Origin: Prochlorococcus sp. AG-355-P18
GTDB lineage: Bacteria; Cyanobacteriota; Cyanobacteriia; PCC-6307; Cyanobiaceae
Reading direction: 5' to 3'
DNA length: 64,000 bases
Assembly: GCA_003280515.1 (NCBI GenBank)
Contig: QCER01000005.1
Location: 20,530 to 84,529 of the forward strand
In this document: positions 1 through 64,000 of the stretch, piece by piece
Position numbering within the stretch: the stretch's first letter is position 1
How the letters are laid out: every line of letters begins with the position of its first letter
Position numbers and translations under genes: made by a program
Notes under the pieces: generated by a model
The model's database searches: none
What the model was told of the DNA's origin: nothing
Seen by the model: the letters and a program-made list of their open reading frames with translations, nothing else

Positions 1-391
1 TTGCTTTTGTTTGTTGTGAAATTTTTAGATAAACATTACTTTTAGCAAAATATATTTCGCTGATTTTTGGATTGATCTGTTCTGCTTTATTTAGAGAATT
101 TAATGCGTTTTTGTATTTTTTGTTGGCTATTTGTGCTTCAGCTAAGATCAACCATAGTTTTTCATCTTTTGCATTTATTTTTATTGCTAATTTGGCTAAG
201 TTAAGGCTATCTTCATATTGACCAAAATAAAGTAGTTGATATGCATTTTTGCCAATATATAAACTTTGTTTTTGTAAGTTTTTTATTGTTGGGAAATAAT
301 AATAGGGAACTATTGCTCGAACTTTTTCTATTTGAAAAAAGTAAAAACAGATCAAGAAGATCCAGATTGTTTTTTTTAAAAACTTTTTCAT
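1..391 (-). CDS. TPR-repeat-like secreted/membrane protein, 5' part only (continues past window start)
   Basis: Manual minus-strand reading from ATG at 391: MKKFLKKTIWIFLICFYFFQIEKVRAIVPYYYFPTIKNLQKQSLYIGKNAYQLLYFGQYEDSLNLAKLAIKINAKDEKLWLILAEAQ...; signal-like N-terminus, TPR-like pattern, ATGA overlap with the upstream ORF stop at 388; absent from the ORF track because it runs off the window. Confidence 0.75.
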   Translation of the reverse strand, partial: MKKFLKKTIWIFLICFYFFQIEKVRAIVPYYYFPTIKNLQKQSLYIGKNAYQLLYFGQYEDSLNLAKLAIKINAKDEKLWLILAEAQIANKKYKNALNSLNKAEQINPKISEIYFAKSNVYLKISQQTKA

Positions 392-1344
392 ATTTTAATT
401 TTTTTATTATTTATATTTGCTTGTATGTTTCTTTTCCACATCCATGGTTTAATTCTTTTTAAGGTAGTCCCTTTTAGATTTTCTTGCCATGTTTTATCGT
501 CCCAATTGAGAGACTCAATATTAAGATTTTTAATCCATTCTTTCGGTGCAGTTTCATGATTATTGTTGTATGGCACTGATTTATTCCATGGACAAACATC
601 TTGACAAATATCACATCCTGCAACCCATCCACCTAAATTTTTTTCTATTTTCTCTGGAATAGTTTTATCTCTGTTTTCTATTGTGTGATAAGCAATGCAA
701 AGATCTGATTGTATTACAAATGGTTCTACGATTGCGTGTGTGGGACAATGTTCAATGCAAATATCACATTTTCCACAAAGTTGTTGATGAGGTTTATCTG
801 GCATTAAATCTTTTGTGAGAATCATAAAACCTAAAGTAAGCCAAGAACCATTTTTTTTGCTGATTAAATTACTATTTTTACCTATCCAACCAATCCCCGC
901 TTCTTCTGCCCATGCTTTTTCAAGAAGAGGAGAGGTATCAACACATATTTTCCATTTGCAATCAGGAATTTCTAGGTCGATCCACTTACCAATATTCTTT
1001 AATTTTTTGTGAATCACTTTATGATAATCTTCACCCTGGCTAAATTTAGCTACCTTTAGAAAATTGCTATTACTGTTTTGTGAATTAATATAAGTAAATC
1101 CAACGCTTAAAACACTTTTTGCATCTTCAAAAAGTGAGCCTATATTTTTTCTTTTTTCTGCTTCCATCCATTTCATTTCAGCATGATAATTATTTGATAA
1201 CCATCTTTCTAATGCATTAGTTCTTAATTTTACGCGTGAACTCCCTGGTATTGAAGCTATTCCAGCAACTGTAAAACCCTCAAAAATAGCTCTTTCTTTT
1301 AATTTTTTACTTATTTCTTTTTTTTCCTGAATCGTATTAATCAT
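388..1344 (-). CDS. queG: epoxyqueuosine reductase QueG
   Basis: 318 aa with two ferredoxin-like 4Fe-4S clusters (CGKCDICIEHCP, CDICQDVCPWN) and QueG-type N-terminal domain. Confidence 0.9.
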   Translation of the reverse strand: MINTIQEKKEISKKLKERAIFEGFTVAGIASIPGSSRVKLRTNALERWLSNNYHAEMKWMEAEKRKNIGSLFEDAKSVLSVGFTYINSQNSNSNFLKVAKFSQGEDYHKVIHKKLKNIGKWIDLEIPDCKWKICVDTSPLLEKAWAEEAGIGWIGKNSNLISKKNGSWLTLGFMILTKDLMPDKPHQQLCGKCDICIEHCPTHAIVEPFVIQSDLCIAYHTIENRDKTIPEKIEKNLGGWVAGCDICQDVCPWNKSVPYNNNHETAPKEWIKNLNIESLNWDDKTWQENLKGTTLKRIKPWMWKRNIQANINNKKIKI

Positions 1345-1485
1345 TTCTTTTTTTATGGCATTTCTTTTAAAAGTTATTTTTGGAGAATAAACTTAATAAA
1401 TAAAATAGATATTTAAGAAAAATATATCCTAACTTAGTAAAAACAGTTAAATTATTAGTAAAGTTAATATAGTTAAAGAGTTATT

Positions 1486-2220
1486 TTGGTTGAATCTAAT
1501 CAAAATCAAGATTCGAATTTAGGATCTAGGCTTCAACAAGATCTCAAAAATGATCTTATTGCCGGGTTGTTAGTTGTAATACCCTTAGCAACAACAATCT
1601 GGCTGTCATCATTAGTTAGTAAATTTGTTTTAACGTTAGTTACTTCAGTCCCAAAGCAACTAAATCCTTTTATTACTTTAAATCCTTTATTACAAGATTT
1701 AATTAATCTCACCTTAGGTTTAACTGTTCCTTTATTAGCAATTTTGCTTATAGGTTTGATGGCGAGAAATTTTGTAGGAAGATGGTTATTAGAATTTGGA
1801 GAAGGTACTTTATCAAAGATACCAGTAGCCGGAGCGGTTTATAAAACTCTTAAACAATTGCTAGAAACTTTTTTAAGTAATAAATCCAATAGATTTAGAC
1901 GAGTTGTTTTAGTTGAATATCCTCGCGAGGGATTATATAGTGTTGGCTTTGTAACTGGAGACGTGGGCCCATCTCTACAACCAGAATTGGAAGAAAAGTT
2001 ACTTAGTGTTTTCATTCCTACAGCACCAAATCCAACTACTGGCTGGTACACACTCGTTCCTGAGTCTTCTGTTAAGGATTTGGATATTTCTGTAGAAGAT
2101 GCTTTTAGAACAATAATTTCTGCTGGGATAGTTAATCCAGATGAGAAAAATAACACTACAAATCCAACATTTTCAAAATTGTTTTCTCAATTACGAGCTT
2201 CCACTAATACTTCTTCTTAA
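1486..2220 (+). CDS. DUF502 family membrane protein
   Basis: NDLIAGLLVVIPLATTIWL...GEGTLSKIPVAGAVYKTLKQ pattern; two TM segments; TTG start. Confidence 0.8.
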   Translation: MVESNQNQDSNLGSRLQQDLKNDLIAGLLVVIPLATTIWLSSLVSKFVLTLVTSVPKQLNPFITLNPLLQDLINLTLGLTVPLLAILLIGLMARNFVGRWLLEFGEGTLSKIPVAGAVYKTLKQLLETFLSNKSNRFRRVVLVEYPREGLYSVGFVTGDVGPSLQPELEEKLLSVFIPTAPNPTTGWYTLVPESSVKDLDISVEDAFRTIISAGIVNPDEKNNTTNPTFSKLFSQLRASTNTSS

Positions 2221-2841
2221 TTGATGCATAATAGATCCCTTTCTAGAGAATTATCTTTAATTTCTCTTGGCCTTATAAAAGATAATGGTGATTGTAAGTT
2301 AAATAAATTTCAGATAGAAGAAATTGTTGAATCTGCGTTGGATTCTCTTATAAATCATTGCAGAGAGGAATTAGATAATTGCGAGTCAGAGTTAGAAAAT
2401 GCTTCACAAAAAATATTAGATAGTGAATTGAAAGAAGGTGTTGATTCTTCTTATTCAAATGTTCGAGATGAGTTAAAAAAATCTCTGGCAAAAATTGAAA
2501 CCGTAATGAATACACTCTCTGTTACTCTAGACTTTCCAAAATTAATTGTTTCTAGCGATCAAATTGATATTCGAGAGGATGTAAATAAAAGGATTTGTAA
2601 TATAATAAATAATCTTAAAAGTATTGATTCTGATATCGATCAAGTAATGGATGGCTGGAGATTAAAAAGATTACCAAGAATTGATAGGGATATTCTCCGT
2701 CTAGCTTACGTGGATATCAATTTTTTGAACACACCTGTAGCTGTTGCTTGTGATGAGGCTGTGAATTTAGCTAATAAATATAGTGATTTGCAAGGAAGAA
2801 AATTTATAAATGGAGTTTTAAGGAGATTACAAACAATTTAA
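2221..2841 (+). CDS. nusB: transcription antitermination factor NusB
   Basis: C-terminal NusB signature (LPRIDRDILRLAYVDINFLNTPVAVACDEAVNLANKYSDLQGRKFINGVLRRL). Confidence 0.9.
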   Translation: MMHNRSLSRELSLISLGLIKDNGDCKLNKFQIEEIVESALDSLINHCREELDNCESELENASQKILDSELKEGVDSSYSNVRDELKKSLAKIETVMNTLSVTLDFPKLIVSSDQIDIREDVNKRICNIINNLKSIDSDIDQVMDGWRLKRLPRIDRDILRLAYVDINFLNTPVAVACDEAVNLANKYSDLQGRKFINGVLRRLQTI

Positions 2842-2908
2842 TTTTCATAATTATTTGATATAAATAAATAGTATTTAGAAAAATTTTAATTACGAACTAT
2901 AAATAATA

Positions 2909-4231
2909 ATGACCAATACTGATAATTCTCGTGAATGGGCTGCACAAGCATATGCTCTCTTAAAAAAGCGACAGGAACAGCAAAAGCAAGAATTAGAGAA
3001 ACAGGAACAGCAAAAGCAAGAATTAGAGAAACAGGAACAGCAAAAGCAAGAATTAGAGAAACAGGAACAGCAAAAGCAAGAATTAGAGAAACAGGAACAG
3101 CAAAAGCAAGAATTAGAGAAACAGGAACAGCAAAAGCATGAATTAGAGAAACAGGAACAGCAAAAGCAGGAATTGATTGATATTCCTAATAAAGAAAATA
3201 TTGCTGAACCTGAATTAGGGGAATTTGATGATAATTTTACCTGGTCTGCAATGGTATTAGCTGCTCAAGGCAAAAAAATAAATCAAATATCAATTGATGA
3301 AATTGATTGGTTAACTAAATTACGGAGAGGATTAGAAGAAACCCGAAAAGGATTTGTTACTGAATTATTGGACAAATTAGGAGATGATCCTCTTACTCCT
3401 GAATCTCTTGATGATTTAGAGACTTTATTAATAAGAGCTGATGTAGGGATTGATTCAACCGATAAAGTTATAAGTTCTCTTAGGACAAAATTAAACGAGG
3501 AAGTCGTGGGTGGAGAAGCAGGAATAAAATTTTTGAAGAAGGAATTAAAATTAATTATCGATAAGCCAATAAAAAATTCGGGTACTGATATCTTAGTCCC
3601 CCAAAAGGGTAAATTAAATGTCTGGTTATTAGTAGGAGTTAATGGTGTTGGTAAAACTACTACACTTGGGAAATTAGCACATTTATCGTCAAAAAGTAAT
3701 TATAAAACTTTGATAGCTGCTGCTGATACTTTTAGGGCCGCTGCAGTAGAACAACTTAAAGTGTGGGGAGAGAGAAGTAATGTTGACGTAATATCAAATC
3801 AATCAAAAAATGCCGATCCAGCCGCTGTAGTTTTTGATGCAATTAATTCTGCAAAAAAAAGAAATGTTGATTTATTACTTGTTGATACAGCAGGTAGATT
3901 GCAAACTAAAAATAATTTGATGGATGAATTAGCAAAAATAAAAAAAATTATTGACAAAAAAGTTCCAGATGCACTTGTTGAATCATTATTAGTTTTAGAT
4001 GCAAGTCAGGGTCAAAATGGCTTAAAGCAAGCAAAAAGTTTCGCTAAATCAGCAGATTTAAGTGGAGCAATTATTACTAAATTGGATGGCACTTCTAGAG
4101 GAGGAGTCTCTTTAGCTGTATCTGAAGAAGTAAATTTGCCTATAAGGTTTATTGGAGCCGGGGAAGGTATAAAAGATTTGAGACCATTTAATAGTTATGA
4201 ATTTGTAGAGGCTATGCTTGCAGATAAATAA
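2909..4231 (+). CDS. ftsY: signal recognition particle receptor FtsY with repetitive N-terminus
   Basis: SRP GTPase motifs GVNGVGKTTTLGKLA, DTAGRLQ, TKLDGTSRGG; (QEQQKQELEK)n N-terminal region. Confidence 0.95.
   Translation: MTNTDNSREWAAQAYALLKKRQEQQKQELEKQEQQKQELEKQEQQKQELEKQEQQKQELEKQEQQKQELEKQEQQKHELEKQEQQKQELIDIPNKENIAEPELGEFDDNFTWSAMVLAAQGKKINQISIDEIDWLTKLRRGLEETRKGFVTELLDKLGDDPLTPESLDDLETLLIRADVGIDSTDKVISSLRTKLNEEVVGGEAGIKFLKKELKLIIDKPIKNSGTDILVPQKGKLNVWLLVGVNGVGKTTTLGKLAHLSSKSNYKTLIAAADTFRAAAVEQLKVWGERSNVDVISNQSKNADPAAVVFDAINSAKKRNVDLLLVDTAGRLQTKNNLMDELAKIKKIIDKKVPDALVESLLVLDASQGQNGLKQAKSFAKSADLSGAIITKLDGTSRGGVSLAVSEEVNLPIRFIGAGEGIKDLRPFNSYEFVEAMLADK
2971..3172 (+). repeat. 30-bp in-frame tandem repeat (about 7 copies) in ftsY
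   Basis: Unit ACAGGAACAGCAAAAGCAAGAATTAGAGAA at 2971, 3001, 3031, 3061, 3091, 3121 (one A-to-T change) and a partial diverged copy at 3151. Confidence 0.97.
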
Positions 4232-4298
4232 AAATTTAATTAATTTTTTTTAAAAATTTAAATTTAGTGTTAAAACATATTTATCTATTAGAATTGTT

Positions 4299-5642
4299 TT
4301 GAAGAATAATCAAAAAGAAAAAATATTTTCGAATAAATTTATCCAAAAATTTTTAGAAAATGAATCTAAAATAACTCAAAAAAATAAATATAAATTTGCT
4401 GAAATTTCATCTTCATTAGCATATTATTTAAAATCATTTTCCAACATAAATAAATTACTTGATTATGTATGCTTAATTTTTAAACATATTTATTTTGAGA
4501 ATATGATTTTAATTATTCCGTTAAATTATGAGGGAGAAATATGGAATGAAAATATAAAAATTTCAGCTAATTATGAATTTTTAACAATTCAAGAAGAAAT
4601 TAATAGTTTTTTGAATCAATTTCATTTTTCAAAAAATTTTAAGATAAAAGAAATTCTAACTTTTGAAAATGCTTTAAAAAATAAATTTCAAGAATACAAA
4701 ATTGAAACAAAAAAAATAATATCTAGAGGTAAATGTAGAGGATTTATTTATATTTTTAGCAAAGATATTTTTAGACAGTCGATTACTAAAGAAAGTAACT
4801 TTAATTTTATCGAAAGTTGTTTAGCTGTTGGATTAGAAAATTACTATTTAATAAAAACAAAGAAAAAGCATGAAAAAGTAGATAGAGAAATTTCCACTGG
4901 TGCTGAAATTCAATCTCAATTACTCCCTGATTATTGTCCAATTATCCATGGCATAGACCTGGCAGCTCATTGTAGACCAGCTCTTCAGCTCGGAGGTGAT
5001 TACTATGATTTCATGTGTTTAAAGCCGAATATCTCAGAAAAAAGAAAAGAAAAATCAAGATGGGCCTTCGTAATAGGAGATGTTATGGGTAAAGGAATTC
5101 CAGCAGGTCTTTTAATGACTATGTTAAGAGGAATGCTACGTGCAGAGGTTCTTACAGGTCTGCCTCCAGATAGAATTTTGCATGATTTGAATCAACTAGC
5201 AATAAATGATTTAGATCAATCTCATAGATTTGTGACATTATTTTATTCAGACTATGATCCCAGAACTAGAAAATTGAGATTCGCTAATGCAGCACATAAT
5301 CCTCCTCTGCTTTGGAAAAGCATAGATCAGAAAATTATAAAATTAGATGCAAAAGGATTTGTACTTGGACTACAAAAAGATGCTGAATATCATTGTTGTG
5401 AAATCAAGCTTAATCAAAATGATTTAGTTCTTTATTACACAGATGGTGTTATTGATACTTCTAACTCTTTAGGGCAAAGATTTGATGAGGAAAGATTAAT
5501 TAAAACACTTACAAAATTATGCAAGCAATCTTATACATCCCAAGAAATTTTAAATAAAATATTCAAAAAGTTAGATGATTTTACAGGGCAAAATAGACAT
5601 CTTGAAGATGATGCTTCTATGGTTATTTTTCAATTGAAATAG
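4299..5642 (+). CDS. PP2C/SpoIIE (RsbU)-type serine phosphatase
   Basis: EIQSQLLPDYCP...GGDYYDFM...GDVMGKGIPAGLLMTMLRGMLRA...YYTDGVIDTSN. Confidence 0.88.
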   Translation: MKNNQKEKIFSNKFIQKFLENESKITQKNKYKFAEISSSLAYYLKSFSNINKLLDYVCLIFKHIYFENMILIIPLNYEGEIWNENIKISANYEFLTIQEEINSFLNQFHFSKNFKIKEILTFENALKNKFQEYKIETKKIISRGKCRGFIYIFSKDIFRQSITKESNFNFIESCLAVGLENYYLIKTKKKHEKVDREISTGAEIQSQLLPDYCPIIHGIDLAAHCRPALQLGGDYYDFMCLKPNISEKRKEKSRWAFVIGDVMGKGIPAGLLMTMLRGMLRAEVLTGLPPDRILHDLNQLAINDLDQSHRFVTLFYSDYDPRTRKLRFANAAHNPPLLWKSIDQKIIKLDAKGFVLGLQKDAEYHCCEIKLNQNDLVLYYTDGVIDTSNSLGQRFDEERLIKTLTKLCKQSYTSQEILNKIFKKLDDFTGQNRHLEDDASMVIFQLK

Positions 5643-5705
5643 ATATTTTTTTGTCACTTATATAAAAAAATGCTTTATTAGAGATACTTAAAGTTATTAA
5701 TTTAT

Positions 5706-7085
5706 ATGGCAAAAGTTTGGAGTAAAAGGTTTGATAATTCACTTGACCCTTTTATTGAAAAGTTTAATGCCTCAATTGGTTTTGATAGAAATCTCATTTT
5801 AGAAGATATAGATTGCTCGATTGCTCATACGAAAATGCTTGGTAAAACAAAAGTTTTATCCTCTTCTGAAGCTTTACAAATTATTAATGGTTTAGAGTCC
5901 ATAAAAGTTGAGTATTTGGAGGGTAAATTTTTTCCAGGGCCACCTTCTGAAGATATTCACTATTGCATAGAAGAAAAGTTGATAAGTTTAATTGGTGAAA
6001 CTGGAAAAAAATTACATACGGGTAGAAGTAGAAATGATCAAGTTGGTACAGATATAAGATTGTGGCTCAGAAAAGAGATTGACAATATTGAAATTTTAAT
6101 TATCGATTTGCAAAAATCCTTCTTAAATCTTGCGAAATCTAATATTTATACTTTAATTCCAGGATATACTCACATGCAAAGAGCTCAACCATTATCTTTG
6201 GCTCATCATTTATTGGCCTATGTAGAAATGCTCCAAAGAGACCGTGAAAGATATAAAGAAGTACGCTCAAGAGTTAACATTTCTCCGTTAGGAGCTGCAG
6301 CTTTAGCTGGAACAAAGATAAAAATTGATAGGCACTTTACAGCTGCAGAATTGGGTTTTAAAAAGATTTATAAAAACAGTATTGATGCAGTTAGTGATAG
6401 AGATTTTTGTATAGAGTTTGCTTCTGCATCTGCTTTGTTGATGTCTCATTTAAGTAAAGTTTCAGAGGAAATAATTTTGTGGGTAACTGATGAATTTTCG
6501 TTTGCAAAATTAACAGATAAATGTGCCACAGGAAGTAGCTTAATGCCGCAGAAAAAAAATCCTGACGTTCCAGAATTGATCAGAGGTAAGACAGGGAGAG
6601 TGTACGGACATCTCCAAGCATTGTTAACGATGGTTAAAGGAGTGCCACTTGCATACAATAAGGATTTTCAGGAGGATAAAGAGCCAATATTTGATACTGC
6701 AGAAACAATTTCTTCTTGTATTAAAGCAATGACTATTTTAATTAATGAGGGCATTGAATTTAATATCAAAAACCTATCTGATTCTGTAGAAAATGACTTT
6801 TCTAATGCTACTGATTTGGCAGATTATTTAGTTGGTAAAGATGTTCCTTTTAGGACGGCTTATCAGGTTGTAGGTCAAATAGTTAAATATTGCTTGGAGA
6901 GAAAAATGTTATTTAAAAATCTCAAAATTGATGAATTTAAAAAATTTCATCCCAAATTTGACGAGGATGTTTTCGTTGATCTTAAACCTCTTAATGTAGT
7001 TAAATCAAGAAATAGCGAAGGTGGTACAGGTTTTGTTCAGGTAGAAAAAGAGGTAAATTACTGGCAAAAAAAATTGTTGCTTTGA
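5706..7085 (+). CDS. argH: argininosuccinate lyase
   Basis: [12 protein letters not shown] fumarase/lyase signature; [16 protein letters not shown]. Confidence 0.95.
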
Positions 7086-7196
7086 ATATCAATTATTTTT
7101 CTACAACAGGGGTATGCTTTGAAGTAGAATAATAAAGCAACGTTATTAGACTACTTATTGTAGTTTTTTTAAAAGGTTAATTTTGTTGAGTTCAAA

Positions 7197-7745
7197 GTGA
7201 GTATTTTTGTTGGCAATTTGCCATTCCGCGCAGAGCGTGAAGATGTTATACAGTTGTTTGCCCCTTTTGGTGAGGTCTTAAATTGTTCTCTTCCACTGGA
7301 GAGAGATACCGGAAGGAAAAGAGGATTCGCATTTATTGAAATGGCAGATGAGGCGATTGAGTCAACAGCTATTGATGGTTTGCAAGGAACGGAACTTATG
7401 GGTAGACCATTAAGAATAAATAAAGCTGAGCCAAGAGGTTCTGGTGGATCTCGTAGAGGAGGAAGAGGTGGCTACGGCGGTGGTAATAATAGTGGCGGCT
7501 ACGGCGGTGGTAATAATGGTGGCGGCTACGGCGCTGGTGGCTACGGCGGTGGTAATAAGAGTGGCGGCTACGGCGGTGGTAATCCTGGATCTAATAGCTC
7601 TAACGCTAACAAATCTTCTGGAGCAGAAGGTTGGGAAGACAGAAGTTATGGAAATTCTTCTGAAAATTCTGAATATGAAAATGGTAGGAGCAGGAGAAAA
7701 AGGGGAGTTTCCCATGAGAGCAATGCTTCAAACGAGACAGATTAA
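7197..7745 (+). CDS. RRM-type RNA-binding protein with glycine-rich tail
   Basis: MSIFVGNLPF... RNP2 and KRGFAFIEM RNP1; GYGGGNN repeats; start written as GTG. Confidence 0.92.
   Translation: MSIFVGNLPFRAEREDVIQLFAPFGEVLNCSLPLERDTGRKRGFAFIEMADEAIESTAIDGLQGTELMGRPLRINKAEPRGSGGSRRGGRGGYGGGNNSGGYGGGNNGGGYGAGGYGGGNKSGGYGGGNPGSNSSNANKSSGAEGWEDRSYGNSSENSEYENGRSRRKRGVSHESNASNETD
7467..7586 (+). repeat. imperfect GGCTACGGCGGTGGTAATAA-type repeats encoding GYGGGNN
   Basis: Repeated GGCGGCTACGGCGGTGGTAAT units read directly in the sequence. Confidence 0.9.
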
Positions 7746-8746
7746 TAACCCATTTCTTCAAGTGCCGTCGTTAACTTCAATAGATATTCAATATTTAATT
7801 CTTTTTTAATAGATTTATTTGAAATTTGATTTCTCCAAACTTTAGCTTTAGGAATACCTTCAACTAAATTTATAAGATGTTTACAAATATCCCAAGATTT
7901 TCCTCCATTTCTTAAATGTGCTTCTATGTATGGAATTAACGAGAATATAATATTTGACGCAGATTTGGGTTTTTTATTAATTCCATAAATCTTTTGATCA
8001 ATTTCAGACCATCTTAAGGGATGTTTATAAATTGACCGTCCAATCATGACCCCATCAAAATCATTTAAGGCTTTTAATGATTCATCGATATTTGTTAAAC
8101 CTCCATTGATTTCTATTAATAATTCAGGATTTGATTTTTTTAATTTTTTTACTACATCATAATTTAGTGGAGGTATGGTTCTGTTTTGTTTTGGGTTAAG
8201 ACCTTTTAATATTGCTTTCCTTGCATGTACTGTGAATCTGTCTGCACCAGCATTTGCGATAATTCTTACGAAATTATTCAAATTAACGAAACTATCATTA
8301 TTGTCTACTCCGATCCTGTGTTTGATTGTAACTGGTAAGTTGCAATTATTTTTTAAAGTTTCTATACATTTTGCTACTTTTTCAGGGTCTTTCATAAGTG
8401 AAGCACCAAAATTTCCAGAACAGACCCTTGGACTCGGACAACCAACATTAAAGTTTATTTCGTCATACCCCCAATCCTGTGCCATTTGGGCTGCCTCTTT
8501 GAGGACTTTAGGGTCGTCCCCACCAAACTGAATCGATATCGGGTGTTCCTCATCATTAAAATCTAGAAAACTTTCTTTTTTTTTCGTATAAACTAAACTC
8601 TGGGCAACGATCATTTCCGTATACAATAGAGCTTCAGAACTTATTTGTCTCATTAACATTCTGAAGTGCTTATCAGTACAATCCATCATTGGAGCAATAC
8701 TTAATTTATGAATATTTTTAATAGAATTAAGCGGATTGAAATTCAT
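7742..8746 (-). CDS. dusA: tRNA-dihydrouridine synthase A
   Basis: SIAPMMDCTDKHFRMLMR...NVGCPSPRV...FTVHARKAILKGL. Confidence 0.93.
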   Translation of the reverse strand: MNFNPLNSIKNIHKLSIAPMMDCTDKHFRMLMRQISSEALLYTEMIVAQSLVYTKKKESFLDFNDEEHPISIQFGGDDPKVLKEAAQMAQDWGYDEINFNVGCPSPRVCSGNFGASLMKDPEKVAKCIETLKNNCNLPVTIKHRIGVDNNDSFVNLNNFVRIIANAGADRFTVHARKAILKGLNPKQNRTIPPLNYDVVKKLKKSNPELLIEINGGLTNIDESLKALNDFDGVMIGRSIYKHPLRWSEIDQKIYGINKKPKSASNIIFSLIPYIEAHLRNGGKSWDICKHLINLVEGIPKAKVWRNQISNKSIKKELNIEYLLKLTTALEEMGY

Positions 8747-8768
8747 TACTTTTTTGTGAATTAAATAT

Positions 8769-9263
8769 ATGAATCAATTTTTATCAAGAAGGACTTTTAT
8801 TCTAATTCCTATTATGTCAATCTTAAAAATAATCTTTAAGCCCATGCAAGTATTAGCATCTTCATTTAATTCTAAAGAAGAGTGGAATTTCTCAAAAGAC
8901 GAATGGAAAGCTAGGCTTAGTCCAGAATCTTATTATATTTTGAGGGAGGAAGGCACTGAAAGAGCTTTCAGCAGCCAACTAAATAATGAGAAAAGAAAAG
9001 GAATGTTTCACTGTGCAGGATGCGATTTGCCGCTTTTTTCCTCAGATAAAAAGTACGATAGTGGAACAGGATGGCCCAGCTTTTGGGATTCAATTCAAGG
9101 ATCAGTAGAAACAAAAGTTGATTTCAAGTTAATTGTCCCAAGAACCGAATATCATTGCTCTAGGTGCGGAGGTCATCAAGGACATGTCTTCAACGATGGA
9201 CCACTTCCCACTGGAAAAAGATACTGTAACAATGGATTAGCATTAAGGTTTGTCCCTGAATAA
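8769..9263 (+). CDS. msrB: peptide-methionine (R)-S-oxide reductase with N-terminal signal/TM
   Basis: CAGCDLPLFSSDKKYDSGTGWPSFW...RTEYHCSRCGGHQGHVFNDGP...RYCNNGLALRF. Confidence 0.95.
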   Translation: MNQFLSRRTFILIPIMSILKIIFKPMQVLASSFNSKEEWNFSKDEWKARLSPESYYILREEGTERAFSSQLNNEKRKGMFHCAGCDLPLFSSDKKYDSGTGWPSFWDSIQGSVETKVDFKLIVPRTEYHCSRCGGHQGHVFNDGPLPTGKRYCNNGLALRFVPE

Positions 9264-9337
9264 ATATTTGTGCGGCCTTCCGCAACTTGTATTGTGCATC
9301 ACTTTATTAGAGAATAGTTTTATTAAATTTTAGAAAA

Positions 9338-10057
9338 ATGATTGAAAATCAATCAGGCAATATTGATAATGAAGAAAATGATGTATCTAACCAGGATAAT
9401 GTTCCTGAAGATATATCATCTACGCAAAATTCAACTACTGAAAAAGATGAATTATCTTCCCAACAAACAGAAGAATTAAATACCGAAGAATTAAAAAATA
9501 CTATTTCAAACAATGATGCAAGATTAGAACAATTAGAAAAAGAGCATGAAACATTAAAAAATCAATATGTAAGGATATCAGCAGATTTTGATAATTTCAG
9601 AAAAAGGCAGTCAAGGGATCAGGACGACTTAAAAATCCAACTCGTTTCAAAGACCTTAACAGCAATATTGCCTATTGTTGATAATTTTGAGAGGGCAAGA
9701 CAACAACTTAAACCAGAAAGTGAAGAAGCTCAAGCTCTACATAGAAGTTATCAAGGATTGTATAAACAACTGGTAGAAGTTTTAAAGCAACAAGGAGTTT
9801 CACCCATGAGAGTTATTGGCCAACAATTTGATCCAAACTTGCATGAAGCTGTTTTAAGAGAACCTAGTGAAGAGTTTGAAGAGGATTTTATTATTGAAGA
9901 ATTGCAACGCGGATATCATTTAGACGGTAAGGTTTTGAGACATGCATTGGTTAAGGTTTCTATGGGACCTGGCAAACAAAATTCACAACAGGAAGTAGAA
10001 AAGGATAAAGTTGAAGAAGATGTTGATTCAGAGGTAAATACTTCTGAAGATGTATAA
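9338..10057 (+). CDS. grpE: GrpE nucleotide exchange factor
   Basis: [22 protein letters not shown]-terminal GrpE domain; adjacent to dnaJ. Confidence 0.93.
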
Positions 10058-10085
10058 ATTCTAAATTTTTTTTGAGCATTATCTA

Positions 10086-11210
10086 ATGGCTGATTTTTAC
10101 CAAATACTTGGAGTTTCAAGAGATGCTGATGCCGATACCTTAAAAAAGGCGTATAGAAAATTAGCAAGACAATACCATCCTGATGTAAATAAGGAACCAG
10201 GTGCTGAAGATAAATTTAAAGAAATTGGCAAGGCTTATGAAGCATTAGCTGATCCTGAAACAAGAGCTAGATATGATCAGTTTGGAGAAGCTGGCCTTGG
10301 AGGTGCGGCTGGAATGCCTGATATGGGCGATATGGGTGGCTTTGCAGATTTATTTGAAACTTTTTTTAATGGGTTTGGTGGACAAAATCCCCAGGGAGGA
10401 CGAACTCAAAGAAGAGGCCCTCAACAAGGAGATGATCTAAGGTATGACCTTAATGTTGACTTTAAAGATGCAATTTTTGGCCAACAAAGAGAAATTAAGA
10501 TTCCCCATCTTGAAACATGTGAAGTTTGTAAGGGAACAGGTGCTAAACCAGGAACTGGACCAAAAACTTGTTCAACATGTGGTGGTAGTGGACAAGTTAG
10601 AAGAGCTACGAGAACACCTTTTGGTAATTTCACCCAAGTAGCAGAATGTCCTTCATGTAATGGAGCTGGTCAGATAATTGCAGATCCTTGTTTAAGTTGT
10701 GGCGGGAATGGAGTAAAGCAAGTCAGAAAAAAATTAAGAATTAATATTCCTGCAGGTGTTGATACTGGTACTAAATTAAGAGTTTCCGGAGAGGGAAATG
10801 TTGGTTTGAAGGGAGGCCCACCTGGAGATCTTTATGTTTTTATTAAGGTTAAGAATGATTCAAAACTTAAAAGAGATGGTGTGACTATTTACTCAGAAAT
10901 AGCTGTAAGTTACTTACAGGCTATTTTAGGAGATACTGTTAAAATTACTACAGTTGATGGAAGCGTTAATCTAAAAATTCCAAGTGGTACCCAGCCAAAT
11001 ACAACTCTTTCACTTGAGAATAAAGGGGTTCCTAGACTGGGTAATCCAGTTGCTAGAGGAAATCATGAAGTCCTAGTAAAGGTTAAATTGCCAACTCGCG
11101 TAACTGATGAAGAGAGAAAGCTTTTAGAGAGTTTAGCTACGCAATATACAGATAAAAATATTAATTCTAGTAGTGGACTTTTTAGCAAATTATTTGGGAA
11201 AGAATCTTAA
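10086..11210 (+). CDS. dnaJ: chaperone DnaJ
   Basis: J domain HPD motif; four CxxCxGxG zinc-binding repeats. Confidence 0.96.
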
Positions 11211-11440
11211 TGATTGCTTTAAAGCATTTGGATCTTAAATCTGTTCCATGTCCTTTAAATGTCGTTAAAATTAAATTGGCTTTAGAGAAGTTATCTGAAA
11301 ATGAACAACTTATAGTTGAACTAGATAAAGGTGAACCAGAAGCAATGGTATTAAATAACTTAAAAGAGATGGGATTTTTCTTTAAGCAAATTAAAGAAAG
11401 TGAAAAATTTATAAAAATAAAAATATTTAATGAAAATTAA
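11210..11440 (+). CDS. TusA/SirA-like sulfurtransferase family protein
   Basis: LDLKSVPCPLNVVKIKLALEKL matches the TusA CPxP-type motif; overlaps dnaJ stop by 1 nt. Confidence 0.8.
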   Translation: MIALKHLDLKSVPCPLNVVKIKLALEKLSENEQLIVELDKGEPEAMVLNNLKEMGFFFKQIKESEKFIKIKIFNEN

Positions 11441-12347
11441 TAGTAAAAATTTAGGTTTAGTTACGAAAAAATTTAATGAATTTTTTTTAGTTGATTTAAA
11501 AAATAAAGAAAACTTTGAAAATAGCGATAAATTTTTATGTAAGGTGAGGAAGTCTATAAATTTCAAGGATCAATTAATTTATGTTGGTGACGAAGTGATA
11601 ATTGAAAATATTGATTTAAAAAGCAAACGCGCAGTAATAACAAGTCTTAAAAAAAGAAAAAATTTATTAGTTAGACCCTCAGTTGCAAATATTTCTAACA
11701 TATATATCACTTGTTCAGTTAAAGAGCCAGAGTTAAATTTATCTCAAGTTAATAGGTTTTTGATATCAGCAGAATCTATGGGTGTTGAAGTGTCATTAGT
11801 TTTGACAAAATGTGATTTAATTTCAGATACAAAAAGATCTTTATTAATTGATAAATTTGAAAAATGGGGTTATCAAATAATAACTTTAAATTTAGAGAGA
11901 TCTGATTACTTTAATAATTTATTAGCTGAATTAAAGAAAAAAAAATGTTCAATTTTTATGGGCCCATCAGGTGTTGGCAAAACTACTTTGCTTAATATGA
12001 TAATTCCAGGTCTTCATAATAGTACTGCGCCAGTTTCCAATAAAATTAAGAGAGGTAAAAACACTACTCGAAATGTTGAGTTATTTTCAATATCGAATGA
12101 AAGTTACATTGTAGATACTCCTGGTTTTAATATGCAACCTGTAGAGGTTGATATTAAGTTGTTACCAAATCTTTATTCAGAAATATATAAACAGGTAATC
12201 GAAGAAGGAATTAAGTGTAAATATCGTAACTGTTTACACTTAAAAGACGAGGGATGTAATTTAAATAAATCTTTTGAAAGATATTCTTTTTATAAAGAAA
12301 TGATTGAGTCTTCTAAGAGTCACTATTATCAAAACCAGGTAGATTAA
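11430..12347 (+). CDS. rsgA: ribosome small subunit-dependent GTPase A
   Basis: Circularly permuted GTPase: [22 protein letters not shown]-terminal zinc [14 protein letters not shown]. Confidence 0.92.
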
Positions 12348-12663
12348 GATTTAATCCACCAGTCAAATCATTCATCCTTTCTTTCATTGTAGTAGTTGAT
12401 AATTCATGAGCTTTTTTAATAGCCTGTAAAATATTCTGCTCTATTTTTTCTTTATCTGCGTTTAGAAAATTTTCTTGTACTTCTACCTTTAAAGGAAGTT
12501 GATTTCCACTTATCCAGACTTTAATCATTTCATCATCACTTTTTCCTTCAATCTCCATATTTTCAAGTTCATCTTGTAATTTTTGAGCATCTTGTTGAAT
12601 TTGTTTAGCTTTTTTAAAAGCTTCTGTAAGTTGTCCAAAGTTAGGAAGTCCAAAACCCGCCAT
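12313..12663 (-). CDS. YbaB/EbfC family nucleoid-associated protein
   Basis: 116 aa: [26 protein letters not shown] typical of YbaB. Confidence 0.9.
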
Positions 12664-12680
12664 TTTGTAAAAAAGTTTCT

Positions 12681-13574
12681 TTAGTTAGGATAGTCAAAAC
12701 CAATCATTCTTACTTCCGGTTGCAAAAAAATTCCTTTGTTTTGTAGTACTTTTTGTTGAATTACTGTTATTAATTCATAAATATCTTTTGAACTTGCTGA
12801 AGAAGAGTTAATTATAAAATTTGAATGCATTGTAGAAATTTCAGCACCCCCAATTTTAAATCCTTTTAAACCCATTTCATCAATTAATTTTGCAGCATAA
12901 TTATTTTCAGGATTTTTAAAAACACTACCAAAACTTGGTTGATGATATGGTTGTGTTTCTGTTTTTAATTTAAGGTTATTTTTGGTTGTTTGTATTAACT
13001 GTTTTAGATTTCCATTAGGCTCAAAATGTAGCCTTGCACTAATAATTGTTAAATCATTTTTTTGAAACGAGCTAAATCTATACTCAAAGTTGATATCTTT
13101 TTTTTTAATTTCAAGTTTTTCATGAGTTTTATTATCTATAACTTTTACGGAAATAAGATTTTCTGCTAGCGATAAATTACCTGTCCCAGCATTCATATAA
13201 ATTGCTCCTCCTAATGTTCCTGGAATTCCAACAGCCCATTCCCCTCCTTGCAATCTATTTTTAGCAAGAGAATTAGATAATGTTGGGAGCATTACACCTG
13301 CTTCCGCCTCAACAATTCCTGAATATGGGTCTATCTTTAATGATTTCAATTTTTTTGTACAAACAACTAAGCCTTTTATGAAAATATTATTTATTAAAAG
13401 ATTTGAACCTGCGCCAATTATTTGACATCTTTGTTTGTTTAAATTAGCCCATTTTATTAGATATGAAAATTCTTCAATACTTCTTGGTTCAGCAAAATAT
13501 TCAGCTACTCCTCCTACTTTTATAGTTGTATAACTACTTAAATTGCAGTTTTTAGAAAAATTTTTTTTATTCAT
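12681..13574 (-). CDS. murB: UDP-N-acetylenolpyruvoylglucosamine reductase
   Basis: [36 protein letters not shown]. Confidence 0.95.
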
Positions 13575-13585
13575 AAATTTGTTAT

Positions 13586-14998
13586 CTATTTAAATGTTTT
13601 TTCATTTAAAATTGTCCAGAAATTATGACAATTACCAGCTCCCATATTCAAAATTAAATCCCCTTTTTGAGTTAATTCGTAAAAATTCTTTGCTACTTCA
13701 TAATAATTATTTATGTAACTAACATTTTTATTTTTTTTATAAATCAGATCAGTGATAATTTTCGAAGTAATTTTATCTTCGTTTCTTTCTCCTGCTCCAT
13801 AAATACTGGTTACATAAATAACATCTGCTTTTGATAATTCTTCAGCGAATTCGTCTTTAAATTGCTTGACTCGAGAGTATCTATGAGGTTGAAAAATAGC
13901 TATTAATCTACTTTTTTGACATTCATTTTCATCTTTTTGCTGAATCAATAATCTTCCTAATTTAATCGTCTCTTTTATTTCGTTTGGGTGATGTGCATAA
14001 TCATCATATAAACTTCTTTCATCTACTTCGCCTCTGAATTCAAATCTTTTTTTGGGCAGCTTTAGATATTTTATATTTTTCTTAATTTCTATAAAATCTA
14101 CTCCTATCATCCTTGAAGCTGCTATTGCTGCTGTGATATTAGATAGATTGTGTAATCCTGGAATTGGAATATTTAAACTACTAATAAAATTTCCATTTTC
14201 ATAATACTTTCCAATTGTATACTTTGAATTAATTTCGGTAGGAATTATCGCATAAGCTACGTTTTTTGCCGTACTGTTTGACCATTTCCAATTAGAATAA
14301 AAATTATTTCTTGAGGTTTCACAATCAAAATTAAATAGTAATTTTTTAGAATTTTTAGCGAAACTTTTAAAAGAAGATATGACTTCAGTTAAATTTGAAA
14401 AGTGATCGCAATGATCAAAATCAATGTTATTGATTATTCCGATATAAGACTTATATTTGTTAATTGTCCCATCAGATTCATCAACTTCAGCTACTAAGTA
14501 TTTTGTATTTTCTAAATGACAATTAGAGTTGTAAATAGGAACTATTCCTCCAGTTATTGAAGAAGAATTACTTGTACATAACTCAAGTATTGTAGAAAGA
14601 AATGCACTGGTTGATGTTTTTCCGTGACTGCCGGCTACCGCCAATGCACTATAAGTGCTCATAAGCATTGCAAGTATCTCTGAACGGTGTTTTATTGATA
14701 AATTTTTTTCTCTGCAGTACGAAAATTCTTCATTTTCTGGCTTGATCGCAGAGCTTACAACAAAATTAATCAATCTGTTGGTAAATTTTGAAATAACAAA
14801 TTCAATATTTTGTTGAATTTGAGAAGAAAAGATTACTGCACCTAATTCCTCCAATTTTTTAGTTTCATCGTTTTTAACTAAATCAGATCCTGAAACTGAA
14901 CAACCTTTTTTAAGTAAACCTATTGCTAATGCTGACATCCCAATACCTCCAATCCCAATAAAATGAAAATGACTTTTCAACAGTAATTTTTTATCCAA
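13586..14998 (-). CDS. murC: UDP-N-acetylmuramate--L-alanine ligase
   Basis: HFIGIGGIGMSALA, GSHGKTSTSA, DDYAHHPNEI. Confidence 0.96.
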   Translation of the reverse strand: MDKKLLLKSHFHFIGIGGIGMSALAIGLLKKGCSVSGSDLVKNDETKKLEELGAVIFSSQIQQNIEFVISKFTNRLINFVVSSAIKPENEEFSYCREKNLSIKHRSEILAMLMSTYSALAVAGSHGKTSTSAFLSTILELCTSNSSSITGGIVPIYNSNCHLENTKYLVAEVDESDGTINKYKSYIGIINNIDFDHCDHFSNLTEVISSFKSFAKNSKKLLFNFDCETSRNNFYSNWKWSNSTAKNVAYAIIPTEINSKYTIGKYYENGNFISSLNIPIPGLHNLSNITAAIAASRMIGVDFIEIKKNIKYLKLPKKRFEFRGEVDERSLYDDYAHHPNEIKETIKLGRLLIQQKDENECQKSRLIAIFQPHRYSRVKQFKDEFAEELSKADVIYVTSIYGAGERNEDKITSKIITDLIYKKNKNVSYINNYYEVAKNFYELTQKGDLILNMGAGNCHNFWTILNEKTFK

Positions 14999-15190
14999 TG
15001 TTTATCTTTTACTTAAATCAAAATAACTTCTAGGTAAAATTTTGCTATTTTTCTTAAAAAAAAATGTGTTTTTTTTTTGAATTAATACAAAACTAGACTT
15101 ATTTGCTTAATAAATCAAAAAAACCTTACGTTATTGCACAAAATTCAGTATGATCAGCAACTTAGGTTAATCATTTAGAAATTATTAGTT

Positions 15191-16213
15191 ATGACTTTGC
15201 GTGTTGCAATTAACGGCTTTGGCAGAATTGGTCGAAACTTTATGCGTTGTTGGCTTAGTAGAGGGGCTTACACCAATATTGAAGTAGTTGGAATTAATGT
15301 TACCTCAGATCCTAAGACTAATGCTCATCTATTAAAGTATGACTCAGTCCTTGGTCAACTTGATGGTGTTGATATTCAATATACTGACGATACTTTTGTA
15401 ATTAATAACAAGACAATTAAGTGTTTCTCTGATAGAAACCCAATGAATCTCCCTTGGAAAGACTGGGGTGTCGATTTGGTTATTGAATCTACTGGAGTAT
15501 TCAATACAGATGTAGGTGCAAGTAAGCACCTAGAGGTAGGAGCAAAAAAAGTCATCTTAACTGCTCCTGGTAAAGGCGATGGCGTTGGTACTTATGTAGT
15601 AGGAGTCAATGCTGATACATATAAACATAAAGATTATGATATTTTGAGTAATGCTAGTTGTACAACGAACTGTTTAGCTCCAGTAGTTAAAGTTTTAGAT
15701 CAAACTTTTGGGATTAACAAAGGTTTGATGACTACAATTCATAGTTATACAGGGGATCAAAGAATTTTAGATAATAGTCATAGAGATCTAAGAAGAGCTA
15801 GAGCCGCTGCCACAAATATCGTTCCTACTTCTACAGGAGCTGCAAAAGCAGTAGCTCTTGTATACCCAGAAATGAAAGGCAAATTAACAGGAATTGCAAT
15901 GAGAGTTCCAACTCCTAACGTGTCAGCAGTAGATTTTGTTTTTGAATCTTCTAAATCTGTTACAGCTGAAGAAGTCAATAATGCTCTCAAAGAAGCATCT
16001 CTAAGCTCAATGAAAGGCATTATTAAGTATGGAGATGAACCATTAGTGTCAAGTGATTATGCAGGTACAAATGAATCATCAATCGTAGATAGTGACCTTA
16101 CTATGTGTATCGGAGATAACCTTGTAAAAGTGCTTGCATGGTATGACAATGAGTGGGGTTATAGTCAGAGAGTTGTAGATTTAGCAGAGATTGTTGCTAA
16201 AAATTGGGAGTAA
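15191..16213 (+). CDS. gap2: glyceraldehyde-3-phosphate dehydrogenase (Gap2 type)
   Basis: [23 protein letters not shown] active site, [16 protein letters not shown]. Confidence 0.95.
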
Positions 16214-17200
16214 TTAAAAGTGTTTGTAAGGTGTGTTAATCAATAATTTGTTTTTTTTAGTATCTTTAAACTCTATTGATGGATTACCATCAGCAAAAAA
16301 CCCAATTTCGTTAATATCTTTATCAAGTTTAGATAAATTCTTTGCCCATTTTTTTGGCAATGAAAAAACTAATTCATAATCTTCCCCTCCAAAAAAATAA
16401 TATTCATCCCACTTGTCTCCTTCAGGCCAATCCTTGTCTTTAGGTATTTTTTTATAATTTATGATCGCTTTGCAGTTGCTAGCTATTGCTAAATCTTGTA
16501 GAGCTTGAAATAGACCATCACTGCTATCAGTGCATCCTATTCTCTTTATATTTTTATTGGGCCGAGTTTTGAGGAGATTATTTAGAAAATTTGGGTAAAC
16601 TCTAGGGCGACAAAAATGTTCAATGGACTTAATGATTAATCTTTCATTAAGGAAAAATTCAGTATCGAAATTAATTTTATTTTGTATCAAAAATCCCAGT
16701 CTGCTAAGACCATGAATTCCTGTAGTTAATATTATGTCTCCTGGTTTACAAGCGTTTCTTCGTAATTCAAGTTCCCCTTGAACACCAAAGGCCGTAATTG
16801 AAATGATTTTTTCATTTCCCTTTGAGCAATCTCCCCCTAGGATGATTCCGCCATATTCTTTTAATGCTTTATTTATTCCTTTGTATAATTCTTCAACCCA
16901 AATCCACTCAGTTTTAGCAGGCAGAACTAGGCTTATTGTAATCCCTATAGTTTTCTTGCTCCCACTAGATAATAAGTCAGAGATGTTGCTAACAACTGCT
17001 TTCCATCCAAGGTCCCTAGGACAAATAGTAATGTCATTGAAATGAACATTTTCCACCAAACAATCAGTATTAACAAGTAAATTTTCTTTTTTAGTTTTGA
17101 TTATTGCGCAATCATCTGAAATTTGGTTTTTAGGCATAAATTTTCCTAGCCTATCTATTAATTCTTTTTCTCCTATATCTTCTAATATTTCTTTATGCAT
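16214..17200 (-). CDS. thiL: thiamine-monophosphate kinase
   Basis: DDCAIIKTKKENLLVNTDCLVENVHF, GGEDYELVFSLP. Confidence 0.92.
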   Translation of the reverse strand: MHKEILEDIGEKELIDRLGKFMPKNQISDDCAIIKTKKENLLVNTDCLVENVHFNDITICPRDLGWKAVVSNISDLLSSGSKKTIGITISLVLPAKTEWIWVEELYKGINKALKEYGGIILGGDCSKGNEKIISITAFGVQGELELRRNACKPGDIILTTGIHGLSRLGFLIQNKINFDTEFFLNERLIIKSIEHFCRPRVYPNFLNNLLKTRPNKNIKRIGCTDSSDGLFQALQDLAIASNCKAIINYKKIPKDKDWPEGDKWDEYYFFGGEDYELVFSLPKKWAKNLSKLDKDINEIGFFADGNPSIEFKDTKKNKLLINTPYKHF

Positions 17201-18284
17201 TTAATTTGAGGTTTTCAATCCCTTCTAAAACATCAATTGAAATTATTGTGTCATCTTTAGTAAGCTCTTCTAATACATCAAATCCATCTACAACGTAACC
17301 AAAGGCAGCATTCCTCCCGTCAATTAAATTGCGACCTGCTGGATTTAATTCTGCTTCATATAAAAAGAAGAAAAATTGCGATGAGCCATCATCAACTGCG
17401 GTATTTGAATGGGACCATCCTAATGTTCCAAGTGTTGCAAAAGGTAATGTTGGCGTTTCTGTGTAAAGACCTAAATCTTCAAAAGTTTGATTATAAAAAG
17501 TATCTTTTTCATCAGGAATTCTAATTTCTAAGGGAACGTGACGTTCTTCGTTTGTTTCAGGATCTACGTAACCAATATCTTCACCAATTGGATCACCTGT
17601 TTGCAGTACAAAAAATTCTTCTGCTCTGTTGATAGGTAAATCTTTGTAGAAGTTTTTTGAAGATAAATCTATAAATGCCCCTGCTGTAAGTGGTGCGTTA
17701 AATCCATCCACAATAGCTTGCATATCTCCTTTGGAGGTTTTTATATTGACCTTTGCTCTGCCCAGCAATCTTGGTAAATTATCAAATTCCTGGGGAATGG
17801 AGTATGGAAATTCGTTTGGTAGAAAATATTCTTCTAATCCACCTATTTTATCTAAAGCATCTCTTCGGGTAGTTATAAAGGAGTATTTATCCTTTGATTT
17901 AGAGTAATCTTGAAGATTATCAAGATTTTCTTTGAGTTTTAAAAATGTTTTTTCAGCAATTTTCTTTTTATCGTTTGGTAATTCTTGAATAATTTTACTC
18001 TGGTATTTTTTTAGTAAAGATTGACATTTTGTAACAGTTTTCGTAAGAGCGGGCCATCTTCCTCCCCTTACAAGGTCACTAGTTTCTTCCAATTTGTGTT
18101 GAAGTTCTTGTAACTCAACTTGCTTGATAGGGAGAGCGTTTCTGAGGATTGCATTAGGGTCTTTTACTGCATTTCCAGTAGGTAAATCAGCTAGTACTTG
18201 AATCGGTTTTAAGAGAAAAACCTGTAAAATTACAATCGAAAGAATTAAGAAAAGTTTGTTCTGATTTGATAAGAATTTTTGCAT
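17193..18284 (-). CDS. cyclophilin-type peptidyl-prolyl isomerase, exported (TLP40-like)
   Basis: N-terminal signal; C-terminal divergent cyclophilin fold ([29 protein letters not shown]...[15 protein letters not shown]). Confidence 0.83.
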
Positions 18285-18291
18285 AGCACTC

Positions 18292-18888
18292 TTGCAGGTT
18301 TATGATCCTTGGGGATGTAATACAGGAATGATTTCCAGTAACGATTTTCGCACAGGTACTACCATCGAATTGGATGGACAAGTTTGGCGTGTTGTAGAAT
18401 TTCTACATGTCAAGCCTGGCAAGGGTTCTGCTTTTGTGCGAACAAAATTAAAATCAGTTCAAAGCGGCAACGTGGTTGAAAAAACTTTTCGAGCCGGAGA
18501 ATCAGTACAGCAGGCTATCCTTGAGAAGTCTAACCTGCAACACACTTATGTGGAGTCTGGTGATTATGTTTTTATGGATATGACAAGTTTTGAGGAAACA
18601 AGACTTTCCTCAGAACAAATCGGTAAGGGTGCTAAGTATTTGAAAGAGGGTATGGAGGTTAATGTAATTTTCCATAATGGTAAAGTTTTAGAAGTAGAAC
18701 TTCCAATATCTATTACTTTGAAAGTTACAGAGACTGATCCTGGAGTTAAAGGTGATACTGCTAGTGGGGGCACGAAACCAGCTATTCTAGAAACAGGTGC
18801 TCAAGTTATGGTTCCTTTATTTATTTCTGTTGGAGAAATGATTAAAGTTGATACTCGTAATGATAGTTATCTTGGACGTGAAAATTAA
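18292..18888 (+). CDS. efp: elongation factor P (likely start at ATG 18328, [10 protein letters not shown])
   Basis: EF-P KOW/OB domains; [30 protein letters not shown]. Confidence 0.95.
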
Positions 18889-19394
18889 TGGCTATGAAAT
18901 TAGATCATGATGACTTAAATCGCTTAATAGAGAAAATCTCCTCAAGCGATATTCAAGAATTCTCACTAGAGGGAGAAGATTTTAAACTTGAAATAAAAAG
19001 GAACTTATTTGATCAAAATCAAGTTGTCAATAATTTAGTATCTAATACTTCATTGGATATGCAAACAGTTGCTAATGAAAAAACTTTCAATAATAACCCC
19101 CCAGTTGTTAATGAGCCTGAAGCGCCTCAGGTAGCCCCTCCTGGGCGCTCTGACCTTACCGAAATAACATCTCCCATGGTAGGAACCTTTTATAGAGCTG
19201 CAGCTCCCGGTGAGGAGCCATTCGTAGAAGTAGGAAACAATGTTAAGGTCGGCCAAACTATTTGTATTTTGGAAGCTATGAAGTTAATGAATGAAATTGA
19301 ATCTGAATTTAACGCTGAAATTGTAGAGATTCTCGTTGAAAATGGAACTCCAGTTGAATTTGGTCAAGTTTTAATGCGCGTTAAGCAGTCTTGA
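18888..19394 (+). CDS. accB: biotin carboxyl carrier protein of acetyl-CoA carboxylase
   Basis: EAMKLMNEIESE biotinylation motif. Confidence 0.96.
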   Translation: MAMKLDHDDLNRLIEKISSSDIQEFSLEGEDFKLEIKRNLFDQNQVVNNLVSNTSLDMQTVANEKTFNNNPPVVNEPEAPQVAPPGRSDLTEITSPMVGTFYRAAAPGEEPFVEVGNNVKVGQTICILEAMKLMNEIESEFNAEIVEILVENGTPVEFGQVLMRVKQS

Positions 19395-20405
19395 ATTGGT
19401 ATTCATTTCTACGGCAGCTTTAATAGCCTCTACCATGCTCTGAGATTGAGCAATTCCTTTGCCTGCAATATCAAATCCCGTTCCATGATCAGGAGATGTT
19501 CTTACAAAAGGTAAACCGATTGTGGTATTGACTGAGTAATTAAGAGCTATTACTTTCATTGGTATTAAACCTTGATCATGATACATAGCAAGAATGCCAT
19601 CATGCTTTTCAGCATTTTTGTCATTCCAAGCTTTCATAGAAGAATTCCAGCAACTATCTGGTGATAAAGGTCCTGATAATTTAATATCTCTATTTTTTGC
19701 ATTCCAAGTAATTAATGCATCATTGAGCCAATCTTTCTCTTCATGACCTAGAACCCCTTCTTCTCCGGCATGAGGGTTTATTCCTGCTACTTTTAAACAA
19801 GGTTTATTAGTATAGGTATTACAAAAATCTTTAAAAAGATCCAATTTAGAGTGGATTAATTCCGTAGTTAATTTCTTGGGAACTTCACAAAGGGCTATGT
19901 GGGTTGTAGCTAATAAAGTATTAAATCTCCAACCTGTAATTGGTGATTTAGCTGTGAATAACATGCCAACGTTTTTTACTCCACACGATTTTGCCAGTAC
20001 TTCAGTTTGACCAGAGAAGTAATGGCCTGATAGGTACCATGATTTCTTGCAGATTGGTCCAGTTACAAGTGCTGAATTAGGATGTTGTTTTACAAGTTCA
20101 ATTGCCTTTGTTAAGTAATAGAAACTAGAATTACCATAACTTGATTTAGAATCATTATCTGCTGAGGAAATTTCGAGATCATGTATCTTTAAATCTTTTG
20201 GATTTGCAAGGTTTTCTAATCCTAGGGATCTAAGATTATTGTATGTGTTTTGTAAATGACTTTTTGATCCAACCAGTATAAAGTCAATTTTGTTTGATAT
20301 CTCATTAGAACAAAGTGCTTTTAAAATTATTTCGGGTCCAATACCAGACTCATCTCCCACGCTTATTACTACCTTCAAATCCTTTTTTGTATTCTGAAAA
20401 TTCAT
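19371..20405 (-). CDS. pdxA: 4-hydroxythreonine-4-phosphate dehydrogenase
   Basis: SVGDESGIGPEIILKAL, AGINPHAGEEGVLGHEE, MYHDQGLIPMKV, TSPDHGTGFDIAG. Confidence 0.95.
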   Translation of the reverse strand: MNFQNTKKDLKVVISVGDESGIGPEIILKALCSNEISNKIDFILVGSKSHLQNTYNNLRSLGLENLANPKDLKIHDLEISSADNDSKSSYGNSSFYYLTKAIELVKQHPNSALVTGPICKKSWYLSGHYFSGQTEVLAKSCGVKNVGMLFTAKSPITGWRFNTLLATTHIALCEVPKKLTTELIHSKLDLFKDFCNTYTNKPCLKVAGINPHAGEEGVLGHEEKDWLNDALITWNAKNRDIKLSGPLSPDSCWNSSMKAWNDKNAEKHDGILAMYHDQGLIPMKVIALNYSVNTTIGLPFVRTSPDHGTGFDIAGKGIAQSQSMVEAIKAAVEMNTNSRLLNAH

Positions 20406-20428
20406 AAAGAGTTTTTTAAATTTATTTT

Positions 20429-21307
20429 TTAACTATTTAAATAGCAATTTTTTAGACCTACCTTATAGTTTTTATAAATTAGTTTATATCCTAGTGTTTC
20501 GCATAGTAGTTTATTAGAAACTCTTCTATTTTCCATCCAAAAAGATTGAGCAATAGGTGATAATTCTTTTTTTGCATCTTCAAATAACACTGGCCTTGGC
20601 ATTGTTAAGCCAAGTAAATCGTAGCAATATTGAATAACTTCTATCTGAGAACAGGGTTGATCATCTGCAATATTAATAATCTGATAAAACTTTAAAGAAT
20701 TTTTATTTCGTAATAGATAGATAATTGCATTAGTAATATCAGCAACATGAATTCTTGAAAATACCTGATTTTTTTTAGAAATAACACGAACTTTTTTATT
20801 TTTTATTGCTTCAAAAGTGGATCTTCCGGGTCCATAAATACCAGGTAACCTAAAAATTTGTACAGGTAAACCGGATTCAAGCCATTCTTTTTCACAATTT
20901 AATCTCTTAAGACTTCTTTCCTGAAAAGGGTTTGGATTGTCAATTTCAGAAACCCAATCACCCTTGGTGTTTCCGTAAACTCCTGTTGTAGATAAATAGC
21001 CAACCCATTCAAGGGATAAACTTTTTAGCTGATCTTTAAGACTGCTTAATACTGGATCTTTTCCATTCTTGTCGGGAGGTATGCAACTAAGAATATGTGT
21101 GACTCCATCAAAAGTTTTTTTAGTAGGAATAATACCGATTTCGCTGTTGAATAGGAAACTATCTGGATCTTTTTTTTCAGATCTCGAACTTGTTAAAGCG
21201 GTATAACCTAATTGCCTAATTTTTTTTGCAAAGAAACTACCGCTGAAACCACATCCGAAGATTAAAAATTTATTTTTACTATTTAGTGAACTTGCGGGAT
21301 ACTTCAT
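20429..21307 (-). CDS. NAD-dependent epimerase/dehydratase (extended SDR)
   Basis: FGCGFSGSFFAKKI nucleotide-binding motif; YLSTTGVYGNTKGDWVSE; FRLPGIYGPGRS. Confidence 0.85.
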   Translation of the reverse strand: MKYPASSLNSKNKFLIFGCGFSGSFFAKKIRQLGYTALTSSRSEKKDPDSFLFNSEIGIIPTKKTFDGVTHILSCIPPDKNGKDPVLSSLKDQLKSLSLEWVGYLSTTGVYGNTKGDWVSEIDNPNPFQERSLKRLNCEKEWLESGLPVQIFRLPGIYGPGRSTFEAIKNKKVRVISKKNQVFSRIHVADITNAIIYLLRNKNSLKFYQIINIADDQPCSQIEVIQYCYDLLGLTMPRPVLFEDAKKELSPIAQSFWMENRRVSNKLLCETLGYKLIYKNYKVGLKNCYLNS

Positions 21308-21338
21308 GTGACGCTAAAGTAGTACATATGTATTATCA

Positions 21339-21569
21339 ATGATGAAGACAGTATTGAAACCTGAATACAAATTAAAAACTTTTTGCATTAGCAAAAGTTA
21401 TAGTCGTCTTAAAGAAAAAGAAATCAGTTTTATTAACTTTAAAGTCTATCAAAAACTATTTGTACTTCTCATTTCATTTTCGACAATTTTAATATTCCCA
21501 GAATCGCCAAGAGAATTGGAAAATATATGTGAGAGTTATAACGCTAGAAAAATATGTAATGTTTGGTAA
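21339..21569 (+). CDS. hypothetical small protein with one TM segment
   Basis: 76-aa ORF in an otherwise empty intergenic region; no family recognised. Confidence 0.4.
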   Translation: MMKTVLKPEYKLKTFCISKSYSRLKEKEISFINFKVYQKLFVLLISFSTILIFPESPRELENICESYNARKICNVW

Positions 21570-21968
21570 TCAAGCTGCTCTGTATTCTGATCTATCTTTT
21601 TCGTTATTTTTATTAACCCGAAAATTTGGGTTAGCCCATTGCAGTAATCTTATGGCTAGTCTTAAATCGCCCTCCAACCATGCTCTTATAGCCATGGCTC
21701 TTCGGGGATCATAAAATTTTTGCCTTCTGTACCAATACAAAGCGTTTTCATCTGATTTATCTCCATTACAGGAAAGACATGCAGGGACACAGTTTTCTGT
21801 TGTACTTAAGCCACCTTGGCTTCTTGGTATTACATGGTCAATAGATTCAGATGTTTTTCCGCAATATATACAACTTTTTCCTGTAAACCTATGAATAGAT
21901 TTTCGCCATTGTCTGAATCTGAACTTAGGACATAAATCCTCTAAAAAAACCGCATCATTAATATGCAT
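21570..21968 (-). CDS. HNH endonuclease family protein
   Basis: CIYCGKTSESIDHVIPRSQGGLSTTENCVPACLSCNGDK HNH with zinc cysteines. Confidence 0.9.
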   Translation of the reverse strand: MHINDAVFLEDLCPKFRFRQWRKSIHRFTGKSCIYCGKTSESIDHVIPRSQGGLSTTENCVPACLSCNGDKSDENALYWYRRQKFYDPRRAMAIRAWLEGDLRLAIRLLQWANPNFRVNKNNEKDRSEYRAA

Positions 21969-22131
21969 TCAGAATATTTAGTTAAATAAATAATGGCTTG
22001 AATATATTAAAAGTCAAGATTTATTTATGCTTTTTAGCCTAAATTTGCCAGTAAAAATATTATTTAGTGTGTTTAGATACAAAATAGTATTTATTAAAGT
22101 TTTAAAAATTTTGATCTTTTTGAAACCTTGA

Positions 22132-22581
22132 TTAATAACTATATCTATCAAGTGTTTCATCAGAAAATTCTTTATTAGTTTCTTCTAATTCTTTTTCTAA
22201 TTTTTTTCTTTTGTCTTCTCTATTTTTTGCTTCTCTTTCTTTTCTTTCTTCTTCTTTTTCTAAATCTCTTATTAGTTTTCTATTTGGATGAAGTTTATCT
22301 AAGTATTCAACACAATATGTGAAGGTTTCTCTATCTCTAATAACTGATTCAGTAATTTGTGCTGCTGCTTGTTTTGGTGAGACTTTGAAAATTCCTCCTT
22401 TTTGCTTTTTGATATATGTATATGCTGCATCCCAACTACTTTCATGATCATTACCCCCATCCCTCATAGTACAGAAAATTTCTGCTCCAAAAGATCCTGC
22501 ATTTACTTTTAACGTATTAAGTGAAAGAGGAGATATTATCCCTAAGGTTATAAAAATTAATTCTTTTTTAAATCCTTTCAT
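22132..22581 (-). CDS. exported hypothetical protein
   Basis: 149 aa with signal peptide-like N-terminus and charged C-terminus. Confidence 0.7.
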   Translation of the reverse strand: MKGFKKELIFITLGIISPLSLNTLKVNAGSFGAEIFCTMRDGGNDHESSWDAAYTYIKKQKGGIFKVSPKQAAAQITESVIRDRETFTYCVEYLDKLHPNRKLIRDLEKEEERKEREAKNREDKRKKLEKELEETNKEFSDETLDRYSY

Positions 22582-22637
22582 TGCATATAAGGCTTCTATT
22601 TAAAAATATCTTTTTTTAGAAATATGTCTAGAGATTT

Positions 22638-23150
22638 TTATGATTTTATTACTCCAAATAAATTTAAGCATTTCACAATCAAAGGGAGAATTAAAAGGAC
22701 GGTAATCAATCTTACTGCGTGTAGAGTTGCCACTGCAGCTCCCACTCCGTATTCAGATCCTACAAGACTCATTCCGCTAATTCCGCCAGGTGCAGCTCCT
22801 AGAATTGTTGTAATGACATCTATATTAAGTAATCTGCTTGTCCATAATCCAATTGCTAATCCTGTAATAACTAAAGTAAAAGTTATTAATATGGCTGGTC
22901 TCCATAAATTTTGAATATCAACTAAGGAATCTTTTGTTAATGATGTCCCAATAACTGTTCCAATTCCGATTTCTAAAATTGTTCTTGTGCCGGTGGGCCA
23001 CTCTGCTATTTCGACTTTGCCACTTATGCTAAGTATGCTTGCGCCTATTAAAGCCCCTGCAAGAGGAGCTGCAGGAATACCCGTTTTTAGAGCTAAAGCT
23101 CCAAAAATGCAACCTGCAACGAGATAATAGATTAAATTTATGTTAGGCAT
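22638..23150 (-). CDS. AbrB-family (ammonia-monooxygenase-like) membrane protein
   Basis: 170 aa multi-TM; GAAPGGISGMSLVGSEYGVGAAVATLHAVRLITVLLILP. Confidence 0.8.
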   Translation of the reverse strand: MPNINLIYYLVAGCIFGALALKTGIPAAPLAGALIGASILSISGKVEIAEWPTGTRTILEIGIGTVIGTSLTKDSLVDIQNLWRPAILITFTLVITGLAIGLWTSRLLNIDVITTILGAAPGGISGMSLVGSEYGVGAAVATLHAVRLITVLLILPLIVKCLNLFGVIKS

Positions 23151-23283
23151 AAATTTTAAAGATGTTTGAACTTAATATTAGAAAAAATTTTTTTTGTTTA
23201 AGTTTATAGCAGAATAATTTTTTTTGTTTCCTCTCGTAATGTCCCCTTTTGTTGGCATAATATTAACTAAAGCATGAATTTTT

Positions 23284-23481
23284 ATGTCTTCACAAATTTC
23301 ATTTAAAGATAATAAAAACAGAATAAAGAAAAAATTATCTTTTTTTGAGGGTGGTCACCAGCTTGAAAAACTAGAGTTTGCCCTCGCTATAGCCCAAACT
23401 AAAGGTGATGAAAAAAAATCAATCGTACTTAGAAAAAAGATTGTTGAATTAGGTGGAAACGTTGAAGAGCCAGGAACTTAA
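23284..23481 (+). CDS. conserved small hypothetical protein
   Basis: 65-aa ORF, convergent with the downstream aminotransferase, no other gene on either strand. Confidence 0.6.
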   Translation: MSSQISFKDNKNRIKKKLSFFEGGHQLEKLEFALAIAQTKGDEKKSIVLRKKIVELGGNVEEPGT

Positions 23482-24641
23482 TTTTCCTTAAGATATTTTG
23501 ACACCACAACTAATGCTTCACCGGCTTGTTGGGCTGTAATTTTACCGATTTCGAGAAGTGTATTAGCTATAGCAGTAACTACCGTAATAATATCTCTGTC
23601 ATTAACATAACCTAAATGTCCGACTCTAAATATCTTCCCTTTTAAATGATCTTGACCACCAGCAAGTAAAATATCGAAATTATTCTTTATTATTTTTCTA
23701 AATTCTTCAGCATCCATTCCTTCAGTTTTTATTGCTGTAATAGAAGGGCTTAAGTACTTTTCATCGGCAAATAATTTTAAATTTAAAACCTTTGTGGCAT
23801 TGCTTACAGCCAATTTATGTTTATTGTGTCTAAAGAAAATGTTATCTAAGCCTTCTTCTCTCATCATTTTTAAAGCTTCATCTAAAGCAAAAATTAAATT
23901 AACTGCTGGAGTATATGGATTACTGTTGCTTAAAAGACTCTTTCTATAGGATTTTAAATTTAAATAAAATTTTGGTAGATTAGATTTCTCTGCAGCTGCC
24001 CAAGCTTTTTGGCTCATTGATATAAAACTGAGCCCTGGGGGTATCATATATCCCTTTTGTGATCCTGAAGCAACAACATCTAATTCCCATTCATCTACTG
24101 GTACATTGCAAGCTCCAAGACTTGTAACGCAGTCAACAATTGATAAAGCTGTGTTGTGTTCGCGAATATATGCACTTATAGTTTTTAGATCATTAATTAC
24201 ACCTGTTGATGTTTCGGAATGAGTCAAGATAACTGCTTTTATTTCTTTTTGTTTATCTTCCTCTAATACCTTTTTGATTTTTTCTGGATCAAGTGGAGTT
24301 CCCCATACTGAATCAATTTTTATTACTTCTAGACCAAATTCTTTAGCAACTTTTACCCATCTTTCACCAAATTTTCCATTTTCTCCACAAATTACTTTAT
24401 CTCCTTTACTTAAGGTATTTATTATTCCAGCTTCCATTGCGGCAGTCCCACTACCAGTGATTGTTAGAACATCATTTTGAGTTTGATGAAGCCATTGTAA
24501 GTTTTTGGTAGTGCTTTCAACGAGATCTTGGAATTCTTTACTGCGATGTCCTATGGGATGCTTACTTAATGCTTGTAAAACTTTTTCTGGAACTGGTGTG
24601 GGTCCAGGAATCATCAATGATAATTTTTGTTGTATGGCCAC
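23478..24641 (-). CDS. class V aminotransferase (serine/alanine--glyoxylate aminotransferase-like)
   Basis: MIPGPTPVPEKVLQALSKHPIGHRSKEF; SGSQKGYMIPPGLSFI PLP-lysine region. Confidence 0.88.
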   Translation of the reverse strand: MAIQQKLSLMIPGPTPVPEKVLQALSKHPIGHRSKEFQDLVESTTKNLQWLHQTQNDVLTITGSGTAAMEAGIINTLSKGDKVICGENGKFGERWVKVAKEFGLEVIKIDSVWGTPLDPEKIKKVLEEDKQKEIKAVILTHSETSTGVINDLKTISAYIREHNTALSIVDCVTSLGACNVPVDEWELDVVASGSQKGYMIPPGLSFISMSQKAWAAAEKSNLPKFYLNLKSYRKSLLSNSNPYTPAVNLIFALDEALKMMREEGLDNIFFRHNKHKLAVSNATKVLNLKLFADEKYLSPSITAIKTEGMDAEEFRKIIKNNFDILLAGGQDHLKGKIFRVGHLGYVNDRDIITVVTAIANTLLEIGKITAQQAGEALVVVSKYLKEN

Positions 24642-24701
24642 TTTTTGTGAAATAGGTCATTCTTAGATTAGTTCTCATTATATATTTTTCAATTACTTGA
24701 T

Positions 24702-25814
24702 TTGAAAAAAGGATTTTCTTTACCTTTGTGGGTTGCTGGTGCTGCCAGGTCAGCATTAAAAAAACTAGTAGGGTTACCATTTGATAATTATGAGCTAATA
24801 AAAATTCCTAACGAAAAAAAAGAAATAAAAATCGAGATTCATTCTGTTGGTTTACTTAAAGATAACTCGCATGCTTTAGGAATTACCTTTGCAAAGTCCG
24901 GCTTAGATCTTGATATTACACAAAACCTAGAAATATGGACAATAGCCTCTTTAGAAAAAATTCCTTTTAATAATTTTGTTCAAACAATTCCAATAAATAT
25001 TATTGCAGGATCTGGGGTTGGTATAAAAAAAGAAACATCAGAGATATGTATTTCTGATTTCGCAGAAGAAGTTATAAATAAAAATTTATTAGATATTATA
25101 CCCAAAGGCTTTAATTTGAAATTAGAAATTATTTTTCCAAATGGAGAATTTTTAGCTGAGAGAACTAGTAATAAGTCATTTGGTATCGTTGACGGATTAT
25201 CTATTATTGGAACTTCTGCTGAGACTTATTCGAGTGCTTCACCTGATCAATTGGAAGAGGCTAAAGCTAATCTATCAAAATTAATTCAAAATGATTTTAA
25301 AGGGAAAGTTGTTTTTGTTATTGGTGAAAATGGGTTGGATTTGGCAAAAACTTATAATGTCGATTTACCAATTATCAAAATTGGAAATTGGATAGGCCCA
25401 TTATTAGTTGATGCCGCAATAAAAAAAGTTAAAACTGTAATTCTTTTTGGTTATCACGGAAAACTTATTAAGTTAGCAGGTGGTATTTTTCATACGCATA
25501 ATCATTTAGCTGATGCAAGAATTGAGATTCTTGTTTATTTAGCTGTCCAAGAAAAGTTGCCACTTGAAATAATAGTTAAATTATCTGAGTTAAATACTCT
25601 TGAGGATGGATTATTACTCATTGAACGATTTAATAAATCTTTAGCTGATAAATTGTTTAAGAATCTATCAAATACAATAGAAAAACGTTCTTTTTCTTAC
25701 GTAAATAGGTATGTGAAAACGGATATGGAAATCGCATCAATCATTTTTGATAGAAAAAGAGAAATAAGGTGGGCTGGAAATTATGGTAATAATTATTTTT
25801 CTTATTTTAAGTGA
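24702..25814 (+). CDS. cbiD: cobalt-precorrin-5B C(1)-methyltransferase CbiD
   Basis: Position next to guaA; GSGVGIKK; HSVGLLKDN...; FGYHGKLIKLAGGIFHTHNHLADARIEIL. Confidence 0.87.
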   Translation: MKKGFSLPLWVAGAARSALKKLVGLPFDNYELIKIPNEKKEIKIEIHSVGLLKDNSHALGITFAKSGLDLDITQNLEIWTIASLEKIPFNNFVQTIPINIIAGSGVGIKKETSEICISDFAEEVINKNLLDIIPKGFNLKLEIIFPNGEFLAERTSNKSFGIVDGLSIIGTSAETYSSASPDQLEEAKANLSKLIQNDFKGKVVFVIGENGLDLAKTYNVDLPIIKIGNWIGPLLVDAAIKKVKTVILFGYHGKLIKLAGGIFHTHNHLADARIEILVYLAVQEKLPLEIIVKLSELNTLEDGLLLIERFNKSLADKLFKNLSNTIEKRSFSYVNRYVKTDMEIASIIFDRKREIRWAGNYGNNYFSYFK

Positions 25815-25869
25815 GATTAATTTTGTAATTCATTATGCTTTTGTAAATAAATTGAGCTAACTTTTATAC

Positions 25870-27456
25870 ATGAGTCAAATACCTTTAAAAAAAGAACGAG
25901 ATCCTTCAATATTGATTTTAGATTTCGGATCTCAATATTCTGAATTGATCGCAAGAAGAATTAGAGAAACGAATGTTTTTTCTCTTGTAGTCAGTAACTC
26001 TATTTCAATTGAGGATATTAATGAAATTAATCCTAAGGGGATCATTTTGAGTGGAGGCCCAAATTCTGTATATGAACAAAATGCTCCTAAATGTGATGAA
26101 AAAATATTTAATTTAGGAATTCCTATTCTTGGCATATGCTATGGAATGCAACTAATGGTCAAAGAACTCGGAGGATCTGTAGTTTCAGCAACCAAAAAAG
26201 CTGAATATGGTAGAGCACCAATAAATATAGATCAAGAATCTGACCTCCTTATTGATGTAGAAGATAAATCAATTATGTGGATGAGTCATGGCGATTCTAT
26301 TAATTGTTTGCCTGATGGATTTAATAAAATTGCTCATACTGAGAACACACTCCATGCAGCAATTTCAAATGATGTAAAGAAATTATTTGGTGTACAATTT
26401 CATCCCGAAGTTATTCATTCAGAGTTTGGGATGATGGTAATTAAAAATTTTGTTTATAAAATTTCTTGTTGTGTGGCTGATTGGACACCCGAAACCTATA
26501 TAGAGGAAACTATTCCCAGGATAAGAGAGCAAGTGGGCAATAAAAAAGTTTTGCTTGCCTTGTCTGGAGGAGTTGATTCCTCAACTCTCGCTTTTCTTCT
26601 GAATAAAGCAATTGGAAATCAGCTTACATGCATGTTTATAGACCAAGGTTTCATGAGAAAAGGTGAACCAGAATTTTTAATGAATTTTTTTGATAAGAAA
26701 TTTCAAATAAAAGTTGAATATATTAATGCACGGGCAAGGTTTATCGGCAAATTAAAAGGGATTACTGATCCAGAACAAAAAAGGAAAATTATAGGCGAAG
26801 AATTTATTAGGGTATTTGAAGAAGAAAGCAATAGATTGGGACCTTTTCAGTATTTAGCCCAGGGTACTCTTTATCCTGATGTTATTGAAAGTGCTGGTAC
26901 TAATATAGATCCTAAGACTGGTGAAAGAATAGCTGTAAAAATAAAGAGTCATCATAATGTGGGTGGACTTCCAAAAGATTTACAATTTAAATTAGTTGAG
27001 CCATTAAGAAAACTTTTTAAGGATGAAGTCCGAAAAGTGGGAGCTGCTTTAGGTTTGCCTGATGAAATAATAAAAAGGCATCCATTCCCAGGCCCAGGAT
27101 TAGCTATAAGAATTTTGGGAGAGGTCAATAACGAAAAACTTGATTGTTTAAGAGATGCAGACTGGATAGTAAGAGACGAAATTAAAAAAGCAGGTCTTTA
27201 CAATGATATTTGGCAAGCATTTGCAGTATTGCTACCTGTTAAAACTGTAGGAGTTATGGGAGATAAAAGGACTTATGCATGGCCAATAGTTTTACGTTGT
27301 GTATCTAGTGAAGATGGTATGACGGCAGATTGGTCAAAAATTCCTTTTCAGATTTTGGAGAGAATTGCAAATAGAATCGTAAACGAAGTAAGTTCAGTTA
27401 ATAGAGTTGTTTATGATATTACAAGCAAACCTCCTGGAACCATTGAGTGGGAGTAG
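25870..27456 (+). CDS. guaA: GMP synthase (glutamine-hydrolysing)
   Basis: GATase (GICYGMQLM), PP-loop ([14 protein letters not shown]), C-terminus [10 protein letters not shown]. Confidence 0.97.
27444..27455 (+). repeat. left attachment core (attL), guaA stop region
   Basis: TGAGTGGGAGTA, identical to 33987-33998. Confidence 0.85.
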
Positions 27457-27494
27457 TAAATAGACCAAAAAGTGTGCTATAATAAGGGTAGTTA

Positions 27495-27577
27495 GATCAC
27501 ACACAGATCACACACAAAGATTTCTGATACCTATTTTCAAGGGTTTTCAAGGACGTATCACACACACGTCACACATT
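27495..27577 (+). promoter_or_regulatory. candidate integrase arm-type sites, left end
   Basis: GATCACACACA at 27495-27505 and 27506-27516; TATCACACACA at 27556-27566; CGTCACACATT at 27567-27577. Confidence 0.6.
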
Positions 27578-27594
27578 GATTTTTGTTTGTTATC

Positions 27595-27608
27595 GATAGA
27601 GAAATCGT
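27595..27608 (+). promoter_or_regulatory. shared element motif upstream of integrase
   Basis: GATAGAGAAATCGT, 12/14 match to TGTAGAGAAATCGT; inverted half ATCTCTACAA at 27621-27630. Confidence 0.55.
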
Positions 27609-27659
27609 AGATGAGTGTGAATCTCTACAAACTGATTATTCTTATTTTGTTATTCGTCT

Positions 27660-29135
27660 ATGGGTGTCAGAGGTAAAAATAAAGATACTTTCGCTGTATG
27701 GGAAGAGTTAGATATTGCTGTTGATGATGATTCTCCATTTGCTTACATCTACAAAAGATTGGATAGCGAAAAGCATAAAGATATTGAAGATAGATCTTGG
27801 TACATAGGAATCCCAGTACCAAATAGTAAGAATGGTAAAAGATTATCTCTTAGAACAAGTAATAAAGATCAAGCAAAAAGAAAAGCAAGACAAAAAGTGA
27901 TCGAGGTAATGAAAGATCTACAAACTGGGGTAGATATAGTTGGTACTCCTGTTCGAGATTTCGTAAAAGCATTCCTTCGTCATAAAGAGTCATTAGTTCG
28001 TGGCGTAATGGAAGGTAAGAAAGATGGTGGTGTCAGAAGTATTACTAAAGAAAGGTATGGATTGATCGAAAGTAAAGTTAGGAACTATTTCGTTCCTTTC
28101 GTAGGAGAAAAAACATCTGCCAAGACACTCAAGTACAAGAAGTTTGATGATGAATGGGAATCGTGGCGAAAACAAAACCCTGCTGGTCGAGGTAATAAGA
28201 AAGTTTCTCCTAAACAAGTGACCATAAAAGATGAAATGGGAATGATAAGAGAACTATGGGGATGGGGTCAGAAAGAAAAGTTCATTGATCCATTATCGAA
28301 AATGCCATTCGATGATTACAACTTGGTAGAGGATGAAAAAATCAGAAGAGATACTTGGGAACAAGATGAATGGAACAAGTTCAAAAGACGTCTTCGTGAA
28401 TGGTTGAAGAATGAAAAGAAATCTGATGATTCAGATAGGATCTGGGAATCATTTGTTGCTTATCAACTCATCTTCTTATTGGCACAGTCAGGACTAAGAC
28501 CAAAGGAATGGAGTTTGTTGAAGTGGAAGGATATCAAGTACTTCGATAATGAAGAGGCAGAGTTTGCTAATGATCGAACTGGTGTAGAAATGAGCATTCA
28601 TCCTTCTACAAAAACTGGTTTTAGAAAAGCATTCTCTAGAGGTGGAATCTACCTACAAAGAATCGAACAACAAACTAAGTTTCGTAAGAAGAATGATTAT
28701 GTCTTTACTCATCTAAATGGTAAAAGAATGACACCAGATTTCTTGAGTGACATTTTCAATGGAAAGGGTAAGTGTGATGGGATAGTTGAAGCGACAAAAC
28801 TAAAAGAACTTACTGGTAAAGAAATCGTTCCATATTCATTACGTCATTACTACGCTACTCAATCAATATATTCATTCGTCCCTGATACATTGATTGCTAA
28901 GAATATGGGTATTAGTGTTCAAAGATTACATTCTTCTTACGATCACGCTTACCTAAGAGTTCAAACACCTGATCTCTTCAAAAGGAGTACTAAACAATCA
29001 AATATCAGAGAAATGAGGCAAGCAGGTGTTGGAGATTTTGCTTTCTTTACTAGAAGAACAGAAAAGCAGTTAGTACAACCAACTCCTAAAAGTGCTGATT
29101 CAAAGTATGGAATCTTCATATCTGATGAAGAATAG
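27660..29135 (+). CDS. int: tyrosine recombinase/integrase
   Basis: C-terminal catalytic domain: SGLRPKEWSLLKWKDI (Arg I), PYSLRHYYATQSI (Arg II), LHSSYDHAYLR (Tyr); adjacent to att site. Confidence 0.92.
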   Translation: MGVRGKNKDTFAVWEELDIAVDDDSPFAYIYKRLDSEKHKDIEDRSWYIGIPVPNSKNGKRLSLRTSNKDQAKRKARQKVIEVMKDLQTGVDIVGTPVRDFVKAFLRHKESLVRGVMEGKKDGGVRSITKERYGLIESKVRNYFVPFVGEKTSAKTLKYKKFDDEWESWRKQNPAGRGNKKVSPKQVTIKDEMGMIRELWGWGQKEKFIDPLSKMPFDDYNLVEDEKIRRDTWEQDEWNKFKRRLREWLKNEKKSDDSDRIWESFVAYQLIFLLAQSGLRPKEWSLLKWKDIKYFDNEEAEFANDRTGVEMSIHPSTKTGFRKAFSRGGIYLQRIEQQTKFRKKNDYVFTHLNGKRMTPDFLSDIFNGKGKCDGIVEATKLKELTGKEIVPYSLRHYYATQSIYSFVPDTLIAKNMGISVQRLHSSYDHAYLRVQTPDLFKRSTKQSNIREMRQAGVGDFAFFTRRTEKQLVQPTPKSADSKYGIFISDEE

Positions 29136-29137
29136 TA

Positions 29138-29163
29138 TTCTCAACTGTAACCCTTGTTGAGAA
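29138..29163 (+). terminator. hairpin after integrase gene
   Basis: TTCTCAAC (29138-29145) and GTTGAGAA (29156-29163), 8-bp perfect stem with 10-nt loop; no clear U-tract. Confidence 0.45.
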
Positions 29164-29261
29164 CAACCTTTTGACCATTTTTTATGGCGATTATTTTTTG
29201 ATATACAAGGTAAATAAAAGTTCGATTTGATATCACACTCGAATGAACCCACTTTTGTAGG

Positions 29262-29441
29262 TTAGGGAAGTTTGCCTTTTTTATATACGGTTTTCATAAA
29301 GTCATAAAGCATAGATCTGTCATATTCATCTTGACTGGGTTCATTATCAGGAAACTGTCTGTCTGCTCTTGGGTTGTTGAAGACCAGATCCTTTATGATC
29401 CCCTTGAATCTTTTGTATGTTATACCTTTCTTATTGGTCAC
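29262..29441 (-). CDS. hypothetical 59-aa protein (GTG start)
   Basis: Manual reading: MTNKKGITYKRFKGIIKDLVFNNPRADRQFPDNEPSQDEYDRSMLYDFMKTVYKKGKLP*; starts 3 nt after the preceding ORF stop. Confidence 0.6.
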   Translation of the reverse strand: MTNKKGITYKRFKGIIKDLVFNNPRADRQFPDNEPSQDEYDRSMLYDFMKTVYKKGKLP

Positions 29442-29444
29442 TCT

Positions 29445-29603
29445 TTATCTCTTTAGTATCTTCTTGAATGGTTTGTTCTGATAATCGTCATACTCTTGAA
29501 GTGCCCAAGAGTCCAAGAAAGAACTAACGCTCTTCCCATTCTTCTTGGATATAAACTCCAACATCTCATACGTTGGTTTGTTGATGTAAATGCTCTTCTT
29601 CAT
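29445..29603 (-). CDS. small ribbon-helix-helix-like protein (52 aa)
   Basis: Manual reading: MKKSIYINKPTYEMLEFISKKNGKSVSSFLDSWALQEYDDYQNKPFKKILKR*; ATGA overlap with the upstream small ORF; beta-strand/helix/helix pattern. Confidence 0.65.
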   Translation of the reverse strand: MKKSIYINKPTYEMLEFISKKNGKSVSSFLDSWALQEYDDYQNKPFKKILKR

Positions 29604-29764
29604 ACAAGGAACTCTTCTCTAATCTTTTGCTTTACCCATCCCGACCTACTGATGTACAAGTTCTTTTGTAAGTTGTGATCTAGCAAGTTGAGTAGATCTT
29701 CTTCATTAGCACCAAATGTGATTGGTACTTGTTTTGGTCTTGGTTTTTCGATTGTTTTTGGCAT
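29600..29764 (-). CDS. small possible ribbon-helix-helix protein (54 aa)
   Basis: Manual reading: MPKTIEKPRPKQVPITFGANEEDLLNLLDHNLQKNLYISRSGWVKQKIREEFLV*; ATGA overlap with 29445..29603. Confidence 0.6.
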   Translation of the reverse strand: MPKTIEKPRPKQVPITFGANEEDLLNLLDHNLQKNLYISRSGWVKQKIREEFLV

Positions 29765-29824
29765 TTGATTCTAAGGAGATAGATCGATTGAGGTGTCTGT
29801 ATATATGCTTCTCGTAGTCACATA

Positions 29825-30625
29825 CTATGTATATGTTTTTAGTGGTAGTTTTGGTTGATCTATAGGACAGATTGGAACATCACTATGTTCAAAATCAATA
29901 TGTTCCCACTTATCAAACTCAACTGAACTCAAGGACTTGTTTGTGTAGGAAATACGTTTCTTGATGCTTTTGGGATCAATAATATCTACACCTTGTTTGC
30001 TTTTTGGGATCTTGGTTACTCGTTCCTTTAGATGATTAGTAAGTGATTCTCTCATTAGTTCATCTTCTGAACACGTCCCTTCCCATATCTTGTTCATAGT
30101 ACGTTTGCTCATTGTGATGTTTCTGTTTCTTGTCGATCTCCACCAATGAAAATCAGGTCTTTCAAGAAGGATATGTATATGAAGGTCACCTGATTGAACT
30201 AACTCTAGATTCTGGTTTTTACCTTGTCTGAAGAACATCCCTTCACGTTCATTGAAGAACCATATTCTGATGGGGTTAGTTGGTCTAGTGGTGTTGTAAA
30301 AGAAATGAAGTATAACGTTCTTGATGTGACTGTTATCTGCGTACTGCTTGATGATGTCTTTGTTCGGTTTATAGAAGGAGATTGTAAGGAAATCTCTGAA
30401 CTGTAAGTTCTCTCGAACAATCATATTGGACAACCAATATTCCGTACTCCACCTCTTATTAGTAAGTTGATCGCCTTTTGCGGGAACTTTGCGGACATAA
30501 TCCGTTAGTTCGATTTTTGGACACACCATTTCCGTGAGTATGGTTGATTGCTCCTTGAATCTTGGATCTTTCAAAGATTCATCAACCCACCTTTTGACAG
30601 GTGCTTTCTTGACACTAGATGTCAT
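29825..30625 (-). CDS. probable HUH-endonuclease replication initiator (rolling-circle Rep)
   Basis: GDLHIHILLERPDFHWW (HxH metal-binding motif) followed downstream by SIKKRISYTNKSL (YxxK catalytic motif). Confidence 0.72.
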   Translation of the reverse strand: MTSSVKKAPVKRWVDESLKDPRFKEQSTILTEMVCPKIELTDYVRKVPAKGDQLTNKRWSTEYWLSNMIVRENLQFRDFLTISFYKPNKDIIKQYADNSHIKNVILHFFYNTTRPTNPIRIWFFNEREGMFFRQGKNQNLELVQSGDLHIHILLERPDFHWWRSTRNRNITMSKRTMNKIWEGTCSEDELMRESLTNHLKERVTKIPKSKQGVDIIDPKSIKKRISYTNKSLSSVEFDKWEHIDFEHSDVPICPIDQPKLPLKTYT

Positions 30626-30686
30626 AAGTTTTATTCGTAGTAGTTGAACTTTTGCGAAACATTCTTATTTCGTCTGGTTTATATAG

Positions 30687-30781
30687 GTAGTTCGTATGAG
30701 AAAACTACGATTGTGTTACGGATCAGTAATATTTCTCTCCATACATCGACATCTAAGAGCGACTGTACATACAGAAGTACA
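30687..30781. other. candidate replication origin region (hairpins upstream of rep)
   Basis: Stem GTAGTT/AACTAC at 30687-30708 and TGTAC/GTACA at 30764-30781 in a non-coding gap upstream of the Rep ORF. Confidence 0.3.
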
Positions 30782-30844
30782 ACACGCACCTACGTTTATA
30801 AGCATCTTTTTTATATTTCCGTTTTTTGGTCTTTCTTCTGTGTT

Positions 30845-31795
30845 TTAGAAGAAACCACTATCTTTCAAGATCAAGTTGTTCCATATTGCTAGTTCCTTCC
30901 TCTCGCTCATTACTGTTTCTAATCTCCTTCGATAGTTGTATCTTTGTGCTGCGTCTTCAGTTGTTTCGGCAAGCATTTGTAGTTTGGCGATGTATGATTC
31001 CCCGTGCTTTTGCCAAAACGTTTCTTTTCCACCAGATGCTTTGATGATGAAACCAGTAAATGATCTTATTGGTGCTTCGTGAAGTTCTTGTACTGTTCTT
31101 ATGTTGAACTGTTTCTTGATTGGGTCGGATGCTTTATCAAACCATTTTTGATTGAGTTGTTTTCTTAGGATTGCTTTCCAGAAAAGACCTTTCTCGTTTC
31201 TTTCTTGCTTTCTCAAGGTTGCTGTACCAGAAGGATTAGCAACTTGTAGTTGTGCTCCATACTCAGTACATACTTTTCTTAGTTCATTCTTCAGAATGTT
31301 CATTACCTCTTCACTCATATGAACATCATCGGGTCGAACAATATTGAACAAGTTCTCTTGCTTGTAACCCCATTTACCTTTTTCTCCATCTAATGCTGCT
31401 TTGGTTGGGAATCGAACTTGTCTTACATATGCCTTTGCTTCTCGTACTGAAACTGATGACGTTATGACCTTACTCTTTACTGCTGTAACTAACTCTTCTG
31501 GATCTAGGGCACAAAGTATATGGATGGTCGAATAAGACGCTGGTAGGCGATCTACGAGGTCTCTACGCTTATCTTCTGGTATATCTAATAGTTTCTCTCC
31601 AATAACCTTCAGTTTTGAAAATATCTTAGGCGAAATGTTGATATCATTTTTGTAGAGACCATATATCGATGAATCAAGTGATCGAAATGTCTCAGCAATC
31701 GATATCGATAGGTTACATATCTGTTTAGATGTTCCTGTGTATGGATTATTCTTTGCCACTTTCAAGGCATTACCAAGTGTTTGCTTAGGAGTCAC
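30845..31795 (-). CDS. 316-aa protein, possible ParB/KorB-like HTH segment
   Basis: LVDRLPASYSTIHILCALDPEELVTAVKSKVITSSVSVREAKAYV resembles HTH segments of plasmid ParB/KorB-type regulators; remainder unrecognised. Confidence 0.45.
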   Translation of the reverse strand: MTPKQTLGNALKVAKNNPYTGTSKQICNLSISIAETFRSLDSSIYGLYKNDINISPKIFSKLKVIGEKLLDIPEDKRRDLVDRLPASYSTIHILCALDPEELVTAVKSKVITSSVSVREAKAYVRQVRFPTKAALDGEKGKWGYKQENLFNIVRPDDVHMSEEVMNILKNELRKVCTEYGAQLQVANPSGTATLRKQERNEKGLFWKAILRKQLNQKWFDKASDPIKKQFNIRTVQELHEAPIRSFTGFIIKASGGKETFWQKHGESYIAKLQMLAETTEDAAQRYNYRRRLETVMSERKELAIWNNLILKDSGFF

Positions 31796-31832
31796 ATCTT
31801 TTACTGGGTTTGTTTGAACTATATCCTACTTG

Positions 31833-31902
31833 TAGAGAAATCGTCGAGAAAAAGACCATCAAGAAACATACACTCTACTACAACCAAATGTAGAGAAATC
31901 GT
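31833..31902 (+). promoter_or_regulatory. two copies of shared element motif in divergent intergenic region
   Basis: TGTAGAGAAATCGT exact at 31833-31846 and 31889-31902, 56 bp apart. Confidence 0.7.
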
Positions 31903-31914
31903 AGGATAATAAGA

Positions 31915-32475
31915 TTGTACAACAAACATACCGTTATGACACAAACAACAACACAAACTACTTCTCTACAGTTAGATAAGCACTATCTTGTCAAACTTGC
32001 TGATGAAGGATTCGACTATAAGAACTTTGTTCGCTTCAGGAATGAAGACAAGATCCGTGAAACTCTTGATGCTTCAGGTGCTTCTTATAATCCTTTTCAA
32101 GATGCTTTCTTTGAAAAGTTCTTTGATGAGTTAGGCGAATCGCTTCAGTACGTTGATTTCCGAGCAATAGCAGAAAAGGTTATTACTGATCTGTGTGAAA
32201 ACCATATTGCTTATAAAGATACTGAGTTAGTAGATAATGAGGAATCTTATGAGAAATACTTTGAAGATGAAGAGGAAATACAACCTGTAGATCCTATTGA
32301 ACTAGCGATAAAGAATCCATTGTTTGAGCGTTGGTGGGGTGGTTGGTCTCCCTCTGATCATTATCAAATCGCTAATACGACTGATTTTTTATGTGCTCTT
32401 GCTACCGATGGTATTGATAGTGCTATCAATAAGCAGATCGCTGAAGAGAAAGCATTTCGTGAAGAGCAAGAGTAA
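31915..32475 (+). CDS. acidic hypothetical protein of the element
   Basis: 186 aa; preceded by two motif copies; alternative starts at 31915 or 31936 (MTQTTTQTTSLQ). Confidence 0.75.
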   Translation: MYNKHTVMTQTTTQTTSLQLDKHYLVKLADEGFDYKNFVRFRNEDKIRETLDASGASYNPFQDAFFEKFFDELGESLQYVDFRAIAEKVITDLCENHIAYKDTELVDNEESYEKYFEDEEEIQPVDPIELAIKNPLFERWWGGWSPSDHYQIANTTDFLCALATDGIDSAINKQIAEEKAFREEQE

Positions 32476-32648
32476 TGAGTTCTAAGTACAAAGAGTTCGT
32501 GCTCGGACAAATAGCATCTGAACTCAATCTTCTGATGGCATTCTCTAGTTCCTATCAATCCGATAAGGATCAGGAATGGGTTGATGCTATGTGTGAAAGT
32601 ATTGAAAAACTGAGTGAATATGAGGAGTTCTGGAAACCTTATTACTGA
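32475..32648 (+). CDS. hypothetical 57-aa protein
   Basis: Manual reading: MSSKYKEFVLGQIASELNLLMAFSSSYQSDKDQEWVDAMCESIEKLSEYEEFWKPYY*; TAATG overlap with the preceding ORF. Confidence 0.6.
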   Translation: MSSKYKEFVLGQIASELNLLMAFSSSYQSDKDQEWVDAMCESIEKLSEYEEFWKPYY

Positions 32649-32657
32649 TCTAAATGT

Positions 32658-32681
32658 GGGGAAACTATTATTGGTTTCCCC
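32658..32681. terminator. bidirectional hairpin between convergent element operons
   Basis: GGGGAAAC (32658-32665) / GTTTCCCC (32674-32681), 8-bp perfect stem, 8-nt loop. Confidence 0.65.
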
Positions 32682-32859
32682 TGTCTTTCTTTAGTCGTTC
32701 TAAGTACTCTTTTGACACTATGTGACCAGTCCAATCGCTTGGATAATACTTCTTCATTAGATGTGGAACTATCATCGTCGTTGGATAACCAGATACGAAA
32801 TGGAAATAAACTTCCTTCTTCTCTGGATCTTCAAAATGGGGATACTTTATACCTCTCAT
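32668..32859 (-). CDS. hypothetical 63-aa protein of the element
   Basis: Minus-strand ORF starting 3 nt after the stop of 32862..33035. Confidence 0.55.
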   Translation of the reverse strand: MRGIKYPHFEDPEKKEVYFHFVSGYPTTMIVPHLMKKYYPSDWTGHIVSKEYLERLKKDRGNQ

Positions 32860-32861
32860 TG

Positions 32862-33035
32862 TTATGGATAAAGAAGATCAACAAGAGAACCATTACTATC
32901 TACGATCCTATATCTCTTGTTATATCTTGTTGCTCTATCTTGAGCAGTTTTTCTTGCTGATGGAACGTGGTACATCGAAGTGTAGTGTTGCCATCTACCA
33001 AACTGATCTAACCATTGAACCTTGTGAAGTTCCAT
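32862..33035 (-). CDS. hypothetical 57-aa protein
   Basis: Manual reading: MELHKVQWLDQFGRWQHYTSMYHVPSARKTAQDRATRYNKRYRIVDSNGSLVDLLYP*; TAATG coupling with the serine recombinase stop. Confidence 0.6.
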   Translation of the reverse strand: MELHKVQWLDQFGRWQHYTSMYHVPSARKTAQDRATRYNKRYRIVDSNGSLVDLLYP

Positions 33036-33712
33036 TATCCGACCTCCAGAAGTGAAAGTGTTCGTGAAACTTTAGAAGGATGAAATGATCTTCCTCTGGA
33101 TGTTGTAATACCACTATTGTTCAAGACATCGCAGATAACTCTTAGAGATTTCCCTTGTTGCTTTAGTGGAACTATGAGACCTTCTAATCTTTTTGCTTCC
33201 TTTAGTGCTTTTTCTCTTCTTGCTTTAGCAAGTGCTTCGATATGGTGTATTGGTGCTCCTAGTTTCTTGTCAGGATTTCTTTCTTTCCAACTTTGAAGTG
33301 CTGCTTTAGTACGAGATCCTATGAAATCTTTCTCTTGCTCATTTAGTGCCGAGTAAATGTGAAGTTGAAACTTATCAGCAAATGGCATCTGGGCAACTTT
33401 GAAGTTTAGATCCTTGTCTTCTAAAAGTGATGCTATGAAAGATACTCGTCTAGACAACCTACAGATCTTTTGAACCAATAATATTGCTGATTCTTTCTTT
33501 GCTAATGCGATTGCTTTCTTCAACTCAGGTCTATTGTTATCTCCACCTGATTGAACATCGGTAAATGAACCTAAGATCTCATATGGTTGTTCAGAGTAGT
33601 TGTCTAAGTAAAGATCAATATCTCTTTTTTGTGCTTCTAAACCAAGACCAGATTGTGATTGTTTCTGGGTACTGATTCTGTAGTACAAAACATACCTTTT
33701 TGACTGTTCCAT
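33035..33712 (-). CDS. serine recombinase (resolvase/invertase family)
   Basis: YYRISTQKQSQSGLGLEAQKRDI with catalytic Ser; SGGDNNRPELKKAI; C-terminal HTH SLRVICDVLNNSGITTSRGRSFHPSKVSRTL. Confidence 0.9.
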   Translation of the reverse strand: MEQSKRYVLYYRISTQKQSQSGLGLEAQKRDIDLYLDNYSEQPYEILGSFTDVQSGGDNNRPELKKAIALAKKESAILLVQKICRLSRRVSFIASLLEDKDLNFKVAQMPFADKFQLHIYSALNEQEKDFIGSRTKAALQSWKERNPDKKLGAPIHHIEALAKARREKALKEAKRLEGLIVPLKQQGKSLRVICDVLNNSGITTSRGRSFHPSKVSRTLSLLEVG

Positions 33713-33742
33713 TATGAATCGGACGATTGATATGCTTATTAT

Positions 33743-33831
33743 ACGATATCTCTACAGTAGAGACCATATATGATATGCCAGAATCATAGTTGGACACTTG
33801 TTTTCTCTTTTTTGTGTATGATTTCTCTACA
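33743..33831 (-). promoter_or_regulatory. two copies of shared element motif upstream of serine recombinase
   Basis: Reverse strand TGTAGAGATATCGT (33743-33756) and TGTAGAGAAATCAT (33818-33831). Confidence 0.65.
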
Positions 33832-33878
33832 AATCAGTCGTAGAGCAAGATTTGAAGTGTAAGTTTTGGTTATAGTTA

Positions 33879-33901
33879 CGTCACACATACATCACACATA
33901 G
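33879..33901 (+). promoter_or_regulatory. candidate integrase arm-type sites, right end
   Basis: CGTCACACATACATCACACATAG, same TCACACA core as at 27495-27577. Confidence 0.55.
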
Positions 33902-33986
33902 AATATCCGTGTTATCTTGTAAAAAAGAACCTTGTTATACCAAAGGATATGGTCGATTCAAAAATCCAATATTGGTCTGGTACTAC

Positions 33987-33998
33987 TGAGTGGGAGTA
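33987..33998 (+). repeat. right attachment core (attR)
   Basis: TGAGTGGGAGTA; preceding bases TCTGGTACTAC read SGTTEWE* in the guaA phase. Confidence 0.85.
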
Positions 33999-34068
33999 AG
34001 TTTTCAAATTTTTCAAAAATCTAAAGTTTTTTTTAAGCAAGAAATTTGTAAATGAGATTTTAAACGTA

Positions 34069-34782
34069 ATGCCCGATATTATTAAATTAAGTCGATCTAC
34101 AGTTGAGAAATATATTAGTTGCCCAAGATGTTGTGTACTAGACAAAAAATATCAAATAAAACCGCCATCATTACCATTTACCTTAAATATAGCTGTAGAT
34201 AATTTATGTAAAAATGAATTTGATTATTATAGAAAAATTCAGGAGCCGCATCCTTTATTTATTGAATATGGAATTGATGCTGTGCCTTTCAAACACAAAG
34301 ATTTAGAACGTTGGAGAAGTAATTTTAAAGGGATAAGATATAAGTCAATCGAACACAACTATGACTTTGGTGGAGCTGTAGATGATATTTGGCAGAAAAA
34401 AAATGGTCATCTTATTATCGTTGATGTAAAAGCAACATCTAGAAATAATTTTGATTGGCCTGAGACTTTTAATAAATACGAATATGCAAAAGCTTATAAA
34501 AGACAGTTAGAAATGTATCAGTGGTTGTTTAAAAAAAACGGTTTTCAAGTCGCTAAAGAAGCTTATCTTTTATATTTTAATGGCAAGAAAAATCAAGAGT
34601 TTTTTAATAACCAATTAAATTTTGATGTACATCTAATTAAATTAGATTGTTCTACTTCATGGGTAGAAAATAAGATAATTGATACGGTAAATTTATTACG
34701 TTCGGATAATTTCCCCAAACCCTCATTAAATTGTGAATACTGTAATTATTTAAAGAAGCGTTGGCAGTTGTCGATAAATTAA
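34069..34782 (+). CDS. PD-(D/E)XK nuclease family protein, Cas4-like
   Basis: GAVDDIWQKKNGHLIIVDVKATS (D...DxK core), N-terminal SCPRCC and C-terminal NCEYC cysteines. Confidence 0.7.
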   Translation: MPDIIKLSRSTVEKYISCPRCCVLDKKYQIKPPSLPFTLNIAVDNLCKNEFDYYRKIQEPHPLFIEYGIDAVPFKHKDLERWRSNFKGIRYKSIEHNYDFGGAVDDIWQKKNGHLIIVDVKATSRNNFDWPETFNKYEYAKAYKRQLEMYQWLFKKNGFQVAKEAYLLYFNGKKNQEFFNNQLNFDVHLIKLDCSTSWVENKIIDTVNLLRSDNFPKPSLNCEYCNYLKKRWQLSIN

Positions 34783-34862
34783 TACTAATGGGATAACTTT
34801 TTATATTTCTGGAAAAATAGTGAATAAAAGATAATCTTTAAATAGATTATTAATTTAGACTT

Positions 34863-35471
34863 TTGATAAAATCAAAAAATTCTGAAAGAAAGATAGCTAA
34901 TCATCTGCAACAAGATGTAGTCAAGGTATCTGGTAAAACAATTTTTATTAATCCTTTTTTATATTGGCGGAGATTCGATGAAAACACTAACAGATGGCTT
35001 AGAGAACTTGGTCAAATGTCAGAGGATCAAATCTCACCAAACAGGAAACGTTTCTATCCAGAAATAGAGTGGGCTGATTTAAGTCATGAGCAAAAGCTCA
35101 TAAAAGATGCAACTGTTGAGATGTTTTTAAAAACTCTTGAATTGATAAGTACATTTAATCCCAATCTTAGTGCTGGACAATTATTGGAAGTTGAGAGAAA
35201 AATGGCGATTATTAAAAAGATTCCTTTCGAAAAGTGGGTAAAAAAATCTTTCGCCAAAAAAGCGAGATTGCTAGAAAACGAAAAAAGAAAATTCCAAAGA
35301 GAAAGATTTTATAGTAGCTGGAGGGAGTGGTTCAGTCTAGAAAATACTCAACAAGCCATATTGCCTTTAATCGTCACGATATTTATTTCCTCATTTATTG
35401 GATGGTCTTTAGGGATTTCAAAGAACAGTTGCAATCCATATTTTGAACAAAATATAGAACAATTAAATTAA
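34863..35471 (+). CDS. hypothetical protein with C-terminal TM segment
   Basis: 202-aa ORF; PLIVTIFISSFIGWSLGI near C-terminus. Confidence 0.7.
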   Translation: MIKSKNSERKIANHLQQDVVKVSGKTIFINPFLYWRRFDENTNRWLRELGQMSEDQISPNRKRFYPEIEWADLSHEQKLIKDATVEMFLKTLELISTFNPNLSAGQLLEVERKMAIIKKIPFEKWVKKSFAKKARLLENEKRKFQRERFYSSWREWFSLENTQQAILPLIVTIFISSFIGWSLGISKNSCNPYFEQNIEQLN

Positions 35472-35578
35472 TTTCTTTTTGATCTTTTTAATTATCTAAG
35501 TAAATAAAATTTTGAAAAAATAATTTTTTTATTTAGAATTCTATTAATTGAAATAATTACTTAAAAAGCAAAAGTTTT

Positions 35579-35722
35579 ATGAGTGAAAATTTAAATTCAA
35601 ATAATATTGAAAATGATAATTTTAATCCTATCAATGAAGATAGTGATTATAAAGATTTAATAAATAGACTTAATGAGATAAAATCAACTATCACTTCAAT
35701 AGAAAAAACAATATTTAAATAA
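35579..35722 (+). CDS. tiny acidic ORF (47 aa)
   Basis: Manual reading: MSENLNSNNIENDNFNPINEDSDYKDLINRLNEIKSTITSIEKTIFK*; lies just upstream of the PBP gene. Confidence 0.5.
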   Translation: MSENLNSNNIENDNFNPINEDSDYKDLINRLNEIKSTITSIEKTIFK

Positions 35723-35732
35723 ATCTATATTT

Positions 35733-37523
35733 TTGATAAAAACAAGTCCTAATAAAAAACTTATTTCATTAAAGAGACAACCTTTAGTCTTACTTATTTT
35801 TTCTTCCATATCATTTTTATTGATTCTATGTAGGTTAATTTTTTTACAACTTTTAAATTATGAATCTTTTAAGAAGATGTCAGATGAAAATAGGATCAGA
35901 CTTATTGCTTCACAGCCAATACGTGGAAGAATCCTAGACAAAAATGGTTATGTTTTAGCAGATAGTAGAGTTAAATATTCTTTGATAATAAAGCCTCAAT
36001 CTGTTGATAAAAGTAATTGGGAAAAACATAAATCAAGTATTTCTAACTTGTTAAATATTGATAGTAATGAAATTCAAAAAAAATACTCTGATGGTTTAAA
36101 AAATCAGAAACTTTCAGTAATTATTCTTGATGATTTAAATGTAGATCAATTAATAAAATTTAAGGAGAATGAAGGTAATTTAATTAGTTTTGAAATAGCT
36201 ACTAAATTAATTAGAAATTATCCTTATAAATCCCTTGCTGCCCATGTAATTGGTTATACGCAGCCAATAACTCAATTAGAATATAAATTCTTATCTAAGA
36301 AAGGTTATAAATTAAATGATTTAATTGGTAGAACTGGAATTGAATATGTTTATGAAGATTTTATAAGAGGTGAATGGGGTGGGGAAATGGTTGAAGTTAA
36401 TTCATTAGGAAAATTTCAAAGATCATTGGGTATAAGACCTCCAGTACAAGGCAATGATATTGAACTAACAATAGACCTTAAGCTGCAATTAGTTGCGGAG
36501 GAAGTTCTTAAAGATAAAAAAGCTGGAGCCATAATAGTAATGGATCCAAGAGATGGTGCAATAAGAGCAATGACAAGTAAACCTACATTTGATTTAAATT
36601 TCTTCTCAAAGGATTTTAAACCTGAGAAAGAATATAATAAACTTTTTAATTCTCCTGAAAAACCTTTATTTAATAGAGCATTAAATGCTTACGATCCAGG
36701 GAGCGTTTGGAAAATTGTAACTGCTTTAGCTGGCTTGGAAAGTGGAAAATTCCCTAGAGAAACCATGTTAGAAACGAAACCATGTATAACTTATGGGAGC
36801 CAATGTTTTAGAGAGCATAATGATTTAGGCTTTGGGGTAATAGGTTATGAAGATGCTTTAAGAGTTTCAAGTAATACATTTTTTTATCAAATAGGTTATG
36901 GAGTAGGAGTTGATGAACTTCATAAGGTCGCACGAAAGCTTGGTTTTAATTCTCTATCTGGAGTTGAAATTTTTGAACAAGAAAATATAGGATTAGTAGC
37001 TAGTAGTGAATGGGCTAAAGAAGGCAGAGGATGGGGGCAACCTGGAAGAACCCCTTGGGTTCCAGAAGATATTGCGAGTATGTCTATTGGACAATTTGTT
37101 GTACAAGTTACCCCTATTCAAATAGCTAGAGCATATGCTGCAATTGCAAATGGTGGTTATCTAGTTACTCCCTATTTAGTTAAAAAAGATGAAGAAAATC
37201 TTTCAGATAAAAAACTTATTCCAATTGATATTGATCCACAAAATCTTCAATTAATAAAAAGTGGTCTCAGAAAAGTAGTAGAGTCTGGCACAGGAGTATC
37301 AATTAATTATGGAGTTTCAAATTTACCTCCAGTTTCAGGCAAAACTGGAACTGCTGAAGATGGTGAAGGTGGATTAGATCACGCCTGGTTCGTTTGTTTT
37401 ACTCCCTCTGAAAAAAGTGAATTACTCGTAGTTGCTTTTGCACAAAATACCCCTGGTGGGGGATCTGTTCATGCACTGCCTATGGCGAGAGAAATTTTAA
37501 AAGTTTGGAATGAAAATAAATGA
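35733..37523 (+). CDS. ftsI: penicillin-binding protein 2/FtsI-like transpeptidase
   Basis: RGRILDKNGYVLADS; transpeptidase SxxK in DPGSVWKIV; SSN; SGKTGTAE. Confidence 0.88.
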   Translation: MIKTSPNKKLISLKRQPLVLLIFSSISFLLILCRLIFLQLLNYESFKKMSDENRIRLIASQPIRGRILDKNGYVLADSRVKYSLIIKPQSVDKSNWEKHKSSISNLLNIDSNEIQKKYSDGLKNQKLSVIILDDLNVDQLIKFKENEGNLISFEIATKLIRNYPYKSLAAHVIGYTQPITQLEYKFLSKKGYKLNDLIGRTGIEYVYEDFIRGEWGGEMVEVNSLGKFQRSLGIRPPVQGNDIELTIDLKLQLVAEEVLKDKKAGAIIVMDPRDGAIRAMTSKPTFDLNFFSKDFKPEKEYNKLFNSPEKPLFNRALNAYDPGSVWKIVTALAGLESGKFPRETMLETKPCITYGSQCFREHNDLGFGVIGYEDALRVSSNTFFYQIGYGVGVDELHKVARKLGFNSLSGVEIFEQENIGLVASSEWAKEGRGWGQPGRTPWVPEDIASMSIGQFVVQVTPIQIARAYAAIANGGYLVTPYLVKKDEENLSDKKLIPIDIDPQNLQLIKSGLRKVVESGTGVSINYGVSNLPPVSGKTGTAEDGEGGLDHAWFVCFTPSEKSELLVVAFAQNTPGGGSVHALPMAREILKVWNENK

Positions 37524-37544
37524 AATTTTTTAGGTTTTAAATGT

Positions 37545-38069
37545 TTATGTTTTTAATTTTTTCATTTGTAAAAGTCTTTGAATAATATCTTCAATAGTTT
37601 TTGAATCTATAGGTTTACTATATGAGGACAACATTTGTCGCCCTAATACTTGACTTCCTAAATGTACTAATTGAATGCGCAATGATGTCAGTAGTTCTAG
37701 TCCTATGCCACCAGAAAATGTTGCAATTGCAATCGGTTGACCATTAAATAAATTCCTAAAGTCATCTCCCGAAATAGAAAGCCATGCTATGAAGTTGGAG
37801 AGAATAGGAGGTATAGATCCATTATATTCAGGCGCACAAATCACCCATCTTTCAATCTTGAAAAGCTTTTTTTTTAATTCTTTTATTTCATTTGGAATAT
37901 TTTCTTTGTTGTGAATTCTTGGATTAAATAATGGAATATCAAGAGTGGTAAGATCCAAAATTTCAGAACTTATTTTAAATTCATTACTTTTTTCAAGAAA
38001 TTTTTCAGAAAGCTCTAGATTTTTACCACAACTAGCCGTAATGATTATTAGATCTTTTGTTTCAGTCAT
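37545..38069 (-). CDS. NADPH-dependent FMN reductase-like flavoprotein
   Basis: PEYNGSIPPILSNFIAWLS motif. Confidence 0.87.
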   Translation of the reverse strand: MTETKDLIIITASCGKNLELSEKFLEKSNEFKISSEILDLTTLDIPLFNPRIHNKENIPNEIKELKKKLFKIERWVICAPEYNGSIPPILSNFIAWLSISGDDFRNLFNGQPIAIATFSGGIGLELLTSLRIQLVHLGSQVLGRQMLSSYSKPIDSKTIEDIIQRLLQMKKLKT

Positions 38070-38086
38070 AAATTAGATAAATAAAT

Positions 38087-39889
38087 TTAATAGTTAGCGC
38101 CTGTTTTGCGGTGATGAACTGCTGTTAGACTATCGGATTTTAGTATATTACCGTGTAGTACTTCGGCGTAAATTACCCAATGATCTCCACATTCCATTCT
38201 CTCTTTTACAGAAGCATCTAACCATGCGAGCGATTCAGGAATGATTATCTGTTCATTAGGAGTTAATTCAATATTTAGTCCTTCAAATCTATCTTCTCCA
38301 GGTGCAAAGGGCTTTGTGAATCTTTTCAAAGGTTCTTTAAAATCTTTTTCACCAAGAATATTTAATGCAAATGAATCTCCTATTTGCAGAAGAGACTCCA
38401 CTGATCTATCTTTTGCTACTGCAATACTTAACCCAGGCGGAGAAAAACTTGCTTGACTAACCCAAGATGCAAGCATGGCTCCTTTGATATTATTCTCATC
38501 TTTGCCTTTAGAGGCTGTCAGGACACAAAGTGAACCAATTACTCTTCCAAGAGCTTGTAGCTTTGGATCCGTTTTGCTTGTAATCATTCCAGTATCTGAT
38601 TTTCTGGGTTTTTTCTTTGCTTTTTTTATAATTTTTCTTCCAAAGTGAGTTCCTATTTCTTCTAACTCTTTAATCTTTGGTTTATTTGGACTGAATTTAA
38701 TCCTAATAGGTTCAAAACTAAACTTAAAACCACCGTCTTTTAATTTTGTTTCGAGTAAATCTATAGCTTCGCCGCTCCAGCCAAAACTGCCAAAAATTCC
38801 CACTGGCTTATCTCTATTACCCTCTGCTAACAATGTTCCTAGTGCACTAACTATTGGAGTTGGGGCGTGACCACCCAATGTGGGTGAGCCTATTAAATAT
38901 CCATCAGCATTTTGGATGGATTTTACAAGTACATCATTAGGTGTAAATTCACAATTAATACTTTCAACTTCTACAGAGGTTCTATTTATCCCTTTAGCTA
39001 ATGCATCCCCTATTGAGGCTGTGTTTCCATATGCACTTGCATATATAAGAGCGATCTTATGATTATTGGTTGAGAGATTCTCTCCCCATCTAATGTAGTC
39101 ATTTAAAAAGCTTTTTAAGCTATATTCGATCGCGGGACCATGTAATGGTGCAATAGTTTTAATGTCATAATCTGCAATTTTTTCAGTTATTGAAACTACT
39201 TGATTAGACATTGGTGCCATCAAGCAATCATAAAAATGTTTTCTATCAATTTCTGTACTAACTCGATTTGTTTCAGACCAATATTTAGATGCAATATGTG
39301 CAGAGAAAATTTTTTCACTAAGAAGTATTTCTTGATTACGTTCATAAATTATCAGGCCACCAGGCCAACGTGCTGTTGGAATAGGAATTAACTCTAATGA
39401 AATGTTATCTAATTCTAAATTAAGTTCTTTTTTGATTATATTTATTTCAGGTAATTGAATTTCAATAAAGTTTTCTAAGGTAGGATTTCTTTGATTCCAA
39501 AGTTCGCTAATAAGTTTATAACCTGGATTAGAGCAAGTAATAGTTGTATTTTGAAATTGGGTACTTATGTTCTTTATAGTTTCAATGATTTGGGGATTAA
39601 TATGACCAGTAATGAAGTTGATATTACTTAATTTAAATTGATCGCAAAACCTAGAAATTACTTTATTAAACGAATCTAAATATTGTTTCTCAGGTGGATG
39701 AATAATAAAAAGTTCCTCATGACTTCTAATGAAAAAAGTATTAAAAGAGGTTCCTTTTTCAAGGTTAAATTCAAGTTCAAATCTTTCTTTATTTTGGTCT
39801 AAGAATCTTAAACAAGAAAAATTTTCAGTAATTTTAAATTCTGATAAATTTTGATTTTCTGCAAGTAAGCCTATATTAATATCTGACAT
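38087..39889 (-). CDS. flavodiiron protein, Flv1-like (diiron ligands degenerate)
   Basis: Beta-lactamase-like, flavodoxin and flavin reductase domains; position of HxExD is GHINPQ. Confidence 0.85.
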   Translation of the reverse strand: MSDINIGLLAENQNLSEFKITENFSCLRFLDQNKERFELEFNLEKGTSFNTFFIRSHEELFIIHPPEKQYLDSFNKVISRFCDQFKLSNINFITGHINPQIIETIKNISTQFQNTTITCSNPGYKLISELWNQRNPTLENFIEIQLPEINIIKKELNLELDNISLELIPIPTARWPGGLIIYERNQEILLSEKIFSAHIASKYWSETNRVSTEIDRKHFYDCLMAPMSNQVVSITEKIADYDIKTIAPLHGPAIEYSLKSFLNDYIRWGENLSTNNHKIALIYASAYGNTASIGDALAKGINRTSVEVESINCEFTPNDVLVKSIQNADGYLIGSPTLGGHAPTPIVSALGTLLAEGNRDKPVGIFGSFGWSGEAIDLLETKLKDGGFKFSFEPIRIKFSPNKPKIKELEEIGTHFGRKIIKKAKKKPRKSDTGMITSKTDPKLQALGRVIGSLCVLTASKGKDENNIKGAMLASWVSQASFSPPGLSIAVAKDRSVESLLQIGDSFALNILGEKDFKEPLKRFTKPFAPGEDRFEGLNIELTPNEQIIIPESLAWLDASVKERMECGDHWVIYAEVLHGNILKSDSLTAVHHRKTGANY

Positions 39890-39905
39890 TTCAAAGACTT
39901 ATTTT

Positions 39906-41681
39906 CTAATAGTGATTAGCAACTTTTCTGTGATGAACTGCTGTCTTACATGATAAGTCAGAAACATTACCATTTTCAACAATTCCGTAAATTATCCAAT
40001 GGTCTGGGGTCTCCAGTCTTGAACTGACTTTACAATCTAAAAAGGCAAGTGAATCTGAGAGCACAGGTCCTCCTTCAGCGATGTTGCTAATTATATCTAC
40101 ATCCGCAAATCTATCAGCTCCAGGGGCAAATCTTTTTAAAAAATGTCTGAACATTTTTTGATAGTTATCTTCTCTTAAGATATTTACAACAAAACCTTTA
40201 CCAACTTGCATATATGATTCAATAGCTCTATCTTTTGCTACTGCAACTGTAATACCTGGAGGAGTAAAGCTTGCTTGACTAACCCAACTTGCGACCATTG
40301 CACTTTGTCTAAATGTCGAACCTTCCCCTTGGCTAGCTGTAACTACATATAATCCTCCACTTAATCTACCTAACGCTTTATCTAAATTTGAATCAAGGCT
40401 CTTCATAGAGGCAATATTTTTCTTTTTGTTGATCAATTGACCCAAATCAGTTCCAGCTTCTTCGAATTGTTGATAAACAATGGGATCTGGAATATTTTTA
40501 ACTCTTAAAGGAGAGAAAGCTTCTTTTTGACCAAGTTCTCTTAATTTATTAGCTAAGGAATCTATTGGTTCATCATTTCCACCAAATGCATCATAGACAG
40601 CAGTAAATTGTTTTGGTTTTAGTGCTGCAAATAAAGTACCGAGAGATTCTTTTATTTCATTGTCTGAGTCTACTGGCCATGTGGGAATGACTACTGCTTT
40701 TGATTCGGAAATTAAACCTGTTAATTCTTGCGGGTCAGAAGATCTTAGATCAATTAACTGAACCTGAGCATCTGCTTTGCTTATTCCATGAGAAATCGCT
40801 TGACTGAGTCGATCACAATAACCATAGTCGCTTATGTAGCAGACTGACACAAAATCGTTGCCTTTGCTTTTATTACTACTCCATTCTAGATATTTTCCTT
40901 TCCAAAAATTGACCTGATTACGGAGCAAAGGCCCATGACCCACAGCTATTGTTTTTAATTCAGGTAGCTTATCTATTCTTTTAATTGCCTGCATAACGCT
41001 TCTAGCGTTTGGACCCATAAGGCAATCGTAATAAAAACGGAAATCATCGTATATTTCTTTTTGATCAGTGTCAAAAAATTCGTCAGAACAATAATGTAGT
41101 CCAAAAGCATCGCATGTATAGAGAACATTTGTGCTGTGATCATATGAAAATATGGTATCTGGCCAATGCAAATTTGGTGCACTTATAAATTCAATATTAT
41201 GTTCTAAACCACTATTAGAATTAGTTCCGAGATTTAAAAACTCTCCGCTCTTAACCTCTAGACGTTTAAAGGGAATATGTATTTGGTCTTCAATAAATTT
41301 AAGTGCTAATTTTGATCCAACTACTGTGATATTTTGGTTTAATTCTAAAAGATTACCTATTAAACCAGAATGATCAGGTTCTGTATGGCTAGTAATTAGA
41401 TAATCAACTTCTTGCGGATTTACCTTTTTCAGTAATTCTTCAAACCATAATTCTTCAAACTTTGCGTGACTAGTATCAATGATTGCTAGTTTCTCGCCTT
41501 TAATAATAAAACTATTGTAAGTAGTTCCATTTCTTAAACCAAATTCAATATCAAATCTACTGCGATCCCAATCCAAAGATCTTATGGCACAAGAATCATC
41601 AGCAAAGTTTTGAGATTGAACCGTCAACTTGTTATTAGTTAGTGCCAATTTGGAATTACTCGTCTGGGCAGAGGCTATCAT
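39906..41681 (-). CDS. flavodiiron protein, Flv3-like
   Basis: SHTEPDHSG canonical diiron ligand motif; flavodoxin and C-terminal flavin reductase domain. Confidence 0.87.
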   Translation of the reverse strand: MIASAQTSNSKLALTNNKLTVQSQNFADDSCAIRSLDWDRSRFDIEFGLRNGTTYNSFIIKGEKLAIIDTSHAKFEELWFEELLKKVNPQEVDYLITSHTEPDHSGLIGNLLELNQNITVVGSKLALKFIEDQIHIPFKRLEVKSGEFLNLGTNSNSGLEHNIEFISAPNLHWPDTIFSYDHSTNVLYTCDAFGLHYCSDEFFDTDQKEIYDDFRFYYDCLMGPNARSVMQAIKRIDKLPELKTIAVGHGPLLRNQVNFWKGKYLEWSSNKSKGNDFVSVCYISDYGYCDRLSQAISHGISKADAQVQLIDLRSSDPQELTGLISESKAVVIPTWPVDSDNEIKESLGTLFAALKPKQFTAVYDAFGGNDEPIDSLANKLRELGQKEAFSPLRVKNIPDPIVYQQFEEAGTDLGQLINKKKNIASMKSLDSNLDKALGRLSGGLYVVTASQGEGSTFRQSAMVASWVSQASFTPPGITVAVAKDRAIESYMQVGKGFVVNILREDNYQKMFRHFLKRFAPGADRFADVDIISNIAEGGPVLSDSLAFLDCKVSSRLETPDHWIIYGIVENGNVSDLSCKTAVHHRKVANHY

Positions 41682-41800
41682 AGAATAATTAGCTTTATAA
41701 ATTAACTTTAGTTATATAGAATATAAATTCGCGTGATTATCTTTGCGAAATAACCGAAATTACGCTTTTCTTTAACTTTTAATCTTCTTATTCTGGATAA

Positions 41801-44461
41801 ATGACATCTCAATTAATTAAAAAAATAGTTACTGGAGATGAGATAAGAAATGCTTTTTTAAATTTTTACAGTGAAAAATTGCATAAAATCATTCCAAGTG
41901 CATCTTTGATTCCAGATGACCCTACGGTAATGCTCACAATTGCTGGAATGCTACCTTTTAAACCAGTTTTTTTAGGTTTAAAAGAAAGACCATCAAAAAG
42001 GGCTACATCTAGCCAAAAGTGCATCAGAACAAATGATATAGAAAACGTTGGAGTTACAGCTAGACACCACACTTTTTTTGAAATGCTTGGTAATTTCTCT
42101 TTTGGAGATTATTTTAAACGAGAGGCTATTCAATGGGCTTGGGAATTAGTTACTAATATTTATCAACTTTCTGTTGAAAATATAATTGTGAGTGTTTTTC
42201 ACGAAGACGAAGAGTCTGCAAAAATTTGGAGAGATGAAATTGGTATTCATCCAGATAGGATAGTCAAACTAGGTGAGGAAGATAACTTTTGGTCATCTGG
42301 CAAAACAGGTCCATGTGGACCTTGTTCAGAACTTTATTATGATTTTCATCCTGAAAAGGGTCTGCAGAATATTGATTTAGAAGATGGAGATCGTTTTATT
42401 GAATTTTATAATCTTGTTTTTATGCAATATAATCGTGATCCTAATGGAAAATTGACAAATTTAAAATTTAAAAATATTGATACAGGAATGGGTCTTGAGA
42501 GGATGGCTCAAATACTACAAAAAAAGCAAAATAATTATGAGACAGATTTGATTTTTCCTATTATTCAAAAAATTTGTGAGATTGCAAATATTGATTATTT
42601 TTCTTCAGATGATAAAAACAAAATTTCTTTAAAAATCATTGGTGATCATACAAGAGCTGTTATTCATTTAATTTCTGATGGAGTATCAGCAAGTAATCTC
42701 GGTAGGGGATATATATTAAGAAGGCTTATTAGAAGAATGGTCAGACATGGCAGATTATTAGGCATAACAAATGAATTTTTACCTCATATTGCTACTGTCG
42801 GAATTAACTTAATGCAAAATAATTATCCTGATTTAAAAAATAATAATGATTTAATTTTGAATGAAATAAAAATTGAAGAAATAAGATTTAGGGAAACTCT
42901 TGAAAGAGGGGAGAAATTGCTAGATGAGTTAATTTCTTCAGGGCAGAAATTAATTTCTGGTTTTAAAGCTTTTGAACTTTATGATACTTATGGATTTCCT
43001 CTAGAACTTACTGTAGAAATTGCTGAAGAACGTAGTATCAGTGTAGATGTAAAGGGTTTTCAAGAAGAAATGAATGTACAAAAAGAGAGAGCTAAAGCTG
43101 CTTCAAGTAATATTGATTTGACACTAGAGGGATCATTAGAGCGAGAAATAGATGTTTTTAACAAAACTGTTTTTAATGGTTATAAGTCACTCCTTTCGGA
43201 AGCTGAAATAAAGGGTATATTCTTGGATTCAATATTAGTTAAGGAAGCAAGTGAAGGTCAGAAAGTTTTAATTGTTCTTGATCAGACAACTTTTTATGGA
43301 GAATCTGGTGGGCAAGTTGGTGATATTGGAACGATATTTTCAAACGATGTTGAGGTCTTGGTTGATAATGTCATACGAAAGAAAAATGTTTTTTTACATT
43401 ATGGAACTATCAAAAAAGGAAAATTAACTATTGGACAAAAAGTTAAGACTAATGTTAGCTCCTCTAATAGAGCTAAGGCTGCTGCAAATCATACAGCTAC
43501 TCATTTATTACAATCTGCACTTAAATCAGTTATTAATGAAAGTGTTGGACAGAAAGGTTCATTAGTAGCCTTTAATAAATTACGATTTGATTTTAATTCC
43601 TCTAATCCTATTTCTAAAGATCAAATTACTAATATTGAGACTTTAGTTAACTCTTGGATTATGGAAAATCATGCCCTAGAAATAAAAAATATGTCTAAGA
43701 GTGAGGCTCTTGAAAAGGGCGCAGTCGCCATGTTTGGAGAAAAATATGATGATGAAGTACGCGTTGTTAATGTACCAGGAGTTTCAATGGAACTTTGTGG
43801 TGGCACACATGTTAAAACTACATCCGAATTAGGTTCTTTCAAAATAATTAGTGAGGAAGGAATCTCAGCTGGAGTCAGAAGAATCGAAGCATTATCAGGC
43901 CAATCAGCATTAGACTATTTCAGTGATAGAAATGCATTAGTAAACCAACTAAGTGATTTGTTAAAGGCAAATCCTAATCAACTTTTTGAAAGGGTTAATA
44001 ATTTGCAAGCAGAGCTTATTAATAAGAATAAAGAGATACAAAAAATGAAAGATGAAATTGCATATTTTAAATACTCTTCTATAAAATCATCCGCAGAAAT
44101 AGTAAATTCTTTTTCAATTTTAGTAAATCAGATTGATGGCTTAGATGGGAATTCTTTGCAATCTGCAGCACTTAATTTAACTTCTCATTTGGGAAATAAA
44201 GCAATAGTGATTCTTGGGGGAATACCAAATCCAGAAAATAGAAAGTTGTTATTTGTAGTTTCTTTAGGAGATGATGCAGTAAAAATAGGATTGCATGCAG
44301 GTCAATTAATTAATGAGATTGCAAGAATTTGTTCGGGAGGTGGAGGAGGAAAGCCTAACTTTGCTCAAGCAGGTGCTAAAGATATTGATAAGTTAAGTGA
44401 TGCTTTAGATTATGCTAAAAATTATTTGCAAAAAACACTAGCTAGTCATTCTGATAAATAA
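41801..44461 (+). CDS. alaS: alanyl-tRNA synthetase
   Basis: [33 protein letters not shown]. Confidence 0.97.
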
Positions 44462-46392
44462 CTACTTTTTCTGAGACTAATTTCGATTTGATCCATTAAT
44501 TTCCTTGCTTCTTCAATAGTTAATTTTTTTTGATCAATTGCTGATTCAGTATTAATTCTTATAGATTCAACCAAAGAAGCTGAACTGTAATCTAATAATT
44601 GTAAAATTTCAGATTTACTATCCTCTTTAATAATATTTCTGACCTTATATGAATTATCGTGATTTATGTCTATATGAACAACGTTGGTACTGCCAAATAA
44701 ATTGTGCAAGTTTCCTAATGCTTCTTGATAGGCTCCAGTCATAAAAATTCCAATTAGGTAATCTTTATCTTCTTCTGGCTTATGCAAATTTAGTAGTGAT
44801 TTAATTTTTCCATTATCAATAAAATTATTTAGTTTCCCATCTGAATCACAAGTTAAATCTGCAAAGTTGCCTTTGCAGAAGGGCTCCTCTAAGTGCCTAT
44901 GTATTGGTACTATTGGAAAAATCTGATTTATTGCCCAGCTATCAGGAATAGATTTAAATATAGATAAATTTGCATAATAAGTTGATGCAAGAGTTTCTGT
45001 AATTTCAGATAAATCAGGGTGATTGATTTCATCATTATTCAGGTTATTAGAAATTTCTTTTGCGCAAGCCCAAGTAAGTTCTTCGGCGTAAGCTCTTTCT
45101 GCCAAACTTAAAAATCCTAATCTAAAAGCGACTAAGCAATCTTCTTTAAACTTTTTTGCATCATTCCATAGTTCAATTATTTGAGATAAATTTATTTTTT
45201 TATTTTTAAGTTTTTTTAATTCATAGAAAGTATCAAGTAAATTTGAAATTATTAATTGTTGATTTTTGTTATCAAAAATTTGTAGTTTGGAACTGACATG
45301 ACTTGTTCCTAAGACATTAAAAATTAAAACTGAACAATGACTAATTATTGCTCTTCCACTTTCTGAGATTATGGTTGGATGCTTGATATTATTTAATTCA
45401 CATGAATCCTTAATAGTTGCAATTACATCGTTAGCATAATTTTGGAGAGAATAATTAGTAGAAGTGTTGGATGAGGTTTTAGTTCCATCAAAATCTATTC
45501 CTAATCCACCCCCAACGTCGATATATTGCATTGGGGCTCCTAGTTTGCATAGTTCAACATATATTTGACTCGCTTCTTGTAATGCGTCTTTGATCACAGC
45601 AATATCACTTATTTGACTGCCTATATGAAAATGGAGTAATTTCATTTCGTTGATAAGATTCGCTTCTTTTAGTTCTTTTATTGTCAACATAATTTCTGGG
45701 ATTGATAATCCAAATTTGGAATTATCTCCAATAGATTTACCCCACCTACCACTACTTTTACTTGATAACTTTGCTCTAATTCCTATCAATGGAGTCGCGT
45801 TAAGTTCTTGAACTGCTTCAATAATTCTTTTTACCTCATCTCGTTGTTCAATAACTATTATTGGATTTTTGCCGAGTTTTCTGGCCAAAGTAGCAATCTC
45901 AATATATTTTTTATCTTTATATCCGTTACATATTAGTAATGAATTTTGGTTTTCAAGAAGTGCAAGGCCAATTAATAGTTCTGATTTACTTCCTACTTCT
46001 AAACCAAAATTCCATTGGCTACCAAACTCTATTATCTTTTCTAGGACATTTTTCTGTTGATTACATTTGACAGGAAAAACGCCTTGATAAATGTTCTTAT
46101 ATTTATAGGTTTTTATTGCTTTTAAAAAAGAGTCATGTAATGCATTTATTCGATCTTTCAAGATATCATTAAATCTTATGATTAATGGAGGATTTATTTC
46201 TCTACTCTTAAGTTCTTTGACAAGCTTAAAAAGATCAATCTTATTTTCAGATTTTATATCTTTAGTTACTGATATATTTCCTTTGGAATTTATAGAAAAA
46301 TATTTATCTCCCCATTTGTCTATCTTATAAGTCGAAATACTATCTTCAATAGTCCAAATATTCTTAAATTTTTTCGGCTCAAAATTGGTCAA
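44446..46392 (-). CDS. speA: biosynthetic arginine decarboxylase
   Basis: [21 protein letters not shown]-lysine region; [23 protein letters not shown]. Confidence 0.95.
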
Positions 46393-46514
46393 TTTATGTC
46401 TTAGTGATTAATAAATGTTTTTGAAAATGACTTAAAACAATATCTTTTATTTTAATGATTACTTGCCAAGTTACCACCCAAAAGTTGAATATACATAGAG
46501 TGATTATTAACTAA

Positions 46515-46973
46515 ATGACCAAAGAGAGAACCTTTATTGCAATTAAACCAGATGGAGTTCAAAGAGGATATGTTTCTGAGATTATTGGCAGATTTGAAAA
46601 AAAAGGATTTAAATTGGTTGGATTAAAGCAATTAATTCCTTCAAAAGAACTTGCTCAAAATCATTATGGAGTACATAGAGAAAGACCCTTTTTTGGTGAT
46701 TTAGTAGACTTTATTTCAAGTGGTCCTGTTGTAGCAATGGTGTGGGAAGGCGAAGGAGTTATTTTGAGTGCTAGAAAACTAATAGGTGCAACAAAACCTC
46801 TGGAAGCAGAGCCTGGAACAATTAGGGGTGATTTAGCTATTGATATTGGGCGGAATATTATTCATGGTTCTGATGGAGAAGATACAGCAAAATTTGAAGT
46901 TGATCTATGGTTTAACGAAGAGGAATTATGTGAGTGGGAAACTTCTGATTCGAAATGGCGATCTGAAAATTAA
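46515..46973 (+). CDS. ndk: nucleoside diphosphate kinase
   Basis: [28 protein letters not shown]. Confidence 0.97.
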
Positions 46974-46976
46974 AAT

Positions 46977-48086
46977 TTAAATCGCAAATCTATCAAAACT
47001 AAATTTTTCTAAAAAGCTTTTCTCTATTTCTTTGAGATTTTTATTTTGAACTATTTTCAAAAGAAGATCACTTGTTATTGCAGAAAATAAAACTCCATTT
47101 CTGTAATGTCCTGTAGCTATATAAAGATTTTCAATTTTTGATTTTCCAATTATTGGTTTTAGATCTGGTGTGCAAGGTCTAAAGCCCCACCAATGTTCCA
47201 TTTGTGGCCAATTAATAGCTTCTGGCAATAAAGAGAGAATGCCTTCTTGCAGTTGTTTTATTCCATTAGGAGTATTACCTTGATTAAATTTTGAATCTTT
47301 TTCAACTGTCGCTCCAACTATAATAAGTCCATCATCACGGGGAACTAGATAAGTTTTTGGACCAAAAATAACCCTTTTCAAAAAATTTGTTGGACCTTGT
47401 ATTGATAGCATTTGTCCCTTTACAGGAAAGACTGGAAGCTTATTAAAAATTTTTTTACTCCACGCACCGCTGCATATAATTGCTTTTTCGCAGTTAATTT
47501 TTTTTATTTCCCCAGTGGCACATAAAACTGTTGCACCTGTAATTTTGTTTTTTTCGAATGTCAAATCCTCTACTTCAGATCCTTCTTGAAATTCGACACC
47601 ATTTAAGGAGCATGCTCTCTCAAGAGCACGCATCAGTTTTCTTCGGTTATCTATTTGACCATCTTGTTCAAAAAGTAAACCATGTTTCCAAATAGAATTC
47701 ATTCCATTGATTTCTGTTTGAAGATCTTTGTGATTTAAATATTTTCCATATTCATAAGTGGGAAACTCTTCAAGATCTTCTTTGTTTTTAAAAGGAACTA
47801 CTATGCCACATTTTTTTAAACCGCATTTAATATTACTATCTTGTTCAATACTTTGTATCCACTTTGGAATTAGATTTTGACTTTCTTGGCCAAATTTTAG
47901 TAATTCATCTTCGAGACCTTCGGCATGAGTAGCTAACATTCCTGCAGCAACAAATCCAGCTGATTCATTTCTGTTTTTGCTTAAAACTAAAACTTTGAAG
48001 TTATTTTTAGAAAATTCATAAGCAATAGATAAACCTAAAAGTCCACCTCCAATGATTAATATTGAATTTTTGGTTTCTTGTGCCAT
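46977..48086 (-). CDS. thiO: glycine oxidase-like FAD-dependent oxidoreductase
   Basis: IIGGGLLGLSIAYEFSK, GHYRNGVLFSAITSDLL. Confidence 0.83.
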   Translation of the reverse strand: MAQETKNSILIIGGGLLGLSIAYEFSKNNFKVLVLSKNRNESAGFVAAGMLATHAEGLEDELLKFGQESQNLIPKWIQSIEQDSNIKCGLKKCGIVVPFKNKEDLEEFPTYEYGKYLNHKDLQTEINGMNSIWKHGLLFEQDGQIDNRRKLMRALERACSLNGVEFQEGSEVEDLTFEKNKITGATVLCATGEIKKINCEKAIICSGAWSKKIFNKLPVFPVKGQMLSIQGPTNFLKRVIFGPKTYLVPRDDGLIIVGATVEKDSKFNQGNTPNGIKQLQEGILSLLPEAINWPQMEHWWGFRPCTPDLKPIIGKSKIENLYIATGHYRNGVLFSAITSDLLLKIVQNKNLKEIEKSFLEKFSFDRFAI

Positions 48087-48108
48087 TTAAAAATTAATAT
48101 TTTTATTT

Positions 48109-49638
48109 GTGTTTTGGTCCTCTTTTCCTTTATATCCAATAATATTAATAAAGAGACTTTTAATAATGAACAATTTGGAATCTTGGGAAGCTGTGATTGG
48201 TTTGGAAACTCATGTACAGCTTAATACGAAAAGTAAAATATTCACATCTGCGTCAACAGCTTTTGGTGATGCACCTAATACCCATATAGATCCCGTAGTT
48301 TGTGGTTTACCAGGAACTCTTCCAGTTCTGAATGAGACTGTTCTTGAGTATGCTGTAAAAACTTCGTTAGCATTAAATTTAAACGTTGCAGAACATTGTA
48401 AATTTGATAGAAAACAATATTTTTATCCTGATCTTCCTAAAAATTATCAAATTTCACAATTTGATGAGCCACTAGCTGAAAATGGCTGGTTAGAGGTTGA
48501 AATAATTGAAAAGGACAAAGAACCTTACATAAAAAAAATTGGTATAGAAAGGCTACATATGGAAGAAGACGCCGGAAAACTAGTCCATTCAGGAAGTGAT
48601 AGATTAGCTGGCTCTAAGTATTCTTTAGTTGATTACAATCGTGCCGGAATAGCATTGTGTGAGATTGTAAGTAAACCAGATATTAGATCAGGTAAAGAGG
48701 CATCTGAATATGCTTCAGAGATTAGAAGAACAGTTAGATATCTAGGGGTATCAGACGGAAATATGCAGGAGGGTTCATTACGCTGTGATGTCAATATTTC
48801 AGTTAGAAAAGGACCTAATGCTCCTTTTGGTACCAAAGTGGAAATAAAAAATATGAATTCATTTTCTGCAATTCAAAAGGCTTGTGATTATGAAATAGCC
48901 AGACAAATAGAAGTTTATGAAAATGGAGGAAAAATTTTCCAAGAAACAAGGTTATGGGATGAAACTAAGCAATTAACGAAAAGTATGAGATTAAAAGAAG
49001 GTAGCAGTGACTATAGATATTTTCCTGATCCTGACTTAGGTCCAATTGAAATAACAAAAGCCCAACAAGAAATATGGTTTAAAGAATTACCAGAATTACC
49101 TTCAAAGAAAAGATATAAATACGTAAGTCAATTTGGGTTGTCTGCATATGATGCAAGGGTAATTTCTGATGAAATAAGCATGGCAAACTTTTTTGAAGAA
49201 ACAGTAGCAAATGGTGCTGAGGCTAAACTGGCTTCAAATTGGGTAACAAGTGATATTGTGGGCTATTTAAAATCAAACAAACTAAGTTTTAGTGAATTAA
49301 AGCTTAGACCTGAAAATCTCGCTGAAATGATTAAAATGATTTCAAAAAATATAATTAGTGGAAAAATTGCAAAAGAAATTTTACCTGAACTTATTCAAAA
49401 AAATATTTCCCCGAAAAAATTAGTTGAGGAAAAAGGGTTGGCAATGATATCTGATTCTTCAAGTATTTCACCAATAGTTGATGAACTTATAAATGAACAT
49501 CCAAATGAAGTTCAAGCATTTAAAAATGGCAAAACTAAGTTACTTGGTTTTTTTGTTGGTCAACTTATGAAGAGAACAAAAGGTAAAGCTGACCCTAAAC
49601 TTGCAAATAAACTTCTTATGGAAAAATTAAATAGCTAA
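48109..49638 (+). CDS. gatB: Asp/Glu-tRNA amidotransferase subunit B (likely ATG at 48166)
   Basis: WEAVIGLETHVQLNTKSKIF, YFYPDLPKNYQISQ. Confidence 0.96.
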   Translation: MFWSSFPLYPIILIKRLLIMNNLESWEAVIGLETHVQLNTKSKIFTSASTAFGDAPNTHIDPVVCGLPGTLPVLNETVLEYAVKTSLALNLNVAEHCKFDRKQYFYPDLPKNYQISQFDEPLAENGWLEVEIIEKDKEPYIKKIGIERLHMEEDAGKLVHSGSDRLAGSKYSLVDYNRAGIALCEIVSKPDIRSGKEASEYASEIRRTVRYLGVSDGNMQEGSLRCDVNISVRKGPNAPFGTKVEIKNMNSFSAIQKACDYEIARQIEVYENGGKIFQETRLWDETKQLTKSMRLKEGSSDYRYFPDPDLGPIEITKAQQEIWFKELPELPSKKRYKYVSQFGLSAYDARVISDEISMANFFEETVANGAEAKLASNWVTSDIVGYLKSNKLSFSELKLRPENLAEMIKMISKNIISGKIAKEILPELIQKNISPKKLVEEKGLAMISDSSSISPIVDELINEHPNEVQAFKNGKTKLLGFFVGQLMKRTKGKADPKLANKLLMEKLNS

Positions 49639-49641
49639 AGC

Positions 49642-50259
49642 TTAAAGAAGCTCTTTTATCGTATTGATCCATTTATTTTGATCATCCGAATTCTCTAAAA
49701 TAATATCTGAGAATTTTCTTTTTTCCTCAAAATTTAATTGAAAATTAATCAATTCATATGCTTCTTTTTCGCTAATTTTATCTCTTGTGATAAGTCTGTT
49801 TTTTTGTATTTCTTTAGGACATTTAACTAACCATATTTCAGTGCAAATATCTTCAAATTTTGCTTCAAACAATAATGGAATAACCAATACTATAGTTTGA
49901 TTATTTCTGTATTGACTGCATTCTTCTATCATTCTTTCTTTAATTAAAGGGTGAAGCAGTTTTTCAATCCATTTCTTGCTTTCTGAATGTTTAAAAATAA
50001 TTTTCCTTAAAAGTTTTCTGTTTATTTCCCTTTCTGAATTGCTTTTATTATCAATAATTTTATTTCCAAAATAATCTAAAATTTTCTTATATCCATATGT
50101 GTTTGGTTTGATTAATTCTCTTGAAAAATGATCTGCATCTAATATTGGTATGTTTTTATGTTTTCTTATGTAATTAGTTATGGTTGTCTTCCCACTTGCA
50201 ATACCTCCTGTTAAACCAATCCTTCTTTGGTTGTTTTTTAATTTTTGAAGAATATCCAT
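49642..50259 (-). CDS. coaE: dephospho-CoA kinase
   Basis: RIGLTGGIASGKTTITNY, LDADHFSREL. Confidence 0.94.
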   Translation of the reverse strand: MDILQKLKNNQRRIGLTGGIASGKTTITNYIRKHKNIPILDADHFSRELIKPNTYGYKKILDYFGNKIIDNKSNSEREINRKLLRKIIFKHSESKKWIEKLLHPLIKERMIEECSQYRNNQTIVLVIPLLFEAKFEDICTEIWLVKCPKEIQKNRLITRDKISEKEAYELINFQLNFEEKRKFSDIILENSDDQNKWINTIKELL

Positions 50260-50335
50260 ATAATTAATAATAATCTAATTACTTAGTTTCTTTAGTTTTA
50301 AAGAGTAGTTAGTATGAATTAAAATACCAAAAAGT

Positions 50336-51574
50336 TTGAGCCAGTTAGATTCCAATTGGTCGTTTGTTGATGACAGTAAGGTAACACCCAAGGGGTTTCT
50401 TTTTGCTGGGATATCTGCTGGTTTAAAAGCTTCTAATAAAAAAGATTTAGCATTAATACTCGCTCCAGAAGGAAGTATTTTTAGTGGGATGTTTACCCAA
50501 TCAATTGTTCGAGCTTCTTGTGTGGATATTTGCGAGGAAAGGATTAAAACAACTTTAGGTTTAGTAAGAGCAATATTAATTAATTCTGGTCAAGCAAATG
50601 CATGTACAGGAAATCTTGGCATTCAACATTTTCAAATTGCTACAGGAAAGATTGCGGAACTTTTAGGAATAAAAGAAGAAGAAGTTTTAATGTGCTCAAC
50701 TGGTGTAATTGGTGTTCCAATACGAATAAATGATTTAGTAAAAAATTTACCGAATTTAGTTAGTGATTTAAAGGGTAATAATTTTGAAAATGCAGCAGAA
50801 GCAATTTTAACTACTGATTTGACTTTGAAAAAAGTGTCAATAGAGAAGATTATTCAAGGTAGAAAAATAAAAATAGCAGGATTCGCAAAAGGTTCAGGAA
50901 TGATTTACCCCAACATGGCTACAATGCTTGCTTTTCTAACCTGTGATGCAGGTATTCAAAAAGAAGAATGGGACAAAATGATTGCTATTGCGGTTAAAAA
51001 ATCTTTTAATGCAATATCAGTTGATGGAGAAACAAGCACAAATGATTCGTTTATTGGAATAAATGCTGGAGAAAAAATTGATAAAAGATTTTTCCCAATT
51101 ATCCAAAAAGGGATTGATATTGTTTGTCAAAACTTGGCAAAAAATATTGCAAGGGATGGAGAGGGAGCAAATTGTTTAATAGAAGTTTTGGTTCAAGGAG
51201 CAAAAAATACTGATGATGCAATTATGCTCGCGAAATCCATTTGTAATTCTGCCTTAGTAAAAACTGCGATACATGGTTGTGATCCGAATTGGGGACGAAT
51301 AATTTCTGCTGCAGGCAATTCTGGAGTTAAATTTAATTTAAATGACGTTGATTTGTTTATAGGTAATGCTCAGATTTTGAAAAATGGCAAGTTAAATAAA
51401 TATGATCCACAAAAAGTCGCAGACTATATTAAGTCCAGAATGAAAGGTAAATATTTAGTTGATGATATTGTGAAAATTATGATTAATCTAAATTCTGGCG
51501 AATCCAAAGGCAAAGCTTGGGGGTGCGACCTTTCTAAAAAGTATGTTGAAATAAATAGCGAATATACAACATAG
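50336..51574 (+). CDS. argJ: bifunctional glutamate N-acetyltransferase/ornithine acetyltransferase
   Basis: GFAKGSGMIYPNMATMLAFLTCDA autocatalytic cleavage region. Confidence 0.95.
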   Translation: MSQLDSNWSFVDDSKVTPKGFLFAGISAGLKASNKKDLALILAPEGSIFSGMFTQSIVRASCVDICEERIKTTLGLVRAILINSGQANACTGNLGIQHFQIATGKIAELLGIKEEEVLMCSTGVIGVPIRINDLVKNLPNLVSDLKGNNFENAAEAILTTDLTLKKVSIEKIIQGRKIKIAGFAKGSGMIYPNMATMLAFLTCDAGIQKEEWDKMIAIAVKKSFNAISVDGETSTNDSFIGINAGEKIDKRFFPIIQKGIDIVCQNLAKNIARDGEGANCLIEVLVQGAKNTDDAIMLAKSICNSALVKTAIHGCDPNWGRIISAAGNSGVKFNLNDVDLFIGNAQILKNGKLNKYDPQKVADYIKSRMKGKYLVDDIVKIMINLNSGESKGKAWGCDLSKKYVEINSEYTT

Positions 51575-51744
51575 TAAGTGTGATCTCAAATTTATAAACT
51601 TACCAAGTCTATATTTGGGTTTTAAGGATAAAAATGGTTAAAACTGTTGCGCAACATTAAAAGTGCGACCTGAATGTGATTTTGATGCGCACCTTTAATC
51701 ACTTTAATTATCCTAGATAAGCTAAAAATATATAGTAATCAAAG

Positions 51745-51768
51745 ACCTATGCAAGATCCTGCATAGGT
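51745..51768. terminator. hairpin downstream of adhesin-like gene
   Basis: ACCTATGCA (51745-51753) / TGCATAGGT (51760-51768). Confidence 0.6.
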
Positions 51769-51782
51769 TTGATTATAAGTTT

Positions 51783-53255
51783 TTACTTGAGTTTATAAAC
51801 TGCAACATCTTTAGAGGTAGTTTCGCTAAGAGCTATTTTCTCTAATCTTTCTAATCTTGCCACTAAGGTAAATACTTTATTTTCTAATTTTTGATTTTTT
51901 GTAAGGATATTTTCGTTATTTTCTTTCAAATCACTAATTTCTTTTTTAAATTCTTCCTTTTCTTTTATGCTGATTTGATTTGGTTTATTTAATTCACCTA
52001 ATTTAAAAATAAATCCTGCTTTTACTACTCCACTATCTAACGTTCCTCCTCCATAAGACTTAGAACCTCCAAAAACATAAGATCCACCTGCATTGATGTC
52101 AACTCTTTCACTTACTTTAGAAGCACAACCAAAACCAACTGCATATCTACTACTGTAAGCACCTGTTCCAACACCGCAACTTAATTTAGATTCTTTAGAT
52201 GTCTGAGGTAAAGCAGATAATGCGGCTGTAAGTGCTGTTGACCCTGCAACTCCTTCTCCAAGATTTTTGATATTGGAAGTATTAGTTGAGATATTAGAAG
52301 TATTAGTTGAAATATTATTTTTGTTGGTTGTAATTTGAGTAATGTCTGCACCAGCAGTGACTTCTACTCCGTCAATTAATAGTTTACTACCATCAATATT
52401 AATTGGAATTTTATTGCCATCAGCGTCTTTTGCATAAAGAGGTTGAACTTTTGTCCCGTCAGAAAGTGTCTCTTCTTCTGATTTTGTAATTAGAGAATTT
52501 TTACCAATATGAATTTCTCCATTATCTTTTTTTGTAATTAAGGGATTACCATCAACATTCAAACCCTCTGCAGTTATATCAATGTCATTCCCATCAGCAC
52601 CAATTTGAATAGAACCATCAGTATTTTTAGTAATAACAGCAGCACCATCAATATTTAAACCATCTGCTACTACATCGATATCATTTGTATCAGCACCAAG
52701 TTGGACAGAACCATCTGATTCTTGTGATACGATTTTTGAACCACCTAATTCAATTGATTTTGTTCCATCTGATTTACCTAGAACTGTAGGAATTTCAAAT
52801 ATTTTTTGATAATCAGAAGTTGGATTAGTTGGAGCGTCATAGTCACTTGTAGAAATAGTATTATTTTTAATGTCGTAGATATATTGTTTATTTTGACCGG
52901 TTACTTTTAAATTGATTTTTCCTTCAATAGAGTTTAATGTAATACTATCTTTATCAACCTGATACATTTTCCATTGGTCTGAAGTCCCAATATCAGAGTC
53001 TTGAAGTTGTTGGTGTCGTAATTTTCTATTTTCTGACCCTGTTACTGAATTATATTCATATACTTCAATAAAATATGATTCGTACCCAGGTTCTCCGCCT
53101 TTTGAGGGGTCCAATGGATCAATATAAGTAGGTTGCCGTACCCATGTTGTCTCATTGATTTTTATCGCCCAAGAATCATATTCCTCTGCTTTTATAGAAG
53201 TAGAACCAAAAAGAAAAGAGGATCCAATTAAAGATAATGCTAAAAATCTTTTCAT
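51783..53255 (-). CDS. YadA-like surface adhesin with C-terminal coiled-coil extension
   Basis: Signal peptide; internal DGSIQIGADGNDIDITAEGLNVDG repeats; TAALSALPQ...CGVGTGAYSSRYAVGFGCASKVSERVDINAGGSYVFGG resembles the YadA anchor. Confidence 0.65.
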   Translation of the reverse strand: MKRFLALSLIGSSFLFGSTSIKAEEYDSWAIKINETTWVRQPTYIDPLDPSKGGEPGYESYFIEVYEYNSVTGSENRKLRHQQLQDSDIGTSDQWKMYQVDKDSITLNSIEGKINLKVTGQNKQYIYDIKNNTISTSDYDAPTNPTSDYQKIFEIPTVLGKSDGTKSIELGGSKIVSQESDGSVQLGADTNDIDVVADGLNIDGAAVITKNTDGSIQIGADGNDIDITAEGLNVDGNPLITKKDNGEIHIGKNSLITKSEEETLSDGTKVQPLYAKDADGNKIPINIDGSKLLIDGVEVTAGADITQITTNKNNISTNTSNISTNTSNIKNLGEGVAGSTALTAALSALPQTSKESKLSCGVGTGAYSSRYAVGFGCASKVSERVDINAGGSYVFGGSKSYGGGTLDSGVVKAGFIFKLGELNKPNQISIKEKEEFKKEISDLKENNENILTKNQKLENKVFTLVARLERLEKIALSETTSKDVAVYKLK

Positions 53256-53560
53256 AAGTATTTTTTAATTAAATTTATTTTGGATCAATTAAAATATTTG
53301 TCACTTGATAAGTAAAGTTTTGAAAATTTGATCATCCAAATTGATACTTTTTATTATTACTTTTCAGAGTAAATCTTTTTAGTATTTTTAATATTTACGT
53401 GCACTTTCCTGGTATCAGTAAAGTACCACTAGTTTTCATGATGACAACGTTTTGAATGGTTAATAATAGTTAGGTACCACCAAGGTGCCACCATTTTTTA
53501 GAGTTAAAACCTAGTGATAGTATTGTTTTTTGGATTATATATAAATTAATAGCAAATATA

Positions 53561-53827
53561 CTAGTTAAGTTTTAGTAAATCCATTGGCAGATATTCATTT
53601 ATATAAAGAAATATTATTGTAGAAGTTCCAATTACAGAACCTACAAAACCGCCAATCAAATTAACTAAAAATCCAGATTTTATAATTATTTTTTCTTCGT
53701 TTTTTTCTCTCTCAAAATCAGTCTTATCAACAACTTTTAAGCGCTGATTGGTTGTTGGTTGTTTAAGTTGTTGGTGTCGGATGAGGGCTTCGAAATCAGG
53801 CATGGAATTTGTGAGGCAATTGAACAA
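53561..53827 (-). CDS. small single-TM protein overlapping parA-like gene
   Basis: 88-aa ORF, IRHQQLKQPTTNQRL...GFLVNLIGGFVGSVIGTSTIIFLYI; overlaps upstream ORF out of frame. Confidence 0.6.
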   Translation of the reverse strand: MFNCLTNSMPDFEALIRHQQLKQPTTNQRLKVVDKTDFEREKNEEKIIIKSGFLVNLIGGFVGSVIGTSTIIFLYINEYLPMDLLKLN

Positions 53828-54408
53828 TAAGCAGACCAGCCCGTCATTCGACGGGGATCTGATCTACCTAAATCGTCTACAGCTTCAAATACAGCATTGC
53901 CAGAGGCCTCAGCTTTATCAAATGCTGAAAGTAAGGGTATAAATGTATCAAAAACATATAAACCAAAATTTTCTAGAGCTGCTTTGGCTTGTTGCGCTGC
54001 TTTTTGCTGTCTAAAATCAACTTTTACTATTACTACAGCATGGTTAACTTTTAAGTTGCTTAATAAATTAGCTAGTTCAACAGTTAATTCTACTGATCTT
54101 GCTTTTGCAGTTGTAGGTAAGATAACTAAATCTGAACCATACGCTAAGTGTTTAAGTTCTTCTTGATCACTGCTAGCCTGTCCATCAGTGATTACAATTT
54201 CTGATGATCTTGATGCTTTGGCAGCGGAACTGACGGGGAAAACTGGAAATGGAAGATTGCCTCTTGATGCGTATGCTAAAGCAGATCTATTCTTGTCGGC
54301 ATCGACTATGCAAACTTTTTTACCTTCAGAATGCCAAACACTAGCAAGGTGAATACTTGTGCAGGTCTTAGCCACACCCCCTTTTTGTCCGCAAACGGTA
54401 ATGAACAA
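53737..54408 (-). CDS. ParA/MinD-family ATPase
   Basis: CGQKGGVAKTCTSIHLA deviant Walker A; VCIVDADKNRSAL; VITDGQ. Confidence 0.88.
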   Translation of the reverse strand: MFITVCGQKGGVAKTCTSIHLASVWHSEGKKVCIVDADKNRSALAYASRGNLPFPVFPVSSAAKASRSSEIVITDGQASSDQEELKHLAYGSDLVILPTTAKARSVELTVELANLLSNLKVNHAVVIVKVDFRQQKAAQQAKAALENFGLYVFDTFIPLLSAFDKAEASGNAVFEAVDDLGRSDPRRMTGWSAYCSIASQIPCLISKPSSDTNNLNNQQPISA

Positions 54409-54558
54409 TTTTTTATTTTTATTTCCCTTACTTTGGAGAATAATTTCTTAATGTCAAGAGAAATTCATTTTTAATGCTTTAAAACTTATTTTTTGAAATA
54501 TTTTAAAGAAGTTAATATTTTTAGATAACCTTATAAAGTTCCTTATTTAAATTAGCTA

Positions 54559-55521
54559 GTGAAGAAAAGAATTGGATTAGGTACGTGGTCTTGGGGGAAT
54601 AAGCTTTTCTGGAATTACCAATCTACAAATGACGATGATTTACGTGAGACATATAATGAAGCGTTACGCAGAGGGTTCGATCTAATTGATACTGCAGATT
54701 CTTACGGTACTGGGAATCTTCAGGGTAGAAGTGAATTGTTGATAGGAAAATTTTTACTAAATACTCCTTCAGCAAAGAAAAAAAGAATTCAAGTAGCAAC
54801 CAAACTTGCACCTTATCCCTGGAGAATAGGTAAAAGAGGTTTTAATAAACCTTTTTTGAAAAGTTTAGAAAGACTTAATAACAAATTAGATATAGTGCAA
54901 TTACATTGGTCAACTGCAAAATACAATCCTTGGCAGGAATTAGGGCTGTTGAATAATCTTTGCGATTTAAAAGATGAAGGCTTTGATTTTCAAATAGGCT
55001 TATCAAATATAGGCCCTAAAAGATTGATGAAATTAATTAATTTTTTAGCAAAAAGAGATCAGAGCCTAAAGAGTGTTCAAATACAGTTTTCTTTGCTTGC
55101 GCCCGATTTAGGAAAACAATATCAGGTAAAAAAGATTTGCGACGAAAATGATATTGATTTCTTTGCTTATAGTCCTTTGTCCTTTGGAATACTTTGTATT
55201 GATCCAGATAAAGAACAGAATAAAGAAAAAAGTTTTATTCGCAATGCATTATTTGAAAACTATAAAAAACCAACATATGAATTGCGGAGGTGTTTAAAAA
55301 GAATTGCAAATCAAAGATCAGTTTCCCAGGCGCAAGTAGCAATTAATTGGTGTTGTTATCAAGGCGTTATTCCGCTCGTTGGCATGCGAAAAAAATCTCA
55401 AGTTATAGATGTATCGAATGTATTCAAGTGGAATTTAAATAAAAGTGAATTTAAAGTACTTCAGGAATTGTCAAAAAAATGTTTAAAAAAAATGCCTAAA
55501 AATCCTTTTTCAAGCATTTAA
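54559..55521 (+). CDS. aldo/keto reductase
   Basis: GLGTWSWGN...FDLIDTADSYG...LDIVQLHW...GLSNIGP. Confidence 0.9.
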   Translation: MKKRIGLGTWSWGNKLFWNYQSTNDDDLRETYNEALRRGFDLIDTADSYGTGNLQGRSELLIGKFLLNTPSAKKKRIQVATKLAPYPWRIGKRGFNKPFLKSLERLNNKLDIVQLHWSTAKYNPWQELGLLNNLCDLKDEGFDFQIGLSNIGPKRLMKLINFLAKRDQSLKSVQIQFSLLAPDLGKQYQVKKICDENDIDFFAYSPLSFGILCIDPDKEQNKEKSFIRNALFENYKKPTYELRRCLKRIANQRSVSQAQVAINWCCYQGVIPLVGMRKKSQVIDVSNVFKWNLNKSEFKVLQELSKKCLKKMPKNPFSSI

Positions 55522-55529
55522 TTAAATTT

Positions 55530-55667
55530 TTAGCTAGATATTTTCTTATTTTTTTTTATTTGATAACCACTATTCCATAGTTCGTTGGGAAATTTTTCGC
55601 CAGTGAATCTAATAATTTTTGGTTTGAGATTTAATATCAAGTCATTCAGTTTTTTATTAGATTCCAT
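55530..55667 (-). CDS. tiny ORF (45 aa)
   Basis: Manual reading: MESNKKLNDLILNLKPKIIRFTGEKFPNELWNSGYQIKKNKKISS*. Confidence 0.45.
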   Translation of the reverse strand: MESNKKLNDLILNLKPKIIRFTGEKFPNELWNSGYQIKKNKKISS

Positions 55668-55822
55668 TTTGCAAGATTCGATTTTTTAATAAGATAAATT
55701 AATTTTAAACTTATCTTCTCAGTATTTATACTTATAAAATTAAAAAAATTCCTTTTAATACAAGCATTTGCAGCAATATTTACACACTAATCAATTATCT
55801 ATTACAAATTCTTAGTTATTTA

Positions 55823-56100
55823 AAAAAAGTGGAGTCCTTCCAGACTCCTCGTATCATTTGGTTGATAAGGCTGATATAACCCCATCTCCTTTAGAATCAA
55901 GCAGCAACTGGTGCTGTTTGACGGGAGAAACTAACGATTTTGTTAGCATTTGTGTTTTTGCTCTAACCGAGCCGGCTTCAGTCACCTTCCTTATGCCCCG
56001 TCGAAACCATTACAACCCCAAATAGTGGAGTTGAGCGGAATCGAACCGCTGTCCGAAACATCGGTTGAGATCACCTAGTCCAATTGGACATTTATATTCT
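55823..56100 (-). ncRNA. ssrA: tmRNA, two-piece circularly permuted (acceptor piece precedes coding piece); boundaries approximate
   Basis: Minus strand: GCGGTTCGATTCCGCTCAACTCCA (T arm/acceptor) then GGGGTTGTAATGGTTTCGACGGGG and tag ORF GCT AAC AAA ATC GTT AGT TTC TCC CGT CAA ACA GCA CCA GTT GCT GCT TGA = ANKIVSFSRQTAPVAA* at 55897-55947; terminal stem GGAGTC/GGACTCC + T-run. Confidence 0.95.
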
Positions 56101-56149
56101 GACAGGCAAAATGGTTATTGAATAGTTTTTTTACTAAGTTTTATCGTAT

Positions 56150-57274
56150 ATGAATGTAGTAGCATCATCTCCGGAGGGACTAGAGAAATCTTTAGCAGAA
56201 GAAATTTCAAATTTAGGCGGCTTTAATATTAATACTTATAAAAGATTTATTAATTTTGAATGTGATTTTGAAACTTTTTATAGAGTTCATTTCTATTCCA
56301 GATTAGCTTTTCGTTTTTATAGAGAAATTGCAAGTTTTAATTGCTATGACAAGCAATCTTTATATGCGGGGGTTAGAGATTCATTTGATTGGTTAAATTG
56401 GTTGCACTTTGATAAAACGTTTAATGTTCAAGTAACTGGTAGAACATCTTCTTTAAGTCATACTCATTTCACAGCTCTTGAAGTAAAAAATTCTATAACT
56501 GATTTGCAACAGGCAGCTTGGAATAAAAGGTCAAATATTTCTCTAGATAATCCTGATTTTATAATTCATCTGCATTTAAATAATAATCAAGCAATTCTTA
56601 GTCTTCAAAGCAGCGTAGAAAGCTTACATAAAAGAGGCTATAGACCCGCAATTGGAAATGCTCCATTAAAAGAAAATTTAGCTTCTGGATTGATAAATAT
56701 GACTCAATGGAATGGCAAAGTTCCATTAATAGATTTTATGTGTGGCTCGGGTACTTTTTTAATTGAGGCAGTCAACAAATTCCTTGGCGTTCCCATTAAT
56801 ATTGATCAAGTATATCTTTTTGAGAATTGGTTGGACTTTAGAGAAGATATTTATCTTAATGAAAAAAATAAAGCAAAAAATAAAACTATAAATTATGAAA
56901 AATTACCAACAATAATAGGGTGTGAAATTAATAAAAAGGTTTTTGAGCAGGCGAATGTAAACATATCTTTAGCTGGACTTGAAAATTATATTGAGCTTGT
57001 AAATAATGATTTTTTAGCACTCCAATTAAGTTGCACACCTGGGATAATTATATGTAATCCTCCATACGGCAAAAAATTAGGCGATGAAAATGAATTGATT
57101 TCTTTATATGAACAAATGGGAATCTTCCTAAAGAACAATTTTTCAGGTTGGGAATTTTGGCTGCTAAGTGGAAATCCAAAACTAACAAAATATTTGAAAA
57201 TGAAATCTTCATTGAAAATTCCCGTTAGCAATGGGGGAATAGATTGTAGATGGATAAAGTATTTAATAAGGTAA
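56150..57274 (+). CDS. THUMP-domain rRNA (guanine-N2) methyltransferase, RlmL-like
   Basis: THUMP N-terminus; LIDFMCGSGTFLIEA; IICNPPYGKKLG. Confidence 0.9.
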   Translation: MNVVASSPEGLEKSLAEEISNLGGFNINTYKRFINFECDFETFYRVHFYSRLAFRFYREIASFNCYDKQSLYAGVRDSFDWLNWLHFDKTFNVQVTGRTSSLSHTHFTALEVKNSITDLQQAAWNKRSNISLDNPDFIIHLHLNNNQAILSLQSSVESLHKRGYRPAIGNAPLKENLASGLINMTQWNGKVPLIDFMCGSGTFLIEAVNKFLGVPINIDQVYLFENWLDFREDIYLNEKNKAKNKTINYEKLPTIIGCEINKKVFEQANVNISLAGLENYIELVNNDFLALQLSCTPGIIICNPPYGKKLGDENELISLYEQMGIFLKNNFSGWEFWLLSGNPKLTKYLKMKSSLKIPVSNGGIDCRWIKYLIR

Positions 57275-57275
57275 T

Positions 57276-57677
57276 TTATTTTTTGCCTAAAACTGCCTTT
57301 GTTGTCTTGCCTAAACCCTCTAATGTTTGAGGAAGATAAGGTCCTTTAGCTAATTTTCCCCCAAGCTTCAAACTTAAGCCTGCAAGAAATAAATCGATAA
57401 ATATTATTAGTAATAAATTATATTCAATATTCCAGTTATTATATTTCGCTAGAAAAAGATAAAAAATAATATGGATGCAAATTAGTACTAATAATAATAA
57501 TGTACTGCCAATTGCCAAAAATATTCCACCACTAATTAATCTTCTTTTTTCTCTATCTACTTCTTGAAGAGCTATTCTTACATGCAAATCCATCACTGAA
57601 CTTGCGATCGCTGAAATTCTCGAGGCGGTACTTGCAAAGTTTTTATTTTTTGGTTTTTCCATATTATTTTCTGCCAC
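57276..57677 (-). CDS. putative Actinobacterial-holin/phage-holin-superfamily-like (DUF1469) membrane protein
   Basis: 133 aa, two TM segments, VDREKRRLISGGIFLAIGSTLLLLVL. Confidence 0.65.
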   Translation of the reverse strand: MAENNMEKPKNKNFASTASRISAIASSVMDLHVRIALQEVDREKRRLISGGIFLAIGSTLLLLVLICIHIIFYLFLAKYNNWNIEYNLLLIIFIDLFLAGLSLKLGGKLAKGPYLPQTLEGLGKTTKAVLGKK

Positions 57678-58125
57678 TGTTAAGGAGAGTTCCTATTAGT
57701 AAACCAATACCAGCCGCAATAGCAATAGATAATAGTGGTTTTTTTCTTATTGGATTTTCTATTTTTGGTCTAAGTGTATTGTTAAGTTCTTCTAATAATT
57801 CTTCTAATTGACTTTCGATAGGTTCAATTTTTTCTGATATTTCCCAATTGTTTTCTTTTAGTGAATCAATGATTTCAAATAGTTGGCTTTTTATCCCAAT
57901 TACTGAGGTTCCACTATGACTAGCTATTACTTCAACTAAATCATCAATGCTCCCTTTTGTAGCTTCAAGGGTTTGTTGTGCAATGTTAGGCCATTTTTCT
58001 TTTATTAAAGGTATTAAACTGTCAATTTTTTCAAGTAACCATTTTTCCGAAATAACTTCTTTTTCAGGAAGATCAGAGTTATTTTCTTTTTCTTCTACTT
58101 CTTTGGGAGGATGGTAAGTCTCCAT
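57664..58125 (-). CDS. DUF883/ElaB-like membrane-anchored hypothetical protein
   Basis: C-terminal RKKPLLSIAIAAGIGLLIGTLLNSGRK; overlaps next ORF. Confidence 0.65.
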   Translation of the reverse strand: METYHPPKEVEEKENNSDLPEKEVISEKWLLEKIDSLIPLIKEKWPNIAQQTLEATKGSIDDLVEVIASHSGTSVIGIKSQLFEIIDSLKENNWEISEKIEPIESQLEELLEELNNTLRPKIENPIRKKPLLSIAIAAGIGLLIGTLLNSGRK

Positions 58126-58295
58126 TATTTAAAATTATTTATTTTAAGATTAGACCCTATTTTCTTAATTTGGAACCCTTATCTAAAGAATTGTTCGAAT
58201 AATATAGAAAAAAAACATATAAAAGTTTATTTACATTTTATTTATCTACTCTGTTCTGCAAGAAGGTTTTGTTAAGCTATTACTGAATTTATTAA

Positions 58296-58451
58296 ATGAG
58301 TTTAAATTTCATCATGGATATTACATTTGCATCCTTAATTTTTGCATCTCGCACAATCCCAACAGATTTTGGATTAATAGCTGCAGCTATCGCTGGTGCT
58401 GGAAGTTTGCTATTCATTGCTTTAAGATTTGTACCTGATGCAGGTAATTAA
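58296..58451 (+). CDS. small membrane protein (51 aa, possibly photosystem-associated)
   Basis: Manual reading: MSLNFIMDITFASLIFASRTIPTDFGLIAAAIAGAGSLLFIALRFVPDAGN*; one TM segment; alternative start at 58314. Confidence 0.65.
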   Translation: MSLNFIMDITFASLIFASRTIPTDFGLIAAAIAGAGSLLFIALRFVPDAGN

Positions 58452-58534
58452 ATAACAGGAACCATCTTTAATAAAATATATCTTTATCTCAACTTTGTTT
58501 TGAAAATAGATTCGGTTTATTTATTAATTAGATA

Positions 58535-58897
58535 ATGAATAAATGGGTTTTGCTTGAACATAAAGTTTATTCTTCTAACTCGTACGATATTCATTATGAT
58601 TTTCTTGTTGAAAATGTCATAGATTGTTTAACTTGGAAATTTTTAAAACTACCTTTATTAAATCAAGCTTCTGTAGAAATTATTAAGCAGCCAAATCATA
58701 GACTTGTATGGTTATCTAGGATAGAACATGAACTTTCTGATAATAGAGGGTTTGTAAAAAGAATTGATCATGGAATATTTAAAAGTGTTTCTGATAAATT
58801 GGACCCTGAACATTATAGATTCATTTTAGATGGTGAACTTCTTTATGGCATGTTTGAAATTTCGGGTAATTTTTGCAGATTGAGCAAAAGTTATTAA
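58535..58897 (+). CDS. conserved hypothetical protein
   Basis: 120-aa ORF; HYDFLVENVIDCLTWKF pattern. Confidence 0.7.
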   Translation: MNKWVLLEHKVYSSNSYDIHYDFLVENVIDCLTWKFLKLPLLNQASVEIIKQPNHRLVWLSRIEHELSDNRGFVKRIDHGIFKSVSDKLDPEHYRFILDGELLYGMFEISGNFCRLSKSY

Positions 58898-58973
58898 TAC
58901 TCATTTATAAATAAACGTAATATTTCTATTGAGAATTTTTGCAAATTAGTTATTCTTATTTAGCTATTGAGAC

Positions 58974-61900
58974 TTGAGATTGGTACATATCAATCAGGTC
59001 GAGTTTGAAAATTTTAAATCTTTTGGGGGAAATGTAAAAATACCTCTTGAAGAAGGTTTTACAGTGGTTACGGGTCCTAATGGTTCTGGGAAAAGTAATA
59101 TTTTAGATGGAATTTTATTTTGTTTAGGTTTAGCTAATAGCAGAGGTATGAGGGCTGAAAGATTACCAGATCTAATAAATAACTCCAAAGTTAAAGAGGG
59201 TAAGTCATCAGAAACATCTGTATCGGTAAAATTTAATATTCAAGATTGGTCTCCCAGAGAGGACCTTTCGCCTTTGGAACTAGAGGAAGAAGAAATTGCC
59301 CTTAATAAAGGTCAAAAAGAATGGTTAGTTTCTAGAAAATTAAGGCTTATGCCAGGTGGTTCTTATGCTTCTACTTATACTTCTGACGGAAAACAATGTA
59401 CCTTGCAACAAATACAGAGAATATTAAGAGATATCAGTGTTGATCCTGAAGGCAGCAATGTTGTTATGCAGGGTGATGTAACAAGAATAGTATCAATGAA
59501 TAATAAGGAGAGGAGAAATCTTATTGATGAATTAGCAGGAGTCGCACTTTTTGATACAAGAATAGAACAAACTAATGGAAAATTAAATGACGTTTTCGAA
59601 AGACAAGAAAGATGTGAAATTTTAGAAAACGAATTGCAATCTAGTAAAAATAAGCTTGAAAAGGAATGTGAAAAAGCAAAGCGATATAAAGAGTTAAAGG
59701 CAAAACTATTACAAATAACAGAATTAGAGAAAGTTCTTATTTTTGAAAAACAAGTTAAGCATGTTGAATCTATAGAAAAAAAAGAAAGTGAAATTGAAAA
59801 GAATAAAGTCTTATTTAATAAACAAAAAGAATCTATTAGTAATGAAATATCAGTTTTAGAAGATGCTTTGAAAATACTTGTTGATGAGCTTAAGGAGAAA
59901 GGAGAGGATACTTTGATAAAAGTTAATTCTGATATTGGAAGTATTAACTCTAGCTTGAGAGAACTTGATAGGATATCAATTCTGAATAAAGAAGAAGGTA
60001 TTAAATTACAAAAACAGAGAGATGAAATTGCAATTTCTAAGAGGAATATCGAGTCAGAAAAGATGAGCCAAGAAAATTTCGATGATAATTTTTTAAATCA
60101 ATTGAATTTGCAAATTAATGATCTCGCTTTAAAACACAAACTATCTAGAAAAAAACTTTCTGATGCGGCTGGAGAATCTGGAGAATTCTCAAAACAAAGT
60201 ATCAAATTAAATGCTGAGCTTGAAAGTATAAAAAATCAAATTAATCCTTTGGAAATAAAAAAAAGGAAAATTGAAGAAGAAACTATTCAAAATAATATTC
60301 AAAAAGATGAGATATTGTCACAGATTGAATCCCTAGAATTAGAAAAGCAGAAACTTTTTCAGGGAAATCAAAGTAAAAAAGAGACATCCGATATAAAGAG
60401 TAAAAACTTGGAAAGTAATAGCTCAGAAATTAATTCTTTAAAAAATGAAATAGATTTATTAATTAAAACTAAATCAAGGCTAAATAACGAGCAATTAAGG
60501 CTTGAAAAGGATTTATCTAGATTCGAAAGCAGGAAGGAAGCTTTAAACGAATCTAGAGGTTCATATGCTCTCAGAATTCTCTTAGAGGCAGGTTTAGAGG
60601 GTATACATGGTTATGTAGCTCAACTTGGAGAGGTCAGTGAGAAAAATAGATATGCATTAGAAATTGCTGCTGGAAATAGGTTAGGACAAATTGTTGTTGA
60701 TAATGATCATATTGCTGCAAAAGCAATTGAAATTCTTAAAAAGAGGAAAGCGGGAAGATTAACTTTTTTACCTTTAAATAGAATTAAAAGTCAAAAAAAG
60801 AATTATGCAATTTCAAGATTTGAAAATAATAGGGAGAATGGATTTATTGATAAAGCTATTAATCTAATTACTTTTGATGAAGTTTATTCAGATGTTTTTC
60901 GATATGTTTTTGGAGATACTTTGGTTTTTTCAGACTTATCCTCAGCTAGGTTATCTACACAAAAAAATAGATTGGTTACTTTAAGTGGTGAATTATTAGA
61001 AGCAAGTGGTGCTATTACAGGAGGCAGTAAGTTAAATAAAGATTTGGCTTATAGGTTTGGAATTAATAATGATATTGATGATTCCAGTCCTATAAAAGAA
61101 AGATTATTAGTGATCGAAGAAGCTTTAAAAGAGTCAAATAATGATTTGATGCTAAAAAATAATAGACTTAGTATATTAAATTCTAACCGCAGTCAAATAA
61201 TTGAGGATTGTGCCTCATTTAATAAAGAAATTGAAGTAAATCAAGATTCTCTTAAAGCTGTCTCGCAAAGAATTGAGGATTGTAAATCGAGATTAAATAA
61301 ACTTGATACTGCTAATAATTTATTAGTTAACGATTTAGGTCATTTAAAAAATCAATTAAAGCCTTATCACGATAAGTTTGATCAATTACAAACCATTCAA
61401 AAGGCAAATTATGAAAAAAATCAAAAATCATCATTAATAGCTTTTAATGACGATTTTAATAATCTTGATAAAAAACTTGAATTACTTATTAAAGAGAGAA
61501 ATACATTACTAGATAAAAAGAATCAATTTGCTTTAAATAAAGAGCGTATCAATAATTCATTAAAAATTACTTTACTACAAGAAAAAAACTTGCAGGAATC
61601 TATTAAACAACTCGCAATTGCTCATAGTGAATGGATAGAAAAAAGAGATCAATTTAAAAAAGAGCTTTCAGATCTCGATAATCAAAAAAATTCTCTAGAG
61701 AAGAATTTAGGTTTATTGAGAAGGAAAAGAGATGAATTAAATTCTTCAATTTCAAATAAAAGGCAAGAATATAATAACTATCTGTTAAAGCTTGAATATC
61801 TTGAAAGGGATTTGCATTCCCTTAAAGAAGAGATGAGGAGCGAGAAAATAAAATTAGAAAATTATAAAAAAGATCTACCTAATCCTTCCCCGGAGTTTGG

Positions 61901-62564
61901 AGAATATGAAGGTAAGAGTCTTGACTCTTTGCAATCAGAAATTTCGATTATAAATGCAAAACTAGAAAGCTTAGAACCTGTCAATATGTTGGCTCTTGAT
62001 GAACTAGAAGAATTAATTGAGAGATTAAATGGTTTGCGAGAAAAATTAGAAATTCTATCTAATGAAAGATCTGAATTATTGCTGAGAATAGAAACTGTAT
62101 CTACGATGCGTCAAGAAGCTTTTATGCAAGCATTTACAGAAGTTGATAGACATTTTAGAGAAATTTTTGCAAATTTATCTGATGGAGATGGATTTCTTCA
62201 ACTTGAAAATCCTAATTCTCCTTTAGAAGGAGGATTAACTTTAGTGGCTCATCCTAAGGGAAAAAATGTCAGAAGATTAGCGTCTATGTCAGGTGGTGAA
62301 AAATCGTTAACTGCTTTAAGTTTTTTATTTGCTTTGCAAAAGTATAAGCCTTCACCTTTTTATGCATTAGACGAGGTTGATAGTTTTTTAGATGGTATTA
62401 ATGTTGAAAGGTTGTCAAAACTAATATCAAATCAGTCATCAAATGCTCAATTTATAGTCGTAAGTCATAGAAGGCCTATGATTAGTGCATCTGAACGAAC
62501 AATTGGGGTTGCGCAAGCAAGAGGTGCTAATACTCAAGTTCTTGGGTTACCAAATGCTGCATAA
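58974..62564 (+). CDS. smc: chromosome segregation protein SMC
   Basis: GPNGSGKSNILDGILF; long coiled coils and hinge; SGGEKSLTALSFLFALQ; TTG start. Confidence 0.96.
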   Translation: MRLVHINQVEFENFKSFGGNVKIPLEEGFTVVTGPNGSGKSNILDGILFCLGLANSRGMRAERLPDLINNSKVKEGKSSETSVSVKFNIQDWSPREDLSPLELEEEEIALNKGQKEWLVSRKLRLMPGGSYASTYTSDGKQCTLQQIQRILRDISVDPEGSNVVMQGDVTRIVSMNNKERRNLIDELAGVALFDTRIEQTNGKLNDVFERQERCEILENELQSSKNKLEKECEKAKRYKELKAKLLQITELEKVLIFEKQVKHVESIEKKESEIEKNKVLFNKQKESISNEISVLEDALKILVDELKEKGEDTLIKVNSDIGSINSSLRELDRISILNKEEGIKLQKQRDEIAISKRNIESEKMSQENFDDNFLNQLNLQINDLALKHKLSRKKLSDAAGESGEFSKQSIKLNAELESIKNQINPLEIKKRKIEEETIQNNIQKDEILSQIESLELEKQKLFQGNQSKKETSDIKSKNLESNSSEINSLKNEIDLLIKTKSRLNNEQLRLEKDLSRFESRKEALNESRGSYALRILLEAGLEGIHGYVAQLGEVSEKNRYALEIAAGNRLGQIVVDNDHIAAKAIEILKKRKAGRLTFLPLNRIKSQKKNYAISRFENNRENGFIDKAINLITFDEVYSDVFRYVFGDTLVFSDLSSARLSTQKNRLVTLSGELLEASGAITGGSKLNKDLAYRFGINNDIDDSSPIKERLLVIEEALKESNNDLMLKNNRLSILNSNRSQIIEDCASFNKEIEVNQDSLKAVSQRIEDCKSRLNKLDTANNLLVNDLGHLKNQLKPYHDKFDQLQTIQKANYEKNQKSSLIAFNDDFNNLDKKLELLIKERNTLLDKKNQFALNKERINNSLKITLLQEKNLQESIKQLAIAHSEWIEKRDQFKKELSDLDNQKNSLEKNLGLLRRKRDELNSSISNKRQEYNNYLLKLEYLERDLHSLKEEMRSEKIKLENYKKDLPNPSPEFGEYEGKSLDSLQSEISIINAKLESLEPVNMLALDELEELIERLNGLREKLEILSNERSELLLRIETVSTMRQEAFMQAFTEVDRHFREIFANLSDGDGFLQLENPNSPLEGGLTLVAHPKGKNVRRLASMSGGEKSLTALSFLFALQKYKPSPFYALDEVDSFLDGINVERLSKLISNQSSNAQFIVVSHRRPMISASERTIGVAQARGANTQVLGLPNAA

Positions 62565-62609
62565 ACACACTTTTTTAAATTTATACGTCAGAATGATAAA
62601 AAGAAATTT

Positions 62610-63653
62610 ATGAGCTTGTCTAACACATCTGCTAATAATAATCTCCCTAATTCGGTTCCAAGTGAACGTTTATGGTTAAGGTCAGAATTAATGGGAACAC
62701 AAGTGATAACTACTGATACTGGAAGGCGGCTAGGCGTAGTTGGCGAAGTTGTTGTTGATATTGATAGAAGAGAGGTGGTCGCTTTGGGACTAAGAGATAA
62801 TCCACTTACAAGATTTTTACCAGGTTTGCCAAAATGGATGCCTTTAGAAAGTATAAAGCAAGTTGGAGATGTCATATTAGTTGACTCTCTAGATTCTTTG
62901 AGTGAAAGTTTTTCTCCAGAAAGGTATGGGAAGGTAATTAATTGTCAAGTGATTACAGAATCTGGACAACTTCTGGGAAGAGTTCTTGGCTTTTCTTTTG
63001 ATATTGAGACTGGGGATTTGATATCTCTTGTTATGGGTGCTGTTGGTGTTCCACTTTTAGGCGAGGGGGTTTTAAGTACTTGGGAAATACCTGCTGAGGA
63101 AATTGTAAGTAGTGGTACCGATAGGATCATTGTTTATGAAGGTGCGGAAGAAAAATTGAAGCAACTAAGTAGTGGACTACTTGAGAAACTTGGCGTCGGG
63201 GGTTCTTCATGGGATGAAAGGGAAGTAAATGGATACTCAGCAAATCTTGTACCTGTTGAGAATCAGTTACTTTCAGGTTCTGAATCAGAACAGCAAAACA
63301 ATTTGGTAGAGGAATATGAAGAAGTTTTTGAACAAGATGATTATGAAGATGATTATGAAGATGAACTTGAATATGTTGAAATAAAGGGTTCTGAAGAAGA
63401 AATAAATAATAGAAAAAAGCTATACATGGATAATGATGATTCTGATCAGATCCAGAATCAAAATAGTGTTAATCAAATAGATGAAAAAAATAATATTGAT
63501 TTAAAGCAAAAAAAACAATCAACTACTAATTTAGCTTCTAAAAGACCAATTCAAAATGCAACTGAAACTTTAGATATTGAACCACTAAATGAACAAAATT
63601 TAGTTCAAGATAATAAAAAATCAGAAAAGTTTGAAATTGATGATCCCTGGTAA
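62610..63653 (+). CDS. PRC-barrel domain protein
   Basis: GRRLGVVGEVVVDIDRREVVALGL repeated PRC-barrel motifs; acidic C-terminus. Confidence 0.85.
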   Translation: MSLSNTSANNNLPNSVPSERLWLRSELMGTQVITTDTGRRLGVVGEVVVDIDRREVVALGLRDNPLTRFLPGLPKWMPLESIKQVGDVILVDSLDSLSESFSPERYGKVINCQVITESGQLLGRVLGFSFDIETGDLISLVMGAVGVPLLGEGVLSTWEIPAEEIVSSGTDRIIVYEGAEEKLKQLSSGLLEKLGVGGSSWDEREVNGYSANLVPVENQLLSGSESEQQNNLVEEYEEVFEQDDYEDDYEDELEYVEIKGSEEEINNRKKLYMDNDDSDQIQNQNSVNQIDEKNNIDLKQKKQSTTNLASKRPIQNATETLDIEPLNEQNLVQDNKKSEKFEIDDPW

Positions 63654-63656
63654 TTG

Positions 63657-64000
63657 TTAAAGTTTTTTTATTGAATTAACAATAATAGAAGCAAGTTTTT
63701 TTGCAGCACCTTTATCACCTCTTTCTTTGTTTAGATTATCTCTAATACTTTTTAATTGATCTCTATTTTTAATAAGAAATAATACTTCTCTTGCAATTTT
63801 TATTGTTGAAATATTACCTATCCTTTCAGGGACAATCATTCTTTTAGCTTTAATATTTGGCCAAGCAAAAAACTTCTTTTTTTTAAAGTAGAAATTTTTA
63901 ATTATAAAAGTTAGGAATCTATTTATGAATGAAATTTTTCCAACTACCCCAAAAATACCATCCCAAGCGTTCATCATATTTAAATGTTGAGTTGGCAGAA
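63657..64000 (-). CDS. lipid-A-disaccharide synthase-related protein, C-terminal part (continues past window end)
   Basis: Frame stays open to the window end (...LPTQHLNMMNAWDGIFG); AWPNIKAKRMIVPERIGN resembles LpxB/MurG-like C-terminus. Confidence 0.55.
   Translation of the reverse strand, partial: LPTQHLNMMNAWDGIFGVVGKISFINRFLTFIIKNFYFKKKKFFAWPNIKAKRMIVPERIGNISTIKIAREVLFLIKNRDQLKSIRDNLNKERGDKGAAKKLASIIVNSIKKL

Follow-up and report, generated by a model that had tools for sequence, protein, structure and literature searches.

Three very short open reading frames sit directly behind a replication gene in the genome of Prochlorococcus sp. AG-355-P18, raising the question of whether frames of this size are genes at all and, if so, what they contribute to the DNA that carries them. 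Here we evaluated them in their 64,000-nucleotide genomic stretch (hereafter the window), in related loci of congeneric genomes, and against known systems in which small DNA-binding proteins accompany a replication initiator.

Three micro-ORFs are genes under purifying selection

The three frames, which we call o1, o2 and o3, are arranged head to tail:

29600-29764, minus strand: o1 (RHH1), ATG start, 54 aa, predicted ribbon-helix-helix (RHH) protein
29445-29603, minus strand: o2 (RHH2), ATG start, 52 aa, predicted ribbon-helix-helix protein
29262-29441, minus strand: o3, GTG start, 59 aa, not an RHH protein

The original prediction, made from the letters of the window, described three minus-strand micro-ORFs of 54, 52 and 59 aa, and they are present exactly as claimed, including the ATGA overlap that joins o1 to o2 (29600-29603) and the gap of 3 nt between the o2 stop and the o3 start. 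These three frames are real genes, because an ORF chain like theirs (three consecutive ORFs, none shorter than 50 aa, joined within 10 nt) never arose when the 563-nt region was dinucleotide-shuffled 5,000 times, because their homologues evolve under purifying selection, and because their order is conserved. Differences among homologues fall mainly at third codon positions, with pairwise dN/dS for o1 within 0.07-0.33 in most comparisons and reaching 0.64 in the most distant ones. For o3 the range was 0.11-0.24, and for o2 dS was saturated and dN was 0.40. Purifying selection in related elements, the Ka/Ks check proposed at the outset, is thus present, and the frameshifts named as counter-evidence are confined to decayed element remnants at former guaA insertion sites, with intact elements free of them.

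The third gene encodes a short conserved protein that belongs to a small Prochlorococcus family (A1) with conserved NNPRADRQ ... MLYD motifs. A search of 266 congeneric genomes recovered this family from 6, and in a separate family sample of 191 genomes (59 genera) it turned up in the window's own genome only. Searches with o3 returned no match in PDB, Pfam or PADLOC and none in PHROGs below E 0.27, and the protein bears no RHH-like resemblance.

RHH1 and RHH2 have a predicted ribbon-helix-helix fold

Two of the three proteins had been read as RHH-like, and we find that o1 and o2 are RHH proteins by predicted fold, o1 from its profile and o2 from a structure model. The o1-family profile aligns in register with the NikR RHH domain (E 0.018), and a broader RHH1 profile matches it at E 2.8e-4. 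The AF2 monomer model of o2 (pLDDT 82.7; helices 9-21 and 26-43) has structural matches that are almost exclusively RHH proteins, namely CopG (2cpg/1ea4), Arc, AtaR, PutA and ORF56 (2k9i), at Z scores of at most 6.8; since such values are expected for 50 residues, the uniformity of the match list outweighs any single score. The RHH superfamily is characterized by a CopG/Arc-type layout of one strand and then two helices, which is seen in the o2 model and, via the in-register NikR match, in o1. The RHH1 and RHH2 families resemble each other weakly, and a common ancestry of RHH2 across elements is weakly supported given its strong sequence divergence.

The trio follows a HUH-type rep gene in an element inserted at guaA

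Immediately upstream of the trio lie the following features:

29825-30625, minus strand: rep, HUH-type replication initiator of 266 aa, with H149-x-H151 and Y227-x-x-K230
30655-30672, minus strand: hairpin CGAAA-TAAGAATG-TTTCG, upstream of rep and just downstream of a TATATAA box

The rep ORF ends 60 nt upstream of o1 on the same strand, so the genes do lie directly downstream of rep as first described. Its identity as a Rep is supported by two lines of evidence: HxH followed by YxxK is invariant in the five members of its family (A3), and two of the five match Pfam REP_ORF2-G2P (PF23343; best E 3.4e-4). In Reps the HUH motif precedes the tyrosine, whereas in relaxases the tyrosine comes first. 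A fold search with the low-confidence Rep structure model (pLDDT 54.6) gave no convincing match; Rep found no match in phage and plasmid records, and rep, o2, o3 and ParB found none in viral contigs. Upstream of rep, the hairpin stem occupies the same position in 5/5 family members (z -1.7 to -3.4), each time beside a TATATAA-like box, and its arms vary between members yet remain complementary, a covariation given here without a statistical test. This hairpin may be a candidate replication origin or operator.

Both rep and the trio reside in an integrative element with a repeat-to-repeat length of 6,543 bp (~6.5 kb), integrated at the 3' end of guaA in a Prochlorococcus genome of 1.45 Mb:

27434-27455, plus strand: attL at the guaA end, CTGGAACCATTGAGTGGGAGTA, direct repeat with attR, 19/22 identical
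27496-27575, plus strand: left-hand arm-type sites formed by pairs of TCACACA repeats with 11-bp spacing, with a counterpart at 33880-33898
27660-29135, plus strand: tyrosine recombinase (integrase; Pfam Phage_integrase 3.9e-8, PHROG integrase 3.6e-17), convergent with the rep operon
30845-31795, minus strand: ParB-HTH-like protein of 316 aa (c37, family A4), first gene upstream of rep, with a weak HTH_ParB match (E 0.14)
33035-33712, minus strand: small serine recombinase (Pfam Resolvase 9e-22)
33977-33998, plus strand: attR, CTGGTACTACTGAGTGGGAGTA, second copy of the 22-bp guaA-end repeat

The unoccupied site is seen in two relatives (G122 and G008), where guaA runs straight into the right flank. 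On the minus strand the element carries, in order, the ParB-like gene, rep, o1, o2 and o3, plus further small ORFs. The TCACACA repeat is enriched in the element (8 copies versus 1.4 expected; 0 of 1,000 shuffles), and its paired copies flank both element ends as expected of arm-type integrase sites, with other repeated sequences occupying the equivalent positions in relatives. A tRNA scan of the window found no tRNA gene, returning only a tmRNA gene at 55806-56115 (flagged with an asterisk in the ARAGORN output).

Some related loci differ in layout. Four of them (L008, L010, L011, L045) carry several guaA-end core copies in a row downstream of guaA, an arrangement suggestive of repeated element insertion at a single hotspot. 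In L010 (5519-7414) and L011 (12377-14368) a DUF5906 helicase-like gene lies divergent from ParB, in place of which the window element has a 186-aa ORF.

Gene order is conserved across loci and Rep families

A profile search with the c23 Rep family recovered 5 intact loci in 266 congeneric genomes, plus a remnant in G029, and in 5/5 of the intact loci rep is followed by RHH1 and then RHH2. These loci were found via Rep and so are a fair test of order, the window itself excepted. They include L007, where the o1 homologue behind rep is 74% identical, and L008, where the pair is present behind rep though missed by homology searches. The RHH1-RHH2 pair also stands behind at least three other HUH-type Rep families (L046/L047, L048/L045 and L030); those loci were found via o2 or o3 matches and are therefore not an independent sample. 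Across ten loci taken together, both RHH genes lie downstream of rep in 10/10, on the same strand and mostly with short gaps or overlaps. Behind the pair, o3 is present in five loci (the window, L010, L046, L047 and L048), and L007 and L011 have RHH1-RHH2 without a recognisable o3. With one strand, an order kept in every intact locus found, and several Rep families, the trio is part of the rep operon, as had been proposed.

Two further observations concern how these loci change. L046 and L047 barely differ in rep and RHH1 (dS 0.05-0.12) but have diverged strongly in RHH2 (dS 1.5) and o3 (dS 0.8), a pattern that suggests a recombination breakpoint inside the operon. Degenerate or truncated o2 copies also occur in five loci (L032, L034, L012, L031, L033) beside a gene of ~620-700 aa with an acyltransferase appearance, mostly at the guaA site, with copies on both sides in L032 and L034.

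A repeated promoter motif tracks the ParB-like gene

The element contains a repeated motif that had been put forward, in a 14-bp form, as a site for footprinting of the RHH proteins:

31830-31847 and 31888-31905, plus strand: motif TTGTAGAGAAATCGTAGA, present twice in the promoter region that separates the ParB-like gene from a divergent gene

Further TTGTAGAGAAATCGTAGA-like copies lie upstream of the integrase (27594-27611) and upstream of the serine recombinase (33740-33757 and 33815-33832), and the core TCTCTAC occurs 9 times versus 1.3 expected. The same layout is found in L010 and part of it in L008, and in these two loci and the window the 14-18-bp motif and the ParB-like c37 are both present. 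In L011, where ParB is 40% identical, the motif version has diverged, and in L007, with RHH1 at 74% identity, there is no ParB and there are no motif sites at promoters. Judging from these few cases, the motif appears to follow the ParB-like gene better than the RHH genes, and the 316-aa ParB-like protein is the probable reader of the element's promoter motif. We considered and set aside the RHH proteins as its readers: the motif is probably not their operator because L007 keeps RHH1 without ParB and without the motif, though L007 is a single negative case, and footprinting RHH proteins on it would probably be the wrong test. We identified no operator in the element that is specific to the RHH proteins.

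The RHH pair as putative autoregulators of the rep operon

The explanation we favour, at about even odds, is that the RHH pair autoregulates the rep operon, working like CopG, which represses the copG-repB operon (PMC6607859). In this reading, o1-o3 close the rep operon at its 3' end, in a small guaA-inserting integrative element with a putative HUH-type, rolling-circle-like initiator. RHH1 and RHH2 would be small dimeric DNA-binding repressors, either as homodimers or as an RHH1-RHH2 pair, that occupy the rep promoter/origin region and silence rep once the element has excised and replicated, in a negative feedback. The overlapping stop and start codons would tie RHH levels to rep translation, and o3 would be a co-translated accessory protein. 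The relaxosome-type, excisionase and antitoxin readings that follow are weaker than CopG-like repression.

An unlikely alternative is that RHH1 and RHH2 are not repressors and instead assist the HUH initiator, in origin melting or nicking or in a mobilisation relaxosome. The pair always stands beside Rep, and in the pLS20 relaxosome a single relaxase is accompanied by two RHH proteins, Aux1 and Aux2 (PMC5675868). However, the pLS20 aux genes precede the relaxase gene and the RHH genes of the element follow their enzyme gene, the element's proteins are much smaller, the motif order of its enzyme (HUH, then tyrosine) is that of a Rep, and we recognised neither a coupling protein nor any further conjugation function among the element's genes.

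Less probable again is that at least one of the three proteins serves as the excisionase (directionality factor) of the neighbouring tyrosine integrase. The trio does lie between rep and the convergent integrase, with o3 as the operon gene closest to the integrase in the window and L010, and no AlpA-type excisionase is recognisable in the window element, but L046 and L047 carry the trio plus an AlpA protein beside the integrase (PF05930, 1.4e-16 for the L046 copy), and a literature search found no RHH directionality factors.

RHH1 relatives also occur outside such elements. Three contigs whose T4-like replication genes are closest to P-SSM2-type cyanophages carry o1 relatives 67-71% identical within the replication gene cluster, in L043 between the sliding-clamp and clamp-loader genes, and two further phage-like contigs carry an o1 relative 45-50% identical upstream of gene 43 (L042-L044, L060 and L061 in all). 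It is conceivable, at low probability, that RHH1 mediates between the element and lytic T4-like cyanophages, with the element answering infection or the phage copy interfering with elements. A speculative form of this idea makes RHH1 a switch common to Prochlorococcus elements and T4-like cyanophages, in which phage RHH1 would bind the element control region or element RHH1 would bind phage DNA, and we give that, too, a slim chance. The phage and element upstream regions share no operator-like sequence, o1 had no match in 50,697 phage records, and simple horizontal transfer accounts for the phage copies. Among named cyanophages, S-SRM01 and P-SSM2 have no RHH gene upstream of gene 43, and P-SSM2 has none directly after gene 45.

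Finally, that the RHH proteins are antitoxins with o3 as their toxin is very improbable, for although AtaR and other RHH antitoxins rank high in the structural comparison, no toxin-like gene came to light, the neighbours of the RHH genes matching no known toxin family, o3 matches none of the families searched, the RHH proteins lack an obvious toxin-binding tail, and two RHH genes ahead of o3, together with pairs that have no recognisable o3 (L007, L011), fit such a system poorly. The original prediction stands for the genes, their purifying selection, the two RHH proteins and the rep operon; replication control is a likely role for them, the antitoxin option finds no support, and the 14-bp motif is probably not an RHH site.

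Comparison with known systems and implications

CopG-like repression finds its nearest parallel in CopG-RepB of the pMV158/pLS1 rolling-circle plasmids, which likewise combines a tiny RHH protein and an HUH initiator in one operon, an arrangement seen in all ten loci here, and whose CopG is matched by the RHH2 model. CopG-type regulators normally precede rep, however, whereas RHH1 and RHH2 follow it in 10/10 loci, and the element differs further in carrying a third gene besides two distinct RHH genes, in being integrated, and in a Rep that is not recognisably RepB. Because it lies downstream of rep and comprises two genes rather than one, we do not class the RHH pair as a CopG member. ORF56 of a Sulfolobus islandicus plasmid, one of the structural matches of o2, is also a small RHH copy-control protein, but it is archaeal, encoded by a single gene, and part of a different replicon. 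As an island built around a tyrosine recombinase, the element resembles the tycheposons and integrase islands of Prochlorococcus (PMC10872708, PMC10187409), and like the island of PMC10187409 it has a small serine recombinase near its integrase. It departs from the tRNA-associated insertion of tycheposons in that its att site is the guaA 3' end, with no tRNA, and in packing a Rep and the RHH trio into 6.5 kb.

Annotation readily overlooks genes as short as o1-o3, but these make up a conserved module. The constancy of this module behind changing Rep types suggests a control cassette of general use to the replicating mobile elements of Prochlorococcus, and the trio supplies concrete genes and sites for studying how element copy number is limited in a streamlined ocean host. 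The presence of RHH1 in cyanophage-like contigs raises the possibility of regulatory ties with cyanophages, and were RHH1 indeed a switch between phage and element, replication of the element would be released or blocked during infection.

Follow-up and report, generated by a model that had tools for sequence, protein, structure and literature searches.

The question raised by this locus is whether a 266-aa protein encoded in Prochlorococcus sp. AG-355-P18 is a rolling-circle replication initiator of the HUH class and, if so, on what kind of element it would act. The window (the whole stretch of 64,000 nucleotides that was analysed) carries its gene on the minus strand. The earlier note had placed an open reading frame at these coordinates, which proved an exact match, and had described an HxH motif with a YxxK downstream, both of which are present and are retained without exception across 11 homologues, the most divergent at 22% identity.

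29825..30625, minus strand: rep, 266 aa, uninterrupted from its ATG start; putative HUH replication initiator of the Y1 type
Landmarks of the rep protein: motif-1-like strand at residues 78-85; E126; H149-x-H151; Y227-x-x-K230

The string GDLHIHILLERP occupies residues 146-157 and provides H149 and H151 of the HxH, and Y227 and K230 lie within SIKKRISYTNKSL, with the tyrosine placed 78 residues past the first histidine. Because HxH and YxxK often arise by chance in one protein, it is their conservation that counts. Homologues were found in 6 of the 267 genomes of the genus and, at the family level, in 10 of the 400 genomes sampled (the window's own genome counted in both cases). The alignment of 11 homologues, one of them at 22% identity, retains only 18 invariant columns, which include H149, H151, E126, Y227 and K230. 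The hydrophobic-flanked HxH (L148-H149-x-H151) is seen in 11 of 11, with Phe replacing the Leu in the 22%-identity member; the distance from the HxH to the tyrosine stays at 78-81 residues across all homologues, and the order of HUH followed by Tyr is kept in every one of them.

Comparison with known replication proteins was informative at the level of the family. Taken alone, the window Rep scores 13.6 bits against the Pfam family PF23343 (REP_ORF2-G2P), under the curated gathering cut-off of 27.8; three homologues with about 40% identity to it exceed this cut-off (32.7, 30.1 and 31.4), and 7 of the 11 members, the window protein among them, match the family at E<=1. A search of 50,697 phage records (E<=10) with one Rep homologue returned 16 matches, all 16 annotated as replication proteins; their single E-values are poor (0.07-10) and the telling point is this uniform identity. 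Seven of these phage Reps (four from microviruses and three from inoviruses) were retrieved for comparison, and the profile of the Rep family aligned to them in hhalign with a probability of 95.6 (P 1.2e-8, 129 columns), a match that spans the metal-binding half, the tyrosine being compared by motif and spacing only. With the three inovirus Reps alone the probability was 91.1, and the controls run on the inovirus alignment gave values of at most 2.0 for 40 column shuffles, 0.5 for the reversed profile and 0.1 for the neighbouring 316-aa family. When the window Rep was compared with the profile by itself, P was no better than 0.01. As a single query this protein had no BLAST match to phages or plasmids and returned nothing usable from PDB sequences or IMG/VR, and a scan of IMG/VR with the family alignment found no relative. 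The AlphaFold2 model (8 sequences) has a pLDDT of 52, too weak for a fold test, with core strands at residues 78-85, 120-128 and 147-154; Foldseek gave no significant fold match for it in PDB or BFVD, and several of the named BFVD rows were replication proteins, none with an E-value <0.001.

The assignment to the HUH-endonuclease Reps made in the earlier note is supported by the PF23343 scores, by the 16 phage Rep matches and by the profile-profile match. The 266-aa protein is a predicted HUH endonuclease of the Rep type, akin to the Reps of inoviruses and microviruses and with Y227 as its only catalytic tyrosine. Most likely it would serve an excised integrative element by initiating its rolling-circle replication. 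The PF23343 Reps of inoviruses and microviruses share with the window family the motif-1-like strand, the E..H..G..HxHxL arrangement and the downstream YxxK. In the inovirus Reps the strings EYHKKGGLHFHILIGG and ERHKDGAWHFHGLVAG are similar to ERHQKGTLHLHLLMEG of the window Rep, and an E(R/Y)HxxGxxHxHxL string followed by Y..K is common to both. Most of the phage Reps compared have a paired YxxKYxxK, whereas the window family has a single YxNK, and the spacing from HxH to Tyr is about 35-68 residues in the phage proteins, in contrast to the longer one given above. The window Rep has in addition an extra N-terminal region relative to the PF23343 Reps and, unlike these phage proteins, is carried by an integrase-bearing chromosomal element in which no phage structural gene was recognised.

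Two att repeats delimit this element of about 6,543 bp (6.5 kb), which has inserted at the 3' terminus of guaA.

27434..27456, plus strand: attL, the 3' end of guaA including the stop codon, with the core TGAGTGGGAGTA at 27444-27455
33977..33998, plus strand: attR, 19/22 match to attL, followed by native-like post-guaA sequence

The 22-bp att repeat links the guaA end (27434-27455) with positions 33977-33998 at 19 of 22 identical positions, a value reached by none of 200 shuffles. The sequence after attR resembles the one that directly follows guaA in uninterrupted relatives, and the next gene lies about 71 bp after attR, to be compared with a gap of 66-76 bp between guaA and the next gene in relatives with an empty site (e.g. 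L060, L064, L071 and L080). By this gap measure 10 of the 29 sites among the relatives listed look empty, three of these 10 being reversed loci; several other relatives have short inserts at guaA, or no guaA within 1.5 kb. The stop codon of guaA is TAG in the window and TAA at the empty sites, in agreement with a TAG that was probably supplied by the element. Att repeats, an integrase at one end and empty sites in relatives are all found, as in an integrative element at guaA, and the mobility that the earlier note had envisaged is supported by this integrase-bearing insertion. Within the genus this end of guaA seems to be a hotspot for integration (window 27456-34069; L059-L088), with empty sites, short inserts or larger islands in the relatives. 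Some guaA loci (L007, L010 and L045) show several att-like copies. No convincing downstream repeat of the guaA tail was seen in L009, L044 or L047-L049 with a simple match, the stretch examined being short in some of them or the site perhaps diverged.

The remaining genes of the window element are as follows.

27660..29135, plus strand: tyrosine recombinase (integrase), 491 aa; Pfam Phage_integrase 3.9e-8, phrog_1 integrase 3.6e-17
29262..29441, minus strand: small ORF, 59 aa; L009 has a homologue, the only one
29445..29603, minus strand: small ORF, 52 aa; no Pfam match, resemblance to ribbon-helix-helix proteins judged by eye only
29600..29764, minus strand: small ORF s54, 54 aa; beside rep throughout the family, no Pfam match
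30845..31795, minus strand: 316-aa protein; DNA-binding domain of the ParB/Noc type in the N-terminal half
31915..32475, plus strand: 186-aa protein with no assigned function, in the place of the SF3-type helicase of L009, L010 and L045
32668..32859, minus strand: small ORF s63, 63 aa; homologue in L010
32862..33035, minus strand: small ORF s57, 57 aa; kept beside the resolvase
33035..33712, minus strand: serine recombinase/resolvase, 225 aa; Pfam Resolvase 9e-22, phrog_125 DNA invertase 3e-23

Ten guaA-site elements carry both integrase and Rep (that of the window, L007, L009, L010 and L044-L049), in hosts belonging to Prochlorococcus and marine Synechococcus/Cyanobium, and homologues of the integrase adjoin guaA in all the guaA-site relatives. 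A rep remnant also adjoins guaA in L011 (genome G029). The 316-aa protein is present in 10 of 10 guaA-site elements; its AlphaFold2 model has a pLDDT of 80, Pfam gives a weak HTH_ParB match at residues 87-127, and Noc/ParB DNA-binding domains appear among the weak Foldseek matches of the model (probability 0.63-0.87, E>1), all of which is consistent with a probable accessory or partition-like DNA-binding protein. The s54 product, judged by eye, is a possible ribbon-helix-helix regulator. The serine recombinase is found in all the guaA-site elements except L047, whose contig ends early, with divergent copies in L007 and L010. An SF3-type (DUF5906) helicase of 631-665 aa is encoded in L009, L010 and L045 and is absent from the window element. 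At the corresponding position L046 encodes a beta-lactamase-fold protein (11749-13071; Lactamase_B_3, 7.7e-7), possibly cargo. At L051:5520-7604 and L011:3912-5786 the guaA site is occupied by large ORFs that are related to each other (MMSIDIE..., by eye similar to acyltransferases) and that adjoin an integrase or a rep remnant.

A closer look at the region between the gene of the 316-aa protein and rep revealed a hairpin.

30655..30672, minus strand: hairpin CGAAA-TAAGAATG-TTTCG, between the TATATAAA box and the start of rep

It recurs at this place, past the TATATAAA box, in nearly all copies of the element; in L050, a Rep locus away from guaA described below, the motif is absent within the stretch examined. 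The stems vary (TGTATGT/ACATACA, ATATGAA/TTCATAT, GATGT/ACATC, CGAAA/TTTCG) and the loop is constant, with AACGGAAGCAG or a GGAA-like core, the window copy being looser (TAAGAATG). A stem that varies around a loop that does not suggests that the hairpin is recognised in single-stranded form, in the manner of the nick sites of rolling-circle elements. Over nine sequences the summed stem length is 49 bp, compared with 32.3 +/- 2.5 in dinucleotide shuffles (0 of 1000 reaching it), a test in which related copies are treated as independent and in which only the sum is significant, the stems of single sequences being mostly non-significant (p up to 0.64; window p 0.13). This stem-length test replaced an earlier MAFFT alignment of the hairpin that was poorly phased and gave three pairs only. 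Direct TGAC repeats lie 5' of rep in some copies and are not clear in the window. The hairpin is a candidate nick site, or double-strand origin, of the rep element; it may instead be an RNA structure in the 5'UTR of the rep transcript.

The second of these roles belongs to an account in which the HUH-derived protein is now an autoregulator or DNA-binding protein and the element integrates and excises without replicating. The lack of a helicase in the window copy and in several relatives would agree with this account, in which the hairpin could be a rep operator or a 5'UTR structure, but host helicases serve many rolling-circle plasmids, and five catalytic-type residues have stayed invariant despite large divergence, although a degenerate enzyme could do without them; it is considered unlikely. 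Another rival account is mobilisation by conjugation, in which the 266-aa protein would be a HUH relaxase that transfers the element rather than replicating it. Relaxases have the HUH fold too, and Reps and relaxases are interchangeable in some elements. In classical relaxases the tyrosine precedes the histidine motif, and in Reps it follows the HUH; the window protein has the Rep-like order, its tyrosine not lying N-terminal to the histidines. Furthermore, no relaxase family was matched in Pfam, PHROGs or NCBIfam, the annotated phage relatives are all replication proteins, and Pfam and PHROGs recognised neither a coupling protein nor a mating pore among the genes of the 6.5-kb element, all of which makes a relaxase quite improbable.

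Least credible of all, and very improbable indeed, is that the protein is an unrelated one in which HxH and YxxK have arisen by chance. The motifs are short and the searches with the single protein remained under thresholds, as would be expected of such a pattern, but the conservation in the family, the Pfam homologues above cut-off, the exclusive matches to phage Reps and the controlled profile comparison contradict it. The reading preferred here, that of a HUH Rep carried by a guaA-inserted 6.5-kb element and predicted to start rolling-circle copying after excision, is held with high confidence.

In the proposed mechanism the tyrosine recombinase would insert the element at the 3' end of guaA, so that the element provides the end of the gene, and integrase-driven excision would release it again. 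Rep would then nick one strand at the origin, probably the hairpin upstream of rep, and rolling-circle copying would start with the helicase of the element, in those relatives that have one, or with a host helicase. Regulation of replication, or DNA binding, may fall to the ParB-like and the small proteins, the serine resolvase would resolve multimers or cointegrates, and the copied element could reintegrate at guaA.

Two Rep homologues lie away from guaA, a closer one in L008 and a distant one in L050, with a tRNA-Cys about 0.6 and 3.3 kb off; both loci also carry related serine recombinases. The 21-nt 3' end of the L050 tRNA-Cys (5072-5142) is repeated at 14207, beside a 481-aa protein that has no Pfam match and a relative in L008. 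The interval L050:5122-14227, which holds the serine recombinase and the distant Rep, has the look of an element of 9.1 kb at tRNA-Cys. Both HUH Reps and the integrative elements that carry them are known kinds, and the tycheposons of Prochlorococcus, which integrate at tRNA sites, also carry replication genes. The guaA element resembles the tycheposons as a tyrosine-recombinase integrative element of this genus; it was rejected as a tycheposon under the tRNA-site definition, its site being guaA and no tRNA being found in the window. The only tRNA-like gene found there is a tmRNA gene at 55806-56115, with the tag ANKIVSFSRQTAPVAA (asterisk from ARAGORN). GIsul2 and ICERspD18B, which appear in papers discussing guaA, are reportedly integrase-bearing resistance islands of other bacteria; they resemble the window element as guaA-linked islands with an integrase and differ from it in their hosts and as resistance islands.

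The available text of PMC10187409, in which the tycheposons of Prochlorococcus are named, describes an element of picocyanobacteria that uses tRNA-Phe or tRNA-Cys; its integrase is novel, and a small serine recombinase often lies close by. As far as that text goes, the guaA elements have in common with it the hosts, a variable-cargo island and the small serine recombinase, and differ in the integrase (theirs is recognised by Pfam Phage_integrase) and in the guaA site; guaA is unmentioned and a replication protein unnamed in those parts of PMC10187409, where the mechanism of movement is stated as not yet known. The tRNA-Cys islands of L050 and L008 fit the tRNA-Cys/tRNA-Phe element as described there (PMC10187409, in part), the likeness being one of description and not of sequence.

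In the literature compared, outside which the original tycheposon paper stands, three things appear as new: the Rep branch, the elements of marine picocyanobacteria that carry it at guaA, and its connection with tRNA-Cys islands. One replication gene ties guaA-site to tRNA-Cys-site islands. A wider proposal, put forward tentatively and given slightly less than an even chance, is that one shared and as yet unnamed Rep family enables rolling-circle replication in two or more kinds of picocyanobacterial element, those at guaA and those at tRNA-Cys, from a hairpin origin immediately 5' of rep; plasmid-poor Prochlorococcus would then have excisable, self-copying elements. With the Rep and a candidate origin in hand, excision, circle formation and strand-specific nicking become concretely testable, and the element offers a possible basis for vectors in Prochlorococcus, which is hard to transform. 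Few photosynthetic organisms are as abundant as Prochlorococcus, and few plasmids are known from it; the present analysis suggests that these plasmid-poor cyanobacteria of the ocean harbour elements with the ability to copy themselves as circles.
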